NCBI GenBank assembly: GCA_011369465.1
Contig: DRQG01000019.1
Location: 1 to 54,254, forward strand
Length of the DNA: 54,254 nt
Source: Caldithrix abyssi
GTDB lineage: Bacteria; Calditrichota; Calditrichia; Calditrichales; Calditrichaceae
Direction: 5' to 3'
Shown here: positions 1 through 54,254 of the stretch, piece after piece
How positions within the stretch are numbered: the stretch's first letter is position 1
Layout: each line of letters begins with the position of its first letter
Position numbers and translations under genes: made by a program
The notes under the pieces: generated by a model
Told to the model about the DNA's origin: nothing
The model's input: the letters and a program-made list of their open reading frames with translations, nothing else
Databases searched by the model: none

Positions 1-446
1 GTTTGGGCGCGCATAAGAAGACGGTATGTACGGGCGTGGAAATGTTCCGTAAATTGCTGGATCGCGGTGAAGCCGGTGACAATGTTGGTCTTTTGCTGCG
101 CGGTATAGAGAAGACGGAGCTGGAGCGCGGTCAGGTTATCGCCAAACCGGGTTCGATTACCCCGCACACCAAGTTTAAGGGTGAAGTTTACGTATTAACC
201 AAAGACGAGGGTGGCCGTCATACGCCGTTTTTTAACGGGTATCGTCCGCAATTTTATTTCCGTACCACGGACGTAACGGGCACGATACAGTTGCCGGAAG
301 GTGTAGAGATGGTAATGCCCGGCGATAACGTTACGGTGGAAGTAGAGCTTCAGAAAGAGATCGCTATGGAGAAGGAATTGCGTTTTGCTATTCGTGAGGG
401 CGGTCGTACGGTAGGCGCCGGTGTTGTATCGGAAATCATCGAGTAA
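1..446 (+). CDS. tuf: Elongation factor Tu, C-terminal part (5' truncated by window edge)
   Basis: GTPase that delivers aminoacyl-tRNA to the ribosomal A site in the cytoplasm. Only the last ~148 residues are inside the window, covering domain 2 and domain 3. The frame is open to the left edge, so the codon at position 3 is internal and not a start. Recognisable EF-Tu blocks are [39 protein letters not shown] and the terminal [14 protein letters not shown]. The GTP-binding domain lies outside the window. It sits 21 nt upstream of rpsJ, the usual str-to-S10 junction in which tuf precedes rpsJ. No defect is visible in the part seen. Confidence 0.98.
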
Positions 447-467
447 AGTGAAAATTTGGAGTAGGAA

Positions 468-776
468 GTGGCTAATCAACAGATAAGAATACGCTTAAAA
501 TCATACGATCATAATCTGATTGACAAATCGACGGATAAAATTATCCGGACGGCAAAATCGACCGGTGCGGTTATTTCCGGCCCGATTCCTTTGCCGACGG
601 ACCGTTCGGTTTACACCGTTTTACGTTCGCCTCATGTGGATAAAAAATCCCGTGAACAGTTCGAAACCCGCATACACAAACGGTTGATCGATATACTGAA
701 TGCGACCGGAAAAACGGTTGACGCCTTAATGAAGCTGGAACTGCCTGCCGGCGTTGATATAGAGATTAAAACCTGA
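468..776 (+). CDS. rpsJ: 30S ribosomal protein S10
   Basis: Head protein of the small subunit; the same protein acts as NusE with NusB in transcription antitermination. The 102-residue product has normal length and shows the S10 core: [14 protein letters not shown] at the N-terminus, GPIPLPTD in the middle loop and [13 protein letters not shown] followed by KRLIDI. The start is GTG at 468, preceded by a GGAG Shine-Dalgarno at about 459. It begins the S10 cluster directly after tuf. Nothing unusual apart from the non-ATG start. Confidence 0.98.
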
Positions 777-806
777 ATTTAACATTCGATAGAGTCGGAG
801 AAGGAA

Positions 807-1421
807 ATGGCTGGATTATTAGGTCATAAAATCGGAATGACCCAGATATTTGATGAAAACGGTATCGTTGTACCTGTAACCGTAGTGCAGGCAGGGCCCT
901 GTCATGTAGTGCAGGTAAAAACCAAGGAAAAAGACGGTTACGAAGCCGTGCAGCTGGGTTTTGACGAAATAAGTGAAAAGAAAGCAACTAAACCGCGCAA
1001 GGGGCATTTTGCCAAAGCGAACGTCGCTCCCAAACGCTATCTTCGCGAATTTGATTTCGGCGGGGAAGAGTTAAAGCCGGGCGACGAAGTGAAAGCCGAT
1101 ATTTTTAAACCGGGAGAACGGGTAACCGTATCGGGTATCAGTAAAGGTAAAGGTTTTCAGGGTACGGTAAAACGGCACGGATTCGGTGGCGGCCCCAAAA
1201 CACACGGTCAGTCCGACCGCTGGCGCGCTCCCGGCTCTCTGGGGCAGAGTTCCTATCCTTCCAGAGTATTCAAGGGGTTGAAGATGGCCGGTCGTATGGG
1301 AACGGACCGCGTTACCCTCAAAAGTGTGCAGGTTGTTCGGGTGGATGCGGAAAACAATTTACTGTTTTTAAAGGGTTCTTTGCCCGGCGCTAAAAACACA
1401 TTACTGGAAATCAAAAAGTAG
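807..1421 (+). CDS. rplC: 50S ribosomal protein L3
   Basis: Early-assembly large-subunit protein whose extension reaches the peptidyl-transferase centre. The 204-residue product opens with the family signature GLLGHKIGMTQIFDENG and carries the conserved GFGGGPKTHGQSDRWRAPGS loop near residue 130 that approaches the catalytic centre. Length is normal for bacterial L3. It lies 30 nt after rpsJ with an AGAAGGAA ribosome-binding site before the ATG. It is second in the S10 operon, so translation is likely coupled to the operon transcript. Confidence 0.98.
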   Translation: MAGLLGHKIGMTQIFDENGIVVPVTVVQAGPCHVVQVKTKEKDGYEAVQLGFDEISEKKATKPRKGHFAKANVAPKRYLREFDFGGEELKPGDEVKADIFKPGERVTVSGISKGKGFQGTVKRHGFGGGPKTHGQSDRWRAPGSLGQSSYPSRVFKGLKMAGRMGTDRVTLKSVQVVRVDAENNLLFLKGSLPGAKNTLLEIKK

Positions 1422-1440
1422 ATTGCTCTTAAGGTGAGAT

Positions 1441-2070
1441 ATGAAACTGAATGTATTTGAACAAAACGGCAAAAAGACAACGGCCCAGGCCGAATTAAGT
1501 GATAAAGTGTTTGCCATAGAACCGAATGATCATGTTATCTGGCTGGATATTAAAGCGCTTCGCGCTGCCCGTCGGCAGGGTACGCATCAAACCAAGGGAC
1601 GTTCCTTCGTTTCCGGCGGCGGTAAAAAGCCCTTCCGTCAGAAGGGTACCGGTCGCGCCCGTCAGGGTACCATTCGTGCACCGCATCATGTGGGCGGCGG
1701 CCGCGTATTCGGCCCCGAACCGCGTAACTATCGCATGAAAGTGAATAAAAAGGTACGCCTGCTGGCCAGAAAATCGGCGCTTACCTATAAAGCAAAAGAT
1801 AATAAAATCGTGGTGGTGAAGGATTTCGATTATGAAAATCCTTCCACAAAAGCCGTAAAGAATATGCTGGAAGCGTTGAAGCTGGACGGTAAGCGTGTTC
1901 TGATTTGCACCAACGGTACGCTGAGGAATGTTGTAAAATCCGCTGCGAATATTTACGGTGTGGAAGTGCGTGATTCTGTAACTTTTTCGACGTATGATAT
2001 TCTAAAAGCAGACACGCTGATAATGCAGGAAGGCGCGCTCAAAAAAGTGAATGAGGTACTGGGACGATGA
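1441..2070 (+). CDS. rplD: 50S ribosomal protein L4
   Basis: Large-subunit protein that lines the narrow part of the peptide exit tunnel; in several bacteria it also autoregulates the S10 operon. The 209-residue product has the basic extended tunnel loop around residues 43-80, including KPFRQKGTGRARQGTIRAP, followed by the globular domain with LLARKSALTYKA. Length is usual. The stop overlaps the start of rplW by 4 nt (ATGA), which points to translational coupling. Whether L4 regulates this operon cannot be judged, because the S10 leader is not marked by a visible structure. Confidence 0.98.
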   Translation: MKLNVFEQNGKKTTAQAELSDKVFAIEPNDHVIWLDIKALRAARRQGTHQTKGRSFVSGGGKKPFRQKGTGRARQGTIRAPHHVGGGRVFGPEPRNYRMKVNKKVRLLARKSALTYKAKDNKIVVVKDFDYENPSTKAVKNMLEALKLDGKRVLICTNGTLRNVVKSAANIYGVEVRDSVTFSTYDILKADTLIMQEGALKKVNEVLGR

Positions 2071-2366
2071 AAGAGAAAAAAATCGAATTAATGCCCATCT
2101 TCACGGAAAAGATGGCCCGCTTGCAGGAAGAAGAAAATAAATACGCCTTTCGTGTAGATAAAAAGGCGAATAAAATAGAGATTAAAAAAGCGGTAGAAAA
2201 AACCTTTGAAGTAAAAGTGAAATCTGTTCGCACAATCAATATGCCCGGTAAGATGCGTCAGCAGTTAACGCGCGCCGGTCGTTTTTACGGCCGCCGTCCT
2301 GCCTGGAAAAAGGCGATCGTTACCCTGGAAAGCGGACACGAAATCGATCTGTTTGCGAATGCTTAA
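2067..2366 (+). CDS. rplW: 50S ribosomal protein L23
   Basis: Protein at the tunnel exit of the large subunit, docking site for trigger factor and signal recognition particle. The 99-residue product shows the L23 pattern: PIFTEKMARLQEEENKYAFR at the start, then VEKTFEVKVKSVRTIN, and a basic loop MRQQLTRAGRFYGRRPAWKK before the final strand. Its start codon overlaps the rplD stop (ATGA). It sits in the canonical rplD-rplW-rplB order. Confidence 0.97.
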   Translation: MKEKKIELMPIFTEKMARLQEEENKYAFRVDKKANKIEIKKAVEKTFEVKVKSVRTINMPGKMRQQLTRAGRFYGRRPAWKKAIVTLESGHEIDLFANA

Positions 2367-2384
2367 ACGGAGTGGAGTTTATAA

Positions 2385-3209
2385 ATGGGAATAAAATCAT
2401 TTAAACCGATTACGCCGGGACAAAGATTTAAAACGGTAAGTGATTTTGCTCAAATCACCAAAACAACGCCGGAAAAATCCTTGCTCGCTCCTCTTAAAAA
2501 GAGCGGCGGACGCAATAATAAAGGCCGCGTAACCTCGTGGCATCGCGGCGGCGGGCACAAAAGACGCTATCGTATTATCGATTTTAAACGCAATAAAAGA
2601 GATATCCCCGCTGTTGTGGAAGCGATCGAGTACGATCCGAACCGTACGGCGCGCATCGCTTTGCTGCTGTACGCGGACGGTGAACGGCGTTATATTTTGG
2701 CCACCGACGGTATGAAGGTGGGCGATACGATTATGGCCGGTGAAAATGCCGAAATGAAATCCGGCAATGCGCTTCCTCTGGAAAAGATTCCTGTTGGCGT
2801 AACCATTCACGCCATCGAAATGAAGGAAAAGAAGGGCGCACAGCTGGTACGCAGCGCCGGAGCCGCGGCACAGTTGGTGGCAAAAGAAGGTAAATGGGGA
2901 TTGGTAAAATTGCCTTCGGGCGAGATGCGTAAAATTCCTTTGCGCTGTTATGCTACTATCGGTCAGGTGTCCAATATCGATCATATGAATATTTCCATCG
3001 GTAAGGCCGGACGTTCGCGCTGGCTGGGGCGCCGTCCCAATGTACGCGGCGTGGCCATGAACCCGGTAGATCACCCGATGGGCGGCGGCGAAGGTAAATC
3101 TTCTGGCGGCCGTCATCCGTGTTCGCCCTGGGGGCAGTTAAGCAAAGGTTTGAAAACACGTAAAATTGGTAAAAAATCGGATGCGCTCATCGTTAAGCGC
3201 CGTAAATAG
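2385..3209 (+). CDS. rplB: 50S ribosomal protein L2
   Basis: Universal large-subunit protein needed for subunit association and peptidyl-transferase activity. The 274-residue product has the N-terminal RNA-binding OB-like domain ([20 protein letters not shown]) and the C-terminal signature [18 protein letters not shown], which contains the conserved His implicated in peptidyl transfer. [13 protein letters not shown] precedes it, as expected. Length is typical. An ATG with an upstream GGAGTGGAG-like site gives the start. Nothing unusual. Confidence 0.98.
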
Positions 3210-3223
3210 GAGAGTGGAACTGT

Positions 3224-3511
3224 ATGGCAAGGTCAATTAAAAAAGGCCCGTACATCGATGAAAGCCTGGCAAAAAAAATCGATAAGCTGAATGAAGAGGG
3301 AAAAAAGGTTGTTGTAAAAACCTGGGCCAGAAGAAGTACCATTCCGCCTGAATTTGTCGGGCATACGATCGCGGTACACAATGGCAAAAAATTTATCCCC
3401 GTGTATATCAGTGAAAATATGGTAGGTCATAAACTGGGCGAATTCGCTCCCACCCGCACATTCCGCGGGCATGGTGGAAAACTGGCCGAACGTATGAGCC
3501 GCCTGAGATAA
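3224..3511 (+). CDS. rpsS: 30S ribosomal protein S19
   Basis: Head protein of the small subunit that pairs with S13 and contacts 16S rRNA near the A site. The 95-residue product begins [15 protein letters not shown] and contains the signature [19 protein letters not shown] and [16 protein letters not shown]. Start ATG follows an AGGAGAG ribosome-binding site. Its TAA stop directly abuts an in-frame ATG at 3512, but the next gene more probably starts at 3530. Confidence 0.98.
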
Positions 3512-3529
3512 ATGAGTTTGGAGAGCCGA

Positions 3530-3871
3530 ATGGAAGCTGTAGCAAAATTAAAACATTTAAGAATGTCGCCGCGCAAGGTACGGCGGGTGTTGAATCTGGT
3601 TCGCGGGTTAAACGTGGAAGAGGCTCTTAATGTGCTGCATTTTACCCGTAAGAACGCCGCGGAACCCATAGCCAAAACGGTTGCCGCCGCCTTTGCGAAT
3701 CTGGGCAATAAAGAAGAGGGCGAACGCATCGACATGAAAGATGTGTATATTAAAACCGCCTTCGTAAACAGCGGGCCTACGTTGCGCCGCTTCCGCCCTA
3801 TGTCCATGGGCCGGGCCGGAAAAATCCGCAAACGTACGTCGCATATCACTATAGTTGTAGAAGAAAGATAA
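3530..3871 (+). CDS. rplV: 50S ribosomal protein L22
   Basis: Large-subunit protein whose beta-hairpin forms part of the exit tunnel. From 3530 the product is 113 residues, begins [18 protein letters not shown] and carries the [19 protein letters not shown] hairpin tip and the terminal SHITIVVEE strand. I chose ATG 3530 because GGAGAG at 3520-3525 is well spaced from it and L22 proteins usually start just before the MSPRK block. The alternative ATG at 3512 touches the rpsS stop, would add six residues and has no separate ribosome-binding site. Confidence 0.96.
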
Positions 3872-3899
3872 AATATCTCAAGTAATAAGGAGTATCGGT

Positions 3900-4532
3900 T
3901 TGGGACAAAAGACTAATCCAATCGGTTTAAGATTGGGAATCGTTAAAACCTGGAACAGCAGTTGGTTTGATGAAAAAGGGTTTGCTGATAAACTGGAAGA
4001 AGACCTGCGTCTGCGTAAATATATTCGCAATCGACTGAGCAAAGCTGCCGTCTCCAAAATTGAGATAGAACGAACAGCCAAACGCATCATTCTCACCATT
4101 CATACCGCCCGTCCCGGTATTGTAATTGGCAAAAAGGGTTCGGAAGTGGATATGCTGCGTGAAGAATTGCGCGCGCTGACCAATAAAGAGGTGCAGATCA
4201 ATATCAGCGAAATAAAGAAACCGGAACTGGACGCCTATTTAGTGGCGGAAAACATCGCCCGTCAACTGGAAGGCAAAGTATCCTTCCGCCGGGCTATGAA
4301 AAAAGCCATCACATCCACCATGCGCATAGGCGCCGAGGGTATCAAAATTATGTGTTCCGGTCGGCTGGGCGGCGCCGAAATGGCTCGTACGGAACAATAC
4401 AAAGACGGACGTATTCCACTGCATACATTGCGCGCCGATATCGATTATGCCACCTATACGGCCCAAACCACTTATGGATCCATCGGTGTGAAGGTGTGGA
4501 TATTCAACGGCGAAGTGATCGGAAGAAGATAG
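3900..4532 (+). CDS. rpsC: 30S ribosomal protein S3
   Basis: Head protein at the mRNA entry channel with helicase-like function during elongation. The 210-residue product begins with the universal [13 protein letters not shown]; the start codon is TTG at 3900, behind AAGGAG at 3887-3892. The type-II KH domain is visible as [18 protein letters not shown] (GxxG = GKKG, about residue 80) and the C-terminal domain carries [20 protein letters not shown]. No alternative ATG fits the conserved N-terminus, so the TTG start is well supported. Confidence 0.98.
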
Positions 4533-4544
4533 GGAGCTTGACTC

Positions 4545-4952
4545 ATGTTAATGCCAAAAAGAGTAAAATACCGTAAAAAACAACGCGGTAAAATGAAGGG
4601 CAACGCCCAAAAAGGGAATTACATTGCCTTTGGTAAATACGGTTTAAAAGCACTGGAATCCGGATGGATTACCAGTCGTCAGATAGAAGCTACTCGTGTG
4701 GCGATTACCCGTCACGTTAAAAGAGGCGGTAAGGTGTGGATTCGTATTTTTCCGGACAAACCGGTAACCAAAAAACCCGCAGAAACCCGTATGGGTAAGG
4801 GAAAAGGATCGCCCGAATACTGGGTAGCCGTGGTTAAACCGGGACGGATAATGTTTGAATTGGAAGGCGTACCGTTTGATCTGGCTAAAGAAGCCATGCG
4901 TTTGGCTTCCCATAAATTACCAATAAAAACGAAATTTGTTGTAAACGAATAA
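4545..4952 (+). CDS. rplP: 50S ribosomal protein L16
   Basis: Large-subunit protein beside the A-site tRNA. The 135-residue product starts [15 protein letters not shown], as nearly all bacterial L16 proteins do, and contains [20 protein letters not shown]. The paired Met codons leave a two-residue ambiguity; the first is kept because the family retains it. It follows rpsC by 12 nt and precedes rpmC by 15 nt. Confidence 0.98.
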
Positions 4953-4967
4953 CAGGATTGCGGATAG

Positions 4968-5189
4968 ATGAAGAACACAGAAGAATTAAAAGCGCTTTCG
5001 CCGGATGAGCTCAAAGGCCGATTGGAAGACGCTCTGGAAGAGTATCACAATCTGATGCTGCAAAAAGCAACCCATCAGATTAATAATCCTTTGCGCATCC
5101 GCGAAGTACGTCGTGAGATTGCACGCATCAAAACATTTATTCGTCAGCACGAATTAGGAATTATAAAACCGGTAAATGCTAATGAGTGA
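4968..5189 (+). CDS. rpmC: 50S ribosomal protein L29
   Basis: Small two-helix protein at the tunnel exit next to L23. The 73-residue product shows the L29 pattern [19 protein letters not shown], then [20 protein letters not shown]. Its end overlaps the possible starts of rpsQ, so the two genes are probably translationally coupled. Length is within the family range. Confidence 0.97.
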
Positions 5190-5457
5190 GAAAGATATGA
5201 ACAAAAAACGCGGTTTACGAAAAACCCGAGTTGGTAAAGTAATTAGCGCAAAAATGGATAAAACCATAACCGTTGCGGTGGAACGTCGTTTGCGCCATCC
5301 GGTTTACGGCAAGTTCATCAAAAAAACCGTAAAGCTGAAAGCGCATGACGAACAAAACACTTGCAGTGAAGGCGATATAGTAAAGGTAATGGAAACCAGA
5401 CCGCTTAGCCGAACGAAAAGATGGCGCCTGGTGGAAGTATTGGAAAAAGTGAAATAA
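5176..5457 (+). CDS. rpsQ: 30S ribosomal protein S17
   Basis: OB-fold primary-binding protein of the 30S body. The product is up to 93 residues and shows [19 protein letters not shown] and [11 protein letters not shown] followed by the [16 protein letters not shown] end. The start is uncertain: in-frame ATGs lie at 5176, 5182 and 5197. The first two overlap the rpmC stop by 14 and 8 nt. The third gives MNKKRG just before the conserved block. The outermost is listed here; the true protein may be two or seven residues shorter. Confidence 0.97.
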
Positions 5458-5469
5458 GGGCTCGCGAAA

Positions 5470-5838
5470 ATGATTCAGGAATATACAAAACTCAATGTTG
5501 CCGACAATTCCGGCGCACAGAAAGTACAGTGCATTCGCCTGCTGGGTGGTTCGCGTAAACGCTATGGTACCATCGGTGATATTATTGTTGTGTCGGTTAA
5601 AAGCGCTATTCCCGGCGGCAATGTGAAAAAAGGCGAAGTGTCCAAGGCGGTTATTGTCCGCACAAAAAAAGAAATCCGTCGGCCGGACGGTTCTTATATC
5701 CGCTTTGACGAAAATGCCGCTGTATTGATTGATAACCAGAATGAGCCGAGAGGTACGCGTATATTCGGGCCGGTTGCCCGCGAATTGCGCGACAAACAGT
5801 TTATGAAAATCGTTTCCTTGGCCCCGGAAGTGTTGTAA
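5470..5838 (+). CDS. rplN: 50S ribosomal protein L14
   Basis: Universal large-subunit protein at the subunit interface. The 122-residue product opens [20 protein letters not shown] and contains [15 protein letters not shown] and the [14 protein letters not shown] signature near the end. Length matches the family exactly. It begins the spc part of the superoperon, 12 nt after rpsQ, with no visible promoter between. Confidence 0.98.
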
Positions 5839-5858
5839 AAAGAAACAGGACTGTATAA

Positions 5859-6191
5859 ATGAAGATACGTAAAAACGATACCGTAAAAGTAATCGCCGGT
5901 TCCTATAAGGATAAAGGAAAAGTGGGAAAAGTTCTGAAGGTGTTTCCCGAAAGCGACCGCATTATTGTGGAAGGCGTAAATATTATCAAACGTCACACCC
6001 GCCCGTCGCAAAAGAATCCGCAAGGTGGTATTGTGGAAAAAGAAGCACCGATTCATATTTCCAATGTGATGTACTTTTCCACCAAATTTAACGTAACCAC
6101 CCGCGTCGGTTTTAAGAGGCTGGAAGACGGCACTAAGGTTCGCTACTGTAAAAATCCGGAATGTCAGGGCGAAGTAATCGTAGATAATTAA
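5859..6191 (+). CDS. rplX: 50S ribosomal protein L24
   Basis: Assembly-initiator protein near the tunnel exit. The 110-residue product has the KOW motif at its start ([20 protein letters not shown]) followed by [20 protein letters not shown]. The C-terminus carries a C-x4-C pair ([12 protein letters not shown]), a remnant of the CxxC seen in many L24 proteins. Spacing to neighbours is 20 and 22 nt. Confidence 0.97.
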
Positions 6192-6213
6192 TAGTTGTGT
6201 ATAGAGGTTAGAA

Positions 6214-6777
6214 ATGGCAGAATACGTACCGAGATTGTTGGAAAAATATAAAAAAGAAGTAGCCCCGTATTTACAGAAAAAATTCGGCTACAAAAATGTT
6301 CACGAAATTCCCAAAGTGGTAAAAATCAGCGTGAATGCCGGCGTTGGTGAGGCTATCCAGGATTCCAACGCTCTGGAAGCCGCCATGAACGATTTGAAAG
6401 TTATTACCGGTCAGAAACCGATTATCACCAAAGCGCGCAAGTCCATATCCAATTTTAAACTGCGCCAGGGGATGAAGATCGGCGCCAAGGTAACCCTGCG
6501 TCGTCAGTATATGTGGGAATTTCTGGATCGCTATATATCGGTGGCTGTGCCGCGCATCCGCGACTTTCGCGGCTATTCGGAAAAATCGTTTGACGGCCGG
6601 GGTAATTACAGTCTCGGCGTACGCGAACAGATAATATTCCCCGAGATTAATGTGGATAAAATCGATAAAATCCGAGGTTTTGATATTACCATCGTAACCA
6701 CAGCCAAAACAGACGAAGAAGGTTACGAGTTGTTGAAAGCGCTCGGTTTTCCGTTTAAACGTCAAGAAAATAATTAA
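6214..6777 (+). CDS. rplE: 50S ribosomal protein L5
   Basis: 5S rRNA-binding protein of the central protuberance that contacts P-site tRNA. The 187-residue product contains [14 protein letters not shown], the [20 protein letters not shown] block, and [20 protein letters not shown] with [12 protein letters not shown]. Length is normal and the gene is in the expected rplX-rplE-rpsN order. Confidence 0.98.
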
Positions 6778-6788
6778 CGAGGTGTGAT

Positions 6789-6974
6789 TTGGCCAAGAAA
6801 AGTCTGATTTATAAGGCAAAACGTAAACAACGATTTAAGGTTCGTGAATATAACCGTTGTTCCCGGTGTGGACGCCCTCGCGCCTATTTGCGTAAATTCG
6901 GCGTCTGCCGTATTTGTTTCCGCGAACTGGCCCTGCAGGGCGAAATTCCGGGAGTAACCAAAGCGAGCTGGTAG
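6789..6974 (+). CDS. rpsN: 30S ribosomal protein S14, zinc-binding (type Z) form
   Basis: Head protein of the 30S subunit. At 61 residues this is the short, zinc-binding class, with four Cys ligands in CSRCGRP and CRIC around the connecting basic loop; the end [10 protein letters not shown] is canonical. Start codon is TTG at 6789, 11 nt after rplE, giving [17 protein letters not shown]. Zinc binding is inferred from the intact CxxC...CxxC pattern. No second, zinc-free S14 copy is in the window. Confidence 0.98.
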
Positions 6975-6996
6975 TTTGAATTAGGAGAAACGATTC

Positions 6997-7395
6997 ATGT
7001 CGATGACCGACCCTGTTGCAGATTATTTGACAAGAGTGCGCAATGCTCTGCATGCTAAATACAGCTATGTGGATATACCTGCGTCCAACTTAAAACGTAA
7101 AATGAGCCGCATCCTGCTGGAACAAGGCTTTATCAAAAAATACATTATTATCAGAGACGGTAAGCAGGGACTTATCCGCATCTGGTTGAAATACGACGAA
7201 GAGGGAAATCCCGTTATCAATAAAATTATTCGCGTAAGTAAACCGGGAAGACGGCAGTATGTGAATGTGGATAATCTGCCGAGAGTAAAAAACAATTTAG
7301 GCATTGCCATTTTAACCACGCCCCGCGGCGTTATTACCGCTCAGGAAGCAAAGCGTCAAAACGTAGGCGGCGAAGTGCTCTGTTATATCTGGTAA
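6997..7395 (+). CDS. rpsH: 30S ribosomal protein S8
   Basis: Central-domain assembly protein and, in E. coli, translational repressor of the spc operon. The 132-residue product shows DPVADYLTRVRNALHAKY, RVSKPGRRQYVNVDNLPRV and the terminal GVITAQEAKRQNVGGEVLCY. ATG 6997 follows AGGAGA at suitable distance; ATG 7003 is too far. Regulation by S8 is known in E. coli and is not shown here. Confidence 0.98.
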   Translation: MSMTDPVADYLTRVRNALHAKYSYVDIPASNLKRKMSRILLEQGFIKKYIIIRDGKQGLIRIWLKYDEEGNPVINKIIRVSKPGRRQYVNVDNLPRVKNNLGIAILTTPRGVITAQEAKRQNVGGEVLCYIW

Positions 7396-7419
7396 TGCGT
7401 AGGAAAGAGGAGTCAGAAA

Positions 7420-7962
7420 GTGTCGCGAATTGGTAAATTACCCGTAAATATACCTCAGAATGTGACGGTGGAATTCAAAGAGAATAACACTGTTGCTGTT
7501 AAAGGTCCCAAAGGCGAACTGACCCGTCAGTTTTCCGACAAAGTTGAACTGAAAGTTGAAGACGGGCAGGTGCTGGTAAATCGTAAGGATGATAGTAAGT
7601 CGAGCCGCGCTCTGCACGGGCTTAGCCGGGCTTTGCTGGCCAATATGGTAACCGGTGTGTCCGAGGGTTTCACCCGCAAACTGGAAATTGTTGGCGTGGG
7701 TTACAAGGCAGAAATGAAAGGCAAAAAGCTGCTGCTGACTATAGGATATTCGCATCCGATCATAATGAGCGTTCCGGACAATATCCAGTTGAGTACCCCC
7801 AGCCCGACCGAGATTACGGTAACCGGTATCGATAAAGAACTGGTCGGTATGGTGGCGGCGAAAATCCGCAGCTTTCGTAAGCCCGAACCTTACAAAGGCA
7901 AAGGCATCAAGTATGCAGGAGAATATATTCGTCGTAAAGCAGGAAAAACGGCTGGTAAATAG
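7420..7962 (+). CDS. rplF: 50S ribosomal protein L6
   Basis: Two-domain protein near the sarcin-ricin loop. The 180-residue product begins SRIGKLPVNIPQNVTV after a GTG start at 7420 and includes VKGPKGELTRQF, the LVGVGYK-like VGVGYKAEMKGKKLLL, and the family signature PEPYKGKGIKYAGEYIRRK at the C-terminus. An AGAGGAGT site precedes the start. Normal length and order. Confidence 0.98.
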   Translation: MSRIGKLPVNIPQNVTVEFKENNTVAVKGPKGELTRQFSDKVELKVEDGQVLVNRKDDSKSSRALHGLSRALLANMVTGVSEGFTRKLEIVGVGYKAEMKGKKLLLTIGYSHPIIMSVPDNIQLSTPSPTEITVTGIDKELVGMVAAKIRSFRKPEPYKGKGIKYAGEYIRRKAGKTAGK

Positions 7963-7980
7963 TATTACAGGGAAATTGAG

Positions 7981-8313
7981 ATGAAGAATAAAAGAAAAAA
8001 ACGCATCGTAGGTACAAGCGAAAGACCGCGTCTGGTGGTTTATAAAAGCTTGCGATATATGCACGCCCAATTAGTGGACGACGAAAGTCATCGTGTACTG
8101 GTGGGTATGTTTGATAAAAGCAAAGTGGCAGCGCCGGCTGTTAAAAAAGCCAAAACGAAAACCGAATCCTCTTTTGAAATGGGTAAAGTATTCGCAGAAG
8201 AGGCAAAAAAGAAAAAAGTGTCCAAAGTGGTGTTTGATCGAAATGGTTATCCGTATCACGGGCGGATTAAGGCTTTTGCCGATGGCGCTCGTGAAGGTGG
8301 ATTGGATTTTTAA
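7981..8313 (+). CDS. rplR: 50S ribosomal protein L18, short N-terminus
   Basis: 5S rRNA-binding protein of the central protuberance. The 110-residue product has the L18 core: [20 protein letters not shown], then [20 protein letters not shown]. It is about ten residues shorter than usual at the basic N-terminus. An upstream in-frame stop (TAG at 7960-7962) leaves no ATG, GTG or TTG start further out, so the short form looks real. ATG 7981 follows GGGAAATTGAG. Confidence 0.97.
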
Positions 8314-8330
8314 ATTATCAGGAGTCAGTT

Positions 8331-8837
8331 GTGGTCGAACGAATTAATCCCAGCGAAATAGAGTTAAAAGAAAAAGTAATCCATATAAACCGCGTGGCCA
8401 AGGTTCTCAAAGGCGGACGCCGTTTTTCCTTTAACGCCATCGTAGTGGTTGGCGACGGAAACGGTGTGGTTGGTCTTGGGTTGGGTAAGGCAAACGAAGT
8501 GATTAACGCCATAGCCAAAGGTACGGAACAGGCCAAGAAAAATCTGATACGGGTTAATCTGGTCAACGGCACAATTCCGCACCCGATCAAAAGCAAATAC
8601 GGCGCCGGTTATGTGGTTATGCAGCCGGCGGCTCCAGGTACCGGTGTAATTGCCGGCGGCCCGATGCGTGCCGTATGCGAAGCGGCCGGAATAACCGATA
8701 TTCTGACCAAGTCCATCGGTTCATCCAATCCGCATAATGTAAGTAAGGCTACCTTTAACGCCTTAAAAAATTTAATGAGCGCCGAATCCGTAGCGCGTAA
8801 ACGCGGTATTACAATTAGTAAACTGTTTCACGGTTAA
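8331..8837 (+). CDS. rpsE: 30S ribosomal protein S5
   Basis: Decoding-fidelity protein at the mRNA entry site. The 168-residue product has the double-stranded RNA-binding-like N-terminal domain ([20 protein letters not shown]), [19 protein letters not shown], and the C-terminal [18 protein letters not shown]. Start is GTG at 8331 behind AGGAG. Gene order rplR-rpsE-rpmD is canonical. Confidence 0.98.
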
Positions 8838-8856
8838 TCAGTGGGAATAAACTGCA

Positions 8857-9051
8857 ATGGCAAAAGAAAAAGTAAAAGAAATTAAGATAACCCAGATGCG
8901 CAGCGTCATCGGCTTTTCTAAAGATCAGAAAAGAACGATAGAGGCCCTGGGCCTTAGACGTATTAGACACAGTAAAGTACATAAAGCCACACCGCAAATA
9001 ATGGGTATGGTAAACAAGGTAAAACATCTGGTAAAAGTGGAAGACATTTAG
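8857..9051 (+). CDS. rpmD: 50S ribosomal protein L30
   Basis: Small large-subunit protein. The 64-residue product shows IKITQMRSVIGFSKDQKRTI and ALGLRRIRHSKVHKATPQIM followed by VKHLVKV, the normal bacterial L30 fold. ATG 8857 is preceded by GTGGGAA. It fits between rpsE and rplO as usual. Confidence 0.97.
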   Translation: MAKEKVKEIKITQMRSVIGFSKDQKRTIEALGLRRIRHSKVHKATPQIMGMVNKVKHLVKVEDI

Positions 9052-9074
9052 ATAAGCGATAAAGGGTAACAGGA

Positions 9075-9515
9075 ATGGATTTAGCGAGTTTAAAACCGGC
9101 AAAAGGTGCCACTAAAAACAGAAAGAGAAGAGGCCGCGGCGAAGGAAGCGGTTTGGGGGTTACCGCCGGACGAGGTCATAAAGGTTACCGTTCGCGGGGC
9201 GGATCGAAAAAACGCGCCTGGTTCGAAGGCGGCCAGATGCCGTTACAGCGTCGTGTACCCAAATTCGGGTTTACCAATATCAATAAAGTTGTATATCAGG
9301 TGGTCAATGTCGGTGATCTGGAAAAGCTTGCCGGTATCGATCTGATTAACAAAGATGTGTTATACGAAAAGCGATTGGTTCGCAAGAAACGCCTTCCGGT
9401 TAAAGTTTTGGGCGACGGTGAAATTACACAGAAAATAAATTTGGAAGTAAACGCAATTAGCAAATCGGCACGGGAAAAAATCGAAAAAGCAGGAGGCTCT
9501 GTTACTCTGGTATGA
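9075..9515 (+). CDS. rplO: 50S ribosomal protein L15
   Basis: Late-assembly large-subunit protein. The 146-residue product has the Gly/Arg-rich N-terminus (GATKNRKRRGRGEGSGLG, GHKGYRSRGG) followed by GGQMPLQRRVPKFGF and the C-terminal domain ending SAREKIEKAGGSVTLV. Its stop overlaps the secY start by 4 nt (ATGA), implying coupled translation of the translocon. Confidence 0.98.
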   Translation: MDLASLKPAKGATKNRKRRGRGEGSGLGVTAGRGHKGYRSRGGSKKRAWFEGGQMPLQRRVPKFGFTNINKVVYQVVNVGDLEKLAGIDLINKDVLYEKRLVRKKRLPVKVLGDGEITQKINLEVNAISKSAREKIEKAGGSVTLV

Positions 9516-10837
9516 TTGCTGAAACATTTAGAAATATATTTAAAATAACGGAACTGCGTAAACGCATTCTGTTCACTCTGATGATCCTGGGCCTTATACG
9601 TGTAGGCGTCCATGTTATCACTCCTGGTATTGATGCGGCTGCCCTGGCCGAAGGGTTTAAAAACTTACAGGGAACCCTGTTTGGTTTATACGACCTCTTT
9701 GCCGGCGGCGCTTTCAGTAAAGCTGCTGTCTTCGGGCTGGGCATTATGCCTTACATCAGCGCCTCCATTATTATACAGTTATTAGGCGCTGTAATTCCTT
9801 ATTTTCAAAAATTGCAAAAGGAAGGCGAGGAAGGCCGCAAAAAGATCATGCAGTACACCCGGTACGGTACGCTGGCGATTTCTGCAATGCAGGCCTTCGG
9901 CGTTTCCATATTTTTGCAGAGCATTCAGTTGCCTGACGGACGCTTAGCCGTTCCCAACCCCGGAATTATGTTCAACATTTTAACCATGATTTCCATGGCA
10001 ACCGGTACCATGTTGATGATGTGGCTGGGCGAACAGATTGACGACCGGGGAATAGGCAACGGTATATCATTGATCATTTTTATCGGTATCATTGCCCGTT
10101 TACCGCAGGCTCTGATGGATGAATATCAACAATTTAGTATTGGTGAACGCGGCCTGCTGGCCGAAATCATTCTGATGGCCCTGGCCTTCGCTATCATTTA
10201 TTTTGTTGTGCTGCTCACTCAGGGCACACGTAAAATACCGGTTCAATATGCCAAGCGTGTTGTGGGACGTAAAGTTTACGGCGGCGTAAATACGCATTTC
10301 CCGATGCGGGTGAACACGGCAGGTGTGATGCCGATTATTTTTGCCCAGGCCATTATGTTTGTACCGACAACTATTTTTACATTTTTACCGGAAAGTGATT
10401 TCAGTCTTACTCTGCAGAGATGGTTTTCGATGGATCACTGGTTCTACTGGCTGTTCTACGGCGCGATGATTGTGTTTTTCACGTATTTTTATACCGCCAT
10501 CGCTTTGAATCCGGTTGAAGTGGCGGACAATCTGAAAAAACAGGGCGGTTTTATTCCCGGCGTGCGTCCCGGTAAGAAAACTGCGGAATATCTGGACAAT
10601 ATTTTAACAAGAATAACGTTACCGGCGTCGTTTTTCCTGGCTTTTGTGGCCATTATTCCGGCGATTCTGGCCAAATTTAATATTCCCTACAGTTTGGCTT
10701 CGTTTTACGGCGGAACCGGTTTGTTGATTATTGTCGGTGTGGCGCTCGACTTTCTGCAGCAAGTGGAATCGCATCTGTTTATGCGCCATTACGACGGATT
10801 TATGAAGTCCGGCAAGGTGCGTGGACGCAGAGGATAG
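9512..10837 (+). CDS. secY: Protein translocase channel subunit SecY
   Basis: Central pore of the Sec translocon in the inner membrane. The 441-residue product has about ten hydrophobic segments. Characteristic blocks are GIMPYISASIIIQLLGAVIP in the second/third helix region, NTAGVMPIIFAQAIM with the preceding FPMRVN, and NPVEVADNLKKQGGFIPG-V-RPGKKTAEYL in the large cytoplasmic loop that contacts SecA and ribosomes. It overlaps rplO by 4 nt and is followed 10 nt later by map; adk, which separates them in many other bacteria, is absent here. Confidence 0.98.
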   Translation: MIAETFRNIFKITELRKRILFTLMILGLIRVGVHVITPGIDAAALAEGFKNLQGTLFGLYDLFAGGAFSKAAVFGLGIMPYISASIIIQLLGAVIPYFQKLQKEGEEGRKKIMQYTRYGTLAISAMQAFGVSIFLQSIQLPDGRLAVPNPGIMFNILTMISMATGTMLMMWLGEQIDDRGIGNGISLIIFIGIIARLPQALMDEYQQFSIGERGLLAEIILMALAFAIIYFVVLLTQGTRKIPVQYAKRVVGRKVYGGVNTHFPMRVNTAGVMPIIFAQAIMFVPTTIFTFLPESDFSLTLQRWFSMDHWFYWLFYGAMIVFFTYFYTAIALNPVEVADNLKKQGGFIPGVRPGKKTAEYLDNILTRITLPASFFLAFVAIIPAILAKFNIPYSLASFYGGTGLLIIVGVALDFLQQVESHLFMRHYDGFMKSGKVRGRRG

Positions 10838-10847
10838 CAAGTAACTG

Positions 10848-11597
10848 ATGATTTATATAAAGAGCGAAGAAGAGATTGCCAAAATAGAAAAAAGCAATCA
10901 AATCGTAGCGGAAGCTTTACTGTTCATTGAAAAATTTATCGAACCCGGTGTGGATACCAAAACGTTGAATGATGAAATAGAAAACTTCATCATAAAAAAA
11001 AAGGCTCGGCCGGCATTTAAAGGATTATACGGATTTCCGGCGGCTGCCTGTATTTCGATAAATGATGAAGTGGTACACGGCATTCCCGGAAAAAGAAAAC
11101 TAAAAAATGGCGATATCGTAGGCATTGATGTGGGCGTTGAACTGGATGACTATTATGGCGACGGCGCAAAAACATTTTGTGTAGGCAATGTCACCCCGGA
11201 ATGGCGCCGCCTCTGCAAAGTAACTCAGGAATGTTTGATGCTTGGTATAGAACAATGCCGAGCAGGGAACAGAGTAGGTGATATATCGGCGGCGGTTCAA
11301 AACCATGCCGAAGGAAACGGATTCTCAGTAGTACGCGATCTGGTAGGCCACGGCGTGGGCATTAAACCGCACGAAGATCCACAGGTGCCTAATTTTGGTA
11401 CAAAGGGCAAAGGCCCAAAATTAAAACCGGGTATGGTTCTGGCAATAGAACCCATGATAAATTTAGGCGGGTATCAGGTATATACCGCTGAAGATAACTG
11501 GACGGTAAAAACAGCTGACGGACAGCCGTCCGCTCATTATGAACATTCGGTAGCCATTCTGAATGATTCGGTAAAAATATTGACAAAATTGTCATAA
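10848..11597 (+). CDS. map: Methionine aminopeptidase, type I
   Basis: Removes the initiator Met from nascent proteins using two metal ions. The 249-residue product has the pita-bread fold motifs: VVHGIPGKRKLKNGDIVGID with DVGVELDDYYGDGAKTF (metal ligands Asp and Asp), VGHGVGIKPHEDPQVPNFG (His), MVLAIEPM (Glu) and HYEHSVAI (Glu). Length is typical for the type-I enzyme without N-terminal extension. It is placed secY-map-infA as in many FCB-group genomes, so it shares the ribosomal transcript. Confidence 0.98.
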   Translation: MIYIKSEEEIAKIEKSNQIVAEALLFIEKFIEPGVDTKTLNDEIENFIIKKKARPAFKGLYGFPAAACISINDEVVHGIPGKRKLKNGDIVGIDVGVELDDYYGDGAKTFCVGNVTPEWRRLCKVTQECLMLGIEQCRAGNRVGDISAAVQNHAEGNGFSVVRDLVGHGVGIKPHEDPQVPNFGTKGKGPKLKPGMVLAIEPMINLGGYQVYTAEDNWTVKTADGQPSAHYEHSVAILNDSVKILTKLS

Positions 11598-11613
11598 AAT
11601 TTAAGGAAGTAGT

Positions 11614-11835
11614 GTGGCAAAAAAACAAGAAGCTATCAAAGTTGACGGCGTGATCAAAGAAACTCTGCCAAATGCTTCTTTCATCGTTACATTAGAAAAC
11701 GGTCATGAGGTGCTGGCGTATATCTCTGGCAAGATGCGCATGCATTTTATACGCATTCTGCCCGGCGATAAAGTAAGTGTAGAGCTTTCGCCTTACGATC
11801 TGACCAGAGGACGTATAGTTTACAGATATAAATAG
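11614..11835 (+). CDS. infA: Translation initiation factor IF-1
   Basis: S1/OB-fold factor that occupies the A site during initiation. The 73-residue product has all conserved blocks: [38 protein letters not shown] and [15 protein letters not shown]. The start is GTG at 11614 with GGAAG upstream. It directly precedes rpmJ. Confidence 0.98.
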
Positions 11836-11848
11836 TGAAGGATTGGTT

Positions 11849-11965
11849 ATGAAAGTACAAGCCTCGGTGAAACGCATTTGTGACGGATGTAAAATCGTCC
11901 GGCGTAAAGGCGTTGTAAGAGTTATATGCAGTAAAAATCCGAAACACAAACAGCGTCAGGGTTAA
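11849..11965 (+). CDS. rpmJ: 50S ribosomal protein L36, zinc-binding form
   Basis: Smallest large-subunit protein, 38 residues. It begins [20 protein letters not shown] and continues to the C-S-K-N-P-K-H segment, ending in KQRQG. The zinc ligand set C11, C14, C27 and H32 is intact, so this is the zinc-containing form. It follows infA by 13 nt and precedes rpsM by 25 nt, the canonical location. An AAGGA site lies 8-12 nt before the ATG. Confidence 0.97.
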
Positions 11966-11990
11966 TAGATTCAATAATTAGGAGGCTATT

Positions 11991-12362
11991 TTGGCTCGTA
12001 TTGCAGGTGTAGATTTACCTAAAACCAAACGGATCGTAATCGGTTTAACCTATATTTACGGAATCGGTCGTTCCTCCGCAGAGAAAATTTGTGCGGATGC
12101 GAATGTTGATGTTAATAAACGCGTTAATGAGCTGGATGAAGAAGAAATTAAACGAATTCGTACTATCATCCAGAACGATTACAAGGTGGAAGGTGCATTA
12201 AAAGCAGAAATCAATATGAATATCAAACGTCTGATGGATATTAATTCCGTCAGAGGTTACCGGCACCATCGCGGTTTACCGGTACGCGGTCAGAGGACAA
12301 AAACCAATGCCCGTACCCGTAAAGGTCGCAAACGTTTGGTTGGCGGAAAGAAAAAGAAATAA
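11991..12362 (+). CDS. rpsM: 30S ribosomal protein S13
   Basis: Head protein that forms bridges with the 50S subunit and contacts P-site tRNA. The 123-residue product begins [20 protein letters not shown] and has the basic C-terminal tail [19 protein letters not shown]. The start codon is TTG at 11991, with AGGAGG at 11980-11985. It opens the alpha-type group rpsM-rpsK-rpsD-rpoA-rplQ. Confidence 0.98.
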
Positions 12363-12379
12363 AGTAGGAGACTTTTACA

Positions 12380-12772
12380 TTGGCTTCACCAAAAAGACGT
12401 GGAAGGGTAAAGAAAAAATCGAATGTCGAACCGCACGGCAAAGCCCATATTAAAGCTACTTTTAACAATACCATCATTTCGTTAAGCGATACTTACGGAA
12501 ATGTTATTTCCTGGGCGTCGGCAGGGATGGTGGGCTTCAAAGGTTCCAGAAAGAATACGCCGTTTGCAGCTCAGGTAGCAGCTGAAACCGCGGCTAAGGC
12601 GGCGATGGACCTTGGTCTTAAAACCATTGATGTAGAGGTGAAAGGCCCCGGCTCCGGTCGTGAAGCGGCAATCAAATCTTTACAGGCCGCCGGTCTGGAA
12701 ATATTGTCCATTAAAGATATTACACCTATTCCACACAACGGCTGCCGTCCGCCGAAGAGAAGACGGGTTTAA
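12380..12772 (+). CDS. rpsK: 30S ribosomal protein S11
   Basis: Platform protein lining the mRNA path near the E site. The 130-residue product contains [34 protein letters not shown] and the C-terminal signature [18 protein letters not shown]. Start codon is TTG at 12380, preceded by GTAGGAG. Normal length and order. Confidence 0.98.
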
Positions 12773-12791
12773 AAGAAAACTGGAGTGATAG

Positions 12792-13406
12792 ATGGCGAGA
12801 TATACAGGTCCCAAAGGAAAAATTGTACGTAAATTTGGTGAAAATATTTTCGGCAACCCGAAATTTGATAAACTTTTAAGTGCCAAACCGTATCCCCCCG
12901 GTCAGCATGGGCTTTCCCGCAGAAAGATGAGCGATTACGCCATGCAGCTCAGGGAAAAACAAAAATTGAAATACATGTACGGTTTGCTGGAAAAACAATT
13001 CCGTCTCTTTTTCAAAAAAGCGGAACGGATGAAAGGCGTTACCGGCGAAAACCTTCTACAATTGCTGGAAAGCCGGCTGGATAACACAGTTTACCGTTTA
13101 GGTTTTGCCGTTTCGCGCACACAGGCGCGTCAATTTGTTTTGCATCGGCATATTACCGTAAACGGAAAGGTGGTTAACATCCCCTCTTTTATTTTAAAGC
13201 CGGGCGATGTAATTCAGGTACGTGAAAAAAGCCGCCGACTGAATATGTTCCATGAAGCGCTCAAACGGGTGCGTGCGGAAAATATGTATCCCTGGCTGGA
13301 GCTGGACAAAGCTCAGCTGAAAGGCGTATTTGTGGAAAAACCTCAGCGTGAGGATATACCTGTAAATGTACAGGAAAACATGATTGTTGAGTTGTACTCT
13401 AAATAA
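12792..13406 (+). CDS. rpsD: 30S ribosomal protein S4
   Basis: Primary 16S-binding protein that initiates body assembly. The 204-residue product starts ARYTGPKGKIVRKFGENIFG and has PPGQHGLSRRKMSDYAMQLR, then the S4 RNA-binding domain LESRLDNTVYRLGFAVSRTQ followed by HRHITVNGKVVNIPS. The N-terminal Cys cluster found in some S4 proteins is absent. Length normal. Confidence 0.98.
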   Translation: MARYTGPKGKIVRKFGENIFGNPKFDKLLSAKPYPPGQHGLSRRKMSDYAMQLREKQKLKYMYGLLEKQFRLFFKKAERMKGVTGENLLQLLESRLDNTVYRLGFAVSRTQARQFVLHRHITVNGKVVNIPSFILKPGDVIQVREKSRRLNMFHEALKRVRAENMYPWLELDKAQLKGVFVEKPQREDIPVNVQENMIVELYSK

Positions 13407-13439
13407 GTAATCGAACATTAAATAAAATAGTAGGGAAAT

Positions 13440-14426
13440 ATGAGCTGGACTAATTTACAAATGCCCGAGCGGATCGAAGTTGACGAAGCAAGTTATTCCA
13501 ATACGTTTGGCCGGTTTACCATCCAGCCTTTGGAAAAAGGCTTTGGCGTAACCATCGGCAATATGTTTCGTCGTGTACTGCTGTCTTCTTTACAAGGCGC
13601 GGCAATCACCGCAGTAAAGGTAAACAATATTCAGCATGAGTTTTCAACCATTCCCGGCGTCTATGAAGATTTGCCTGAAATCATCCTGAATCTGAAGGAA
13701 CTGCGTATCAAACTGCTTAATAAGCGGCCTGATAAATTATTTCTTAATTTAAAAGGTCCGGGAGAGTTTACCGGAAAGACCATCCAGGAACACACAACCG
13801 ATTTTGAGGTACTTAACCCGGAATTACACATCGCCACGCTTAACGATGATGCGGTTTTGGATATCGAATTGCATATCGGACGCGGCCGCGGATACGTTAC
13901 AGCGGAAGAAAATAAAGCTGCGGATCAACCCATCGGTCTTATTCCGATCGATTCCATATTTTCTCCCATACTGAATGTCCGGTATCTGGTTGAAAATACC
14001 CGTGTGGGACAGCGCACGGATTTCGAAAAACTGATTCTGGAAATCGAAACCGACGGAAGCATTACACCGGATGATGCGCTTACCTACAGCGGTAAAATCC
14101 TTAAAGATCACATTCAACTGTTCATAAATTTTGATATAGACACCGAAGAAGAAGAAAGTACCGAAATAGACGAAGAAACGTTGCGTATCAAAAAGCTGCT
14201 TAAAATGAGCGTGGATGAGCTGGAACTCTCCGTCCGTTCGCACAATTGTTTAAAAGCCGCCGAAATTAAAACCATCGGTGATCTGGTGCGGCGCGATGAA
14301 CAGGAAATGTTGAAATTTAAGAATTTTGGCCGCAAATCGCTCATGGAACTGGGGAAAATTCTGGAAGAACGCGGTCTTAAATTTGGTATGAATGTGGATA
14401 AGTATATCAAAACAGAAGAAAAATAA
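13440..14426 (+). CDS. rpoA: DNA-directed RNA polymerase, alpha subunit
   Basis: Assembly scaffold of RNA polymerase and contact point for UP elements and activators. The 328-residue product has the N-terminal dimerisation domain (GFGVTIGNMFRRVLLSSLQG and PGVYEDLPEIILNLKEL) and the C-terminal domain with LELSVRSHNCLKAAEIKTIG and KNFGRKSLMELGKILEERGL, carrying the helix-hairpin-helix residues that bind DNA. The linker near residues 230-250 is Glu/Asp-rich. Normal length. Confidence 0.98.
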   Translation: MSWTNLQMPERIEVDEASYSNTFGRFTIQPLEKGFGVTIGNMFRRVLLSSLQGAAITAVKVNNIQHEFSTIPGVYEDLPEIILNLKELRIKLLNKRPDKLFLNLKGPGEFTGKTIQEHTTDFEVLNPELHIATLNDDAVLDIELHIGRGRGYVTAEENKAADQPIGLIPIDSIFSPILNVRYLVENTRVGQRTDFEKLILEIETDGSITPDDALTYSGKILKDHIQLFINFDIDTEEEESTEIDEETLRIKKLLKMSVDELELSVRSHNCLKAAEIKTIGDLVRRDEQEMLKFKNFGRKSLMELGKILEERGLKFGMNVDKYIKTEEK

Positions 14427-14453
14427 TCGGGTTGAGAATAGAGGATTGATCTA

Positions 14454-15005
14454 ATGCGACACAGGAAAAAAGGTAATCATTTAAGCAGAACGTCGAGTCA
14501 TAAAACGGCCTTAATGCGTAATCTGGCTGCTCAGGTGATTGAACATAAAGAAATAAAAACGACGCACGCCAAAGCAAAAGAATTACGCGGTTATGTGGAA
14601 CGTCTGATTACTTATGGGAAAAAAGGCACCGTACATCATCGCCGGCTGGCTTTTAAATTCTTGCAGGATAAGCAAGCGGTAAACAGTTTGTTCGAAGAAG
14701 TGGCCCCTTCTTTCGAAAACCGGAACGGCGGTTACACACGTATTATCAAACTGGGCAACCGTAAGGGCGACAATGCGCCAATTTCGTTGTTCCAGTTAGT
14801 CGGCTTTGAAAAAATAAGCGACAAAGCTGCGGCCAAAGCGGAAAAAGATAAGAAAAAAGTGGCCAAGAAAGAAAAAGCAGCTAAAGAAACCGAAACAAAA
14901 GCTCAGGAATCCGCAGCCGAAGAACCGGCTACACAGGCCGAACCCGAAGCGCCTGCCGAAGAAAAAGAGGCTGAAAAAGAGGACGAAGAGAAAAAAGAAG
15001 ACTAA
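14454..15005 (+). CDS. rplQ: 50S ribosomal protein L17 with long charged C-terminal tail
   Basis: Protein near the tunnel exit. The first ~118 residues are ordinary L17: MRHRKKGNHLSRTSSHK, LMRNLAAQVIEHKEIKTTHA and GNRKGDNAPISLFQLVGF. From about residue 122 to 183 there is an added tail made almost only of Lys, Glu and Ala with a few Pro, Gln, Ser and Thr, first basic (KDKKKVAKKEK), later acidic. Such tails are known in some L17 proteins; function unknown. It is the last gene of the superoperon and is followed by a strong terminator. Confidence 0.97.
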   Translation: MRHRKKGNHLSRTSSHKTALMRNLAAQVIEHKEIKTTHAKAKELRGYVERLITYGKKGTVHHRRLAFKFLQDKQAVNSLFEEVAPSFENRNGGYTRIIKLGNRKGDNAPISLFQLVGFEKISDKAAAKAEKDKKKVAKKEKAAKETETKAQESAAEEPATQAEPEAPAEEKEAEKEDEEKKED

Positions 15006-15030
15006 ACGCCTGAATGGGCTGCAAAATACA

Positions 15031-15121
15031 AAGAGGCTGTTCTAAAAGTTTCGATATGCATCATTCCCGACCGAATGAGGAATGATCGCCGTCATGCTTT
15101 TAGGACAGCCTCTTTTTTTTT
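15031..15121 (+). terminator. Strong nested hairpin plus T-tract ending the ribosomal superoperon
   Basis: An 18-bp stem pairs 15031-15048 (AAGAGGCTGTTCTAAAAG) with 15097-15114, with a single G-T pair, and runs into a tract of about ten Ts up to 15121. Inside the loop a second inverted repeat pairs ATCATTCC (15060-15067) with GGAATGAT (15079-15086). The position 26 nt after the rplQ stop and the T-tract make terminator function likely. The length and nested design also resemble a small palindromic repeat that has been recruited as a terminator. Confidence 0.8.
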
Positions 15122-15130
15122 ACTTCGAAA

Positions 15131-15158
15131 GGGAAAATGATTTTAATATATTTTTCCC
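15131..15158 (-). terminator. Weak hairpin downstream of lptG
   Basis: GGGAAAA at 15131-15137 pairs with TTTTCCC at 15152-15158 over a 14-nt AT-rich loop. Read on the minus strand it lies just after the lptG stop and is followed by only three Ts, so terminator function is tentative. Confidence 0.3.
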
Positions 15159-15165
15159 CATGTTT

Positions 15166-16242
15166 CTACTTGCGAACAGCCAGCAAAGTGTACAAACCGA
15201 TAGTCAAAAACACCAGATTTCCCAGCCACGCGCCCAGAACAGGATCCAACGTACCCTGGTGCCCGAGCACCTGGCCGACACGTATAATGATGAAGTAAAT
15301 AAACGTAACAAGCAAACTTACCCCAAAATTAAGACTGATACCGCCGCGGCGTTTTCTGGCGGCCAGAGGCGCCCCCAGTAAAACCACAATAAAATTGGCA
15401 AACGGCATGGCCACTTTCAAATGGCGTTCTACAATCCACTTTCGTGCATCCGCTCCAATCGATTTAAGCTCGGCAATAAAATCGCTCAATTCGGCGTAAC
15501 CCATCTCTTCCGGCATTTTTTGCAGCTCGATCAAATCATCCGGCTGGATATTCAGGTCAGCTAATACCGTATCTTCGAATACGACAACCCGTTCCGTATC
15601 ACCCTTAAAAAAGCGGATTTTCCCTTTTTGCAAAAGCCAGTGGTCGTCCTTCCATTCCATAGTAGTGGCATCAATGCGTTCCGTGAGCGTGGAACCGGTA
15701 AAACGTTTAATGCTGATCCGGCGTGCCGTTTTGGATTTGCCGTTGTAGTATTTAATGCTGATTTTTCGTTCTGCTTGATCCTGACGAAATATGTTGGTTC
15801 GCGATTTAGCGTCAGGACGGGTTTTGTGTTCGATATCATATCGTTTTAAGTCCAGCCGGCGTTGATTTGCTTCGGGAACAACGGTTTCGTTAAAAAAACC
15901 GGCTCCGATACTGATAAATACGGCCAGAATGAACAGAGGTGCTAACGTTCGGTAAAGGCTGATGCCGGCGGAGAGTTGAGCTGTAATCTCATTTTTTTGC
16001 GACATACTGCTGGCCGTAAACAAGGCGCTGAGCAACATGGCTACCGGCAAAGTGAGGCTTATGATGTAAGGAACATAATAAACATAATACATGAATACCT
16101 GGTTAAATGTGGCGTCACGATCCAAAAATTTGGACAGATTTTCTATGATATCCACAACCAAAAAAATAATCAGCCACGAAACAACGGCTATAAACAGGTT
16201 GATCAGAAATTTTTTTAATATATAGCGATCGAGTATCTTCAT
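15166..16242 (-). CDS. lptG: LptG-like lipopolysaccharide export permease (YjgP/YjgQ family)
   Basis: Inner-membrane subunit that, with LptF and the ATPase LptB, extracts LPS and passes it to the periplasmic Lpt bridge. The 358-residue protein starts MKILDRYILKKFLINLFIAV, typical for LptG, with three N-terminal membrane segments, a beta-jellyroll-like periplasmic region at about residues 130-255, and three C-terminal segments (ANFIVVLLGAPLAARKRRG is the family-typical block). It lies 8 nt downstream of the lptF-like gene in the same direction, so the pair is an operon. The split between LptF and LptG is inferred from order and N-terminal similarity. It implies an LPS-bearing outer membrane. 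Confidence 0.85.
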   Translation of the reverse strand: MKILDRYILKKFLINLFIAVVSWLIIFLVVDIIENLSKFLDRDATFNQVFMYYVYYVPYIISLTLPVAMLLSALFTASSMSQKNEITAQLSAGISLYRTLAPLFILAVFISIGAGFFNETVVPEANQRRLDLKRYDIEHKTRPDAKSRTNIFRQDQAERKISIKYYNGKSKTARRISIKRFTGSTLTERIDATTMEWKDDHWLLQKGKIRFFKGDTERVVVFEDTVLADLNIQPDDLIELQKMPEEMGYAELSDFIAELKSIGADARKWIVERHLKVAMPFANFIVVLLGAPLAARKRRGGISLNFGVSLLVTFIYFIIIRVGQVLGHQGTLDPVLGAWLGNLVFLTIGLYTLLAVRK

Positions 16243-16250
16243 AAGTACAA

Positions 16251-17705
16251 TTAAAGTTTTTCTTTCTTAAATAGCCATTCAAGTTTGAACAAGTAAGCCA
16301 ACCGTTCCCATTTGATGGTGGCGTTTTCGCGAACAGCCCGCCACATCAGTAAAACTCCGAAAGCACCCACAACGATATTGGCCGCCCACATAGCCATCAT
16401 GGGTGAAACGATTCGTCGATCGGCCAGGTCTTCGCCGCCGATAAGGAACGCCCAGTACAGCAGAAAAAAACCGATACTCATACTGATGGCCACGCCCATA
16501 CTGCCTTTACGGGCCATAATGCCCAACGGCGCCCCAACCAATACGAAAACAATACTGGCAAATGGAATGGATATTTTTTTATAGATTTCTACAGCATATT
16601 TATTAACCGATTGATAGTGGTTTTCGATGTAGCTTTTGCTTGTTTTCATCTGCTGTTCACGCCGTTTGGCTGTGGTGAGTGCCCGCCGTGCAGCGTTGCG
16701 CCACTGTTCATCAGAAATGACAGGGAGCTGTATGTTCTTCTTTGCCAGGCTATCATTGAGGGCTAAAATACTCTCGGTTTTTTGAAAATAGGATGCTATA
16801 TTTTTTGCGATTTTCGTTTTCTGTCTTTGTATTTGTTGGCTGAATTCCCCTATGCGTTCCTTCATCATTTTGATATTCATTTCCCGGTCACTGCGATAAC
16901 TGCTCTCTTTTTCTTCAAAATCAAATTCTTTAGCCGGGATGTAAACAACATTTTTACGGAACAGGGAACGCTGATACTCCTCCATTTTTTTTGTATCCAT
17001 TTCATGATATTCCCCGTCAAAAAGAGTGAATATAAGCGCTTTATACTTCCTGGAGTAAACCATATAACCTTCTTTGGCAATGATGGTAATATCCTTACCA
17101 ACGGAACTGCGATCAAAGATGGTCAGATCGTGCAGTCTATCCAACTGATCCAGGTTGTCATATTCCGGACCTAAGAGATTGCTCAGATCGAGCCATTGTT
17201 CCGGCAGGGTTTTTTCGATGCGGCCTACCACAAAAGTGTATTTGTCCAAATTATAAAATATATGCTCCTCCAAATGCAATGTAGGTTTTTTTTGCCGGAT
17301 AGAGCGAAACAACATGGATGCCTTATGGTTGGTTTCCGGCAATATCTGATCGCTGAAATATATCATTACCGCGGTTAGAAGGATTCCCAGATATAATGAA
17401 GGCAAAATAATTTTTAATACGCTTATGCCGCTGGACTTGAGAATGGTAATTTCGTTATCGGCGGAAAAGCGCCCATAGGCCATTAAAACGGCCACCAAAC
17501 TGGCCATGGGCACGGCTAAAGCAAGCATCCAGCCCATATTGAACAAAATAAGCTTTACGATCGTTATAATGGGCAGTCCCTTGCCAAAAATCTGATCGAT
17601 GTATTTAACCAGAAAATTCATTAGCAGGATGAACATGATAACGGCAAGCGCGAAAAAAAATGGCCCGATGTGCTCTTTGATAATGTATTTGGTAAGAATT
17701 TTCAT
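16251..17705 (-). CDS. lptF: LptF-like lipopolysaccharide export permease (YjgP/YjgQ family)
   Basis: Partner of LptG in the LPS exporter. The 484-residue protein has N-terminal membrane segments (MKILTKYIIKEHIGPFFFAL and the PMASLVAVLMAYGRFSADNE block with the family-typical E-I-T-I-L-K-S-S-G), a large periplasmic domain, and C-terminal segments with SIVFVLVGAPLGIMARKG. It is about 120 residues longer than E. coli LptF. The extra length is a charged, probably coiled insertion at about residues 270-365. A putative promoter lies 30-60 nt upstream. The gene is divergent from sprA. Confidence 0.83.
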   Translation of the reverse strand: MKILTKYIIKEHIGPFFFALAVIMFILLMNFLVKYIDQIFGKGLPIITIVKLILFNMGWMLALAVPMASLVAVLMAYGRFSADNEITILKSSGISVLKIILPSLYLGILLTAVMIYFSDQILPETNHKASMLFRSIRQKKPTLHLEEHIFYNLDKYTFVVGRIEKTLPEQWLDLSNLLGPEYDNLDQLDRLHDLTIFDRSSVGKDITIIAKEGYMVYSRKYKALIFTLFDGEYHEMDTKKMEEYQRSLFRKNVVYIPAKEFDFEEKESSYRSDREMNIKMMKERIGEFSQQIQRQKTKIAKNIASYFQKTESILALNDSLAKKNIQLPVISDEQWRNAARRALTTAKRREQQMKTSKSYIENHYQSVNKYAVEIYKKISIPFASIVFVLVGAPLGIMARKGSMGVAISMSIGFFLLYWAFLIGGEDLADRRIVSPMMAMWAANIVVGAFGVLLMWRAVRENATIKWERLAYLFKLEWLFKKEKL

Positions 17706-17734
17706 ATATTTTAACCAAAATAACGATCAGAATT

Positions 17735-17764
17735 ATTTTACGGCGAATTTTGACGAGTGTTCAA
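17735..17764 (-). promoter_or_regulatory. Putative sigma70 promoter of lptFG
   Basis: On the minus strand TTGAAC (17764-17759) and TAAAAT (17740-17735) are separated by 18 nt, about 30 nt upstream of the lptF start. Pattern match only. Confidence 0.4.
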
Positions 17765-17851
17765 ATTTAAAAGATTACACCAAATTTACATAAAATAAAA
17801 GATAAGTCCTAAATATTTTATTCTGCACAACTTGGGGGATAAAAAACACTC

Positions 17852-17880
17852 TTGAAATATCCGTAAGGGTTGAGTAAATT
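17852..17880 (+). promoter_or_regulatory. Putative sigma70 promoter of the sprA operon
   Basis: TTGAAA (17852-17857), a 17-nt spacer and TAAATT (17875-17880). The same -10 sequence and spacing recur before groEL and feoA in this window. It would give an untranslated leader of about 70 nt before the sprA start. Pattern match only. Confidence 0.45.
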
Positions 17881-17958
17881 AAGCCTGCTAAAATAAAACG
17901 GAGGAATAGATATAAGCTACTCGCTACCTTAGTCTAATTATCGGAAATACGATTTCAG

Positions 17959-20900
17959 TTGCTAAGCGAATTTAAAAAAGTAGTTAACAGGATCTATTCT
18001 TCCGTGGTTTGCTGTATCTTTTTACTGACTCTGCCGATGTTTGTACATGGGCAGGTCGGTTTAAAAATGCCACAGCCTCCGCGAGTCGTTGATCTCTTCG
18101 AAACAAAGCCTATCGGCCTCGAGCGCATAGCGGTGGATTCTACGCTTTTCCATGTAAAATCCAATCAATATAAGCGCAGCGTCAGGATGGATTCCACGGC
18201 GCAGTTTATTTCCGTACAGGAAGTGCTGGACCATACGGATTTATACCTGCCCGCCGTAGTCGATCTGGAAACGTATATCCGTTTACGTTTGCAGTTCGAT
18301 ACCCGGCAATTATGGCGAAAAACCATACTGGAAAACTTCAAAAAAAAGGAAGAAGCCGGCGGCGGCGCCATCACACTGGATATTCCCTTCAGAATACGCA
18401 GCAAAACCTTTACCCGAATATTCGGTTCCGACCGCATCGGATTACGCGTAACCGGTAATATTTCGTTTGATCTTTCGGGCAGAACGGAACAACGATCCGG
18501 GTCGGCTATTTCCGCTCTGGAAAATCAGAACACCTTCAGTCCCCGTTTTAAGCAAACTCAGCAATTTACCGTGGAAGGGCACATCGGTGACAAAGTCACC
18601 GTTTCCGTGGAACAGAACAGTGAAGCGGTAACCGATATTGAGAATACGCTTAAACTGCGCTACAAAGGGGATGAAGACGAAATAATACAGAGCATCGAGG
18701 CCGGGAATATCGGTTTAAACCTGCCTTCCACACGATACGTTATCTTTGGCGGTTCCAATAAAGGATTGTTCGGTCTCAAAACAACTATGAAGATAGGCAA
18801 CCTGCATTTTACCGGGATCGCTTCTCTGGAAAAAGGGCAGCAGCAGGAATTAACCATCAGTGGAAGCGCGACCGAATCCGAACACAAAATCCGGGATATC
18901 GATTTTATCAAAAACCGCTACTTTTTTGTGGATATGCCTTATCACGACTGGTATGAATACGGCCTGGTCGATAATCCGCAAACCTGGACCTATCCCCCCG
19001 GTTCCGATATTGTACAAATAGACGTCTGGAAATCCGTGCCCCAAACCGACCCGGATAAACGCTTTGGCGTGGCCGTAGTAAATCCGACCGATTACTGGGA
19101 TCCGAACAACCGCTACAAAAATATTAATATCGATGATTTTGTAAATGAAGACGGCAAGGTGGTAAAGCGTTATTTTAAGCTGATGGACCCCAGCGAATAT
19201 ACGGTGGACCGCTACCGGGGATTTATCGCTTTAAAGCAGGCGGCAAACACTCAAGATGTTATCGCCGTTGCTTACGCCATATCCAAACGTCAGACGGATC
19301 CTAATGTGCCTATTGTGGGTACGCTTCAGGAAGACCTGGCCGATTCCAATCAGGTGGTTTTTCTTAAATTGATCAAGCCGGATAACCTCCAACCGGCCTA
19401 TAAGGATGTCTGGCCGCTGATGATGCGCAATGTCTATTCGCTGGGCGGTACGAAAATCCAAAAAGAGGGTTTTGATTTAAAAATACTCTATAACGTGAAC
19501 GGGGATGAAGAAAACACGCCGGAAGGCAGCGACAAAACATTTTTGAACCGGCTCGGTCTGGATCGTTTGGATACCAACGGGGAGATTATTGAAAACGGCG
19601 ATGATAAGGTGGATTTGAATCCCATGAACATCAATTTTGCCGACGGTATCTTGATCTTTCCCATCCTCAATCCCTTCAATCCCGATCGGAATGGCCCCTG
19701 GAAGGACGCCATGCCGGATAAATACCGGGTCAATGTATATAATTTGAGTAACAGCAACACGCCGGCTTTTCTGGACAGCAGCAAATTTGATATGATCGTT
19801 ACTTCCAAAAGTACCAAATCAACGTTTGATCTGGGCTTTTACGTTTTGGAAGGAAGCGAAGAGGTTACTCTGGGCGGCCGCAAATTGACCCGTGATAAAG
19901 ATTATATGATCGACTATTTTAGCGGCCAGTTAACTTTGCTTTCTCCCGAAGCCAAGCGGGCCAGCTCCAATATATCCATCAAATATGAACGGGCAAATTT
20001 GTTTCAACTGGATAAAAAGACCATTTTCGGCGGTCGGTTGGAATACCGTTTTTGGGATGATGGATTTATCGGATTAACGGCTTTGTATTTGAATAAATCC
20101 ACACTGGATCAGCGCGTACGGGTCGGTCAGGAACCGTTTGAAAATTTTGTGTGGGATATAAATGCGGCTTTTAAATTTAAACCCAGGTTTCTTACCAAAA
20201 TGGTGGATGCCCTGCCTTTTATCGAAACCAATGCCGAGTCGCAGTTTAATGTGGAAACGGAATTTGCCCAGGTCATACCGAATCCCAACACCTTGAACAG
20301 CGAGAGTACGGGCGATAATAACGGTGTAGCCTATATTGATGATTTTGAATCGTCCAAACGAACCACCACCCTGGGAATTCGCTACAGAACCTGGACGGCG
20401 GCCAGCCCGCCCGTCGTATTTCCCAAGCTGGGTGTGGTTGACGATGTTGCCGCATATAAAGCCCGCGGCAGAATAGCCTGGTTTAACCCCTACAACCAAT
20501 TTCTTATTCAAGAAATCTGGCCCAACCGCGACGTAAACGCCCAAACCGGACAAACCACCGATGTGCTGGGCGTGGACTTCTGGCGGGAACCCGGGTCTGA
20601 TCCGGACAGCGCCTGGGTGGGCTTCATGCGTTCCACGGTGAGTTTCCCCGATCAGCAAAAAACAAAATATATTGAGGTTATGGTGCTCGGCAATAAGGGA
20701 ACCATGCATATCGATATCGGCCGTATTTCCGAAGACTGGTATCTTGGCGAATCATATACGCCATCGCATGGCCGGGTGATGGGCAAAGGGGTGTTAAACC
20801 ATGAAGATTTTAACCTGAACGAATTGCTGGATGAAGGCGAAGATGTGGGCGTGGACGGCCTGGCCAACCCGGAAGGCGATCCGTTTGACGATTGGAAAGA

Positions 20901-23900
20901 GGTTGACAGGGAAAGGGATATATATGACGGTATCAACGGAACCGAGGGGAACAGCAACACCCGTGAAGCGCGGTATCCCGATACGGAAGACCTGGACGGA
21001 GACGGCCAGCTTTCCACGACAAACGCCTATTATGAATATTCGTTTTCTTTGGATACAACCGATCTGGAAGCCAAAAAATGGATTCGCGGGACAACTTCCA
21101 AAGGCTGGCGTCTGTTCCGCATACCCCTTAAAGATTTTACCCGAATAATCGGGAACCCCGATCCGAATTTTCAACAAATACTCAACTTTCGTATCTGGTT
21201 TAGCGATTTGCCGGAAGAACGCAACCGCATTTATATTGCCGCGATTGATTTTGTGGGTAACGAATGGGAAGAAGTCGGTATTTCGCCGGCCGACACCAAT
21301 AATTTTGTCCGGGCGGATTCCCTCTTCAAACTGGAAACGGCAAACACCGAGGAAAATGCCGAAGATACCGAAACAACCGAAGGTTATCACTCTCCGCCCG
21401 GCGTAAGCGGCATACGGGACCGCATCACCAAAGCCCTGTCCAAGGAGCAGTCGTTGGTAATGCGTTTTTTATATCTGGAGGGTAATCACAAAGCGGAAGC
21501 CAAAAAGACGCTCTACAATCCGTTGGATATGTCCAATTACGAACGGCTCAAAATGTTCATCCACGGCGACCGCAATTTGCCGGATAAACCGCCTCCGGAT
21601 GGCAGTGACAGCTCCAAAATTCGTTTTTATATGCGTTTTGGATCCGATGCGAACAATTATTACGAATACGGTCAGGATGTGTACGCGCACTGGAGTCCGC
21701 TCAATAATGTGGACATCAATCTGGATGAACTTTCGGCTATTAAATTTGATGATTCCCTGCGGGTGCTGACGGCGGAAAAAAGAATATTTTTAAAGCATTT
21801 AAGCGATGTGCCCGGCGGATATTTTAAAGCTGTGGGGAATCCAAGTATAAAAACGATACGCTACTTTATATTCGGGATTTTAAACCGTGATTTCCAGCCC
21901 GCGCAGGGGGAAATTTGGCTGGATGAATTAAGGCTCTCTGATGTTCGAAAAATTAACGCCACGGCATTGCGGCTGCAGTCCAGTTTGAAACTTGCCGATT
22001 TCATCTCGTTGAACGCCCAGTGGGAAAGCAAAGAGGCCGATTTCCATAATGTGAGCGATCAGTTCGGCAAAGGAAATACGGACGAGCGGCAGAGCTACTC
22101 CGGTAAAGTTTATCTGGGTAAAATACTGCCGGCGGACTGGGATATCTCTTTTCCGGTGGACGCCCGGGCATCCTTTAGCCGAAGTATCCCTAAATACTTT
22201 CCCCGGTCGGACAAACTAACCAACTATCAAAATCCGAATGTCAAGGATAAGATCGAATCGTTGCTGGGAATCCGGGAAATTCCTAAAGAGATAGAAGAAC
22301 AGGCGACCAAATCTCAGATATTCGGCATTGGGACCACCATTCGTAAGCGTTCCAAATCGAAAAACTGGTTATTGCGCGCCACGGTCGACCAATTATTGAT
22401 AGACGCCGATTACGCCGCCAAAAAAAGCAGCAGTTGGAACGTAAAATTCAATAATTCGGAACAGATTAAAGAGACGATTAAATATAGTATTCCTTTTGCC
22501 AAAGACAATTATTTTATGCCCTTTAAATGGGCGGCAAAAATTCCACTTTTAAAAGTTTTTGCCGATCAAAAACTGTTTTATACGCCCAATAAGGTGGATA
22601 TGTCGCTTGCCATAAACGATACCCGATCGGCCTCACAGAAAAAAGCGACCAACCCCGACGGCGATAATGTGGAATATGAAATTAAAAAAGTAACGGACCT
22701 GAACACCAATCGAACGCTGAGCACATCATATCGTATGCTGGGCAGTTTAAATTTTTCCTATTCCAGAAACCACCGAACGGATGCCGATTATGTGGGACTG
22801 ACCCATAAACAATTGCTGGAAGAAATTATTTCCAGGGGGAATTTCGGCAAAGAAACAAACATCAGCCAGTCATTTCGTATGGATTTTAAACCGGATATCG
22901 TCAAATGGCTTAAAACCGATTTTTCCTTTTCGTCCGGTTTTCAGTACCAGTTGAGTAACGGCTATCGTTATAAAAACAGTTCCAATAAAGTGGAAAAACG
23001 CTTGAGTTTGACATTTAGTCCCGGCAGTTTTCTCAAGTTTATCTACAACCCCTCTAAAGGTAAAAAGAGCAGCAGCCGGAGCAGGGGACGACCGCGCCGC
23101 GGAAGTAAAACAGGCGAAAAAAATGTTGAAAAGGATAAAAAATCAGATAAAGAGAAAAGCGGTGAATCACGTATTAAAAAATCGCTGATGGTTTTGTACA
23201 ATGCCTTCAGTTCATGGAAATCGATCAAAGCGACATTAACCATTAACGACAATGTTAATAACAAATACCTTAAAGGTATTCCAAACTGGCAGTACCAGTT
23301 TGGTTTAACCGATGATCCCGGTATCGGGCAGGACTCCACATTGCTGGATCAAAACGTGAACCTGATAGGGCCGGTACTGAGCAGCCGAATGTCGCTGCGC
23401 ACCAGCACCAGCCTGGATATAATGAAAAATGTGCGGATCAATTTAACGCATGATTACAGTCAATCGGATAACACCTCAGAGTACGGGCGTATCCGTTCGG
23501 GCTCACGGCAGCGCACTTTTTTCATCTATGGCGATAATCCTATGCTGGATTATAAAGGGTTTGATTCGGATATTCGTGGTTTTATCCCCGATTGGAGCGT
23601 ACAGGTAACCGGTCTGGAAAAACTGCCGCTTTTTTCCACTTTTGCCAAATCGTTATCTCTTGATCATTCCCGCAGCGGAAAACTGCAGGAAAATCTGAAG
23701 GTAAATCTGGATGGTATTTATGGGCCTACCAACAGCTCATTCAGCTCCAATTGGCAGCCGTTGATTGGTTTTAATCTGCGCACGCCCTGGGATATAAACG
23801 CCAATTTCCGCTGGGCAAATACAACTTCCTATTCATTCAGTTCTACCGGCGGGGCGACCAAAACGGAAACCAGCTCCATCACTTTTTCGCTCAATTATGC

Positions 23901-24213
23901 GCTCTCGGCAGGGTTTAAAATACCGATCCCCGTTTGGCCTTTTAAAGGGAAAACGTTCAAAAATGAGATTAACTTCAGCTTAACCTTTGATGCATCCAGC
24001 AACAAAACTTATCAAAAACAGTTTGACGCCAAAGATTTTGTGGAAAAACAAAACAATAAATCATGGAAACTGCGTCCCTCGGCTACATATCGTTTCAGTT
24101 CCCGGGTGCAGGGCAGCCTGTTCTACGAAACCGGCGCCAGTGAAAACAAAATTTCCGGTAAATATTCCTATAATGAATTTGGAATTAACGTAAATATTGC
24201 AATAAGAGATTAA
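17959..24213 (+). CDS. sprA: SprA/Sov-family outer-membrane translocon protein (type IX secretion)
   Basis: Very large outer-membrane beta-barrel that in Bacteroidota forms the type IX secretion pore. The 2084-residue protein has a signal peptide ending VHG|Q (Gln is residue 32). It has the SprA-type repeated layout of beta-rich segments with acidic loops (e.g. EDLDGDGQLS near residue 1012) and a barrel-like C-terminus ending GINVNIAIRD. SprA of gliding Bacteroidota is ~2400 residues, so this is somewhat short. A Ser/Arg/Lys-rich low-complexity insert lies at about residues 1698-1735. The start is TTG at 17959 with no clear ribosome-binding site; an in-frame stop at 17935 excludes earlier starts. 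First gene of a tight operon running to 31513. Family assignment rests on overall recognition, not on a search. Confidence 0.8.
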   Translation: MLSEFKKVVNRIYSSVVCCIFLLTLPMFVHGQVGLKMPQPPRVVDLFETKPIGLERIAVDSTLFHVKSNQYKRSVRMDSTAQFISVQEVLDHTDLYLPAVVDLETYIRLRLQFDTRQLWRKTILENFKKKEEAGGGAITLDIPFRIRSKTFTRIFGSDRIGLRVTGNISFDLSGRTEQRSGSAISALENQNTFSPRFKQTQQFTVEGHIGDKVTVSVEQNSEAVTDIENTLKLRYKGDEDEIIQSIEAGNIGLNLPSTRYVIFGGSNKGLFGLKTTMKIGNLHFTGIASLEKGQQQELTISGSATESEHKIRDIDFIKNRYFFVDMPYHDWYEYGLVDNPQTWTYPPGSDIVQIDVWKSVPQTDPDKRFGVAVVNPTDYWDPNNRYKNINIDDFVNEDGKVVKRYFKLMDPSEYTVDRYRGFIALKQAANTQDVIAVAYAISKRQTDPNVPIVGTLQEDLADSNQVVFLKLIKPDNLQPAYKDVWPLMMRNVYSLGGTKIQKEGFDLKILYNVNGDEENTPEGSDKTFLNRLGLDRLDTNGEIIENGDDKVDLNPMNINFADGILIFPILNPFNPDRNGPWKDAMPDKYRVNVYNLSNSNTPAFLDSSKFDMIVTSKSTKSTFDLGFYVLEGSEEVTLGGRKLTRDKDYMIDYFSGQLTLLSPEAKRASSNISIKYERANLFQLDKKTIFGGRLEYRFWDDGFIGLTALYLNKSTLDQRVRVGQEPFENFVWDINAAFKFKPRFLTKMVDALPFIETNAESQFNVETEFAQVIPNPNTLNSESTGDNNGVAYIDDFESSKRTTTLGIRYRTWTAASPPVVFPKLGVVDDVAAYKARGRIAWFNPYNQFLIQEIWPNRDVNAQTGQTTDVLGVDFWREPGSDPDSAWVGFMRSTVSFPDQQKTKYIEVMVLGNKGTMHIDIGRISEDWYLGESYTPSHGRVMGKGVLNHEDFNLNELLDEGEDVGVDGLANPEGDPFDDWKEVDRERDIYDGINGTEGNSNTREARYPDTEDLDGDGQLSTTNAYYEYSFSLDTTDLEAKKWIRGTTSKGWRLFRIPLKDFTRIIGNPDPNFQQILNFRIWFSDLPEERNRIYIAAIDFVGNEWEEVGISPADTNNFVRADSLFKLETANTEENAEDTETTEGYHSPPGVSGIRDRITKALSKEQSLVMRFLYLEGNHKAEAKKTLYNPLDMSNYERLKMFIHGDRNLPDKPPPDGSDSSKIRFYMRFGSDANNYYEYGQDVYAHWSPLNNVDINLDELSAIKFDDSLRVLTAEKRIFLKHLSDVPGGYFKAVGNPSIKTIRYFIFGILNRDFQPAQGEIWLDELRLSDVRKINATALRLQSSLKLADFISLNAQWESKEADFHNVSDQFGKGNTDERQSYSGKVYLGKILPADWDISFPVDARASFSRSIPKYFPRSDKLTNYQNPNVKDKIESLLGIREIPKEIEEQATKSQIFGIGTTIRKRSKSKNWLLRATVDQLLIDADYAAKKSSSWNVKFNNSEQIKETIKYSIPFAKDNYFMPFKWAAKIPLLKVFADQKLFYTPNKVDMSLAINDTRSASQKKATNPDGDNVEYEIKKVTDLNTNRTLSTSYRMLGSLNFSYSRNHRTDADYVGLTHKQLLEEIISRGNFGKETNISQSFRMDFKPDIVKWLKTDFSFSSGFQYQLSNGYRYKNSSNKVEKRLSLTFSPGSFLKFIYNPSKGKKSSSRSRGRPRRGSKTGEKNVEKDKKSDKEKSGESRIKKSLMVLYNAFSSWKSIKATLTINDNVNNKYLKGIPNWQYQFGLTDDPGIGQDSTLLDQNVNLIGPVLSSRMSLRTSTSLDIMKNVRINLTHDYSQSDNTSEYGRIRSGSRQRTFFIYGDNPMLDYKGFDSDIRGFIPDWSVQVTGLEKLPLFSTFAKSLSLDHSRSGKLQENLKVNLDGIYGPTNSSFSSNWQPLIGFNLRTPWDINANFRWANTTSYSFSSTGGATKTETSSITFSLNYALSAGFKIPIPVWPFKGKTFKNEINFSLTFDASSNKTYQKQFDAKDFVEKQNNKSWKLRPSATYRFSSRVQGSLFYETGASENKISGKYSYNEFGINVNIAIRD

Positions 24214-24227
24214 AGAGGCGGTATCTA

Positions 24228-25130
24228 TTGAAAAAGAATTTGGTTTATATTTTGATGATTTTCTGCAGTGCTTCAGCCGCTTTCGCACAATTTGACGGTC
24301 AGAATGCCTTCCGCTATCTGGAACGGCAGGTGGCTTTTGGCCCGCGCAATCCAGGAGGAAAAGGGCATGCGGATTGTCTGAATTTTCTGCAAAAAGAGTT
24401 GAAAAAATTTGCCGATGAAGTCCGGCTGCAACCTTTCGTGTATCAGGATATGTATCGAAAAAAACGGCTCGAGCTCAGCAATGTGATTGCCCGCTTTAAA
24501 CCGCGCGCCCAAACCCGTATCTTTCTTGCCGCACATTGGGATACGCGACCGACAGCGGACAATGATCGCCTGGCGAACCAAAACACCCCTATTCCGGGCG
24601 CCAACGACGGAGCCAGCGGCGTAGCCGTTTTGCTGGAAATAGCCCGGCAGCTTAAACAAAAACCGCCTTCCATCGGCGTCGATTTAATCTTGTTTGACGG
24701 TGAGGATTACGGCCGGGAAGGCCATTTGGATGAATATTTTTTAGGATCACGACATTTTGCAAAGCAGGCGGCGGGATACGCACCCCGCTACGGCATCCTG
24801 CTGGATATGGTGGGCGACGCTAATCTTACTCTGCCTCGCGAACCCAATTCGGTGGCGGCCTTGCCTCAGGTTGTGGATAAGGTGTGGCAAATGGCGCACA
24901 GCATGGGCTATTTTGAGTTTGAAGACCGGCAGGGCTATCCCGTCAGTGATGACCATGTAATTCTGCTGCAGAATGGTATCCCCTGTATTGATATAATCGA
25001 TTTTGAATATCCGGACGAACGTAACCGGTACTGGCACACCCTGCAGGATACGCCGGACAAATGCAGCCCCTATAGTTTGCAAGTTGTGGGCGATGTAATG
25101 TTGCAGCTTATATACAGCGAGAAACCCTGA
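24228..25130 (+). CDS. M28-family peptidase, probable glutaminyl-peptide cyclotransferase
   Basis: Secreted zinc enzyme; the closest-looking family members convert N-terminal Gln of exported proteins to pyroglutamate. The 300-residue protein has a signal peptide ending AFA|Q and the M28 landmarks AHWDTRP (~residue 101), GANDGASG (~124), FDGEDYG (~156), DMVGD and YWHTLQDTPD (~269). The Glu-Asp pair in FDGEDYG, the single-domain size and lack of other domains favour a cyclase over an aminopeptidase, but substrate cannot be read from sequence. TTG start at 24228 behind GAGGCGG, 14 nt after sprA. Its own mature N-terminus would be Gln, like several other exported proteins here. Confidence 0.72.
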   Translation: MKKNLVYILMIFCSASAAFAQFDGQNAFRYLERQVAFGPRNPGGKGHADCLNFLQKELKKFADEVRLQPFVYQDMYRKKRLELSNVIARFKPRAQTRIFLAAHWDTRPTADNDRLANQNTPIPGANDGASGVAVLLEIARQLKQKPPSIGVDLILFDGEDYGREGHLDEYFLGSRHFAKQAAGYAPRYGILLDMVGDANLTLPREPNSVAALPQVVDKVWQMAHSMGYFEFEDRQGYPVSDDHVILLQNGIPCIDIIDFEYPDERNRYWHTLQDTPDKCSPYSLQVVGDVMLQLIYSEKP

Positions 25131-25996
25131 TGAACGCAAGTAAAAACTGGATAGAGCTTCACCTTCCCTTAAGCGGGGATATGTTGGAAAGGGTATCTGC
25201 GCTGTTGTTTTCGCTGGGCGCAGACGGTCTGGAAGAAAAAGAAGGGGAAACCGTGGTTTATTTTCCGCGGGAAAAATGGACCAACGAAACCCGGCTTTTA
25301 TTGACAAGCCGTCTTGAACAGATTTTACCCGGCTATGAAAAGAAAAAATGGAAAGAACAGATCATAAAAGAAGAAAACTGGAACGAAGCCTGGAAAGAGT
25401 ACTTTAAAACGTTTCATCTCACGGAACGCATCGTCATTGCTCCGGACTGGTCAACATACCAACCGGAGGAAGACGAGAGTTTGATTATCATCAGTCCGAA
25501 AATGGCCTTTGGAACCGGGCATCACGAAACCACCCAACTGATTCTTGAGTGGCTGGAAAATAATCTAAAACCGGGGATGCGCGTGCTGGACGCCGGAACC
25601 GGAAGCGGTATATTGGCAATTTACGCCGCGCAAAACGGCGCGCATTCTGTAACGGCTTTTGATGTGGACCCTCTGGCTACGGAAAATGCCGCCGAAAATG
25701 CGCGTCTTAACAACGTGGAAGACAGGATCGCCATATATAAAGGCGGGCTGGAACAGGTGCCGCTCACACAATACGACTTGATACTTGCCAATATAAACCG
25801 TAATGTTCTGCTGGACCTGGCCGGGCCTTTCGGCCGTTATCTCAAAAAAAACGGATTGTTACTGCTTTCCGGCATATTAAAACAGGATGAAGCAATTTTG
25901 CGTACGGTTTATGAAAAATCAGGTTACCGCATGAAAAGTAAGCACAGTAAAGGGGAATGGCTGGCTCTTCTTTTCCAAAGGCAGAGCAATGGCTGA
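25130..25996 (+). CDS. prmA: Ribosomal protein L11 methyltransferase
   Basis: SAM-dependent enzyme that trimethylates L11. The 288-residue protein has the N-terminal substrate-recognition domain and the C-terminal methyltransferase domain with MAFGTGHHETT, the SAM-binding VLDAGTGSGILAIYAAQNGA, the acidic AFDVDPLATENAAENA and LILANINRNVLLDL (the N-[IP]-x-x motif). Length is standard. The ATG overlaps the upstream stop by one base (TGATG), and the downstream gene overlaps by 8 nt, so it is embedded in the sprA operon although it is a cytoplasmic housekeeping function. Confidence 0.92.
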   Translation: MNASKNWIELHLPLSGDMLERVSALLFSLGADGLEEKEGETVVYFPREKWTNETRLLLTSRLEQILPGYEKKKWKEQIIKEENWNEAWKEYFKTFHLTERIVIAPDWSTYQPEEDESLIIISPKMAFGTGHHETTQLILEWLENNLKPGMRVLDAGTGSGILAIYAAQNGAHSVTAFDVDPLATENAAENARLNNVEDRIAIYKGGLEQVPLTQYDLILANINRNVLLDLAGPFGRYLKKNGLLLLSGILKQDEAILRTVYEKSGYRMKSKHSKGEWLALLFQRQSNG

Positions 25997-26918
25997 ATAT
26001 GCGGTAATTGATATCGGAACGTTTTCCGTTTTGCTGCTGTTGGCCAAAGCTGAATCGCCCGACAGGATAGACCCACTCCACGAAGAATATGAAATTGCGC
26101 GGCTGGGTGAAGACGTGGCTCGAACCGGCCGCCTCAGCGAAGCCGCCACGCTGCGCACACTGGAAAAGCTGGATCAATATAGGAAAACGATCGACCAGCA
26201 TTCTGTTGAAGCCGTTTATGTAGTGGCCAGTGATGCTCTGCGCCGCGCCGCGAACAGCGGGACGTTTGTTCAAACGATTAAGGATCGTTTTGGCTGGGAG
26301 GTGCACATTGTTTCTGCGGAAGAGGAAGCGCGTCTTTCCTATTTGGGAACAACGAGCGGATTTTCCGATTTAAAAGAAACCTGCTGTGTAATAGATGTTG
26401 GCGGCGGCAGTACGGAAATCAGTGTTGGGCAAAGTAAAAATCTTCTCGATTGGAAATCCGTTCCGACCGGAGCGGTTCGTTTGTTTGAACAGGGCGGCAA
26501 AAAAGAAACTCTGTGCTCGGGCGAACGGCTGGAACTGGTTCAGTTTGTGAAGTTACTGCTGGAAAATGCCGGAATAAAAACCCTGCTTAGCGATGTTGAG
26601 CAATATATTGCCTGCGGCGGAACGGCTACAACGCTGGCGGCGGTAAAGAAGCGATTAGCCATATACAAACCGGGTGCGGTAAACGGATTGGCGCTTAGCC
26701 GCGACGAAATATGGCAAATGTATTTCCGGCTCAATGATCTTACGCCCGCACAGCGCCGCGCTCTGCCGGGAATGGAATCCGGCAGAGAAACGGTCGTTTT
26801 ATACGGCGTGTTAATTATACTAACCCTGATGGAATGGCTGCGTATCGGCCACATACGTGTGAGCGACCGCGGCTTACGTTACGGTTTTTTGGCAGACAAG
26901 TTATTAAAAAGAGGATAA
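25989..26918 (+). CDS. Ppx/GppA-family phosphatase
   Basis: Member of the exopolyphosphatase / guanosine pentaphosphate phosphohydrolase family (actin-like ATPase fold). The 309-residue protein has the first phosphate loop VIDIGTFSVLLLLA at the start, VYVVASDALRRAANS, the second phosphate loop CCVIDVGGGSTEISVG around residue 135 and the ACGGTATTLAAV block near 205. It has only the two-lobed core, without the C-terminal HD-like domain of E. coli Ppx. It may act on polyphosphate or pppGpp; sequence does not decide. It overlaps prmA by 8 nt. Confidence 0.88.
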   Translation: MAEYAVIDIGTFSVLLLLAKAESPDRIDPLHEEYEIARLGEDVARTGRLSEAATLRTLEKLDQYRKTIDQHSVEAVYVVASDALRRAANSGTFVQTIKDRFGWEVHIVSAEEEARLSYLGTTSGFSDLKETCCVIDVGGGSTEISVGQSKNLLDWKSVPTGAVRLFEQGGKKETLCSGERLELVQFVKLLLENAGIKTLLSDVEQYIACGGTATTLAAVKKRLAIYKPGAVNGLALSRDEIWQMYFRLNDLTPAQRRALPGMESGRETVVLYGVLIILTLMEWLRIGHIRVSDRGLRYGFLADKLLKRG

Positions 26919-26919
26919 G

Positions 26920-28095
26920 ATGATCACCAAATACAACATCATTTTTCTGACGGTCTTTGCTGTGTTGTTGTTGCAATGCAAGCAGGAACAGGAACCGCCG
27001 CTGGCATCGCCGGAAATCGAAATAAGCAAAGTCCGGACGGATGAGGCCTGGAATATTAAAAACGATGAACCGTACACTGTGGAGGTGCATGTACAAACCA
27101 ACGGAAGCAACTCGAATCTGCTGCCTGTTGTAATGGCGGTGAAGGATGGGATGGGCGCGACTCTGTTTACGGATTCGCTCTACGATGACGGCGCGGCTGA
27201 ACATCCGGATGACGGCGATGTAATTGCCGGAGACGGCGTATTCCGCAACCGTTTCCGGGCCGACCGGATCAGCGATCAGCCGACGGTGCTCACTTTCGCC
27301 TTTCAGGCGGCTGATGCCGACGGGAACGAGTCGGCCGTATATACACAGGATGTTCGCTTTGATAATAATTTTAAACCGGAAATTGTCAGCGTCAGCGCGC
27401 CGGATACCCTGCCAAGCGGCAGCCCTGCCGTTTACCTGTATGCGGCGGTTTTTGATAAAGATGGAACCGAGGAAGTAACCAACGTTCTGGTTGAAGTGTT
27501 TAAAGCCGCTCAAAATACGTCCGTGGATACCTTTTCCATGTTTAACGACGGGAATTTTGCCCAAAATGGCGATGTTACAGCAGGTGATTCCGTTTATTCG
27601 TTCAAAATGGATTCCGCTTATGCGGCGGGAAAACAGGGCGAGTACCGTTTCCGCTTTACCCCTTACGATGCCTTCACCACGCCGGGCCAACCGGCCGAAA
27701 TGACGATGTATCTGGAAAATCTGGCCGGCCAGGTTAGCACCGTTTTTATGGCCGACTCTGTACCTAAACCAACGCAAGGATCCATTCTGGTGCAGGTGGC
27801 CGCCCAGGTTAACGATCCGCAAGGTCTGGGAGATGTCGATTCGGTTTACTTTACGCTGGAAGATTCGCAGGGTAAATTTGTCCGCGATGATTACGGTAAT
27901 ATTGTAAAGATCCCTTTATTTGACGACGGCGACAATGAGAACAACGGCGACCAAACCGCCGGCGACGGTCTGTTTTCGGTAATATTGCAAGTGACTTCCA
28001 CCAATCGTCAGGAGGCCTATACGCTGCATTTTTATGAACGGGATCTGGTAGGAAACCTTAGTGCGGATAAGCAAAAATCTTTTGTGATTTATTAA
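26920..28095 (+). CDS. Lipoprotein with three Asp/Gly-rich repeats
   Basis: Not a family I can name. The 391-residue protein has a lipoprotein-type signal ending LLLQC (Cys20, Gln at -1 is unusual) followed by KQEQEPPL. Three copies of a motif of the type D-D-G-x-x-x-x-x-x-G-D-x-x-A-G-D-G/S-x-[FY] occur near residues 88-107, 207-226 and 342-361 (DDGAAEHPDDGDVIAGDGVF; FNDGNFAQNGDVTAGDSVY; FDDGDNENNGDQTAGDGLF). Between them lie beta-rich, probably Ig-like stretches. Asp-rich turns suggest calcium binding, which is inference. It starts 1 nt after the phosphatase gene and precedes the propeller by 22 nt, so a surface role with the neighbouring translocon parts is plausible. Confidence 0.8.
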   Translation: MITKYNIIFLTVFAVLLLQCKQEQEPPLASPEIEISKVRTDEAWNIKNDEPYTVEVHVQTNGSNSNLLPVVMAVKDGMGATLFTDSLYDDGAAEHPDDGDVIAGDGVFRNRFRADRISDQPTVLTFAFQAADADGNESAVYTQDVRFDNNFKPEIVSVSAPDTLPSGSPAVYLYAAVFDKDGTEEVTNVLVEVFKAAQNTSVDTFSMFNDGNFAQNGDVTAGDSVYSFKMDSAYAAGKQGEYRFRFTPYDAFTTPGQPAEMTMYLENLAGQVSTVFMADSVPKPTQGSILVQVAAQVNDPQGLGDVDSVYFTLEDSQGKFVRDDYGNIVKIPLFDDGDNENNGDQTAGDGLFSVILQVTSTNRQEAYTLHFYERDLVGNLSADKQKSFVIY

Positions 28096-28117
28096 TCAAA
28101 ACAGTGGGAAAACTCTT

Positions 28118-29560
28118 ATGAAACAGATACTGATTTTGGTGCTGCTGGCCTCGGCTATTTCCTGGGGACAGGGCATTTTAAGCAAGACCTATCTGCTAAA
28201 GGAAAACAGCAGCGAAGATTACATCTTTGACGGTTTTCTGTACGGAAACGGTATTGTGGACTTATTGGCCACGGATTCTCTGGTCTGGGCGGCAACGGGA
28301 TACGGATTAAACAAATCGGCCGATGACGGAGCTACCTGGCAAAATTTTCGCACCGTTCATTACGGCGGTAAAGGCGGCGTGGCGGCCATGGGCTATATGG
28401 ATGAGCAGACCTTCTGGATTTCCACCGCTTTCGATACCGTAGCCCAGGATCAGGAAATGGCGGCTGGCGGCGGTTTGAGTTACACCCGCGACGGGGGCGC
28501 TACCTGGACGCATATCAAGCAGCCTGTTGATTCCCGCGATGAAACCGAATACAGCCCGACAACCACCAATATTTCCAACATCACCTATGATATCGGATTT
28601 GTGGATTCGACCGTTTGGATAACCAGTTGGGCCGGCGGGTTACGCAAATCGAGCGATATGGGACAAACCTGGCAGGTGGTTACGGTGGACGGGAAGCCCT
28701 TTCGGGCGGCCAACGACAACCTGATTCATCTGGCCTTTTCGGTACTGTATGCGGATGGCGCTTTATGGGTTGGTACGGCCGGGGGCATCGGTAAAAGCAG
28801 CGACGGCGGCCAGACCTTCGAAATCTACAAACATAGTTCCACACAGCCGTCCATTTCGGGAAATTTTGTTGTGGCGCTGGCTCATCAGGAATATGACGGT
28901 ACGATCTGGGCGGCAACGATCGAAGCCAGCGACACCAGCGAGTTCCGGGCGGTCAGCTTTACCACAAACGGCGGGCAAACCTGGCAAACCACCCTGGACG
29001 GCGTGTTTGCCCACAATTTTGCCTTTGACGGCCAACGGGTATATGCGGCCACGGATCAGGGGTTGTTTGTAACCGAGGATAAAGGAAACAACTGGTATAA
29101 ATTACCGGATATAAAAGACCGTCAAAGCGGCGAAGAAATACTCACCGAGGTATTTTATTCGGTAGCGGTTCAGAAAAATCCGGGTGTTACCCGTTTATGG
29201 GTGGGCAGCGCGGACGGCCTGGCCTACACGGAAGATAACGGCAACACCTGGCATGTGATTCGTTCTTATGTCCGGTTGAGTAAACGTCCCCAACCGGCGG
29301 TTTACGGGTATCCTTCCCCCTTTTCACCCTCCCGGCACGATTATATGCGCTTTGAGTGCGGGGATGCTGCCCCATCCGAAATAGACATAAAAATTTATGA
29401 TTTTTCCATGGAACAGGTACGCGTCCTTCCGGTAACCGATTACAAACCGAAATGGGACGGCAAAAACGACGCCGGCGAAACCGTGGCTACGGGAGTCTAT
29501 CATTTCCGCGCTGAAATCAAAGGACAGGTAACCTGGGGTAAAATCGTTGTTATTAACTAA
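28118..29560 (+). CDS. Secreted Asp-box beta-propeller with FlgD-like C-terminal domain
   Basis: The 480-residue protein has a signal peptide ending SWG|Q and then at least seven Asp-box (BNR-type) turns: SADDGATW, TRDGGATW, SSDMGQTW, SSDGGQTF, TTNGGQTW, TEDKGNNW and TEDNGNTW. These indicate a Ycf48/sortilin-like propeller. From about residue 390 follows an Ig-like FlgD-type domain starting YPSPFSPS and containing KIYDFSMEQVRVL, WDGKNDAGETVATGVYHFRA and a final KIVVIN. Domains of this type at the extreme C-terminus act as sorting or anchoring modules in FCB-group secreted proteins. Neighbouring sprA and PorV-like genes make it a candidate cargo of the translocon; cargo status is inference. 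Confidence 0.82.
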   Translation: MKQILILVLLASAISWGQGILSKTYLLKENSSEDYIFDGFLYGNGIVDLLATDSLVWAATGYGLNKSADDGATWQNFRTVHYGGKGGVAAMGYMDEQTFWISTAFDTVAQDQEMAAGGGLSYTRDGGATWTHIKQPVDSRDETEYSPTTTNISNITYDIGFVDSTVWITSWAGGLRKSSDMGQTWQVVTVDGKPFRAANDNLIHLAFSVLYADGALWVGTAGGIGKSSDGGQTFEIYKHSSTQPSISGNFVVALAHQEYDGTIWAATIEASDTSEFRAVSFTTNGGQTWQTTLDGVFAHNFAFDGQRVYAATDQGLFVTEDKGNNWYKLPDIKDRQSGEEILTEVFYSVAVQKNPGVTRLWVGSADGLAYTEDNGNTWHVIRSYVRLSKRPQPAVYGYPSPFSPSRHDYMRFECGDAAPSEIDIKIYDFSMEQVRVLPVTDYKPKWDGKNDAGETVATGVYHFRAEIKGQVTWGKIVVIN

Positions 29561-29573
29561 AAGTGAGATTTCC

Positions 29574-30551
29574 ATGAAAAAGCAAATACATTCTGTTTTA
29601 TGCGCCGGTCTGGCTTCTGTGTTGATCCTGTTTTCATTTGCCTCCGCCGGAGAGAACGGCGGGTATGCCGGATCGTTTTTACGCATGGGCCTCGGAGCGC
29701 CCTCATTGGCTCAGGGGAACGCCACCATTGCCGGAACGCCTAACGCCTATTCCTTCTATTATAATCCGGCGTCTGTGGCCTTTCTGGACGGCAAAGTGGC
29801 CTCGCTTTCCTACAGCTTTTTAACGCTTGACCGGCGCTTTAATTATATCGGATTTGCCATGCCCATAAAGCCCGCGGCCGGTTTCAGCCTCGGCTGGATT
29901 AATTCCGGTAATGCCGATTTCCCTGGATATAATTCTTTGGGCGAGGAGTATGGGCAAATCAGTCACTCCTTAAATGCGGTCTATTTCAGCTTTGCCCGCA
30001 AATTCGGCAAGCGGGTTTCTGTCGGCCTCTCGGTAAAATATATGTGGGAACGCATCAACGACGGCGGAGTGTCTTTCGATTACAGCAGCACCGGCGTGGG
30101 CTGGGATGTGGGTATCTATTACCGCCCTCTGGATAATTTGACGCTGGCTGTTATGGTGCAGGACGCCGGTTCCAAATTCAAAGCCAGCACCACGGAAATT
30201 TTCGAACGCGGCGGAACGACAACGGATTATTTTCCGGCTCTGTACCGGGCGGGATTGCGCTACGAAACCTTTTGGAAGTGGCTGGTAATTAACTATACAT
30301 TCGAAGCCAGTTCCAAACTGCAATACAAGCACTTCATCGGGTTGGAAAGCCGTTATATAATCGGTGAAAAAAAGGACGGTGACAAATTCCTGGCTCTGCG
30401 TGCCGGAATGAGTAACGGCACATTTACTGCCGGTGCCGGAATGGGATTTCAATTATTCAAGATTATCAGCCATCTGGATTATGCGTTTGTTTCGTCCGTT
30501 GTCGATGAGGGCAGCAGCCATATTTTTTCCTGGCAGTTTTATTTGAATTAA
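29574..30551 (+). CDS. PorV/PorQ-family outer-membrane barrel protein
   Basis: The 325-residue protein has a signal peptide ending ASA|G and the PorV/PorQ-type start GSFLRMGLGAPSLAQGNA, with the typical N-A-Y-S-F-Y-Y-N-P-A-S block after it. The rest alternates aromatic-rich strands and ends with FSWQFYLN, as outer-membrane barrels do. PorV shuttles cargo from the SprA pore in Bacteroidota. This copy follows the propeller gene by 13 nt. I chose ATG 29574 over the TTG at 29547, because the latter lies inside the upstream gene and would place nine odd residues before a normal signal peptide. Confidence 0.8.
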   Translation: MKKQIHSVLCAGLASVLILFSFASAGENGGYAGSFLRMGLGAPSLAQGNATIAGTPNAYSFYYNPASVAFLDGKVASLSYSFLTLDRRFNYIGFAMPIKPAAGFSLGWINSGNADFPGYNSLGEEYGQISHSLNAVYFSFARKFGKRVSVGLSVKYMWERINDGGVSFDYSSTGVGWDVGIYYRPLDNLTLAVMVQDAGSKFKASTTEIFERGGTTTDYFPALYRAGLRYETFWKWLVINYTFEASSKLQYKHFIGLESRYIIGEKKDGDKFLALRAGMSNGTFTAGAGMGFQLFKIISHLDYAFVSSVVDEGSSHIFSWQFYLN

Positions 30552-30604
30552 TATTATTTTTGAAATAAGTGTGCTTGCGGATGCTATAAAAACAAGGAAT
30601 TATG

Positions 30605-31513
30605 ATGAAACGATTCTCAATAACAATCGTAACCCAGCTGCTATTCGTATGGGCTGCCGTACAGCCTGCGCAAGGCGGCAATGCCGGGTTTGCCTTTTTA
30701 AAGATCGCGGTTGATGCCCGGGCGGCGGCCATGGGCGGCGCCTATACGGCGCTGGCCTCCGACGCGGCGGCGGCTTACTGGAATCCGGCCGGATTGGCCG
30801 GCAGCGCAAAAAAATCACTGGTACTTATGCATAATGAGTGGCTGGCCGATATTACGCAGGAATTTGCCGCATTGCAGTTTTATCAGGGAAAACACAACTG
30901 GGCGCTCTCTTTAAATTTAATCAATATACCCGGTATTCAGATTCGCGGTAATACCCCAACCGAAAAGCCCGACGGAGTTGTAGAAGCGATTAATTTTACA
31001 GCGGCGTTCAGTTATGCCACTGTTCTGGCGGAAAACTGGCAGGTAGGGGGCAGTTTTAAATATCTGCATGAAAAATATTTTATGGCCGCCGCTAACGGAT
31101 GGGCGGTGGATGTGGGCGTACAGCGTCGTTTTGGAGAAGACTTTCTTACCGGTATAACCCTGCAAAATTTGGGTAATATGCAGCCGCTGCTCAATGTGGC
31201 TACGCCTTTGCCGTCACTGGCCCGGGCCGGTGCGGCCTATTATATACCCTTTGCCCTGCTGGGCCGCCGGCCTTTGCTGTCCGCAGATATACAGTACATT
31301 TTTGATGAAGGCGCAGAAGGGCGATTGGGTTTGGAATTCGGTTTTCGGGAATATCTGGCCGTACGCGTTGGCTATGTAACCGGCCGGGCAACCCAAAGTT
31401 TCACGGCGGGACTGGGCATTCAGTACAGCGGCTATCATCTCGACTATGCGTATGCGCCTTCGGAATATGACCTCGGCAATACGCACCGTATATCCTTCGG
31501 ATTCTTCTTTTAG
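30605..31513 (+). CDS. PorV/PorQ-family outer-membrane protein, second copy
   Basis: The 302-residue protein shows the family start FLKIAVDARAAAMGGAYTAL followed by AAAAYWNPAGLAG, then many aromatic beta-strands and an end in ISFGFFF with a terminal Phe as in barrel proteins. The signal peptide can be cut QPA|Q. ATG 30605 is preferred over ATG 30602 because AAGGA at 30594-30598 is better spaced. It is the last gene of the sprA operon, 53 nt after its paralogue; the two share the family fold but are clearly diverged, so they may bind different partners. Confidence 0.8.
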   Translation: MKRFSITIVTQLLFVWAAVQPAQGGNAGFAFLKIAVDARAAAMGGAYTALASDAAAAYWNPAGLAGSAKKSLVLMHNEWLADITQEFAALQFYQGKHNWALSLNLINIPGIQIRGNTPTEKPDGVVEAINFTAAFSYATVLAENWQVGGSFKYLHEKYFMAAANGWAVDVGVQRRFGEDFLTGITLQNLGNMQPLLNVATPLPSLARAGAAYYIPFALLGRRPLLSADIQYIFDEGAEGRLGLEFGFREYLAVRVGYVTGRATQSFTAGLGIQYSGYHLDYAYAPSEYDLGNTHRISFGFFF

Positions 31514-31520
31514 TATTCGT

Positions 31521-31553
31521 ATCGATTCCATCGTTTTTAGCGATGGAATCGAT
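31521..31553. repeat. Perfect 13-bp inverted repeat after the sprA operon
   Basis: ATCGATTCCATCG (31521-31533) and its exact complement (31541-31553) enclose TTTTTAG. There is no T-tract on either side, so it is not a standard intrinsic terminator, though its place 8 nt after the last stop suggests transcript-end processing or stability. Confidence 0.55.
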
Positions 31554-31726
31554 GACTTCCACACTTAATTTAACGATGAATAGCCGGCAATTTTTTTCAA
31601 AAGATATTTTACTTTATTTAAAAAATAGCTACCTTCTTTTATCCTATTCCCAAATAAAAGTCATGTTACGAACAGACCTGACCGAAAACATATTTGTAAG
31701 AAAAAAAGTGCAACGGAGAACGAAGC

Positions 31727-32161
31727 ATGATTGACCAGGCCGATTACCGTGTTGCCAAACGATTAGCCGAACGCGATTTTTATCCTTTTGCCGAAAATAT
31801 CTATATCGATATTTTTAAAGCCTTCAGTCATTTTCCTCTGTCTTTAAAACAATTGGGAATAAACGGTGAAGGGGAAACGATCACTTTGATGGCGCTTAGC
31901 GCCCAAAACTGCTTTGAAACGGACAAAGGGGATTTTGAATCGTTGTTTGAAGATGTACTAAAGCGTTTAAAAATATTGATCGGTGACCGCCATCCGCAGG
32001 ACATAACCGTGGATGTGCTGCTGGGCTGCGTTCTCTATTTTTACCACCCTTCGGAGATACGGGGCCGATTGTCCTCATTCAAGGCGGATAAATATCTTAC
32101 CGATAAACAACAATATGAGTTCGAACTGAAGAAAAAGACCTTCCATATCCATATAATTTGA
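31727..32161 (+). CDS. Hypothetical protein, 144 residues
   Basis: I do not recognise this protein. It is soluble, without signal or membrane segment, probably helical, and begins MIDQADYRVAKRLAERDFYP. The central part is rich in Leu and Phe (IFKAFSHFPLSLKQLGINGE) and the end is strongly basic and aromatic (KKKTFHIHII). A GGAG site at 31715-31718 supports the ATG at 31727, and codon use resembles its neighbours. It stands alone, 213 nt after the sprA operon and convergent with the aminotransferase gene. Confidence 0.75.
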   Translation: MIDQADYRVAKRLAERDFYPFAENIYIDIFKAFSHFPLSLKQLGINGEGETITLMALSAQNCFETDKGDFESLFEDVLKRLKILIGDRHPQDITVDVLLGCVLYFYHPSEIRGRLSSFKADKYLTDKQQYEFELKKKTFHIHII

Positions 32162-32270
32162 ATCTGCTCAAATAAAAAATATCAGATCAATCCGCATTCA
32201 ATTAGGACTTAAAATTAAAGCATCTTTTTTCAGTAAGCTGATTTGGAAATAGTATGTTTATTCCCGGCTA

Positions 32271-33740
32271 TTAAGGCCGAAACGTTTTCTCCAGATCAAT
32301 GACGAAATGGTCGTTTTGGGCCGGAATAAAGTCGCCGCTGTGTTTATCGAAACGGTAATCTTCCGACCATTCCTTATGATGTGCGATGATCTCTTTTAAG
32401 GCGTCCAAAATATAGTCGATTTCCGCGTCGGTCATCACCGGATGCAGAGAGGCTCGCACCCAGCCGGGTTTTTGGCTAAAATCACCCAGGTCAATCATCT
32501 CGGTAATCCGTTTTGATTCGTCGTAGGAAATGTTAAGCAAGATATGGCCGTATGTTCCCGCGCAGGAGCAACCGCCCCGGGTTTGAATGCCAAAGCGGTC
32601 GTTAAGCAGGCGAACAATCAGATTGTGATGGATATCTTTGTGATAGAAAGAGACATAGGCCAGACGATTACGCTGGTGCGCTTCCAGAATGGAAATTCCC
32701 TCGATGTTCTGTAACCCGTTCATAAAACGCTCCTTAATCTGATGTTCCCTTTCGGCCATTTTGTCGATGCCCATTTCTTCTTTTAATAAAACGGCAAGGG
32801 AAGCTTTTATGCCTTGCAGAAAACCGGGCGTGCCGCCGTCCTCGCGTATCTCGATTTCATCAAAATAGTGGTGTTCACCCCAGGGGTTGGTCCAGGTTAC
32901 CGTGCCGCCGCCGGGATGGTCGGGAATTTTGTTTTTGTACAATTCTTTGTTGAACACAATAACACCCGAAGCGCCCGGACCGCCCAAAAACTTATGCGGC
33001 GAAAAGAAGATAGCATCCAGGCGTTGTTGTTCTTTGGACGGGTGCATATCTATTTTTACATAAGGCGCCGAGGCCGAAAAATCCACAAAACAATAGCCGC
33101 CGAACTCGTGCATAATTTCGGCCATTTCGTGATAGGGCGTTTTTATGCCGGTAACGTTGGAACAGGCCGTGAATGTGCCGATGATGAGTTTCCGGTCTCT
33201 GTTTTTTTTCAAAATGTCGCGTAGATGATTAAGATCCGGCAACCCTTCTTCGGTACGGTTGATTATTTTCACTTCGCTCAGCGTTTCTACCCATGACGTC
33301 TGATTGGAGTGGTGTTCCATGTGGGTAATGAGGATGAGCGGCCGCTCAATGGCGTCATTGCCGTTAAAGAGGGGTTTAAACTTTTCGGGTACCCGCAATC
33401 CCAGAATCCGCTGGAATTTATTCACGACCGCTGTCATACCGAACCCGGCAAACAGAAGACAGTCGTCCGGACCGGCGTTCACGTGTTTCTTTATAATATC
33501 GTGCGCCTGATGGTACGCTTTGGTCATCACGGTACCGGTGAGTGTGGTTTCGGTGTGTGTATTGGCCAGATACGGCCCCAGGGTGTTGGTGATATACTCA
33601 TCGATCGGCCGGTACAGACGCCCGCTGGCCGCCCAGTCTGCATATACGATTTCTTTTTTACCGGCAGGAAAGGGGTGGGTAAAGTTGTACCCGATAATTT
33701 TGTCTCTGAAAGGAGCAAAATACGATTCCAGTTGGTTCAT
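32271..33740 (-). CDS. Class V aminotransferase, cysteine-desulfurase-like
   Basis: PLP-dependent fold-type I enzyme of the class V group that includes cysteine desulfurases and selenocysteine lyases. The 489-residue protein has VYADWAASGRLYRPIDEYI near the start, FVDFSASAPYVKIDM, the PLP lysine K250 in SPHKFLGGPGASG, and a Cys-rich active-site loop RGGCSCAGTYGH with C391 and C393 in the region where desulfurases carry their sulfur-accepting Cys. It is ~80 residues longer than NifS/SufS enzymes, mainly in the middle and at the C-terminus. No iron-sulfur scaffold genes are adjacent, so its physiological role is open. Confidence 0.85.
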   Translation of the reverse strand: MNQLESYFAPFRDKIIGYNFTHPFPAGKKEIVYADWAASGRLYRPIDEYITNTLGPYLANTHTETTLTGTVMTKAYHQAHDIIKKHVNAGPDDCLLFAGFGMTAVVNKFQRILGLRVPEKFKPLFNGNDAIERPLILITHMEHHSNQTSWVETLSEVKIINRTEEGLPDLNHLRDILKKNRDRKLIIGTFTACSNVTGIKTPYHEMAEIMHEFGGYCFVDFSASAPYVKIDMHPSKEQQRLDAIFFSPHKFLGGPGASGVIVFNKELYKNKIPDHPGGGTVTWTNPWGEHHYFDEIEIREDGGTPGFLQGIKASLAVLLKEEMGIDKMAEREHQIKERFMNGLQNIEGISILEAHQRNRLAYVSFYHKDIHHNLIVRLLNDRFGIQTRGGCSCAGTYGHILLNISYDESKRITEMIDLGDFSQKPGWVRASLHPVMTDAEIDYILDALKEIIAHHKEWSEDYRFDKHSGDFIPAQNDHFVIDLEKTFRP

Positions 33741-33780
33741 GAGAGGTGCCTTTAATTTTAGTTTAAATCATAACCGTCAA

Positions 33781-33809
33781 AATATAATCACGATTCAATT
33801 TAAAGACAA
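33781..33809 (-). promoter_or_regulatory. Putative promoter of the class V aminotransferase gene
   Basis: Minus-strand TTGTCT (33809-33804), 17-nt spacer, TATATT (33786-33781), about 40 nt before the ATG. Pattern match only. Confidence 0.42.
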
Positions 33810-33874
33810 ATCTCCCAAAGGGTGAGAGCTGCCCGATTTGATAAATAGAGATAAAAAAGGACACTCAAAAAAAT

Positions 33875-33904
33875 TTGATTTATAAACGCTCAAAACGCTA
33901 TCTT
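33875..33904 (+). promoter_or_regulatory. Possible promoter of the outer-membrane protein gene
   Basis: TTGATT (33875-33880), 18-nt spacer, TATCTT (33899-33904). It lies 35 nt before the start at 33940 in a divergent intergenic region. Weak match. Confidence 0.3.
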
Positions 33905-33939
33905 AATCCTGCTTTAACAATGGGATGAAAGGACAACCG

Positions 33940-34827
33940 ATGGGAAAGATAAGATTATTGGCGATCGCTTTAACAGTACTCTTTATGATGCAAACGCTTT
34001 TTGCTCAACGTTATCGCAGCGATGACCCTGAAGATGTGGTGGAATTTTTGGGGTTAGGCTGGAGCTGGGGGTACGAACGTTATTCCAAACCGTTTATCGA
34101 AGCCGGTTTCGGTCTGGCGCAGGCGGATCATTATAAATTTGGGGGTACGTTTTATCTGAACGGTCTGGCCGAGGCAAAATTCGGTTATAGTGCAACCGAT
34201 TCCTTTACCACCGGCGTAATACGTTTAAAGGAAAATTACTTCGTCGGATCGCTGCTGCAAAAAGACCTTAATTTTATAATGGAAGAAGACGAACCGGACT
34301 ATACTTCTATGGATATAAAACGCTTCGGTTTTGGCGTACGCCGCGGGTTCGGGTACAATTTAGCGATTTTGAGGATTTTACCTTACATCCAAAATTCATT
34401 TATGTGGTCTCAGATGTCCTCGGTACGGCCCGCCGGACTATCCCAGGAAGATATCGATTTGCTGGATCGCTTTGAGGACAGCTATCGCTTTAACTTTGTT
34501 AACGGAACCGGATTGAAAATTCGTCTGTTTGGCAGCCTGGAAGCGGATGCCTCTTATGAATATACCGTGGTTTATCCACGGGTTATTTTCTGGCAATGGC
34601 TGGGCAGCTATACAATTATGTACATGAGCATGGGCGTTATTTCCAGTTTTGCGCGGGATATTGTGGATAATTCACCCCTGCTCGGTCCACTGGTCTATTT
34701 TGCTATGACCAATGGGTTAAATTATGCCTTCTATTCGGCCTTCAAAAGCAATATGAACTGGCCGTTTCCATCCGAAGCTGCCATGTACAACCAATCCCTG
34801 AAAATCAGTTTATCGCTGGTGTTTTAG
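33940..34827 (+). CDS. Probable outer-membrane beta-barrel protein, unknown family
   Basis: No named family recognised. The 295-residue protein has a clear signal peptide (MGKIRLLAIALTVLFMMQ...LFA|Q) and then alternating hydrophobic, aromatic-rich strands ending in SLKISLSLVF with C-terminal Phe, the usual outer-membrane insertion signature. I start it at ATG 33940, because AAAGGA at 33928-33933 is well spaced from it; the in-frame ATG at 33925 would add five residues before a normal signal. It is a single-gene unit divergent from the aminotransferase gene. Confidence 0.72.
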   Translation: MGKIRLLAIALTVLFMMQTLFAQRYRSDDPEDVVEFLGLGWSWGYERYSKPFIEAGFGLAQADHYKFGGTFYLNGLAEAKFGYSATDSFTTGVIRLKENYFVGSLLQKDLNFIMEEDEPDYTSMDIKRFGFGVRRGFGYNLAILRILPYIQNSFMWSQMSSVRPAGLSQEDIDLLDRFEDSYRFNFVNGTGLKIRLFGSLEADASYEYTVVYPRVIFWQWLGSYTIMYMSMGVISSFARDIVDNSPLLGPLVYFAMTNGLNYAFYSAFKSNMNWPFPSEAAMYNQSLKISLSLVF

Positions 34828-34951
34828 CGTTTTTATGAAAGGGGCATGCAAAATCGGCGGTAAACCCTCCTTGCTTTCATAATAAGAAAAAATAAACCAA
34901 CCGCTTTTATTATTTGGATCAGACCCGTATATTTCCTTTAATATAATTTTG

Positions 34952-34989
34952 TTCCTCTCCTTCCGTAATATATTAAGGAAGGAGAGGAA
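34952..34989. repeat. Perfect 13-bp inverted repeat upstream of the sensor-trkH operon
   Basis: TTCCTCTCCTTCC (34952-34964) pairs exactly with 34977-34989 over a 12-nt AT-rich loop. There is no T-tract. It lies 36 nt before the start codon of the HAMP protein, so it may be a leader hairpin or an operator. Its purine arm is Shine-Dalgarno-like but too far from the ATG to act as one. Confidence 0.5.
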
Positions 34990-35025
34990 TAAAACGACGT
35001 ATAAAATATCACGAGGGGCTGTGTA

Positions 35026-35790
35026 ATGGGACTGCGTATAAAAATATTATCGGGCTTTCTTCTGTTATCCCTGATGCTGCTCATAGCCGGGCTTTGGTCG
35101 ATCAACGAATTAAAATCCATCGGATCATCGGTGCAGCGCATCCTGGATGAAAACTATAAAAGCATCTATGCCGCCAAATTGATGAAGGAAGCGCTGGAAC
35201 GGGAAGACAGCGCGGTGCTGCTGCTGATGCTGGGCAAATGGGAAGAAGGCCGCCAAATCCTGAAATCGGCAGACAGTATGTTTGTGCATAATTTTTCTTT
35301 TGCCAAAAAGAACGTCACCATCCCCGGCGAACAGGAGCAATTAAATACCATAGAGAATAAATATCGCTCCTATAAAAAATTATGGGAACGTCCCATTGTG
35401 GATACCAATCGGGAAGGCAATTTACAATGGTATTTTCAACAGTTACATGATTCTTTTATGGATGTGAAAGAAGCGGTGAATGATTTGATCGATTTAAACG
35501 ATAAAATGATGTACCAAACCGCTTCGGAATTAAAAAACCGTTCCAACCGGGCCATTATGCCGGGCATTATCGCCATTCTTGCCGCGCTCATCTTTACATT
35601 TATCTTCAATTATCTGGTAAATTATTATATGGTCAGCCCCATTATCCGAATGACCGAACGGGTAAAAAAGTTTATTGAGAAAAGAACGCCCTTTGATATC
35701 GAAGTGGAAACAAATGATGAGATTGCTCATCTGGCCGAAGCCATTTATAATTTGTGCGAGTCGGTGAGAAGCAGGGAAGAAGAGCAATGA
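35026..35790 (+). CDS. Membrane sensor with four-helix periplasmic domain and HAMP, no output domain
   Basis: The 254-residue protein has TM1 at about residues 8-27, a helical periplasmic domain of ~150 residues resembling four-helix-bundle sensors of chemoreceptors and kinases, TM2 at about 178-200, and a HAMP domain at ~202-250 (SPIIRMTERVKKFIE, then NDEIAHLAEAIYNL with the D-E-x-x-x-L of the second HAMP helix). It stops directly after HAMP, and no kinase, cyclase or methyl-accepting domain follows. Its stop overlaps the trkH start by 4 nt (ATGA), so the two proteins are probably made together. GAGGGG upstream supports ATG 35026. Confidence 0.82.
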   Translation: MGLRIKILSGFLLLSLMLLIAGLWSINELKSIGSSVQRILDENYKSIYAAKLMKEALEREDSAVLLLMLGKWEEGRQILKSADSMFVHNFSFAKKNVTIPGEQEQLNTIENKYRSYKKLWERPIVDTNREGNLQWYFQQLHDSFMDVKEAVNDLIDLNDKMMYQTASELKNRSNRAIMPGIIAILAALIFTFIFNYLVNYYMVSPIIRMTERVKKFIEKRTPFDIEVETNDEIAHLAEAIYNLCESVRSREEEQ

Positions 35791-37241
35791 GATTTCATAT
35801 CGTATTACGTTATGTGGCGCTGGCTCTGCTCTTAAATGCTCTTTTTTTGGGTATCTCGGCGGCCATTTCCTATTTTAACGGCGATGATGCTTTTATGCCT
35901 TTACTGTACAGCGGACTGGTTACGGCTCTGTTCGGGATTTTCCCGTTGATTTTCGTACCGCCGGCTTCCAATATTACCAATAAAGAAGGATTATTGATCG
36001 TTGTATTAAGCTGGCTACTTTCTTGCCTTGTAGGAACGCTTCCTTATATTTTATGGGGCGGCGTATTCGATCTTACCAACGCCTGGTTCGAAAGTGTTTC
36101 CGGATTTACCACAACCGGTTCCACCATTCTGACCGATATTGAGGCATTGCCTATGGGGTTGCTGTTCTGGCGCTCTTCCACCCACTGGATTGGCGGTGTG
36201 GGCATTATCATTTTCGTTCTGTCCGTGCTGCCCTTTATCGGCATTGCCGAAATGGTTCTTTTCCGCAGCGAAATTTCTTCCATGGTCAGAGAAAACTTTC
36301 ATCACCGAGCCCGCCGCGCCATACAGATCATTGCCGGCGTGTATGTGGGACTTACCCTGCTGGAAACCATTGCCCTGGTTATAAGCGGTATGAACCTTTT
36401 TGACGCGCTTATCCATTCCTTTGCCACGGTTGCCACCGGCGGTTTTTCCAATAAAAACGCCAGCGTGGCTTTCTACCATAGCCCAACCATCGAAACAATC
36501 ATTATTGTGTTTATGATTCTTTCGGGTCTCCATTTCGGGCTGCTGTTTGGGGTGATCATGGGAAATATCCGCGATTTCTGGCGCTCCAGTGTGGTGCGTT
36601 ACTATCTGCTGGCTATGCTGGCCGGGGTGGCGCTTTCCGCCTGGAATATCCATGGCAGTGTAACCGCAAGTTGGACGGAAGCGTTCAGGCAGGCGGCCTT
36701 TAATGTCATATCCGTGGGTACGTCCACCGGTTTTGCCACGGCGGATACCACCCTATGGCCGGCTTTTTCTCAGTTGCTGCTTATCTTTTTTGCCCTGCAA
36801 TGCGCTTGCGCCGGGTCCACTTCAGGGGGTATTAAAACGGATCGCATCGTCTTGTTAGGGAAATCCTTTTTACGTCATCTGAAAGAATTGATGCATCCCA
36901 ATGCCGTCATCCCGGTTCGTGTGGACAGAATGGCGGTTGGCAATGATGTGGTGGGCAAGGGCGTGTTGTATGTGGCGGTATATCTGGGTATTGTTTTTAT
37001 AGCCACTTTGCTGCTTACGCTTTTGGGTGTGGATGTGCTCTCGGCCTTTTCCGGAGCGGTGGCCACCATGGGTAATGTGGGCCCCGGTTTGGGTACGGTG
37101 GGTTCCACGGGCAATTTTGCGCACATTCCCACAGCCGGAAAGTGGATCTATTCGCTCACTATGCTGCTGGGCCGGCTGGAAATCTATGCCTTTTTCATTT
37201 TCTTTACACCGGCTCAATGGAAAAAAACGATTTCGTACTAA
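35787..37241 (+). CDS. trkH: TrkH-family potassium uptake channel
   Basis: Inner-membrane potassium channel of the SKT superfamily. The 484-residue protein has the four pore repeats with filter-like loops SVSGFTTTGSTIL, TVATGGFSNKN, ISVGTSTGFATAD and ATMGNVGPGLGTVG, plus TrkH-type blocks such as FWRSSTHWIGGVGIIIF and AGSTSGGIKTDRI. Start at ATG 35787 overlaps the sensor stop; a start at 35754 would extend into the upstream frame and is not needed. TrkH proteins normally need a cytoplasmic TrkA (RCK) partner; none lies nearby, only the HAMP protein. Confidence 0.93.
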   Translation: MRFHIVLRYVALALLLNALFLGISAAISYFNGDDAFMPLLYSGLVTALFGIFPLIFVPPASNITNKEGLLIVVLSWLLSCLVGTLPYILWGGVFDLTNAWFESVSGFTTTGSTILTDIEALPMGLLFWRSSTHWIGGVGIIIFVLSVLPFIGIAEMVLFRSEISSMVRENFHHRARRAIQIIAGVYVGLTLLETIALVISGMNLFDALIHSFATVATGGFSNKNASVAFYHSPTIETIIIVFMILSGLHFGLLFGVIMGNIRDFWRSSVVRYYLLAMLAGVALSAWNIHGSVTASWTEAFRQAAFNVISVGTSTGFATADTTLWPAFSQLLLIFFALQCACAGSTSGGIKTDRIVLLGKSFLRHLKELMHPNAVIPVRVDRMAVGNDVVGKGVLYVAVYLGIVFIATLLLTLLGVDVLSAFSGAVATMGNVGPGLGTVGSTGNFAHIPTAGKWIYSLTMLLGRLEIYAFFIFFTPAQWKKTISY

Positions 37242-37307
37242 AGTGAAACGGAAAAATATTTTATACATAAACTTCGAATTCAATTTAACGAAGGTATAAT
37301 CCGGAAA

Positions 37308-38255
37308 ATGAGAGTTTCTTTACCCGCACAGAATGGCATAAAACCCGGAAAAAAATATTCCCCTACTAAAGCATTTTTAATTATTGTTTTTTTCTGTTTC
37401 TTTTCTACCGGATTGACGGCCGAAGAGGTGCGAATAACCGAAGTAAAAGACGCCGGTCTGTTTGTAACGGATACCGGGCAATGCCTTCGGCTGGCCGGCT
37501 TAACCTGTGTGAGCATGTACAGCGCGGATGAACGGGAACGGCATTTAGCCCTATTGGTGATGGAGTATGCTCAAAAAAACCTGTTGGATATCCCGCTGGA
37601 AGGGGATTTTGCCGGCAAAGATAGTTCCGGCTGTCTGTTGGTGCATTTATACCGGCCTTATCCTCTGGAAAAATTCAATATCAACGCTTTTTATCTGCAA
37701 AAAGGATACGCCCGGTATAGCCGGGTAAACAACGCCGGGCTCGACTCGCTTTACCGGAAAGCCAGCACCGAGGCCAAACGGGAAGGGCAGGGCCTGTGGA
37801 ACCTCAATCAGTATCTTCCAACGACGATAAGCCCGTACCGTCGTTTTCGTGTTTTGGGCGGCGGATTGGGGGATATAAATTTAGATCACTTTTTGATCAA
37901 TATATGGTTTAATTATCGCTGGTCTGATTTACTGCCTGTGGTTAAAAATGAGGATATGCTGTTATCGGTTTCCGCCGAAACGGGGCTGGCCGTCTATCTA
38001 CTGTTTCCTTACGCCGGCGTTGGGCTGGAAGCCCGTTACCGCAACCTGTCCGTCCGGGCGTCCACAGGCTGGGTAGTATCCATTTACTATCACAAGGACG
38101 AAGCGTTTAAAGCATATTCTTTTTTTCGCCTGGGTCTTGGCGCGCAGGTGCAATTAAGCGAAAAAGGTTATCTGGGACCGGAGCTATGGCTCATCTGGCT
38201 GCGAGAAGCATCGGAACCGATGCTGAGTATAGGGATGGCTGTTCCTATTTTTTAA
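37308..38255 (+). CDS. Exported SNase-like domain fused to a barrel-like domain, catalytic residues lost
   Basis: The 315-residue protein has a long N-region and a signal peptide ending LTA|E. Residues ~40-170 match the staphylococcal-nuclease (OB) fold: CLRLAGLTCVSM, KDSSGCLLVHLYRP, FNINAFYLQKGYARYSR and EGQGLWNLNQYLP. The usual active-site pattern R-x4-D-x2-E reads R-x4-T-x2-S here, and the second Arg (in D-x-Y-G-R) is replaced by Cys, so nuclease activity is unlikely. Residues ~180-315 form beta-rich, aromatic strands ending in SIGMAVPIF, as in outer-membrane barrels. The combination is unfamiliar to me. It is 66 nt after trkH. Confidence 0.7.
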   Translation: MRVSLPAQNGIKPGKKYSPTKAFLIIVFFCFFSTGLTAEEVRITEVKDAGLFVTDTGQCLRLAGLTCVSMYSADERERHLALLVMEYAQKNLLDIPLEGDFAGKDSSGCLLVHLYRPYPLEKFNINAFYLQKGYARYSRVNNAGLDSLYRKASTEAKREGQGLWNLNQYLPTTISPYRRFRVLGGGLGDINLDHFLINIWFNYRWSDLLPVVKNEDMLLSVSAETGLAVYLLFPYAGVGLEARYRNLSVRASTGWVVSIYYHKDEAFKAYSFFRLGLGAQVQLSEKGYLGPELWLIWLREASEPMLSIGMAVPIF

Positions 38256-38302
38256 CAGCGGGCAAGAGGTTTAACATCACAACAAAGACGGAAAAGACAG
38301 AA

Positions 38303-39271
38303 ATGGCTAAAAAGCATTCTTCAAATAAAATCCCCTTGCTGGTTTTGGGCGATTTTGCCTGGGACGTACTCATCCGCACCAACAGCAAATTATTGCCCGG
38401 CGGCGATACTTTTGGCGAGGTGATGTTTGCCGCAGGGGGCAGCGCGGCCAATACGGCCGTATGGGCGCGCCGCTGCGGAATGCCCACTACCTTTGTTGGT
38501 AAAATCGGCCGTGACCGCTTCGGCCGGCTGGCCGAGGAAAATCTGGCCTGGGAACAGGTGGAAGCGCATTTCATCAAAACCGACGAGCACCGCACCGCAG
38601 CGGTCGCCGTCTGGATTGATGAAAAGGGACAACGATCCATGGTTTCCGGCCGCGGGGCCGATTTTTACCTGCTCTCTTCCGAACTGCCTAAAAATTTGCT
38701 GCAAAACAGCCGGCATCTGTATCTGACCGCCTGGTCGTTGTTCACAGACCCGCCTCGCACAGCGGCCCGGATGGCGGCGGAAATTGTCAAATCCCACGGT
38801 GGAACGGTTTCGCTCGATCCGGCTTCGTTTCAACTCATCCGCCAGCGCGGGACGGAACGCTGTCTGGGTTTTTTAAAGGAAATTCAACCCGATCTTTTCT
38901 TTCCCAATTACGAAGAAGGCCAGGCGCTTACCGGGCAGGATGATCCCGATAAAATATTGGATACTCTGATCGGTTATTTCCCGGGGACAATGATCGTTTT
39001 GAAACTGGACGCCAAAGGCGCGATTTTGTGGGACAGAAAAGTGAAGAAAAAAATACCGCCCCAAACCGATACCATAATCGACGCCACCGGGGCGGGAGAT
39101 TCCTTTTCCGGAGCGTTCCTTGCCCATTATTTGCAGAATGGCGCTGCGGAATCGGCGGCGCATTTTGCCGTAAAAATCTCTTCCTGGGTTATCAATCAGA
39201 TCGGCGCCCGTCCACAGCCGGATCAAAAATTGAAAACGATCATAGAAAGCGCTGAGGAAATCAGCTCCTGA
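38303..39271 (+). CDS. PfkB-family sugar kinase
   Basis: Ribokinase-fold ATP-dependent kinase. The 322-residue protein shows the first PfkB signature region AAGGSAANTAVWARRCG, the FVGKIGRDRFGRLAEENL block and the second signature DATGAGDSFSGAFLAHYL with the catalytic Asp of GAGD. The substrate (ribose, adenosine, fructose or another sugar) cannot be decided. I place the start at ATG 38303; an upstream in-frame ATG at 38186 lies inside the preceding gene and would add 39 residues without similarity to the family. It is followed 105 nt later by the DUF3179 gene. Confidence 0.9.
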   Translation: MAKKHSSNKIPLLVLGDFAWDVLIRTNSKLLPGGDTFGEVMFAAGGSAANTAVWARRCGMPTTFVGKIGRDRFGRLAEENLAWEQVEAHFIKTDEHRTAAVAVWIDEKGQRSMVSGRGADFYLLSSELPKNLLQNSRHLYLTAWSLFTDPPRTAARMAAEIVKSHGGTVSLDPASFQLIRQRGTERCLGFLKEIQPDLFFPNYEEGQALTGQDDPDKILDTLIGYFPGTMIVLKLDAKGAILWDRKVKKKIPPQTDTIIDATGAGDSFSGAFLAHYLQNGAAESAAHFAVKISSWVINQIGARPQPDQKLKTIIESAEEISS

Positions 39272-39376
39272 AATCAAAAAGACTGTGATGACAAGTAATA
39301 GTGAACGTCTTTCACAGGTAGAATATTTTCGACACGGAGACAGTTATATTCTTTAGGTAAATATGGTAGAGAACCA

Positions 39377-40402
39377 ATGAAAACGATGATACAAATTATT
39401 TTAGGAATTTTGATGACCGTGATCTCATACAAAACCACCCAGGGGCAGCCGGCGCAGGCCAAAGTTGTTGCCGTTATTGACGGCGATGAGATGTATCGGG
39501 TTTTGGCACCGGACGACATCCCGGCTATTCGCGAACCGCAATTTCTTAGCGGCACAGAGGCCGAAGAGCAGATGGCCCCGGATGAACCGGTGATCGCTTT
39601 GCGCATCGGCGGCGAAGCGCGTGCCTACTCGCTTTGGCAATTGGACCGTCATGAAATTGTGAACGATTATCTGGGTGAAACCCCCATCGCCGTAACCTGG
39701 TGACCGCTGTGCCATACGGGCGTAGTTTACGTTCGGGAGATAGAAGGAAAAGAATTGACATTTATTGTTTCGGGCCGTTTATGGCGCAACAGTATGATTA
39801 TGCAGGACGAACAAACCGGAAGCTACTGGAGCCATATAACCGGCGCGGCTCTGCTTGGCGAATTAAAGGGCACTCAGCTCCGTTCACTTACCGCCGTACA
39901 AACCGACTGGGAAAAATGGTACGGCGCCAATCCGGATACCAAAGTATTAAAGAAAGAAGCAGAGATTCGTTCATCCTCGTATGAAGGGTATTTTAACGAT
40001 CCCCGGCGCACCGGTATCTTTCGGGCCCGTTATTTATTGGATCGATTGCCGGGCAAAGAACTGGTGCACGGCCTGCATCTGGGCGTTCATGCTCTGGCCG
40101 TAACCGATGCCTTGATGGAAAAGAAACCCTTCCTGCGCACCAGGCTGAACAATATTCCAATCGTATTGATACGAACAAATGCCGACGGCGTGCGCGCCTT
40201 TGAAGCCGGCGAACACCGTCTGTATCCTGCAGCGGATGAAAAATATTTGCGGGATGAAGCCACCGGTTCTCTGTGGAAGGCGGCAACGGGCCGCTGCGTG
40301 GACGGCCGGCTGCGGGGCAGCGCTTTAAAGGAAATCCCCGTTACCGTGGCCTACTGGTTTGCCTGGAGTAATTTTTATCCTAATACATTGGTACTGGATT
40401 AA
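39377..40402 (+). CDS. DUF3179-family exported protein, candidate selenoprotein (in-frame UGA = Sec109)
   Basis: DUF3179 proteins have unknown function. Read through the TGA at 39701-39703, the frame gives 341 residues with a signal peptide (TQG|Q). Before the TGA: VNDYLGETPIAVTW. After it: PLCHTGVVYVREIEG, TFIVSGRLWRNSMIM, DEQTGSYWSHITG and a C-terminal WFAWSNFYPNTLVLD. Family members carry V-T-Y-C-P-L-C-x-T/S at this point, so the TGA replaces the first Cys of CPLC, giving U-P-L-C. No other stop or frame change interrupts the 233 codons that follow. A SECIS-like hairpin follows the TGA. Alternatives are a sequencing error or a recent nonsense mutation. A UxxC pair in an exported protein would suggest redox chemistry (inference). 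Confidence 0.72.
39704..39735 (+). promoter_or_regulatory. Candidate bacterial SECIS element downstream of the UGA codon
   Basis: CGGGCGTA (39717-39724) pairs with TACGTTCG (39728-39735), an 8-bp stem with two G-U pairs, closed by a GTT loop (39725-39727). The loop starts 21 nt after the TGA. Bacterial SECIS elements are local hairpins inside the reading frame with a short apical loop carrying a G among its first bases, at about this distance from the UGA. Identified by eye; no folding energy was calculated. Confidence 0.55.
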
Positions 40403-40428
40403 CGGCTTTTGCCGGAGAAATCTGCCTG

Positions 40429-40773
40429 CTAACAGGTCAGATGCAGAACAAAATTGGTGTCTGGTTCATTCAACCGTTGTATGGCCTGCGGCGTCGGTTC
40501 GATGAGTAACTGCACGCCCAATTCCGCGGCTTTACGATGGATGTCTTTTTCTACCGGCAGGCTGCCGTACTGACCGCTGCCGATAACCAGCCGCTTGCAG
40601 TTCCACGGTATATTTTCCTGCAGGGTAAGCGGCGTATGGCCGTAAACGGATTTCTTTTTACGCGAGGCGGTCTTATCTCGTAAGGCTATTTGCCCGCTAT
40701 CGATGACAATGTCTTCATTATAGCTCCGGCCGTCTATGGTAATCCGGCCGAATTGCAGGTTATCCACCTTCAT
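40429..40773 (-). CDS. Mth938/NDUFAF3-like domain protein
   Basis: Small cytoplasmic protein of the Mth938-like (DUF498) family, function unknown in bacteria; the mitochondrial relative NDUFAF3 assists complex I assembly. The 114-residue protein shows FGRITIDGRSYNEDIVIDSG at the start, RLVIGSGQYGSLPV in the middle and the end pattern LLIEPTPQAIQRLNE and HLTC. Length fits the single-domain family. It is convergent with the DUF3179 gene, 26 nt apart. It is transcribed alone. Confidence 0.82.
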   Translation of the reverse strand: MKVDNLQFGRITIDGRSYNEDIVIDSGQIALRDKTASRKKKSVYGHTPLTLQENIPWNCKRLVIGSGQYGSLPVEKDIHRKAAELGVQLLIEPTPQAIQRLNEPDTNFVLHLTC

Positions 40774-40910
40774 AATATCTTCCTTATTTTATCCAGAAGA
40801 AGTCTGATCGATATAATCCGGATCGTATTCCGTTGCGAACATAAGTCAAGAACACGGATAGTTTAATATCCTCGTTTCCCTGTGTCAAGGCTTGCGCTAC
40901 CGGGCCGTAA

Positions 40911-40990
40911 CCCACCCAATTTCCTTCCCTTCGGCGAAGGGAAGGGTGCAGCATGGCGGCTGTGAGGATTTTTACGACTGGGGGTGGGTG
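40911..40990. repeat. Composite palindrome with 10-bp core stem
   Basis: CCTTCCCTTC (40923-40932) and GAAGGGAAGG (40936-40945) form a perfect 10-bp stem with a GGC loop. It is bracketed by ACCCACCC at 40911-40918 and GGGTGGGT near 40982-40989, which are complementary to each other. Related sequences recur near 41290 and 43345. Confidence 0.6.
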
Positions 40991-41030
40991 TCTTCCGGAT
41001 TGTCAACCATACTCTTCTAAATTCCCTCGC

Positions 41031-41200
41031 CCGTCATGCTGAGCTTGTCTCAGCATCCCTTGTTTAAGTGATGGGATTCCGAATCAAGTTCGGAATGATG
41101 TAACCCGTCATGCTGAACCCCGGCCTGACGCCAGGACAGACTTGTTTCAGCATCCTATGTTTTAGAAGACGGGATTCCGGAACAAGCCCGGAATGACACC
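41031..41200. repeat. Two tandem copies of a two-hairpin palindromic element
   Basis: Copy 1 (41031-41100): ATGCTGAG/CTCAGCAT (41036-41043, 41049-41056) and ATTCCGAA/TTCGGAAT (41076-41083, 41089-41096). Copy 2 (41105-41196): ATGCTGAA...TTCAGCAT, then ATTCCGG...CCGGAAT. Both have the order CCGTCATGCTGA, CAGCATCC, GGGATTCCG, CGGAATGA. REP/BIME-like intergenic repeats of this sort are common in bacteria; no coding sequence is seen. Confidence 0.75.
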
Positions 41201-41349
41201 GCCTTTTCCGGCCCAGAGCTGAAATAGGAAAGCAATGCCACCGCTAAAACCTGCTTTATCGGAGGCGTTGCAAACCCTGCCCGCAAACCACCCAACCCCC
41301 TCCTTTTCGGAGAAAGGAAATGTAAAGAGTAAAAAAGATGAATCCCTTC

Positions 41350-41378
41350 TTGATAAAACCGAATAAAGTTCATAAATT
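41350..41378 (+). promoter_or_regulatory. Putative groEL promoter
   Basis: TTGATA (41350-41355), 17-nt spacer, TAAATT (41373-41378), directly overlapping the start of the CIRCE operator, as expected for an HrcA-repressed sigma70 promoter. The 5' leader would be about 165 nt. Confidence 0.5.
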
Positions 41379-41403
41379 AGCAGTCTTTGATTGAGAGTGC
41401 TAA
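41377..41403 (+). promoter_or_regulatory. CIRCE operator (HrcA binding site)
   Basis: TTAGCAGTC, nine bases, GAGTGCTAA. The consensus is TTAGCACTC-N9-GAGTGCTAA, so only one base in the left arm deviates. It lies 147 nt upstream of groEL and indicates heat-shock control by HrcA; hrcA itself is not in this window. Confidence 0.87.
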
Positions 41404-41450
41404 GCTCGTAATTGGTTATTCTTCAACAGGTTAAGATGAGAAGCCGATAA

Positions 41451-43178
<1,728 letters not shown>

Positions 43179-43202
43179 ACGATTGTTTCTTGCATCGAAT
43201 AG

Positions 43203-43238
43203 AAAGCGGAACGTTGATGACGGCGTTCCGCTTTTTTT
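43203..43238 (+). terminator. Intrinsic terminator of groEL
   Basis: AAAGCGGAACG (43203-43213) pairs with CGTTCCGCTTT (43224-43234) over a 10-nt loop and runs into seven Ts (43232-43238). Perfect 11-bp stem 25 nt after the groEL stop. Confidence 0.92.
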
Positions 43239-44241
43239 ATTTCTTCCACATGACTGGTGAGGAAATATAAAAGCGTGCCGTAGGTAACACGGTGGTCAAC
43301 CCACCCTGATTCGTAAAAACCAGACTGGTGCCACGGTACGCCCCTCCATTCGCTGTCGAAGGGAGGGTGTGGGAGTTGGTTGTGGCCAGGGTTTGCTGTC
43401 AGCGTTTTTCTCCATCTCTGACTTCCCGTCTTGCAACTCTTCCGGTATATAGTTAAAATAAACTTTGTACGGAAACCTTACCGTAAACGTGAGGTGAGCG
43501 CAAAAGAAAAATGGCCTGAATACAGAATCCCGCTTAACTAATGCGGGTCAAAAACCGAAAACGGAAAAAGGATAGCCGAAAGCTGATTTAACGTGTTAGT
43601 AAGTTGGAGTTGGATATTGGAAACTTGAAATTTGAAACTGGGAACTCGGAACTGGATACTCGATGCTGGATGCTGGAAAATCGGAACAAATAACTCAATA
43701 ACTTAATAACTTGGAACTGAAAACTTTCGCAGCGAAGCGAAGAACCCGCTGTGGCAAAGGGAACTGGGAATGAAATGAAAAATGACAAATGAAAAAAGAC
43801 AAAAGAAAAAACCTTAGCATTTTGGCGGCTTTGTGTGAGATATCTTCCTTAGCTTAAATAAAAAATACAAAATAAAAAAATAAAAAAACTCTGTGCTCTT
43901 GGCGCGCTCAGTGGTCAACCCAAAAGGTGCAAAGGCGCAGAGGCACAAAATAACGCAAGATTTATCTTGCCACCTGACGACAAAGGCAGAAGGCACATAG
44001 GCACAAAGTACATAGTAATTGGTACTTAGTACAGAGTAGAAAGTGACGGGTATTTAGAAATTTGAAATTAGAAATTAGAAACTTGAAACTTGAAACTGGA
44101 TACTGGATGCAGGATGCTGGAAAATGAAAATTAGCTGATGGCCTTGAACTGATAACTGAGAACTAAAAACTAAAAGCCGATAGCTGATAGCTGATAGCCG
44201 ACAGCCAACTACTAACAACTAAGCAATCAACCAAACAACAA
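43239..44241. repeat. Long low-complexity intergenic region with short-word repeats
   Basis: About 1 kb with no gene I can support. 43260-43400 holds another copy of the CCACCC / CCCTCC...GGAGGG palindrome type found near 40911. From about 43600 to 44200 the DNA is built of variants of short words: TTGGAAACTTGAAA, GGAACTGGATACT, GATGCTGGATGCTGG, GAGAACTAAAAACT and AGCTGATAGCTGATAGC. At 43926-43948 a further type, GCAAAGGCGCAGAGGCACAA, appears and is partly repeated at 43982-44006. Spacing is irregular, so it is not a CRISPR array. Small frames inside it use only the repeat words. Confidence 0.7.
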
Positions 44242-44898
44242 ATGAACTTGCATAAAAACTTCATCCGTATCGAAATCACTCCGCCCATGCGGGAAATCGC
44301 CGTTTATCACGCCCGCAGGCGCAGTGAGAAAATAAAACGTCGTTTTGTTCCGGAAAATGCGCCTTTATCCGCATTGGAAAGCAACTTTGTAGGCGCTCTG
44401 GGCGAAGTGGCTGTGCGGTACCTTTTCAGCGGGCAAAAGGAATTAAAAGACGACTATGATCTCGGTAAAACAGACAGCGGCGATGTTCGGATCAACGGCA
44501 AAATGTACGATATCAAAAGCGAAGGGGTGCCGCTCTCTTTGTATATCAAATTGTATGAGGGCCGGATAAAACCGTATGAGCCTTACGGCTGCCGGGTGTG
44601 GACGGCCAAACATCTGGCCCACCTGCCCAAATATGACGGCGGTGTGATTTTTACCGCGCTTCCGATCATGCAAACGGAACAGCAAAAACAGGATGAGTTG
44701 TTGAGAAAAGATATTCTGGAAGGAATGGATCATCTGATTATTTTGGGATATGCTCTCCCCGAAGAGATTCGCGCTAAAAAGCCGCAACGTTATTCGCCCC
44801 CTCATCCGGTGAGCGGGAAACGCTATCCCTATTACTCACCTAATATGGTCTTTCATCACAGCGAACTGCATCCCGTTCATTCACTCATTAATCGATGA
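44242..44898 (+). CDS. Hypothetical protein with PD-(D/E)XK-nuclease-like core
   Basis: No named family recognised. The 218-residue protein shows a pattern typical of the restriction-endonuclease fold: E55 in GALGEVAVRYLF, D81 in GDVRINGK, and D90-I-K92 in MYDIKSE, i.e. helix Glu, then Asp, then D-x-K with the strand spacing expected for PD-(D/E)XK enzymes. The N-terminus (RIEITPPMREIAVYHARRRS) and a C-terminus rich in Pro, Tyr and His (YPYYSPNMVFHHSELHPVHS) are unassigned. No methyltransferase or mobile gene is adjacent. Start ATG lacks a clear ribosome-binding site and lies at the edge of the repeat region. Nuclease activity is inference. Confidence 0.68.
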   Translation: MNLHKNFIRIEITPPMREIAVYHARRRSEKIKRRFVPENAPLSALESNFVGALGEVAVRYLFSGQKELKDDYDLGKTDSGDVRINGKMYDIKSEGVPLSLYIKLYEGRIKPYEPYGCRVWTAKHLAHLPKYDGGVIFTALPIMQTEQQKQDELLRKDILEGMDHLIILGYALPEEIRAKKPQRYSPPHPVSGKRYPYYSPNMVFHHSELHPVHSLINR

Positions 44899-44939
44899 GA
44901 GCCTTTGTATCTGTGTAAAATATCGGTGGTTAAAATAGG

Positions 44940-45098
44940 TTATTTTCGGCGCACGGCCGGCGGTCGGTTCAGGGGGCATCCGGCGCAAACCCGGCCGTCT
45001 TCGCCCCGGGTTAAAGTACGTTTTAGATAGATAAAAATATACAGGACGGCGCCCAAACCGACAAGCGCCAATATAAATATTTCAACGACATTCATCAT
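44940..45098 (-). CDS. FeoB-associated Cys-rich membrane protein
   Basis: The 52-residue protein begins MMNVVEIFILALVGLGAVLY (one membrane helix) and ends in a cytosolic tail with CAGCP, the pattern of the small FeoB-associated Cys-rich proteins encoded next to feoB. Its ATG at 45098 overlaps the feoB stop by one base (TAATG); a second ATG follows at 45095. A longer frame reaching back to 45239 lies inside feoB and is not credible. A role in ferrous-iron transport is inferred from position. Confidence 0.8.
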   Translation of the reverse strand: MMNVVEIFILALVGLGAVLYIFIYLKRTLTRGEDGRVCAGCPLNRPPAVRRK

Positions 45099-47251
45099 TA
45101 ACCCCAGCCCATGGCATGGCCAAATTGATAGACAAACAGCGAGGCCAGGTAGGCCATCGTGGTCATATAGCCCACCATAAACAATGGCCAGCGCCAGGAA
45201 TTGGTTTCCCGTTTTACAATGGCAAAAGTGGCCATACACTGGGCCGCGTAGGCGTAAAAAACCATCAGTGAAATAGCCACCAGTATACTGTACACGGGCG
45301 TTCCGTCGGGCCGCTTATCTTTGCGCAGGGACTCAATAAGCGTGCTGTGCTCCTGCGCGCCTTCTTCCAGATTGTACAATGTGGACAGCGTACTGATAAT
45401 CACTTCCCGCGCAGCAAAAGAGGTGAGCAATCCCACTCCGATCTTCCAGTCATACCCCAGAGGTTTGATAACCGGTTCAATAAAATGCCCGATCTGACCG
45501 GCGTAGCTTTGCTCGATCTGTTCCGCGCTGCTCATAGGCTTGTCCTTATCCGGCAAAGGGAAGGAAGCCAGAAACCAGAGTACAATGGAAACCGCCAGTA
45601 TAATGGTGCCCGCCGTGGTTAAAAAGGATTTGCCCCGTTCGTAAATGGTCCACCACAAAGAGCGTAGCAGCGGCATGCGATACGGCGGCAATTCCATAAT
45701 CATGGAAACCGAAGAACGGGGTTTGAATATTTTTTTGAAAATAAGAGCCACAAAAATGGCCGTAACCATACCCAGAAAATAGATACCCATCAGTACCAAA
45801 CCCTGCATGGAAAAGATGCCCAGCACCATTTTATGCGGGATAAAGGCGGCAATCAACAGGGTATATACAGGAAGACGGGCGCTGCAGCTCATCAGCGGCA
45901 CCAGCAAAATGGTTACCAGCCGGTCGCGCCAGTTCTCGATGGTTCGGGCGGCCATCACGGCGGGAATGGCGCAGGCAAAACCGCTAAGCAGGGGCAAAAC
46001 CGAACGACCGTGCAATCCGATTCGGGCCATTAAACGATCCATCATAAAAGCCATACGCGACATATAACCGCTGTCTTCCAGCAAGGACAAAAAGAAAACC
46101 AGCAAAATGATCTGCGGAAAGAAGACCAGCACGCTGCCCACACCGCCCAGAATACCGTCAACTAAAAGGCTGCGCAAAAGTCCTTCCGGCATAATATCCA
46201 TCATCCGCAGTGAAAGCCATTGAATCGATCCGTCGATTAAATCCATGGGATATTGAGCCCAGGTGAAAATGGCGTTAAATATAAAAGCCAGGGTCAAAAC
46301 CAGAATTATGGGCCCAAAAATCCGGTGCGTCAGAATACCGTCTATCTGTTCCGATCTGGATTGCCGGGTTTTCTTCCTACCGCTGACCGCTTTGCTCAGA
46401 TACAAGTCGATATAGGCAAAACGTGAGGTCTGTTCGAGGTTCTTGTACGGAATATCGCGCCGTTTGAATTCATTCTTAACCTGCGTTAAAATGGCGCTTA
46501 TTTTTTTTACTTCTTCCGCCGGTAAAACCTTTTTAATGTAAGAAAGATAACTGTCATCGCTAACAAGCCGCATGGCCTCGATATGCGGATGATGGTTCAA
46601 TTGATGTATGTGTTGGCTGAGCAAATGGATAAGCGGCATAAGCAGATCACTGCACCGCTCGATTTCCAGCATACGCGGCGGCGCCGGTTTTATCTTCGGG
46701 TTTTTCTGCACTTTTTTGATGGTCTCAAAAATCCGGTCGATGCCTTCGCCGGTTTTAGCCGAAGCGGGAATGATGGCAAAAGCTTTTAGACGGTTGCGCA
46801 GCAGATTAAGATTAATGGAAATATTTTTTCTGCGGGCTTCGTCAATCATATTCAAAACCAGAATGGTGGGGATATTCCAGTCCAGAATTTGCAGGGCCAG
46901 GTACATGTGCCGCAGCAGGTTGGTGGAGTCAATCACAACAATTACGGCCAGCGGACGGTTTTCGGGCCGGCGCCAGCTTTGCACCATATCGGCTACGATC
47001 TTTTCATCGATACTTTTGGCTTTGAGGCTGTAGGTACCGGGCAGATCGCGCAGGATGACGTCGAGGCCCCGTATCTTGCCGCTTTTTTTCTCAACGGTGA
47101 TGCCGGGGTAGTTTCCCACTTTATGGTGCATGCCGGTTAACCGGTTAAACAGGGCGGTTTTCCCGCTGTTGGGATTGCCGACGATGGCGATCCAGGGAGG
47201 CTCCTGCGTCTCTCTCTTTTTGGAAGAAGAATTCGTCTGCTCAGTTGCCAA
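45098..47251 (-). CDS. feoB: Ferrous iron transport protein B
   Basis: Inner-membrane ferrous-iron transporter with a cytosolic G domain. From TTG 47251 the protein has 717 residues. The G domain shows GNPNSGKTALFNRLTG (G1, ~residue 25), DLPGTYSLKA (G3), LNMIDEARR (G4) and ASAKTGEG (G5). About eight membrane segments follow with the Gate-type blocks PLLSGFACAIPAVMAARTIE and LTSFAAREVIISTL. I prefer TTG 47251, which overlaps the feoA stop (TTGGCAACTGA) and has AGGGGA upstream; a start at 47353 would overlap feoA by 113 nt and add 34 unlike residues. Operon feoA-feoB-small protein. Confidence 0.95.
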   Translation of the reverse strand: MATEQTNSSSKKRETQEPPWIAIVGNPNSGKTALFNRLTGMHHKVGNYPGITVEKKSGKIRGLDVILRDLPGTYSLKAKSIDEKIVADMVQSWRRPENRPLAVIVVIDSTNLLRHMYLALQILDWNIPTILVLNMIDEARRKNISINLNLLRNRLKAFAIIPASAKTGEGIDRIFETIKKVQKNPKIKPAPPRMLEIERCSDLLMPLIHLLSQHIHQLNHHPHIEAMRLVSDDSYLSYIKKVLPAEEVKKISAILTQVKNEFKRRDIPYKNLEQTSRFAYIDLYLSKAVSGRKKTRQSRSEQIDGILTHRIFGPIILVLTLAFIFNAIFTWAQYPMDLIDGSIQWLSLRMMDIMPEGLLRSLLVDGILGGVGSVLVFFPQIILLVFFLSLLEDSGYMSRMAFMMDRLMARIGLHGRSVLPLLSGFACAIPAVMAARTIENWRDRLVTILLVPLMSCSARLPVYTLLIAAFIPHKMVLGIFSMQGLVLMGIYFLGMVTAIFVALIFKKIFKPRSSVSMIMELPPYRMPLLRSLWWTIYERGKSFLTTAGTIILAVSIVLWFLASFPLPDKDKPMSSAEQIEQSYAGQIGHFIEPVIKPLGYDWKIGVGLLTSFAAREVIISTLSTLYNLEEGAQEHSTLIESLRKDKRPDGTPVYSILVAISLMVFYAYAAQCMATFAIVKRETNSWRWPLFMVGYMTTMAYLASLFVYQFGHAMGWG

Positions 47252-47516
47252 AATGTCGTCCCCTGCGTCTTCTGCGTACACGGATATGACGGGCCATATC
47301 TTTACGGATGGATAAATAATATCCGCGTATGTTGATTTCCATGGGGTCGCCAAGAGGAGCGTATTTGATGACTCGGACCGGCGTGCCGCGATTTAATCCC
47401 AGTTCCATTAAACGATCCTGAGAATCGAAATCGTCGCTTATTTCGCTGATGGTGCCTTCTTCGCCGGGTTTGAGTTCCGATAAGGGTAATATTTTTGTGG
47501 GTTTGTCTTTTTTCAT
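47241..47516 (-). CDS. feoA: Ferrous iron transport protein A
   Basis: Small SH3-like cytosolic protein that supports FeoB. The 91-residue protein has the FeoA pattern PLSELKPGEEGTISEISDDF, RLMELGLNRGTPVRVIKYAP and GDPMEINIRGYYLSIRKDMA, with a basic tail (RVRRRRRGRHFGN). It overlaps feoB by 11 nt. The promoter and a palindrome at 47604-47658 lie upstream. Confidence 0.93.
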   Translation of the reverse strand: MKKDKPTKILPLSELKPGEEGTISEISDDFDSQDRLMELGLNRGTPVRVIKYAPLGDPMEINIRGYYLSIRKDMARHIRVRRRRRGRHFGN

Positions 47517-47603
47517 CCGTTTCGTCTGCCGAATCCGTATTAAATCATTTCCTGTTAAACGTTCAAGGTTGCCTATAGTTCATTTCGATCAAGTATTGTG
47601 TAC

Positions 47604-47627
47604 ATTTGTTTTACATATAAAACAAAT
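47604..47627 (-). promoter_or_regulatory. Perfect palindromic operator candidate at the feoA transcription start
   Basis: ATTTGTTTTA (47604-47613) and TAAAACAAAT (47618-47627) form a perfect inverted repeat around CATA. Read on the minus strand it begins 2 nt after the predicted -10 box, so a bound protein would block transcription start. By position an iron-responsive repressor is likely, but it does not match the classical Fur box. Confidence 0.5.
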
Positions 47628-47629
47628 TG

Positions 47630-47658
47630 AATTTACAGATTTCTTTAAACAATGTCAA
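47630..47658 (-). promoter_or_regulatory. Putative feoAB promoter
   Basis: Minus-strand TTGACA (47658-47653), exactly 17 nt, TAAATT (47635-47630), about 115 nt before the feoA ATG. The -35 box is a perfect consensus. Confidence 0.58.
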
Positions 47659-47671
47659 TAAAACCAAAAGA

Positions 47672-47696
47672 GCCATTCAATATAATATTGAACGGC
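47672..47696. repeat. Near-perfect 25-bp palindrome upstream of the feoA promoter
   Basis: GCCATTCAATAT (47672-47683), central A, ATATTGAACGGC (47685-47696); one mismatch pair. It lies just upstream of the feoA -35 box, so it may be a second regulator site. Confidence 0.4.
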
Positions 47697-47912
47697 GTAT
47701 GAGGCTACTCAAAAAGCGGAAATTTTCTTGGCTATTTTATTCTCCGATAAATCGGGGATCAAAATCTTAAACGATCGATAAAGATAAAAGATTTATCCTC
47801 GTTTCTATCCCCGAGATGATAGTTTTATACCTATTTAGAGTGGAATCACGCATACAATATACATTCTTAACCAAAATAACGATTGCATCCGAGCGTCAAT
47901 CATTTTTCCCTC

Positions 47913-47941
47913 TTGTTTTTTCGTTAAACTGTTAATAATAT
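47913..47941 (+). promoter_or_regulatory. Possible promoter of the thioredoxin-like lipoprotein gene
   Basis: TTGTTT (47913-47918), 17-nt spacer, TAATAT (47936-47941), 75 nt upstream of the start. Pattern match only, in an AT-rich region. Confidence 0.3.
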
Positions 47942-48016
47942 TAAATGTCATCCTGTTTAGGAGGCTTCCTTATTTCCTGATACAGCTTTGTTAAAATAAA
48001 AAGGATGGGTAAGAAA

Positions 48017-50239
48017 ATGAAAAAGGCATTTTTATTTGTACTAACCGGGATTATGTTTCTGGCCTGCTCCCGCAGGGAAACGATATCCCTCAAAGAAAAG
48101 TTACAGGCCGAGGATTTGTGGGGCAACCCGATCAATTTTTCCGAAGTGCTCAAAAATGAAAAACCAACCGTCATCGTTCCCATTTCCACTTCCAACTGCG
48201 GGTATTGTTTGATTGACGGATTCTTTACGGAAAAGAATTATCTCGAACACAATCATACCGCCGGCGGAAGCAGTTTTCACCAGTGCCTGTTTAATCCTCA
48301 GTTGGATATTTATACTTTCCAAAAGCATTTCCGCTGGAAATTCCCTGTTCTGACCTATCCGCCCCGACTGCATTTATATCACATGGACGGTTTCCCGGAA
48401 TTGATCGCTTTCCGTAAGGGTGAAAAAATTCTGGGAAGGTTCCGTAATTACGCTTTGGTGGATAGTTTGAGCCGAATGCTCTGGAATGGCACGGGAGAAA
48501 TGATTCCGACAGGACATTATCATATGGCTATGTCGGTAATTATGGAGAATAAAAATTATCAGGCGGTTCGGGTTTTCCCGGCGAACAGTAACATACCGGA
48601 TGAGATTCTGCGGCAACAAAAAAGGTGGAAAGGCTTTGTCGCCAAAACAATAGACCAACTCAACAGAGCCGATTTAGAGAAACATTTGTATTTTACGGGT
48701 ACCTTTTCCTTTAGCCAAATAGCCCGCCTGTTCAGAGGAAAAGATTTGCCCGTACGCTTTGAAAAGGGCCGAATGCGCATAGGCAGTTACAGTATGAATT
48801 TCGACTCAACCGGCCTGCGTATGGTTTGTCCCAATCCGTTCAACCGCAATAAATATCTGGTATTGAGTTTGTATCAGGACAACGAAGCGAAAAAATTGCC
48901 AAGCTATACGGACTATGTTTTTTACAAAACTTCAGAAGATAGCTCAATTTGGCTGCTTTACGGCCATTTTGATACAGGCGATTCCCTGCACTGGAAGTTT
49001 TCGGAAGGCACGGCCTTCAGTCAGATAAACCGGAAACGTTTGTGTGAGGGCAAATGCGAAATCCCGCAGCCTTTGATTCCGCCTCGGCGCAAAACGCCGG
49101 ATATCGTTTATTCCGGCCGAAGTGATACGCTGGGCCGACATTTTAAATTCGGCGCAGCCAACTGCCGTTTCCCCGATGTACTGGCAGACCCCAATGGTAC
49201 GGTGTGGTTATGCTGGGAAGAAGACGGGGATATTCATCTGGGAAAGATTGATCCGAACAATACAATCGCCACCAAAAAAATCGAAAACGATGTGAGCGAC
49301 AGTTACGCGCCCCGTTTAGCTTTTGCCGGCAACAAACTCTGGATTTTTTATTTAAATAATCGGGATACATATTACCGCCTGTACGCCAAAACCTTTGACG
49401 GCTTGCGTCTTTCCGAGGCCATTTTGATCAGCCCTAAAGAACCGTATGACGTGCTGACTCCTGCGCCGGTCTCGGATACGACGGGAAATGAGATAACGGT
49501 AGCCTGGAGCGCCTGGCTGGCCAACTATCGTCGATTGTATTACAGGAACATCAAAAACGGAGTTTTAAGCCCAACTAAGGAAATTCGTACCTATCCGTCA
49601 AAATATGTTAAAGATTACGTCAATGCCTGGTTTCCTTCCCTTTGTGTGGATCGGGATGGCGTAGTCTGGGCGGCCTGGAATCAGCATTATCCGGCTATTT
49701 TTGGTCTGTTTGGAGGCAGAATAGACGAACAGAGCCGCCCCATCACGCGCGAAGGGGAAAAAATGGACGATTGGGAGCAGGGAGGTTACGCCGGGTTATT
49801 TGCCGACGGTCGTAAAAAATATGTGGTATGGGAAAGCAATGCCTGGGGCAGTTATCGTGGCGAAGCTCAGAAGATAAAATTCGCCTCCTACGACGACCGG
49901 CAGGGGAAATGGAGCCTTGGGGAAGATATCAGCGTTGAGGAGCAAACCTTCCTTAATCAGACACCCTGCGCAGCATCGGATCGGGATCATACGCTATGGG
50001 TTGCCTACAGCGGAAGACCCAGAGCAGAAAATTCCACCTGGGGTATTTATCTGACCTATCGCAAAGAAGGGACGTGGTCTTTTCCGGTTTTGCTTTCTTC
50101 CAAAGGGGAAACCGCCCGCAGCCCGCGGATGACTGTTGATAGAAAGGGAAATATCTGGCTTACCTGGCACAGCGGAAAAGGGAAACAGATGCGTATCCGG
50201 CTTCTTTTATTGAACAAGCAGCAGTTTTTAACAAAATAA
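48017..50239 (+). CDS. Lipoprotein with thioredoxin-like N-terminus and propeller-like C-terminus
   Basis: The 740-residue protein has a lipoprotein signal ending FLAC (Cys17). Residues ~25-150 resemble a TlpA/thioredoxin-like fold: LWGNPINFSEVL, then VPISTSNCGYCLIDGF with the redox pair C61-G-Y-C64. Residues ~360-740 contain repeated blade-like units of the pattern P-x-x-x-x-D-x-x-G-x-x-W-x-x-W (VDRDGVVWAAWNQHY, VDRKGNIWLTWHSGKG, DPNGTVWLCWEEDG), suggesting a beta-propeller. I prefer ATG 48017 (MKKAFLF) over 48005, where AAGG directly abuts the ATG. The combination is unfamiliar; it is a single-gene unit divergent from feo. Confidence 0.75.
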   Translation: MKKAFLFVLTGIMFLACSRRETISLKEKLQAEDLWGNPINFSEVLKNEKPTVIVPISTSNCGYCLIDGFFTEKNYLEHNHTAGGSSFHQCLFNPQLDIYTFQKHFRWKFPVLTYPPRLHLYHMDGFPELIAFRKGEKILGRFRNYALVDSLSRMLWNGTGEMIPTGHYHMAMSVIMENKNYQAVRVFPANSNIPDEILRQQKRWKGFVAKTIDQLNRADLEKHLYFTGTFSFSQIARLFRGKDLPVRFEKGRMRIGSYSMNFDSTGLRMVCPNPFNRNKYLVLSLYQDNEAKKLPSYTDYVFYKTSEDSSIWLLYGHFDTGDSLHWKFSEGTAFSQINRKRLCEGKCEIPQPLIPPRRKTPDIVYSGRSDTLGRHFKFGAANCRFPDVLADPNGTVWLCWEEDGDIHLGKIDPNNTIATKKIENDVSDSYAPRLAFAGNKLWIFYLNNRDTYYRLYAKTFDGLRLSEAILISPKEPYDVLTPAPVSDTTGNEITVAWSAWLANYRRLYYRNIKNGVLSPTKEIRTYPSKYVKDYVNAWFPSLCVDRDGVVWAAWNQHYPAIFGLFGGRIDEQSRPITREGEKMDDWEQGGYAGLFADGRKKYVVWESNAWGSYRGEAQKIKFASYDDRQGKWSLGEDISVEEQTFLNQTPCAASDRDHTLWVAYSGRPRAENSTWGIYLTYRKEGTWSFPVLLSSKGETARSPRMTVDRKGNIWLTWHSGKGKQMRIRLLLLNKQQFLTK

Positions 50240-50409
50240 CGCTCACTAAAAAATTTATTGGAGTTATTGAATTTAATCGCGATTTACCGTATCTGAGGAA
50301 ATTTTTTCTTCCCGGAATGAATTATATATTTTCTTTACAGATAGTTCTTTTTTATAAGAAGCAGAAATAGAAAATCGTGGTGCCGATATCAGGAAGGAAA
50401 AACAGGCCA

Positions 50410-51114
50410 ATGCCCGTACGTCGTTTGTCTTTTAAAATACGCAAAATACATCGTTATCTGGGAGTATTTTTAGGAATACAATTTCTTTTGTGGACCCTCA
50501 GCGGACTCTACTTCAGTTGGACGGATATTGATGAGATTCATGGCGATCACTATAAAAATATGGAATATCAAGCAAAAGCCTTTAAAAATCTTGTCAGTCC
50601 TTCCCGATTGCCTGTCCAAGAAGGTATCCGCTCGATTGAACTGCGGGAAATAAACAACAATCCCTATTATTGGGTCAATGGCAATCAATTATTTAATGCC
50701 CGGACCGGTGAGGCCAAAGCGGGTATCAATGAAAAGGAAGCGTTGGCTGTTGCAAAAAGGCGGTTGATCCCCACACTTGCCGTGGCTGGTGTGGAAAGGA
50801 TCGAACAGGTGGATAATCATCATGAATACCGTAGTGGCCCCCTGCCGGCGTATGTGATATCCTTTAAAAACAGCGACAATCTGAAAGCCTATGTTTCCAT
50901 CAAAGATGGAAAATTGCAAACCATTCGGCATCGCAGTTGGCGTTGGTTCGATTTTTTGTGGATGAGCCACACCATGGATTATAAAACCCGGGATAATTTT
51001 AACACCCTTGTGCTCAGGGCGTTTTCCCTGCTGGGATTGATTACCGTGTTAAGTGGCTTTACGCTCTGGTATGTTTCTTCGCCTCTCAGAAGAAGAATAA
51101 ATAAATCCACTTAA
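50410..51114 (+). CDS. PepSY-associated membrane protein
   Basis: The 234-residue protein has an N-terminal membrane helix (IHRYLGVFLGIQFLLWTLSG), an extracytoplasmic region of ~150 residues with PepSY-like pattern (INEKEALAVAKRRLIP), WMSHTMDYKTRDNF, and a second helix near the end (LLGLITVLSGFTLWYV). This is the arrangement of small PepSY-TM proteins, often linked to iron or heme reduction and flavin-linked electron transfer in other bacteria; no such gene is adjacent. I prefer ATG 50410 (AGGAAGGA at 50391-50398) over GTG 50377. Confidence 0.8.
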   Translation: MPVRRLSFKIRKIHRYLGVFLGIQFLLWTLSGLYFSWTDIDEIHGDHYKNMEYQAKAFKNLVSPSRLPVQEGIRSIELREINNNPYYWVNGNQLFNARTGEAKAGINEKEALAVAKRRLIPTLAVAGVERIEQVDNHHEYRSGPLPAYVISFKNSDNLKAYVSIKDGKLQTIRHRSWRWFDFLWMSHTMDYKTRDNFNTLVLRAFSLLGLITVLSGFTLWYVSSPLRRRINKST

Positions 51115-51177
51115 AAAAAATCACCTCAATTTATCTCTGTCTTATGGTATTTTACACTCATTTTATCCGATGCGCTG

Positions 51178-51268
51178 GGATCGGAATTCTATTCCACAGC
51201 ATTTGGGTGTTGAAACAAGCCTGTCCCGGCTGGGGGGGCATAACCGGGTAGGTGTTGTCGTCCGATCC
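51178..51268. other. GC-richer segment with nested inverted repeats, unidentified
   Basis: GGATCGGA (51178-51185) pairs with TCCGATCC (51261-51268), and CCCGG (51225-51229) with CCGGG (51244-51248). The rest of the gap is AT-rich. It lies upstream of the ppdK promoter and so is outside the ppdK transcript. It could be a small RNA or a decayed repeat; no known RNA family is recognised. Confidence 0.25.
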
Positions 51269-51326
51269 GGCCTGGTAACATCGTTGGTGTTTTGGCGACC
51301 ACTTTAATAATTACCTGCCGAATTAT

Positions 51327-51355
51327 TTGACATCAATTTAGGCCTCATTTATATT
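51327..51355 (+). promoter_or_regulatory. Putative ppdK promoter
   Basis: TTGACA (51327-51332), 17-nt spacer, TATATT (51350-51355); near-consensus sigma70 promoter 62 nt upstream of the ppdK start. Confidence 0.62.
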
Positions 51356-51416
51356 CTAAAGCTAAACCTTTTAGGATTAAACAAGCATCTAAAAAACATT
51401 GCGGACGGAGGTTGTT

Positions 51417-54101
51417 ATGTCGGAAAAATTTGTTTATAAATTCGGAGCCGGAAGCGCTGAAGGCAAGGCGGATATGAAACTTTTACTTGGCGGCAAAGGC
51501 GCCAATCTGGCCGAAATGTCCAACCTGGGTATTCCCGTACCCGCCGGGTTTACCATTTCTACGGAAGTATGCACCCGCTATTACGAAAGCGGCGGGAAAT
51601 ATGACGACGATGTTGTGAAACAGGTGGAAGAAGGTGTAAAACATATAGAAAAAATCATGGGGGCCAAATTTGGCGACCCGGAAAACCCGCTTCTGGTATC
51701 GGTGCGTTCCGGTGCCCCGGCCTCTATGCCGGGCATGATGGATACGGTGCTCAATTTGGGTTTAAATGATGAAACCGTGCAAGGCATCATTAAACAGTCC
51801 GATAACGAACGTTTCGGTTGGGATTCCTACCGCCGCTTTGTACAGATGTACGGTGATGTGGTTATGGGATTAAAACCGGAATCCAAAGAAGAGGAAGACC
51901 CCTTTGAGGTGATCATCGACGCCATGAAGGAAAAACGCGGCGTTAAGCTGGATACCGAACTGACCGCCGATGATTTGAAGGAACTGGTGGAACAGTTTAA
52001 AGCCGAAATCAAAAAACGCACCGGGAAAGATTTTCCGACCGATCCCTGGGAACAGCTTTGGGGCGCTATCAGCGCGGTATTCGGTTCCTGGAACAACCCG
52101 CGCGCCATCACCTACCGTAAGCTGAATAATATCCCGGCCGACTGGGGTACGGCAGTGAACGTGCAGGCCATGGTATTCGGCAATATGGGTGACGACTGCG
52201 CCACCGGTGTGGCCTTTACGCGCGATCCGGCCACCGGAAAGCGCATCTTTTACGGTGAATATCTGGTTAACGCTCAGGGCGAAGACGTGGTGGCCGGTAT
52301 CCGTACACCGCAGCCGCTTAACGAGAACACCAAAAGCGATCCTTCCCATAAAACGCTGCAGGAAGTGATGCCCAAAGCCTATGCCGAACTGGAACAAATC
52401 TATAAAAAACTGGAAGCCCACTATAAAGATATGCAGGACATCGAGTTCACCATTCAGAAAGGCCGGTTGTGGATGCTGCAAACCCGTAACGGCAAACGTA
52501 CCGCCGAAGCAGCCGTTCGTATTGCCGTGGAAATGGTGGAAGAGGGCCTGATCGATAAAGAGACGGCTGTAATGCGTGTGGAACCGGAGCAGTTGGATCA
52601 GTTGCTGCATCCCACCTTCGATCCCGAAGCCGATAAAAAGATTATCGCCCGGGGGTTGCCGGCTTCGCCGGGAGCGGCTACCGGACGGATTGTTTTTCAT
52701 GCCGACGACGCTGAAGAATGGGCGGCCAAAGGCGAAGATGTGATCCTGGTACGCATCGAGACTTCACCGGAAGACATCGGCGGTATGAATGTGGCCAAAG
52801 GTATTTTAACCGCCCGGGGCGGAATGACTTCCCACGCGGCGGTAGTGGCCCGCGGTATGGGCACGTGCTGTGTGGCCGGCTGCGGCGCATTGGATATCAA
52901 TTACAAAGACAAAACCATGACGGTGGATGGCAAGGCGTATAAAGAAGGCGACTGGATTTCGCTGGACGGTTCCAAAGGCGAAGTGATCGAGGGCAAAGTG
53001 CCGACGATCGATCCCAAGTTGTCCGGTAACTTCGGTACATTGATGGGCTGGGCCGATGAATTTCGTAAGCTGAACGTACGGACTAACGCCGATACTCCGC
53101 ACGATTCCGAAGTAGCGCGTAATTTTGGCGCCGAAGGGATCGGGCTGTGCCGTACCGAGCACATGTTTTTTGAAGGCGACCGCATTAAGGCCGTACGCGA
53201 AATGATTCTGGCCGATGACGAAGCCGGCCGTCGTAAGGCGCTGGAAAAACTGCTGCCTTATCAGCGCGACGATTTCTATGGCATTTTTAAGGCCATGCAC
53301 GATTTGCCGGTAACCGTGCGCACGCTGGATCCGCCTTTGCACGAATTCCTGCCTCATGATGAAACCAGCCAAAAGGAAATGGCCGACGAAATGGGCATTA
53401 GCGTTGAACAGGTGAAAGCCAAGGTGGAAGCGCTTTCCGAGTTTAACCCCATGCTGGGCCACCGCGGCTGCCGCTTGGGCATCACCTATCCGGAAATTAC
53501 CGAAATGCAGGCCCGCGCCATTATGGAAGCAGCCTGTCAGTTGACCAAAGAAGGCGTTAAAGTCTATCCGGAAATTATGATTCCTCTGGTAGGCACCAAA
53601 GCCGAACTGGCCGATCAGAAAAAGGTGGTTGTCGAAATCGCCGAAAAAGTGCAGGAAGAAACGGGCGTAAAGGTTGAGTATCTGGTCGGCACAATGATCG
53701 AAATACCGCGCGCCGCGCTCACGGCCAACGAAATTGCCGAAGAAGCGCAGTTCTTCTCTTTTGGCACCAACGACCTGACCCAGATGACTTTTGGCTACAG
53801 CCGTGACGACGCAGGTAAATTCCTGAAAGAATACGAAGATAAAGGCATCCTACCCGATGATCCGTTCCAGACTTTGGATCAAAGCGGTGTGGGCCAGTTG
53901 GTGGAAATGGGCGTCAAAAAAGGCCGTCAGACCAAACCCGACCTTAAGGTGGGTATCTGCGGCGAACACGGCGGCGATCCGCGTTCGGTCGGTTTCTGCC
54001 ATCGTGTGGGGATGAACTATGTGAGCTGTTCACCCTATCGCGTACCTATCGCCCGCCTGGCCGCTGCCCAGGAAGCCATACGGGAAAAGAATAAAGAATA
54101 A
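51417..54101 (+). CDS. ppdK: Pyruvate, phosphate dikinase
   Basis: Interconverts pyruvate, ATP and phosphate with phosphoenolpyruvate, AMP and pyrophosphate. From ATG 51417 (GGAGG just upstream) the protein has 894 residues. The N-terminal ATP-grasp domain shows [20 protein letters not shown] and [20 protein letters not shown]. The central swivelling domain has the phospho-accepting His (~residue 473) in [15 protein letters not shown], and the C-terminal PEP/pyruvate barrel has [10 protein letters not shown] and the catalytic CGEHGGDP loop near residue 848. An upstream in-frame start at 51399 adds six residues and lacks a ribosome-binding site. Single-gene unit with its own promoter. Confidence 0.97.
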
Positions 54102-54175
54102 TCTAAAATCACAGCTGTCCTAAATAATTTGCTATATCAATATGTAACCATATTATTTAAAACAAATACAAAATT

Positions 54176-54254
54176 CCCCCTTAAAAAAGGGGGTTAGGGG
54201 GTTGTAATTAAGACAGGAACAATAAATTCTACTTCTGCAGAAAACACCCCCTTA
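54176..54254. repeat. C/G-run palindromic repeat at the window end
   Basis: CCCCCTT (54176-54182) pairs with AAGGGGG (54187-54193), followed by TTAGGGGG at 54194-54201; the window ends in a new CCCCCTTA. Such runs are common intergenic repeats. No T-tract follows on the plus strand. Confidence 0.45.

Follow-up and report, generated by a model that had tools for sequence, protein, structure and literature searches.

A UGA-containing DUF3179 gene of Caldithrix abyssi as a predicted member of a published selenoprotein family

The window analysed here, a 54,254-nucleotide stretch of a Caldithrix abyssi assembly (contig DRQG01000019.1), carries a DUF3179 gene that very probably encodes a selenoprotein, and that would appear interrupted because its internal UGA, codon 109, is read as selenocysteine (Sec). 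This reading, proposed in the initial annotation, was upheld by all of the tests suggested there that were run. The same annotation knew of no earlier account of DUF3179 as a selenoprotein family. Such accounts exist: two reviews (PMC9312934, PMC13188914) include DUF3179 (PF11376), with the motif UxxC/T, among predicted selenoprotein families, and both credit Zhang and Gladyshev 2007 (Olavius algarvensis symbiont). A full-text search of the available literature returned no further paper joining selenium and DUF3179. The window gene therefore does not found a new selenoprotein family and is instead a well-supported new member of a published one. What the present analysis adds is a conserved SECIS-type element, the UPLA and UPL[V/I/E/R] motif variants, a half-length and at times tandem subfamily, and, tentatively, a Rieske-like fold.

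Results

An open frame with a single UGA at the family motif

The features on which the argument turns are the following.

39377..40402, + strand: seleno-DUF3179 gene (341 residues, predicted Sec109), from the reading frame and the DUF3179 profile match
39650..39652, + strand: His92 codon, invariant in 19/19 full-length homologues aligned
39701..39703, + strand: in-frame UGA, predicted Sec109, residue 1 of the U-P-L-C motif, from the frame and the homologue alignment
39710..39712, + strand: Cys112 codon, probably the resolving thiol that partners Sec109 in U-x-x-C; C, T and A all occur at this alignment column
39718..39734, + strand: putative bacterial SECIS hairpin, stem 39718-39723 / 39729-39734, from comparative pairing

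The frame runs for 341 codons to a TAA, and the stop that had first drawn attention to the gene is its sole internal TGA, in the context AVTW-U-PLCHTGVVY; the two alternative frames of this interval contain 21 and 13 stops. Read with table 11, the interval yields two ORFs (39377-39703 and 39755-40402), just the split that a standard gene caller had been expected to make. Family features were said to continue on both sides of the TGA to the C-terminus, and the PF11376 profile indeed matches the read-through protein over positions 2-292 of 292 (253.7 bits against a cut-off of 27, E 3.1e-75). None of the NCBIfam models matches the window protein or the variants tested, and PDB sequence searches detected no relative of it. 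The hydrophobic N-terminus predicts an export signal at residues 1 to about 23, and the AlphaFold2 model places a helix at residues 2-22.

The source genome encodes the Sec machinery

The source genome (4.3 Mb in 161 contigs, 98.5% complete) encodes a complete Sec machinery: a tRNA-Sec with a UCA anticodon (70.9 bits), SelA (507 bits), SelB (346 bits) and SelD (369 bits). Its selD has an in-frame TGA of its own, within the motif ACAGUASK, and is therefore a second selenoprotein gene in this genome. The other DUF3179 gene of the source genome is a Cys form with the motif SYCPLTG and no internal stop. These observations bear on the idea that Trp or some other amino acid is inserted at UGA, or that readthrough occurs without selenium. 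Any code in which UGA has sense would leave the frame open just as well, but the large genes of the window are open without internal TGA, the full-length non-TGA homologues aligned have Cys rather than Trp at column 109, and the genome has both a tRNA-Sec and a UGA-containing selD. We consider such recoding highly improbable.

UGA and Cys alternate at one column of the family

Across a survey set of 40 genomes of the class, the source genome included, DUF3179 genes are a mixture of Cys forms and TGA forms, the TGA always falling at one column. The window gene and 27 further distinct genes have the TGA form (28 in all); 27 of them are spread over 13 class genomes, and the remaining one is from a Thermoanaerobaculales MAG (Acidobacteriota; L021). 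A scan of genome contigs for relatives found two only. One TGA in the first count, in genome G019, sits off the motif in a gene that is CTLC there. The expectation that homologues would show Cys or UGA at this column was thus borne out; the accompanying claim that the whole CPLC motif is conserved held only for its first Cys, which is Cys or Sec in 19/19 aligned full-length proteins, the second position being C, T or A.

The idea that a sequencing or assembly error turned a Cys codon into TGA draws on the single base that separates TGA from TGC or TGT and on the draft state of the assembly. Against it, TGA occupies the same codon in independent assemblies, including the Acidobacteriota MAG, and is followed there by a SECIS-type hairpin, and this is the least probable of the explanations we considered.

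The TGA forms fall into four groups. The UPLC group comprises the window gene and genes from G006, G031 and L021, and six full-length genes with UPLA have no resolving Cys. A half-length, lipoprotein-like group, sometimes in tandem, has UPL followed by V, I, E or R, again without a resolving Cys, and a single divergent DUF3179 gene (L064) has UVVC. In three genomes (loci L054, L055 and L056; G033:C115, G024:C170 and G027:C6) tandem half-length genes of about 230 aa with UPLV or UPLI have a lipoprotein-like N-terminus and a resolving position that is neither Cys nor Thr, which places them outside the published UxxC/T; at L056 the motif of a third tandem copy lacks the TGA. A UPLC-type gene in G039 (L045:1207-1896) is missing a middle stretch that includes the UGA region, through either decay or an assembly fault.

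Of the 13 class genomes that carry a UGA form, 12 have SelA above the cut-off. The exception is G031, whose UGA-form gene (L034, L101) stands in a genome with no SelA or tRNA-Sec match, perhaps because the assembly is incomplete or mixed. In G010 and G011, which are about 72% complete, SelA was found and the tRNA-Sec search gave no match. Neither SelA above the cut-off nor tRNA-Sec was found in the six family f2 genomes, whose DUF3179 motif is only ever the Cys form.

A SECIS-type hairpin follows the UGA in TGA forms

The putative hairpin begins 14 bases past the UGA and pairs positions +17 to +22 with +28 to +33 (first UGA base = 0). In the window gene the apical loop is AGUUU, where nearly all TGA forms have CGUGU; A39724 and U39728 may pair, leaving GUU. 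The published bacterial SECIS model calls for an apical loop 16-37 nt from the UGA with G and then G or U at its first two positions, and the window hairpin fits both in its loop position and in G39725 and the U that follows.

Folding of the window sequence alone does not give a hairpin more stable than in shuffled sequences (z +0.20 to -0.73), and equally full pairing arises in 4.7% of synonymous shuffles. We therefore turned to comparative tests, and the case for the hairpin rests on the homologues. Paired cells make up 83-85% in TGA forms (83% in the 28 genes) versus 31% at the same place in 20 Cys genes. Synonymous-codon shuffles pair at a mean of 55%, and 0 of 2000 reach the observed level. 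Double-changed cells number 19, over four of the six pairs in 26 distinct sequences, against a shuffle mean of 6.1, while the number of pairs so affected is itself unremarkable against shuffles (96 of 500). The register was picked from the same sequences on which it was tested, which biases the comparison in its favor, but slid registers all score far lower, and together with the Cys genes they argue against register choice as the whole of the effect. The common register is lost in the UVVC gene. According to the reading that we prefer, SelB would bind this hairpin and deliver Sec-tRNA(Sec), so that Sec is inserted at codon 109 in place of termination, as the machinery and the conserved anatomy suggest.

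Purifying selection continues past the UGA

Pairwise comparison of the four UPLC genes gives amino-acid identities of 52-63% for the part before the TGA and 49-54% for the part after it; on either side dN is 0.26-0.51, and dS exceeds 1 or is saturated. Purifying selection thus acts both upstream and downstream of the TGA in these genes, and since dN is well below dS in the downstream part, that part is translated and selected. An ordinary nonsense mutation, with the TGA cutting short a formerly functional Cys protein, would account for a single in-frame stop, the usual mark of recent gene loss, and for the UGA form in G031, where Sec machinery was not detected. It fits poorly with selection that persists downstream over deep divergence, with an identical TGA column in 28 distinct genes, with a frame free of any other lesion, and with a hairpin restricted to TGA forms, and we regard a pseudogene as very unlikely.

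A protein modeled as mostly beta, with a weak likeness to Rieske domains

According to AlphaFold2, both the full protein (pLDDT 91) and its N-terminal domain, modeled from an alignment with the half-length forms (pLDDT 90), are mostly beta. The best PDB match of the full model is a Rieske protein (probability 1.00, E 0.008, TM 0.55 by target length), as is the top match of the single domain (E 0.05); in both models, built from different alignments, the best matches are mostly Rieske proteins, at E-values that are not significant. The two halves of the protein align to each other with a local score of 97, for which no significance was computed, and the half-length forms cover just the first half of the Pfam model. 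Both observations suggest an internal duplication. His92, invariant among the full-length homologues, is substituted in at least two half-length forms. When a model of residues 28-205 of the window protein was compared with BFVD, the only good matches were two giant-virus proteins that resemble the DUF3179 domain fold, from Indivirus (A0A1V0SD44, E 9.6e-08) and Hokovirus (A0A1V0SF28, E 0.019).

Gene neighborhoods

The window gene lies among genes for an SNase-like protein, a PfkB kinase, a DUF498 protein and a chaperonin, and the neighbors of the three UPLC homologues mostly have no domain assignment; no neighbor common to the window gene and these three points to a pathway. The UPLC gene of G006, and of G006 only, lies near genes for a sulfide:quinone reductase and for DsrC-like and DsrE-like proteins (L100:5403-8198); the reductase is of type III and matches an NCBIfam selenoprotein-subtype model (669.7 bits). 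In two genomes the UPLA-type DUF3179 gene is immediately preceded by one for a pyridine-nucleotide oxidoreductase (L104:2796-4142, L106:2299-3612), a possible partner of the UPLA-type protein.

Discussion

The window gene shares the Pfam domain and, in its UPLC, the UxxC motif with the published DUF3179 selenoproteins. It differs from them in lineage, and its relatives include UPLA, UPLV, UPLI, UPLE and UPLR forms where the published motif is UxxC/T. Among selenoproteins more broadly, a close parallel is the UxxC thiol-disulfide type, such as seleno-thioredoxin, in which a selenol and a resolving Cys three positions on are arranged as in the window protein; the latter is nevertheless predicted to be mostly beta, with no thioredoxin among its best structural matches.

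UxxC is usually read as a redox pair, and a redox role for Sec109 and Cys112 is probable on the strength of the motif. In our prediction the exported, mature protein has two lobes and a beta, weakly Rieske-like architecture. Sec109 and Cys112 would form a selenol/thiol pair, with His92 probably nearby, and a thiol- or peroxide-type reaction in the cell envelope is most likely, judging from the UxxC motif. Because some forms have no second Cys, the resolving partner would be dispensable or supplied from elsewhere.

An alternative, which concerns the proposed function only, is that Sec binds a metal or cofactor within a Rieske-like fold and does not act in thiol-redox catalysis. Rieske proteins are the best, if weak, fold matches in two models, some forms have no resolving Cys, and the spacing H92-x16-U109-x2-C112 resembles the second part of the Rieske ligand motif, C-x-H-x(15-17)-C-x2-H. 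The residues of the window protein at this motif are Asp90, His92, Sec109 and Cys112, however, so that two of the four cluster ligands are missing (Asp90 and Cys112 stand in their places), and neither sequence nor structure scores reach significance. We think a ligand role unlikely. A further possibility, only a little less doubtful, is that DUF3179 arose by duplication and degeneration of a Rieske-like domain and lost the Fe-S cluster, with Cys or Sec at a former ligand position and the neighboring His forming a new redox center. If true, the cell envelope would contain a selenoenzyme whose fold is not that of thioredoxin, some subtypes of which work without a resolving Cys.

The selenoprotein reading restores a single gene where standard callers report two, and UGA-coded DUF3179 emerges as common in this bacterial class. 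The recognizable SECIS element could be used for annotating other UGA-coded DUF3179 genes, and the Sec/Cys/His site, together with the clue from the fold, offers a concrete place to test the function of DUF3179.
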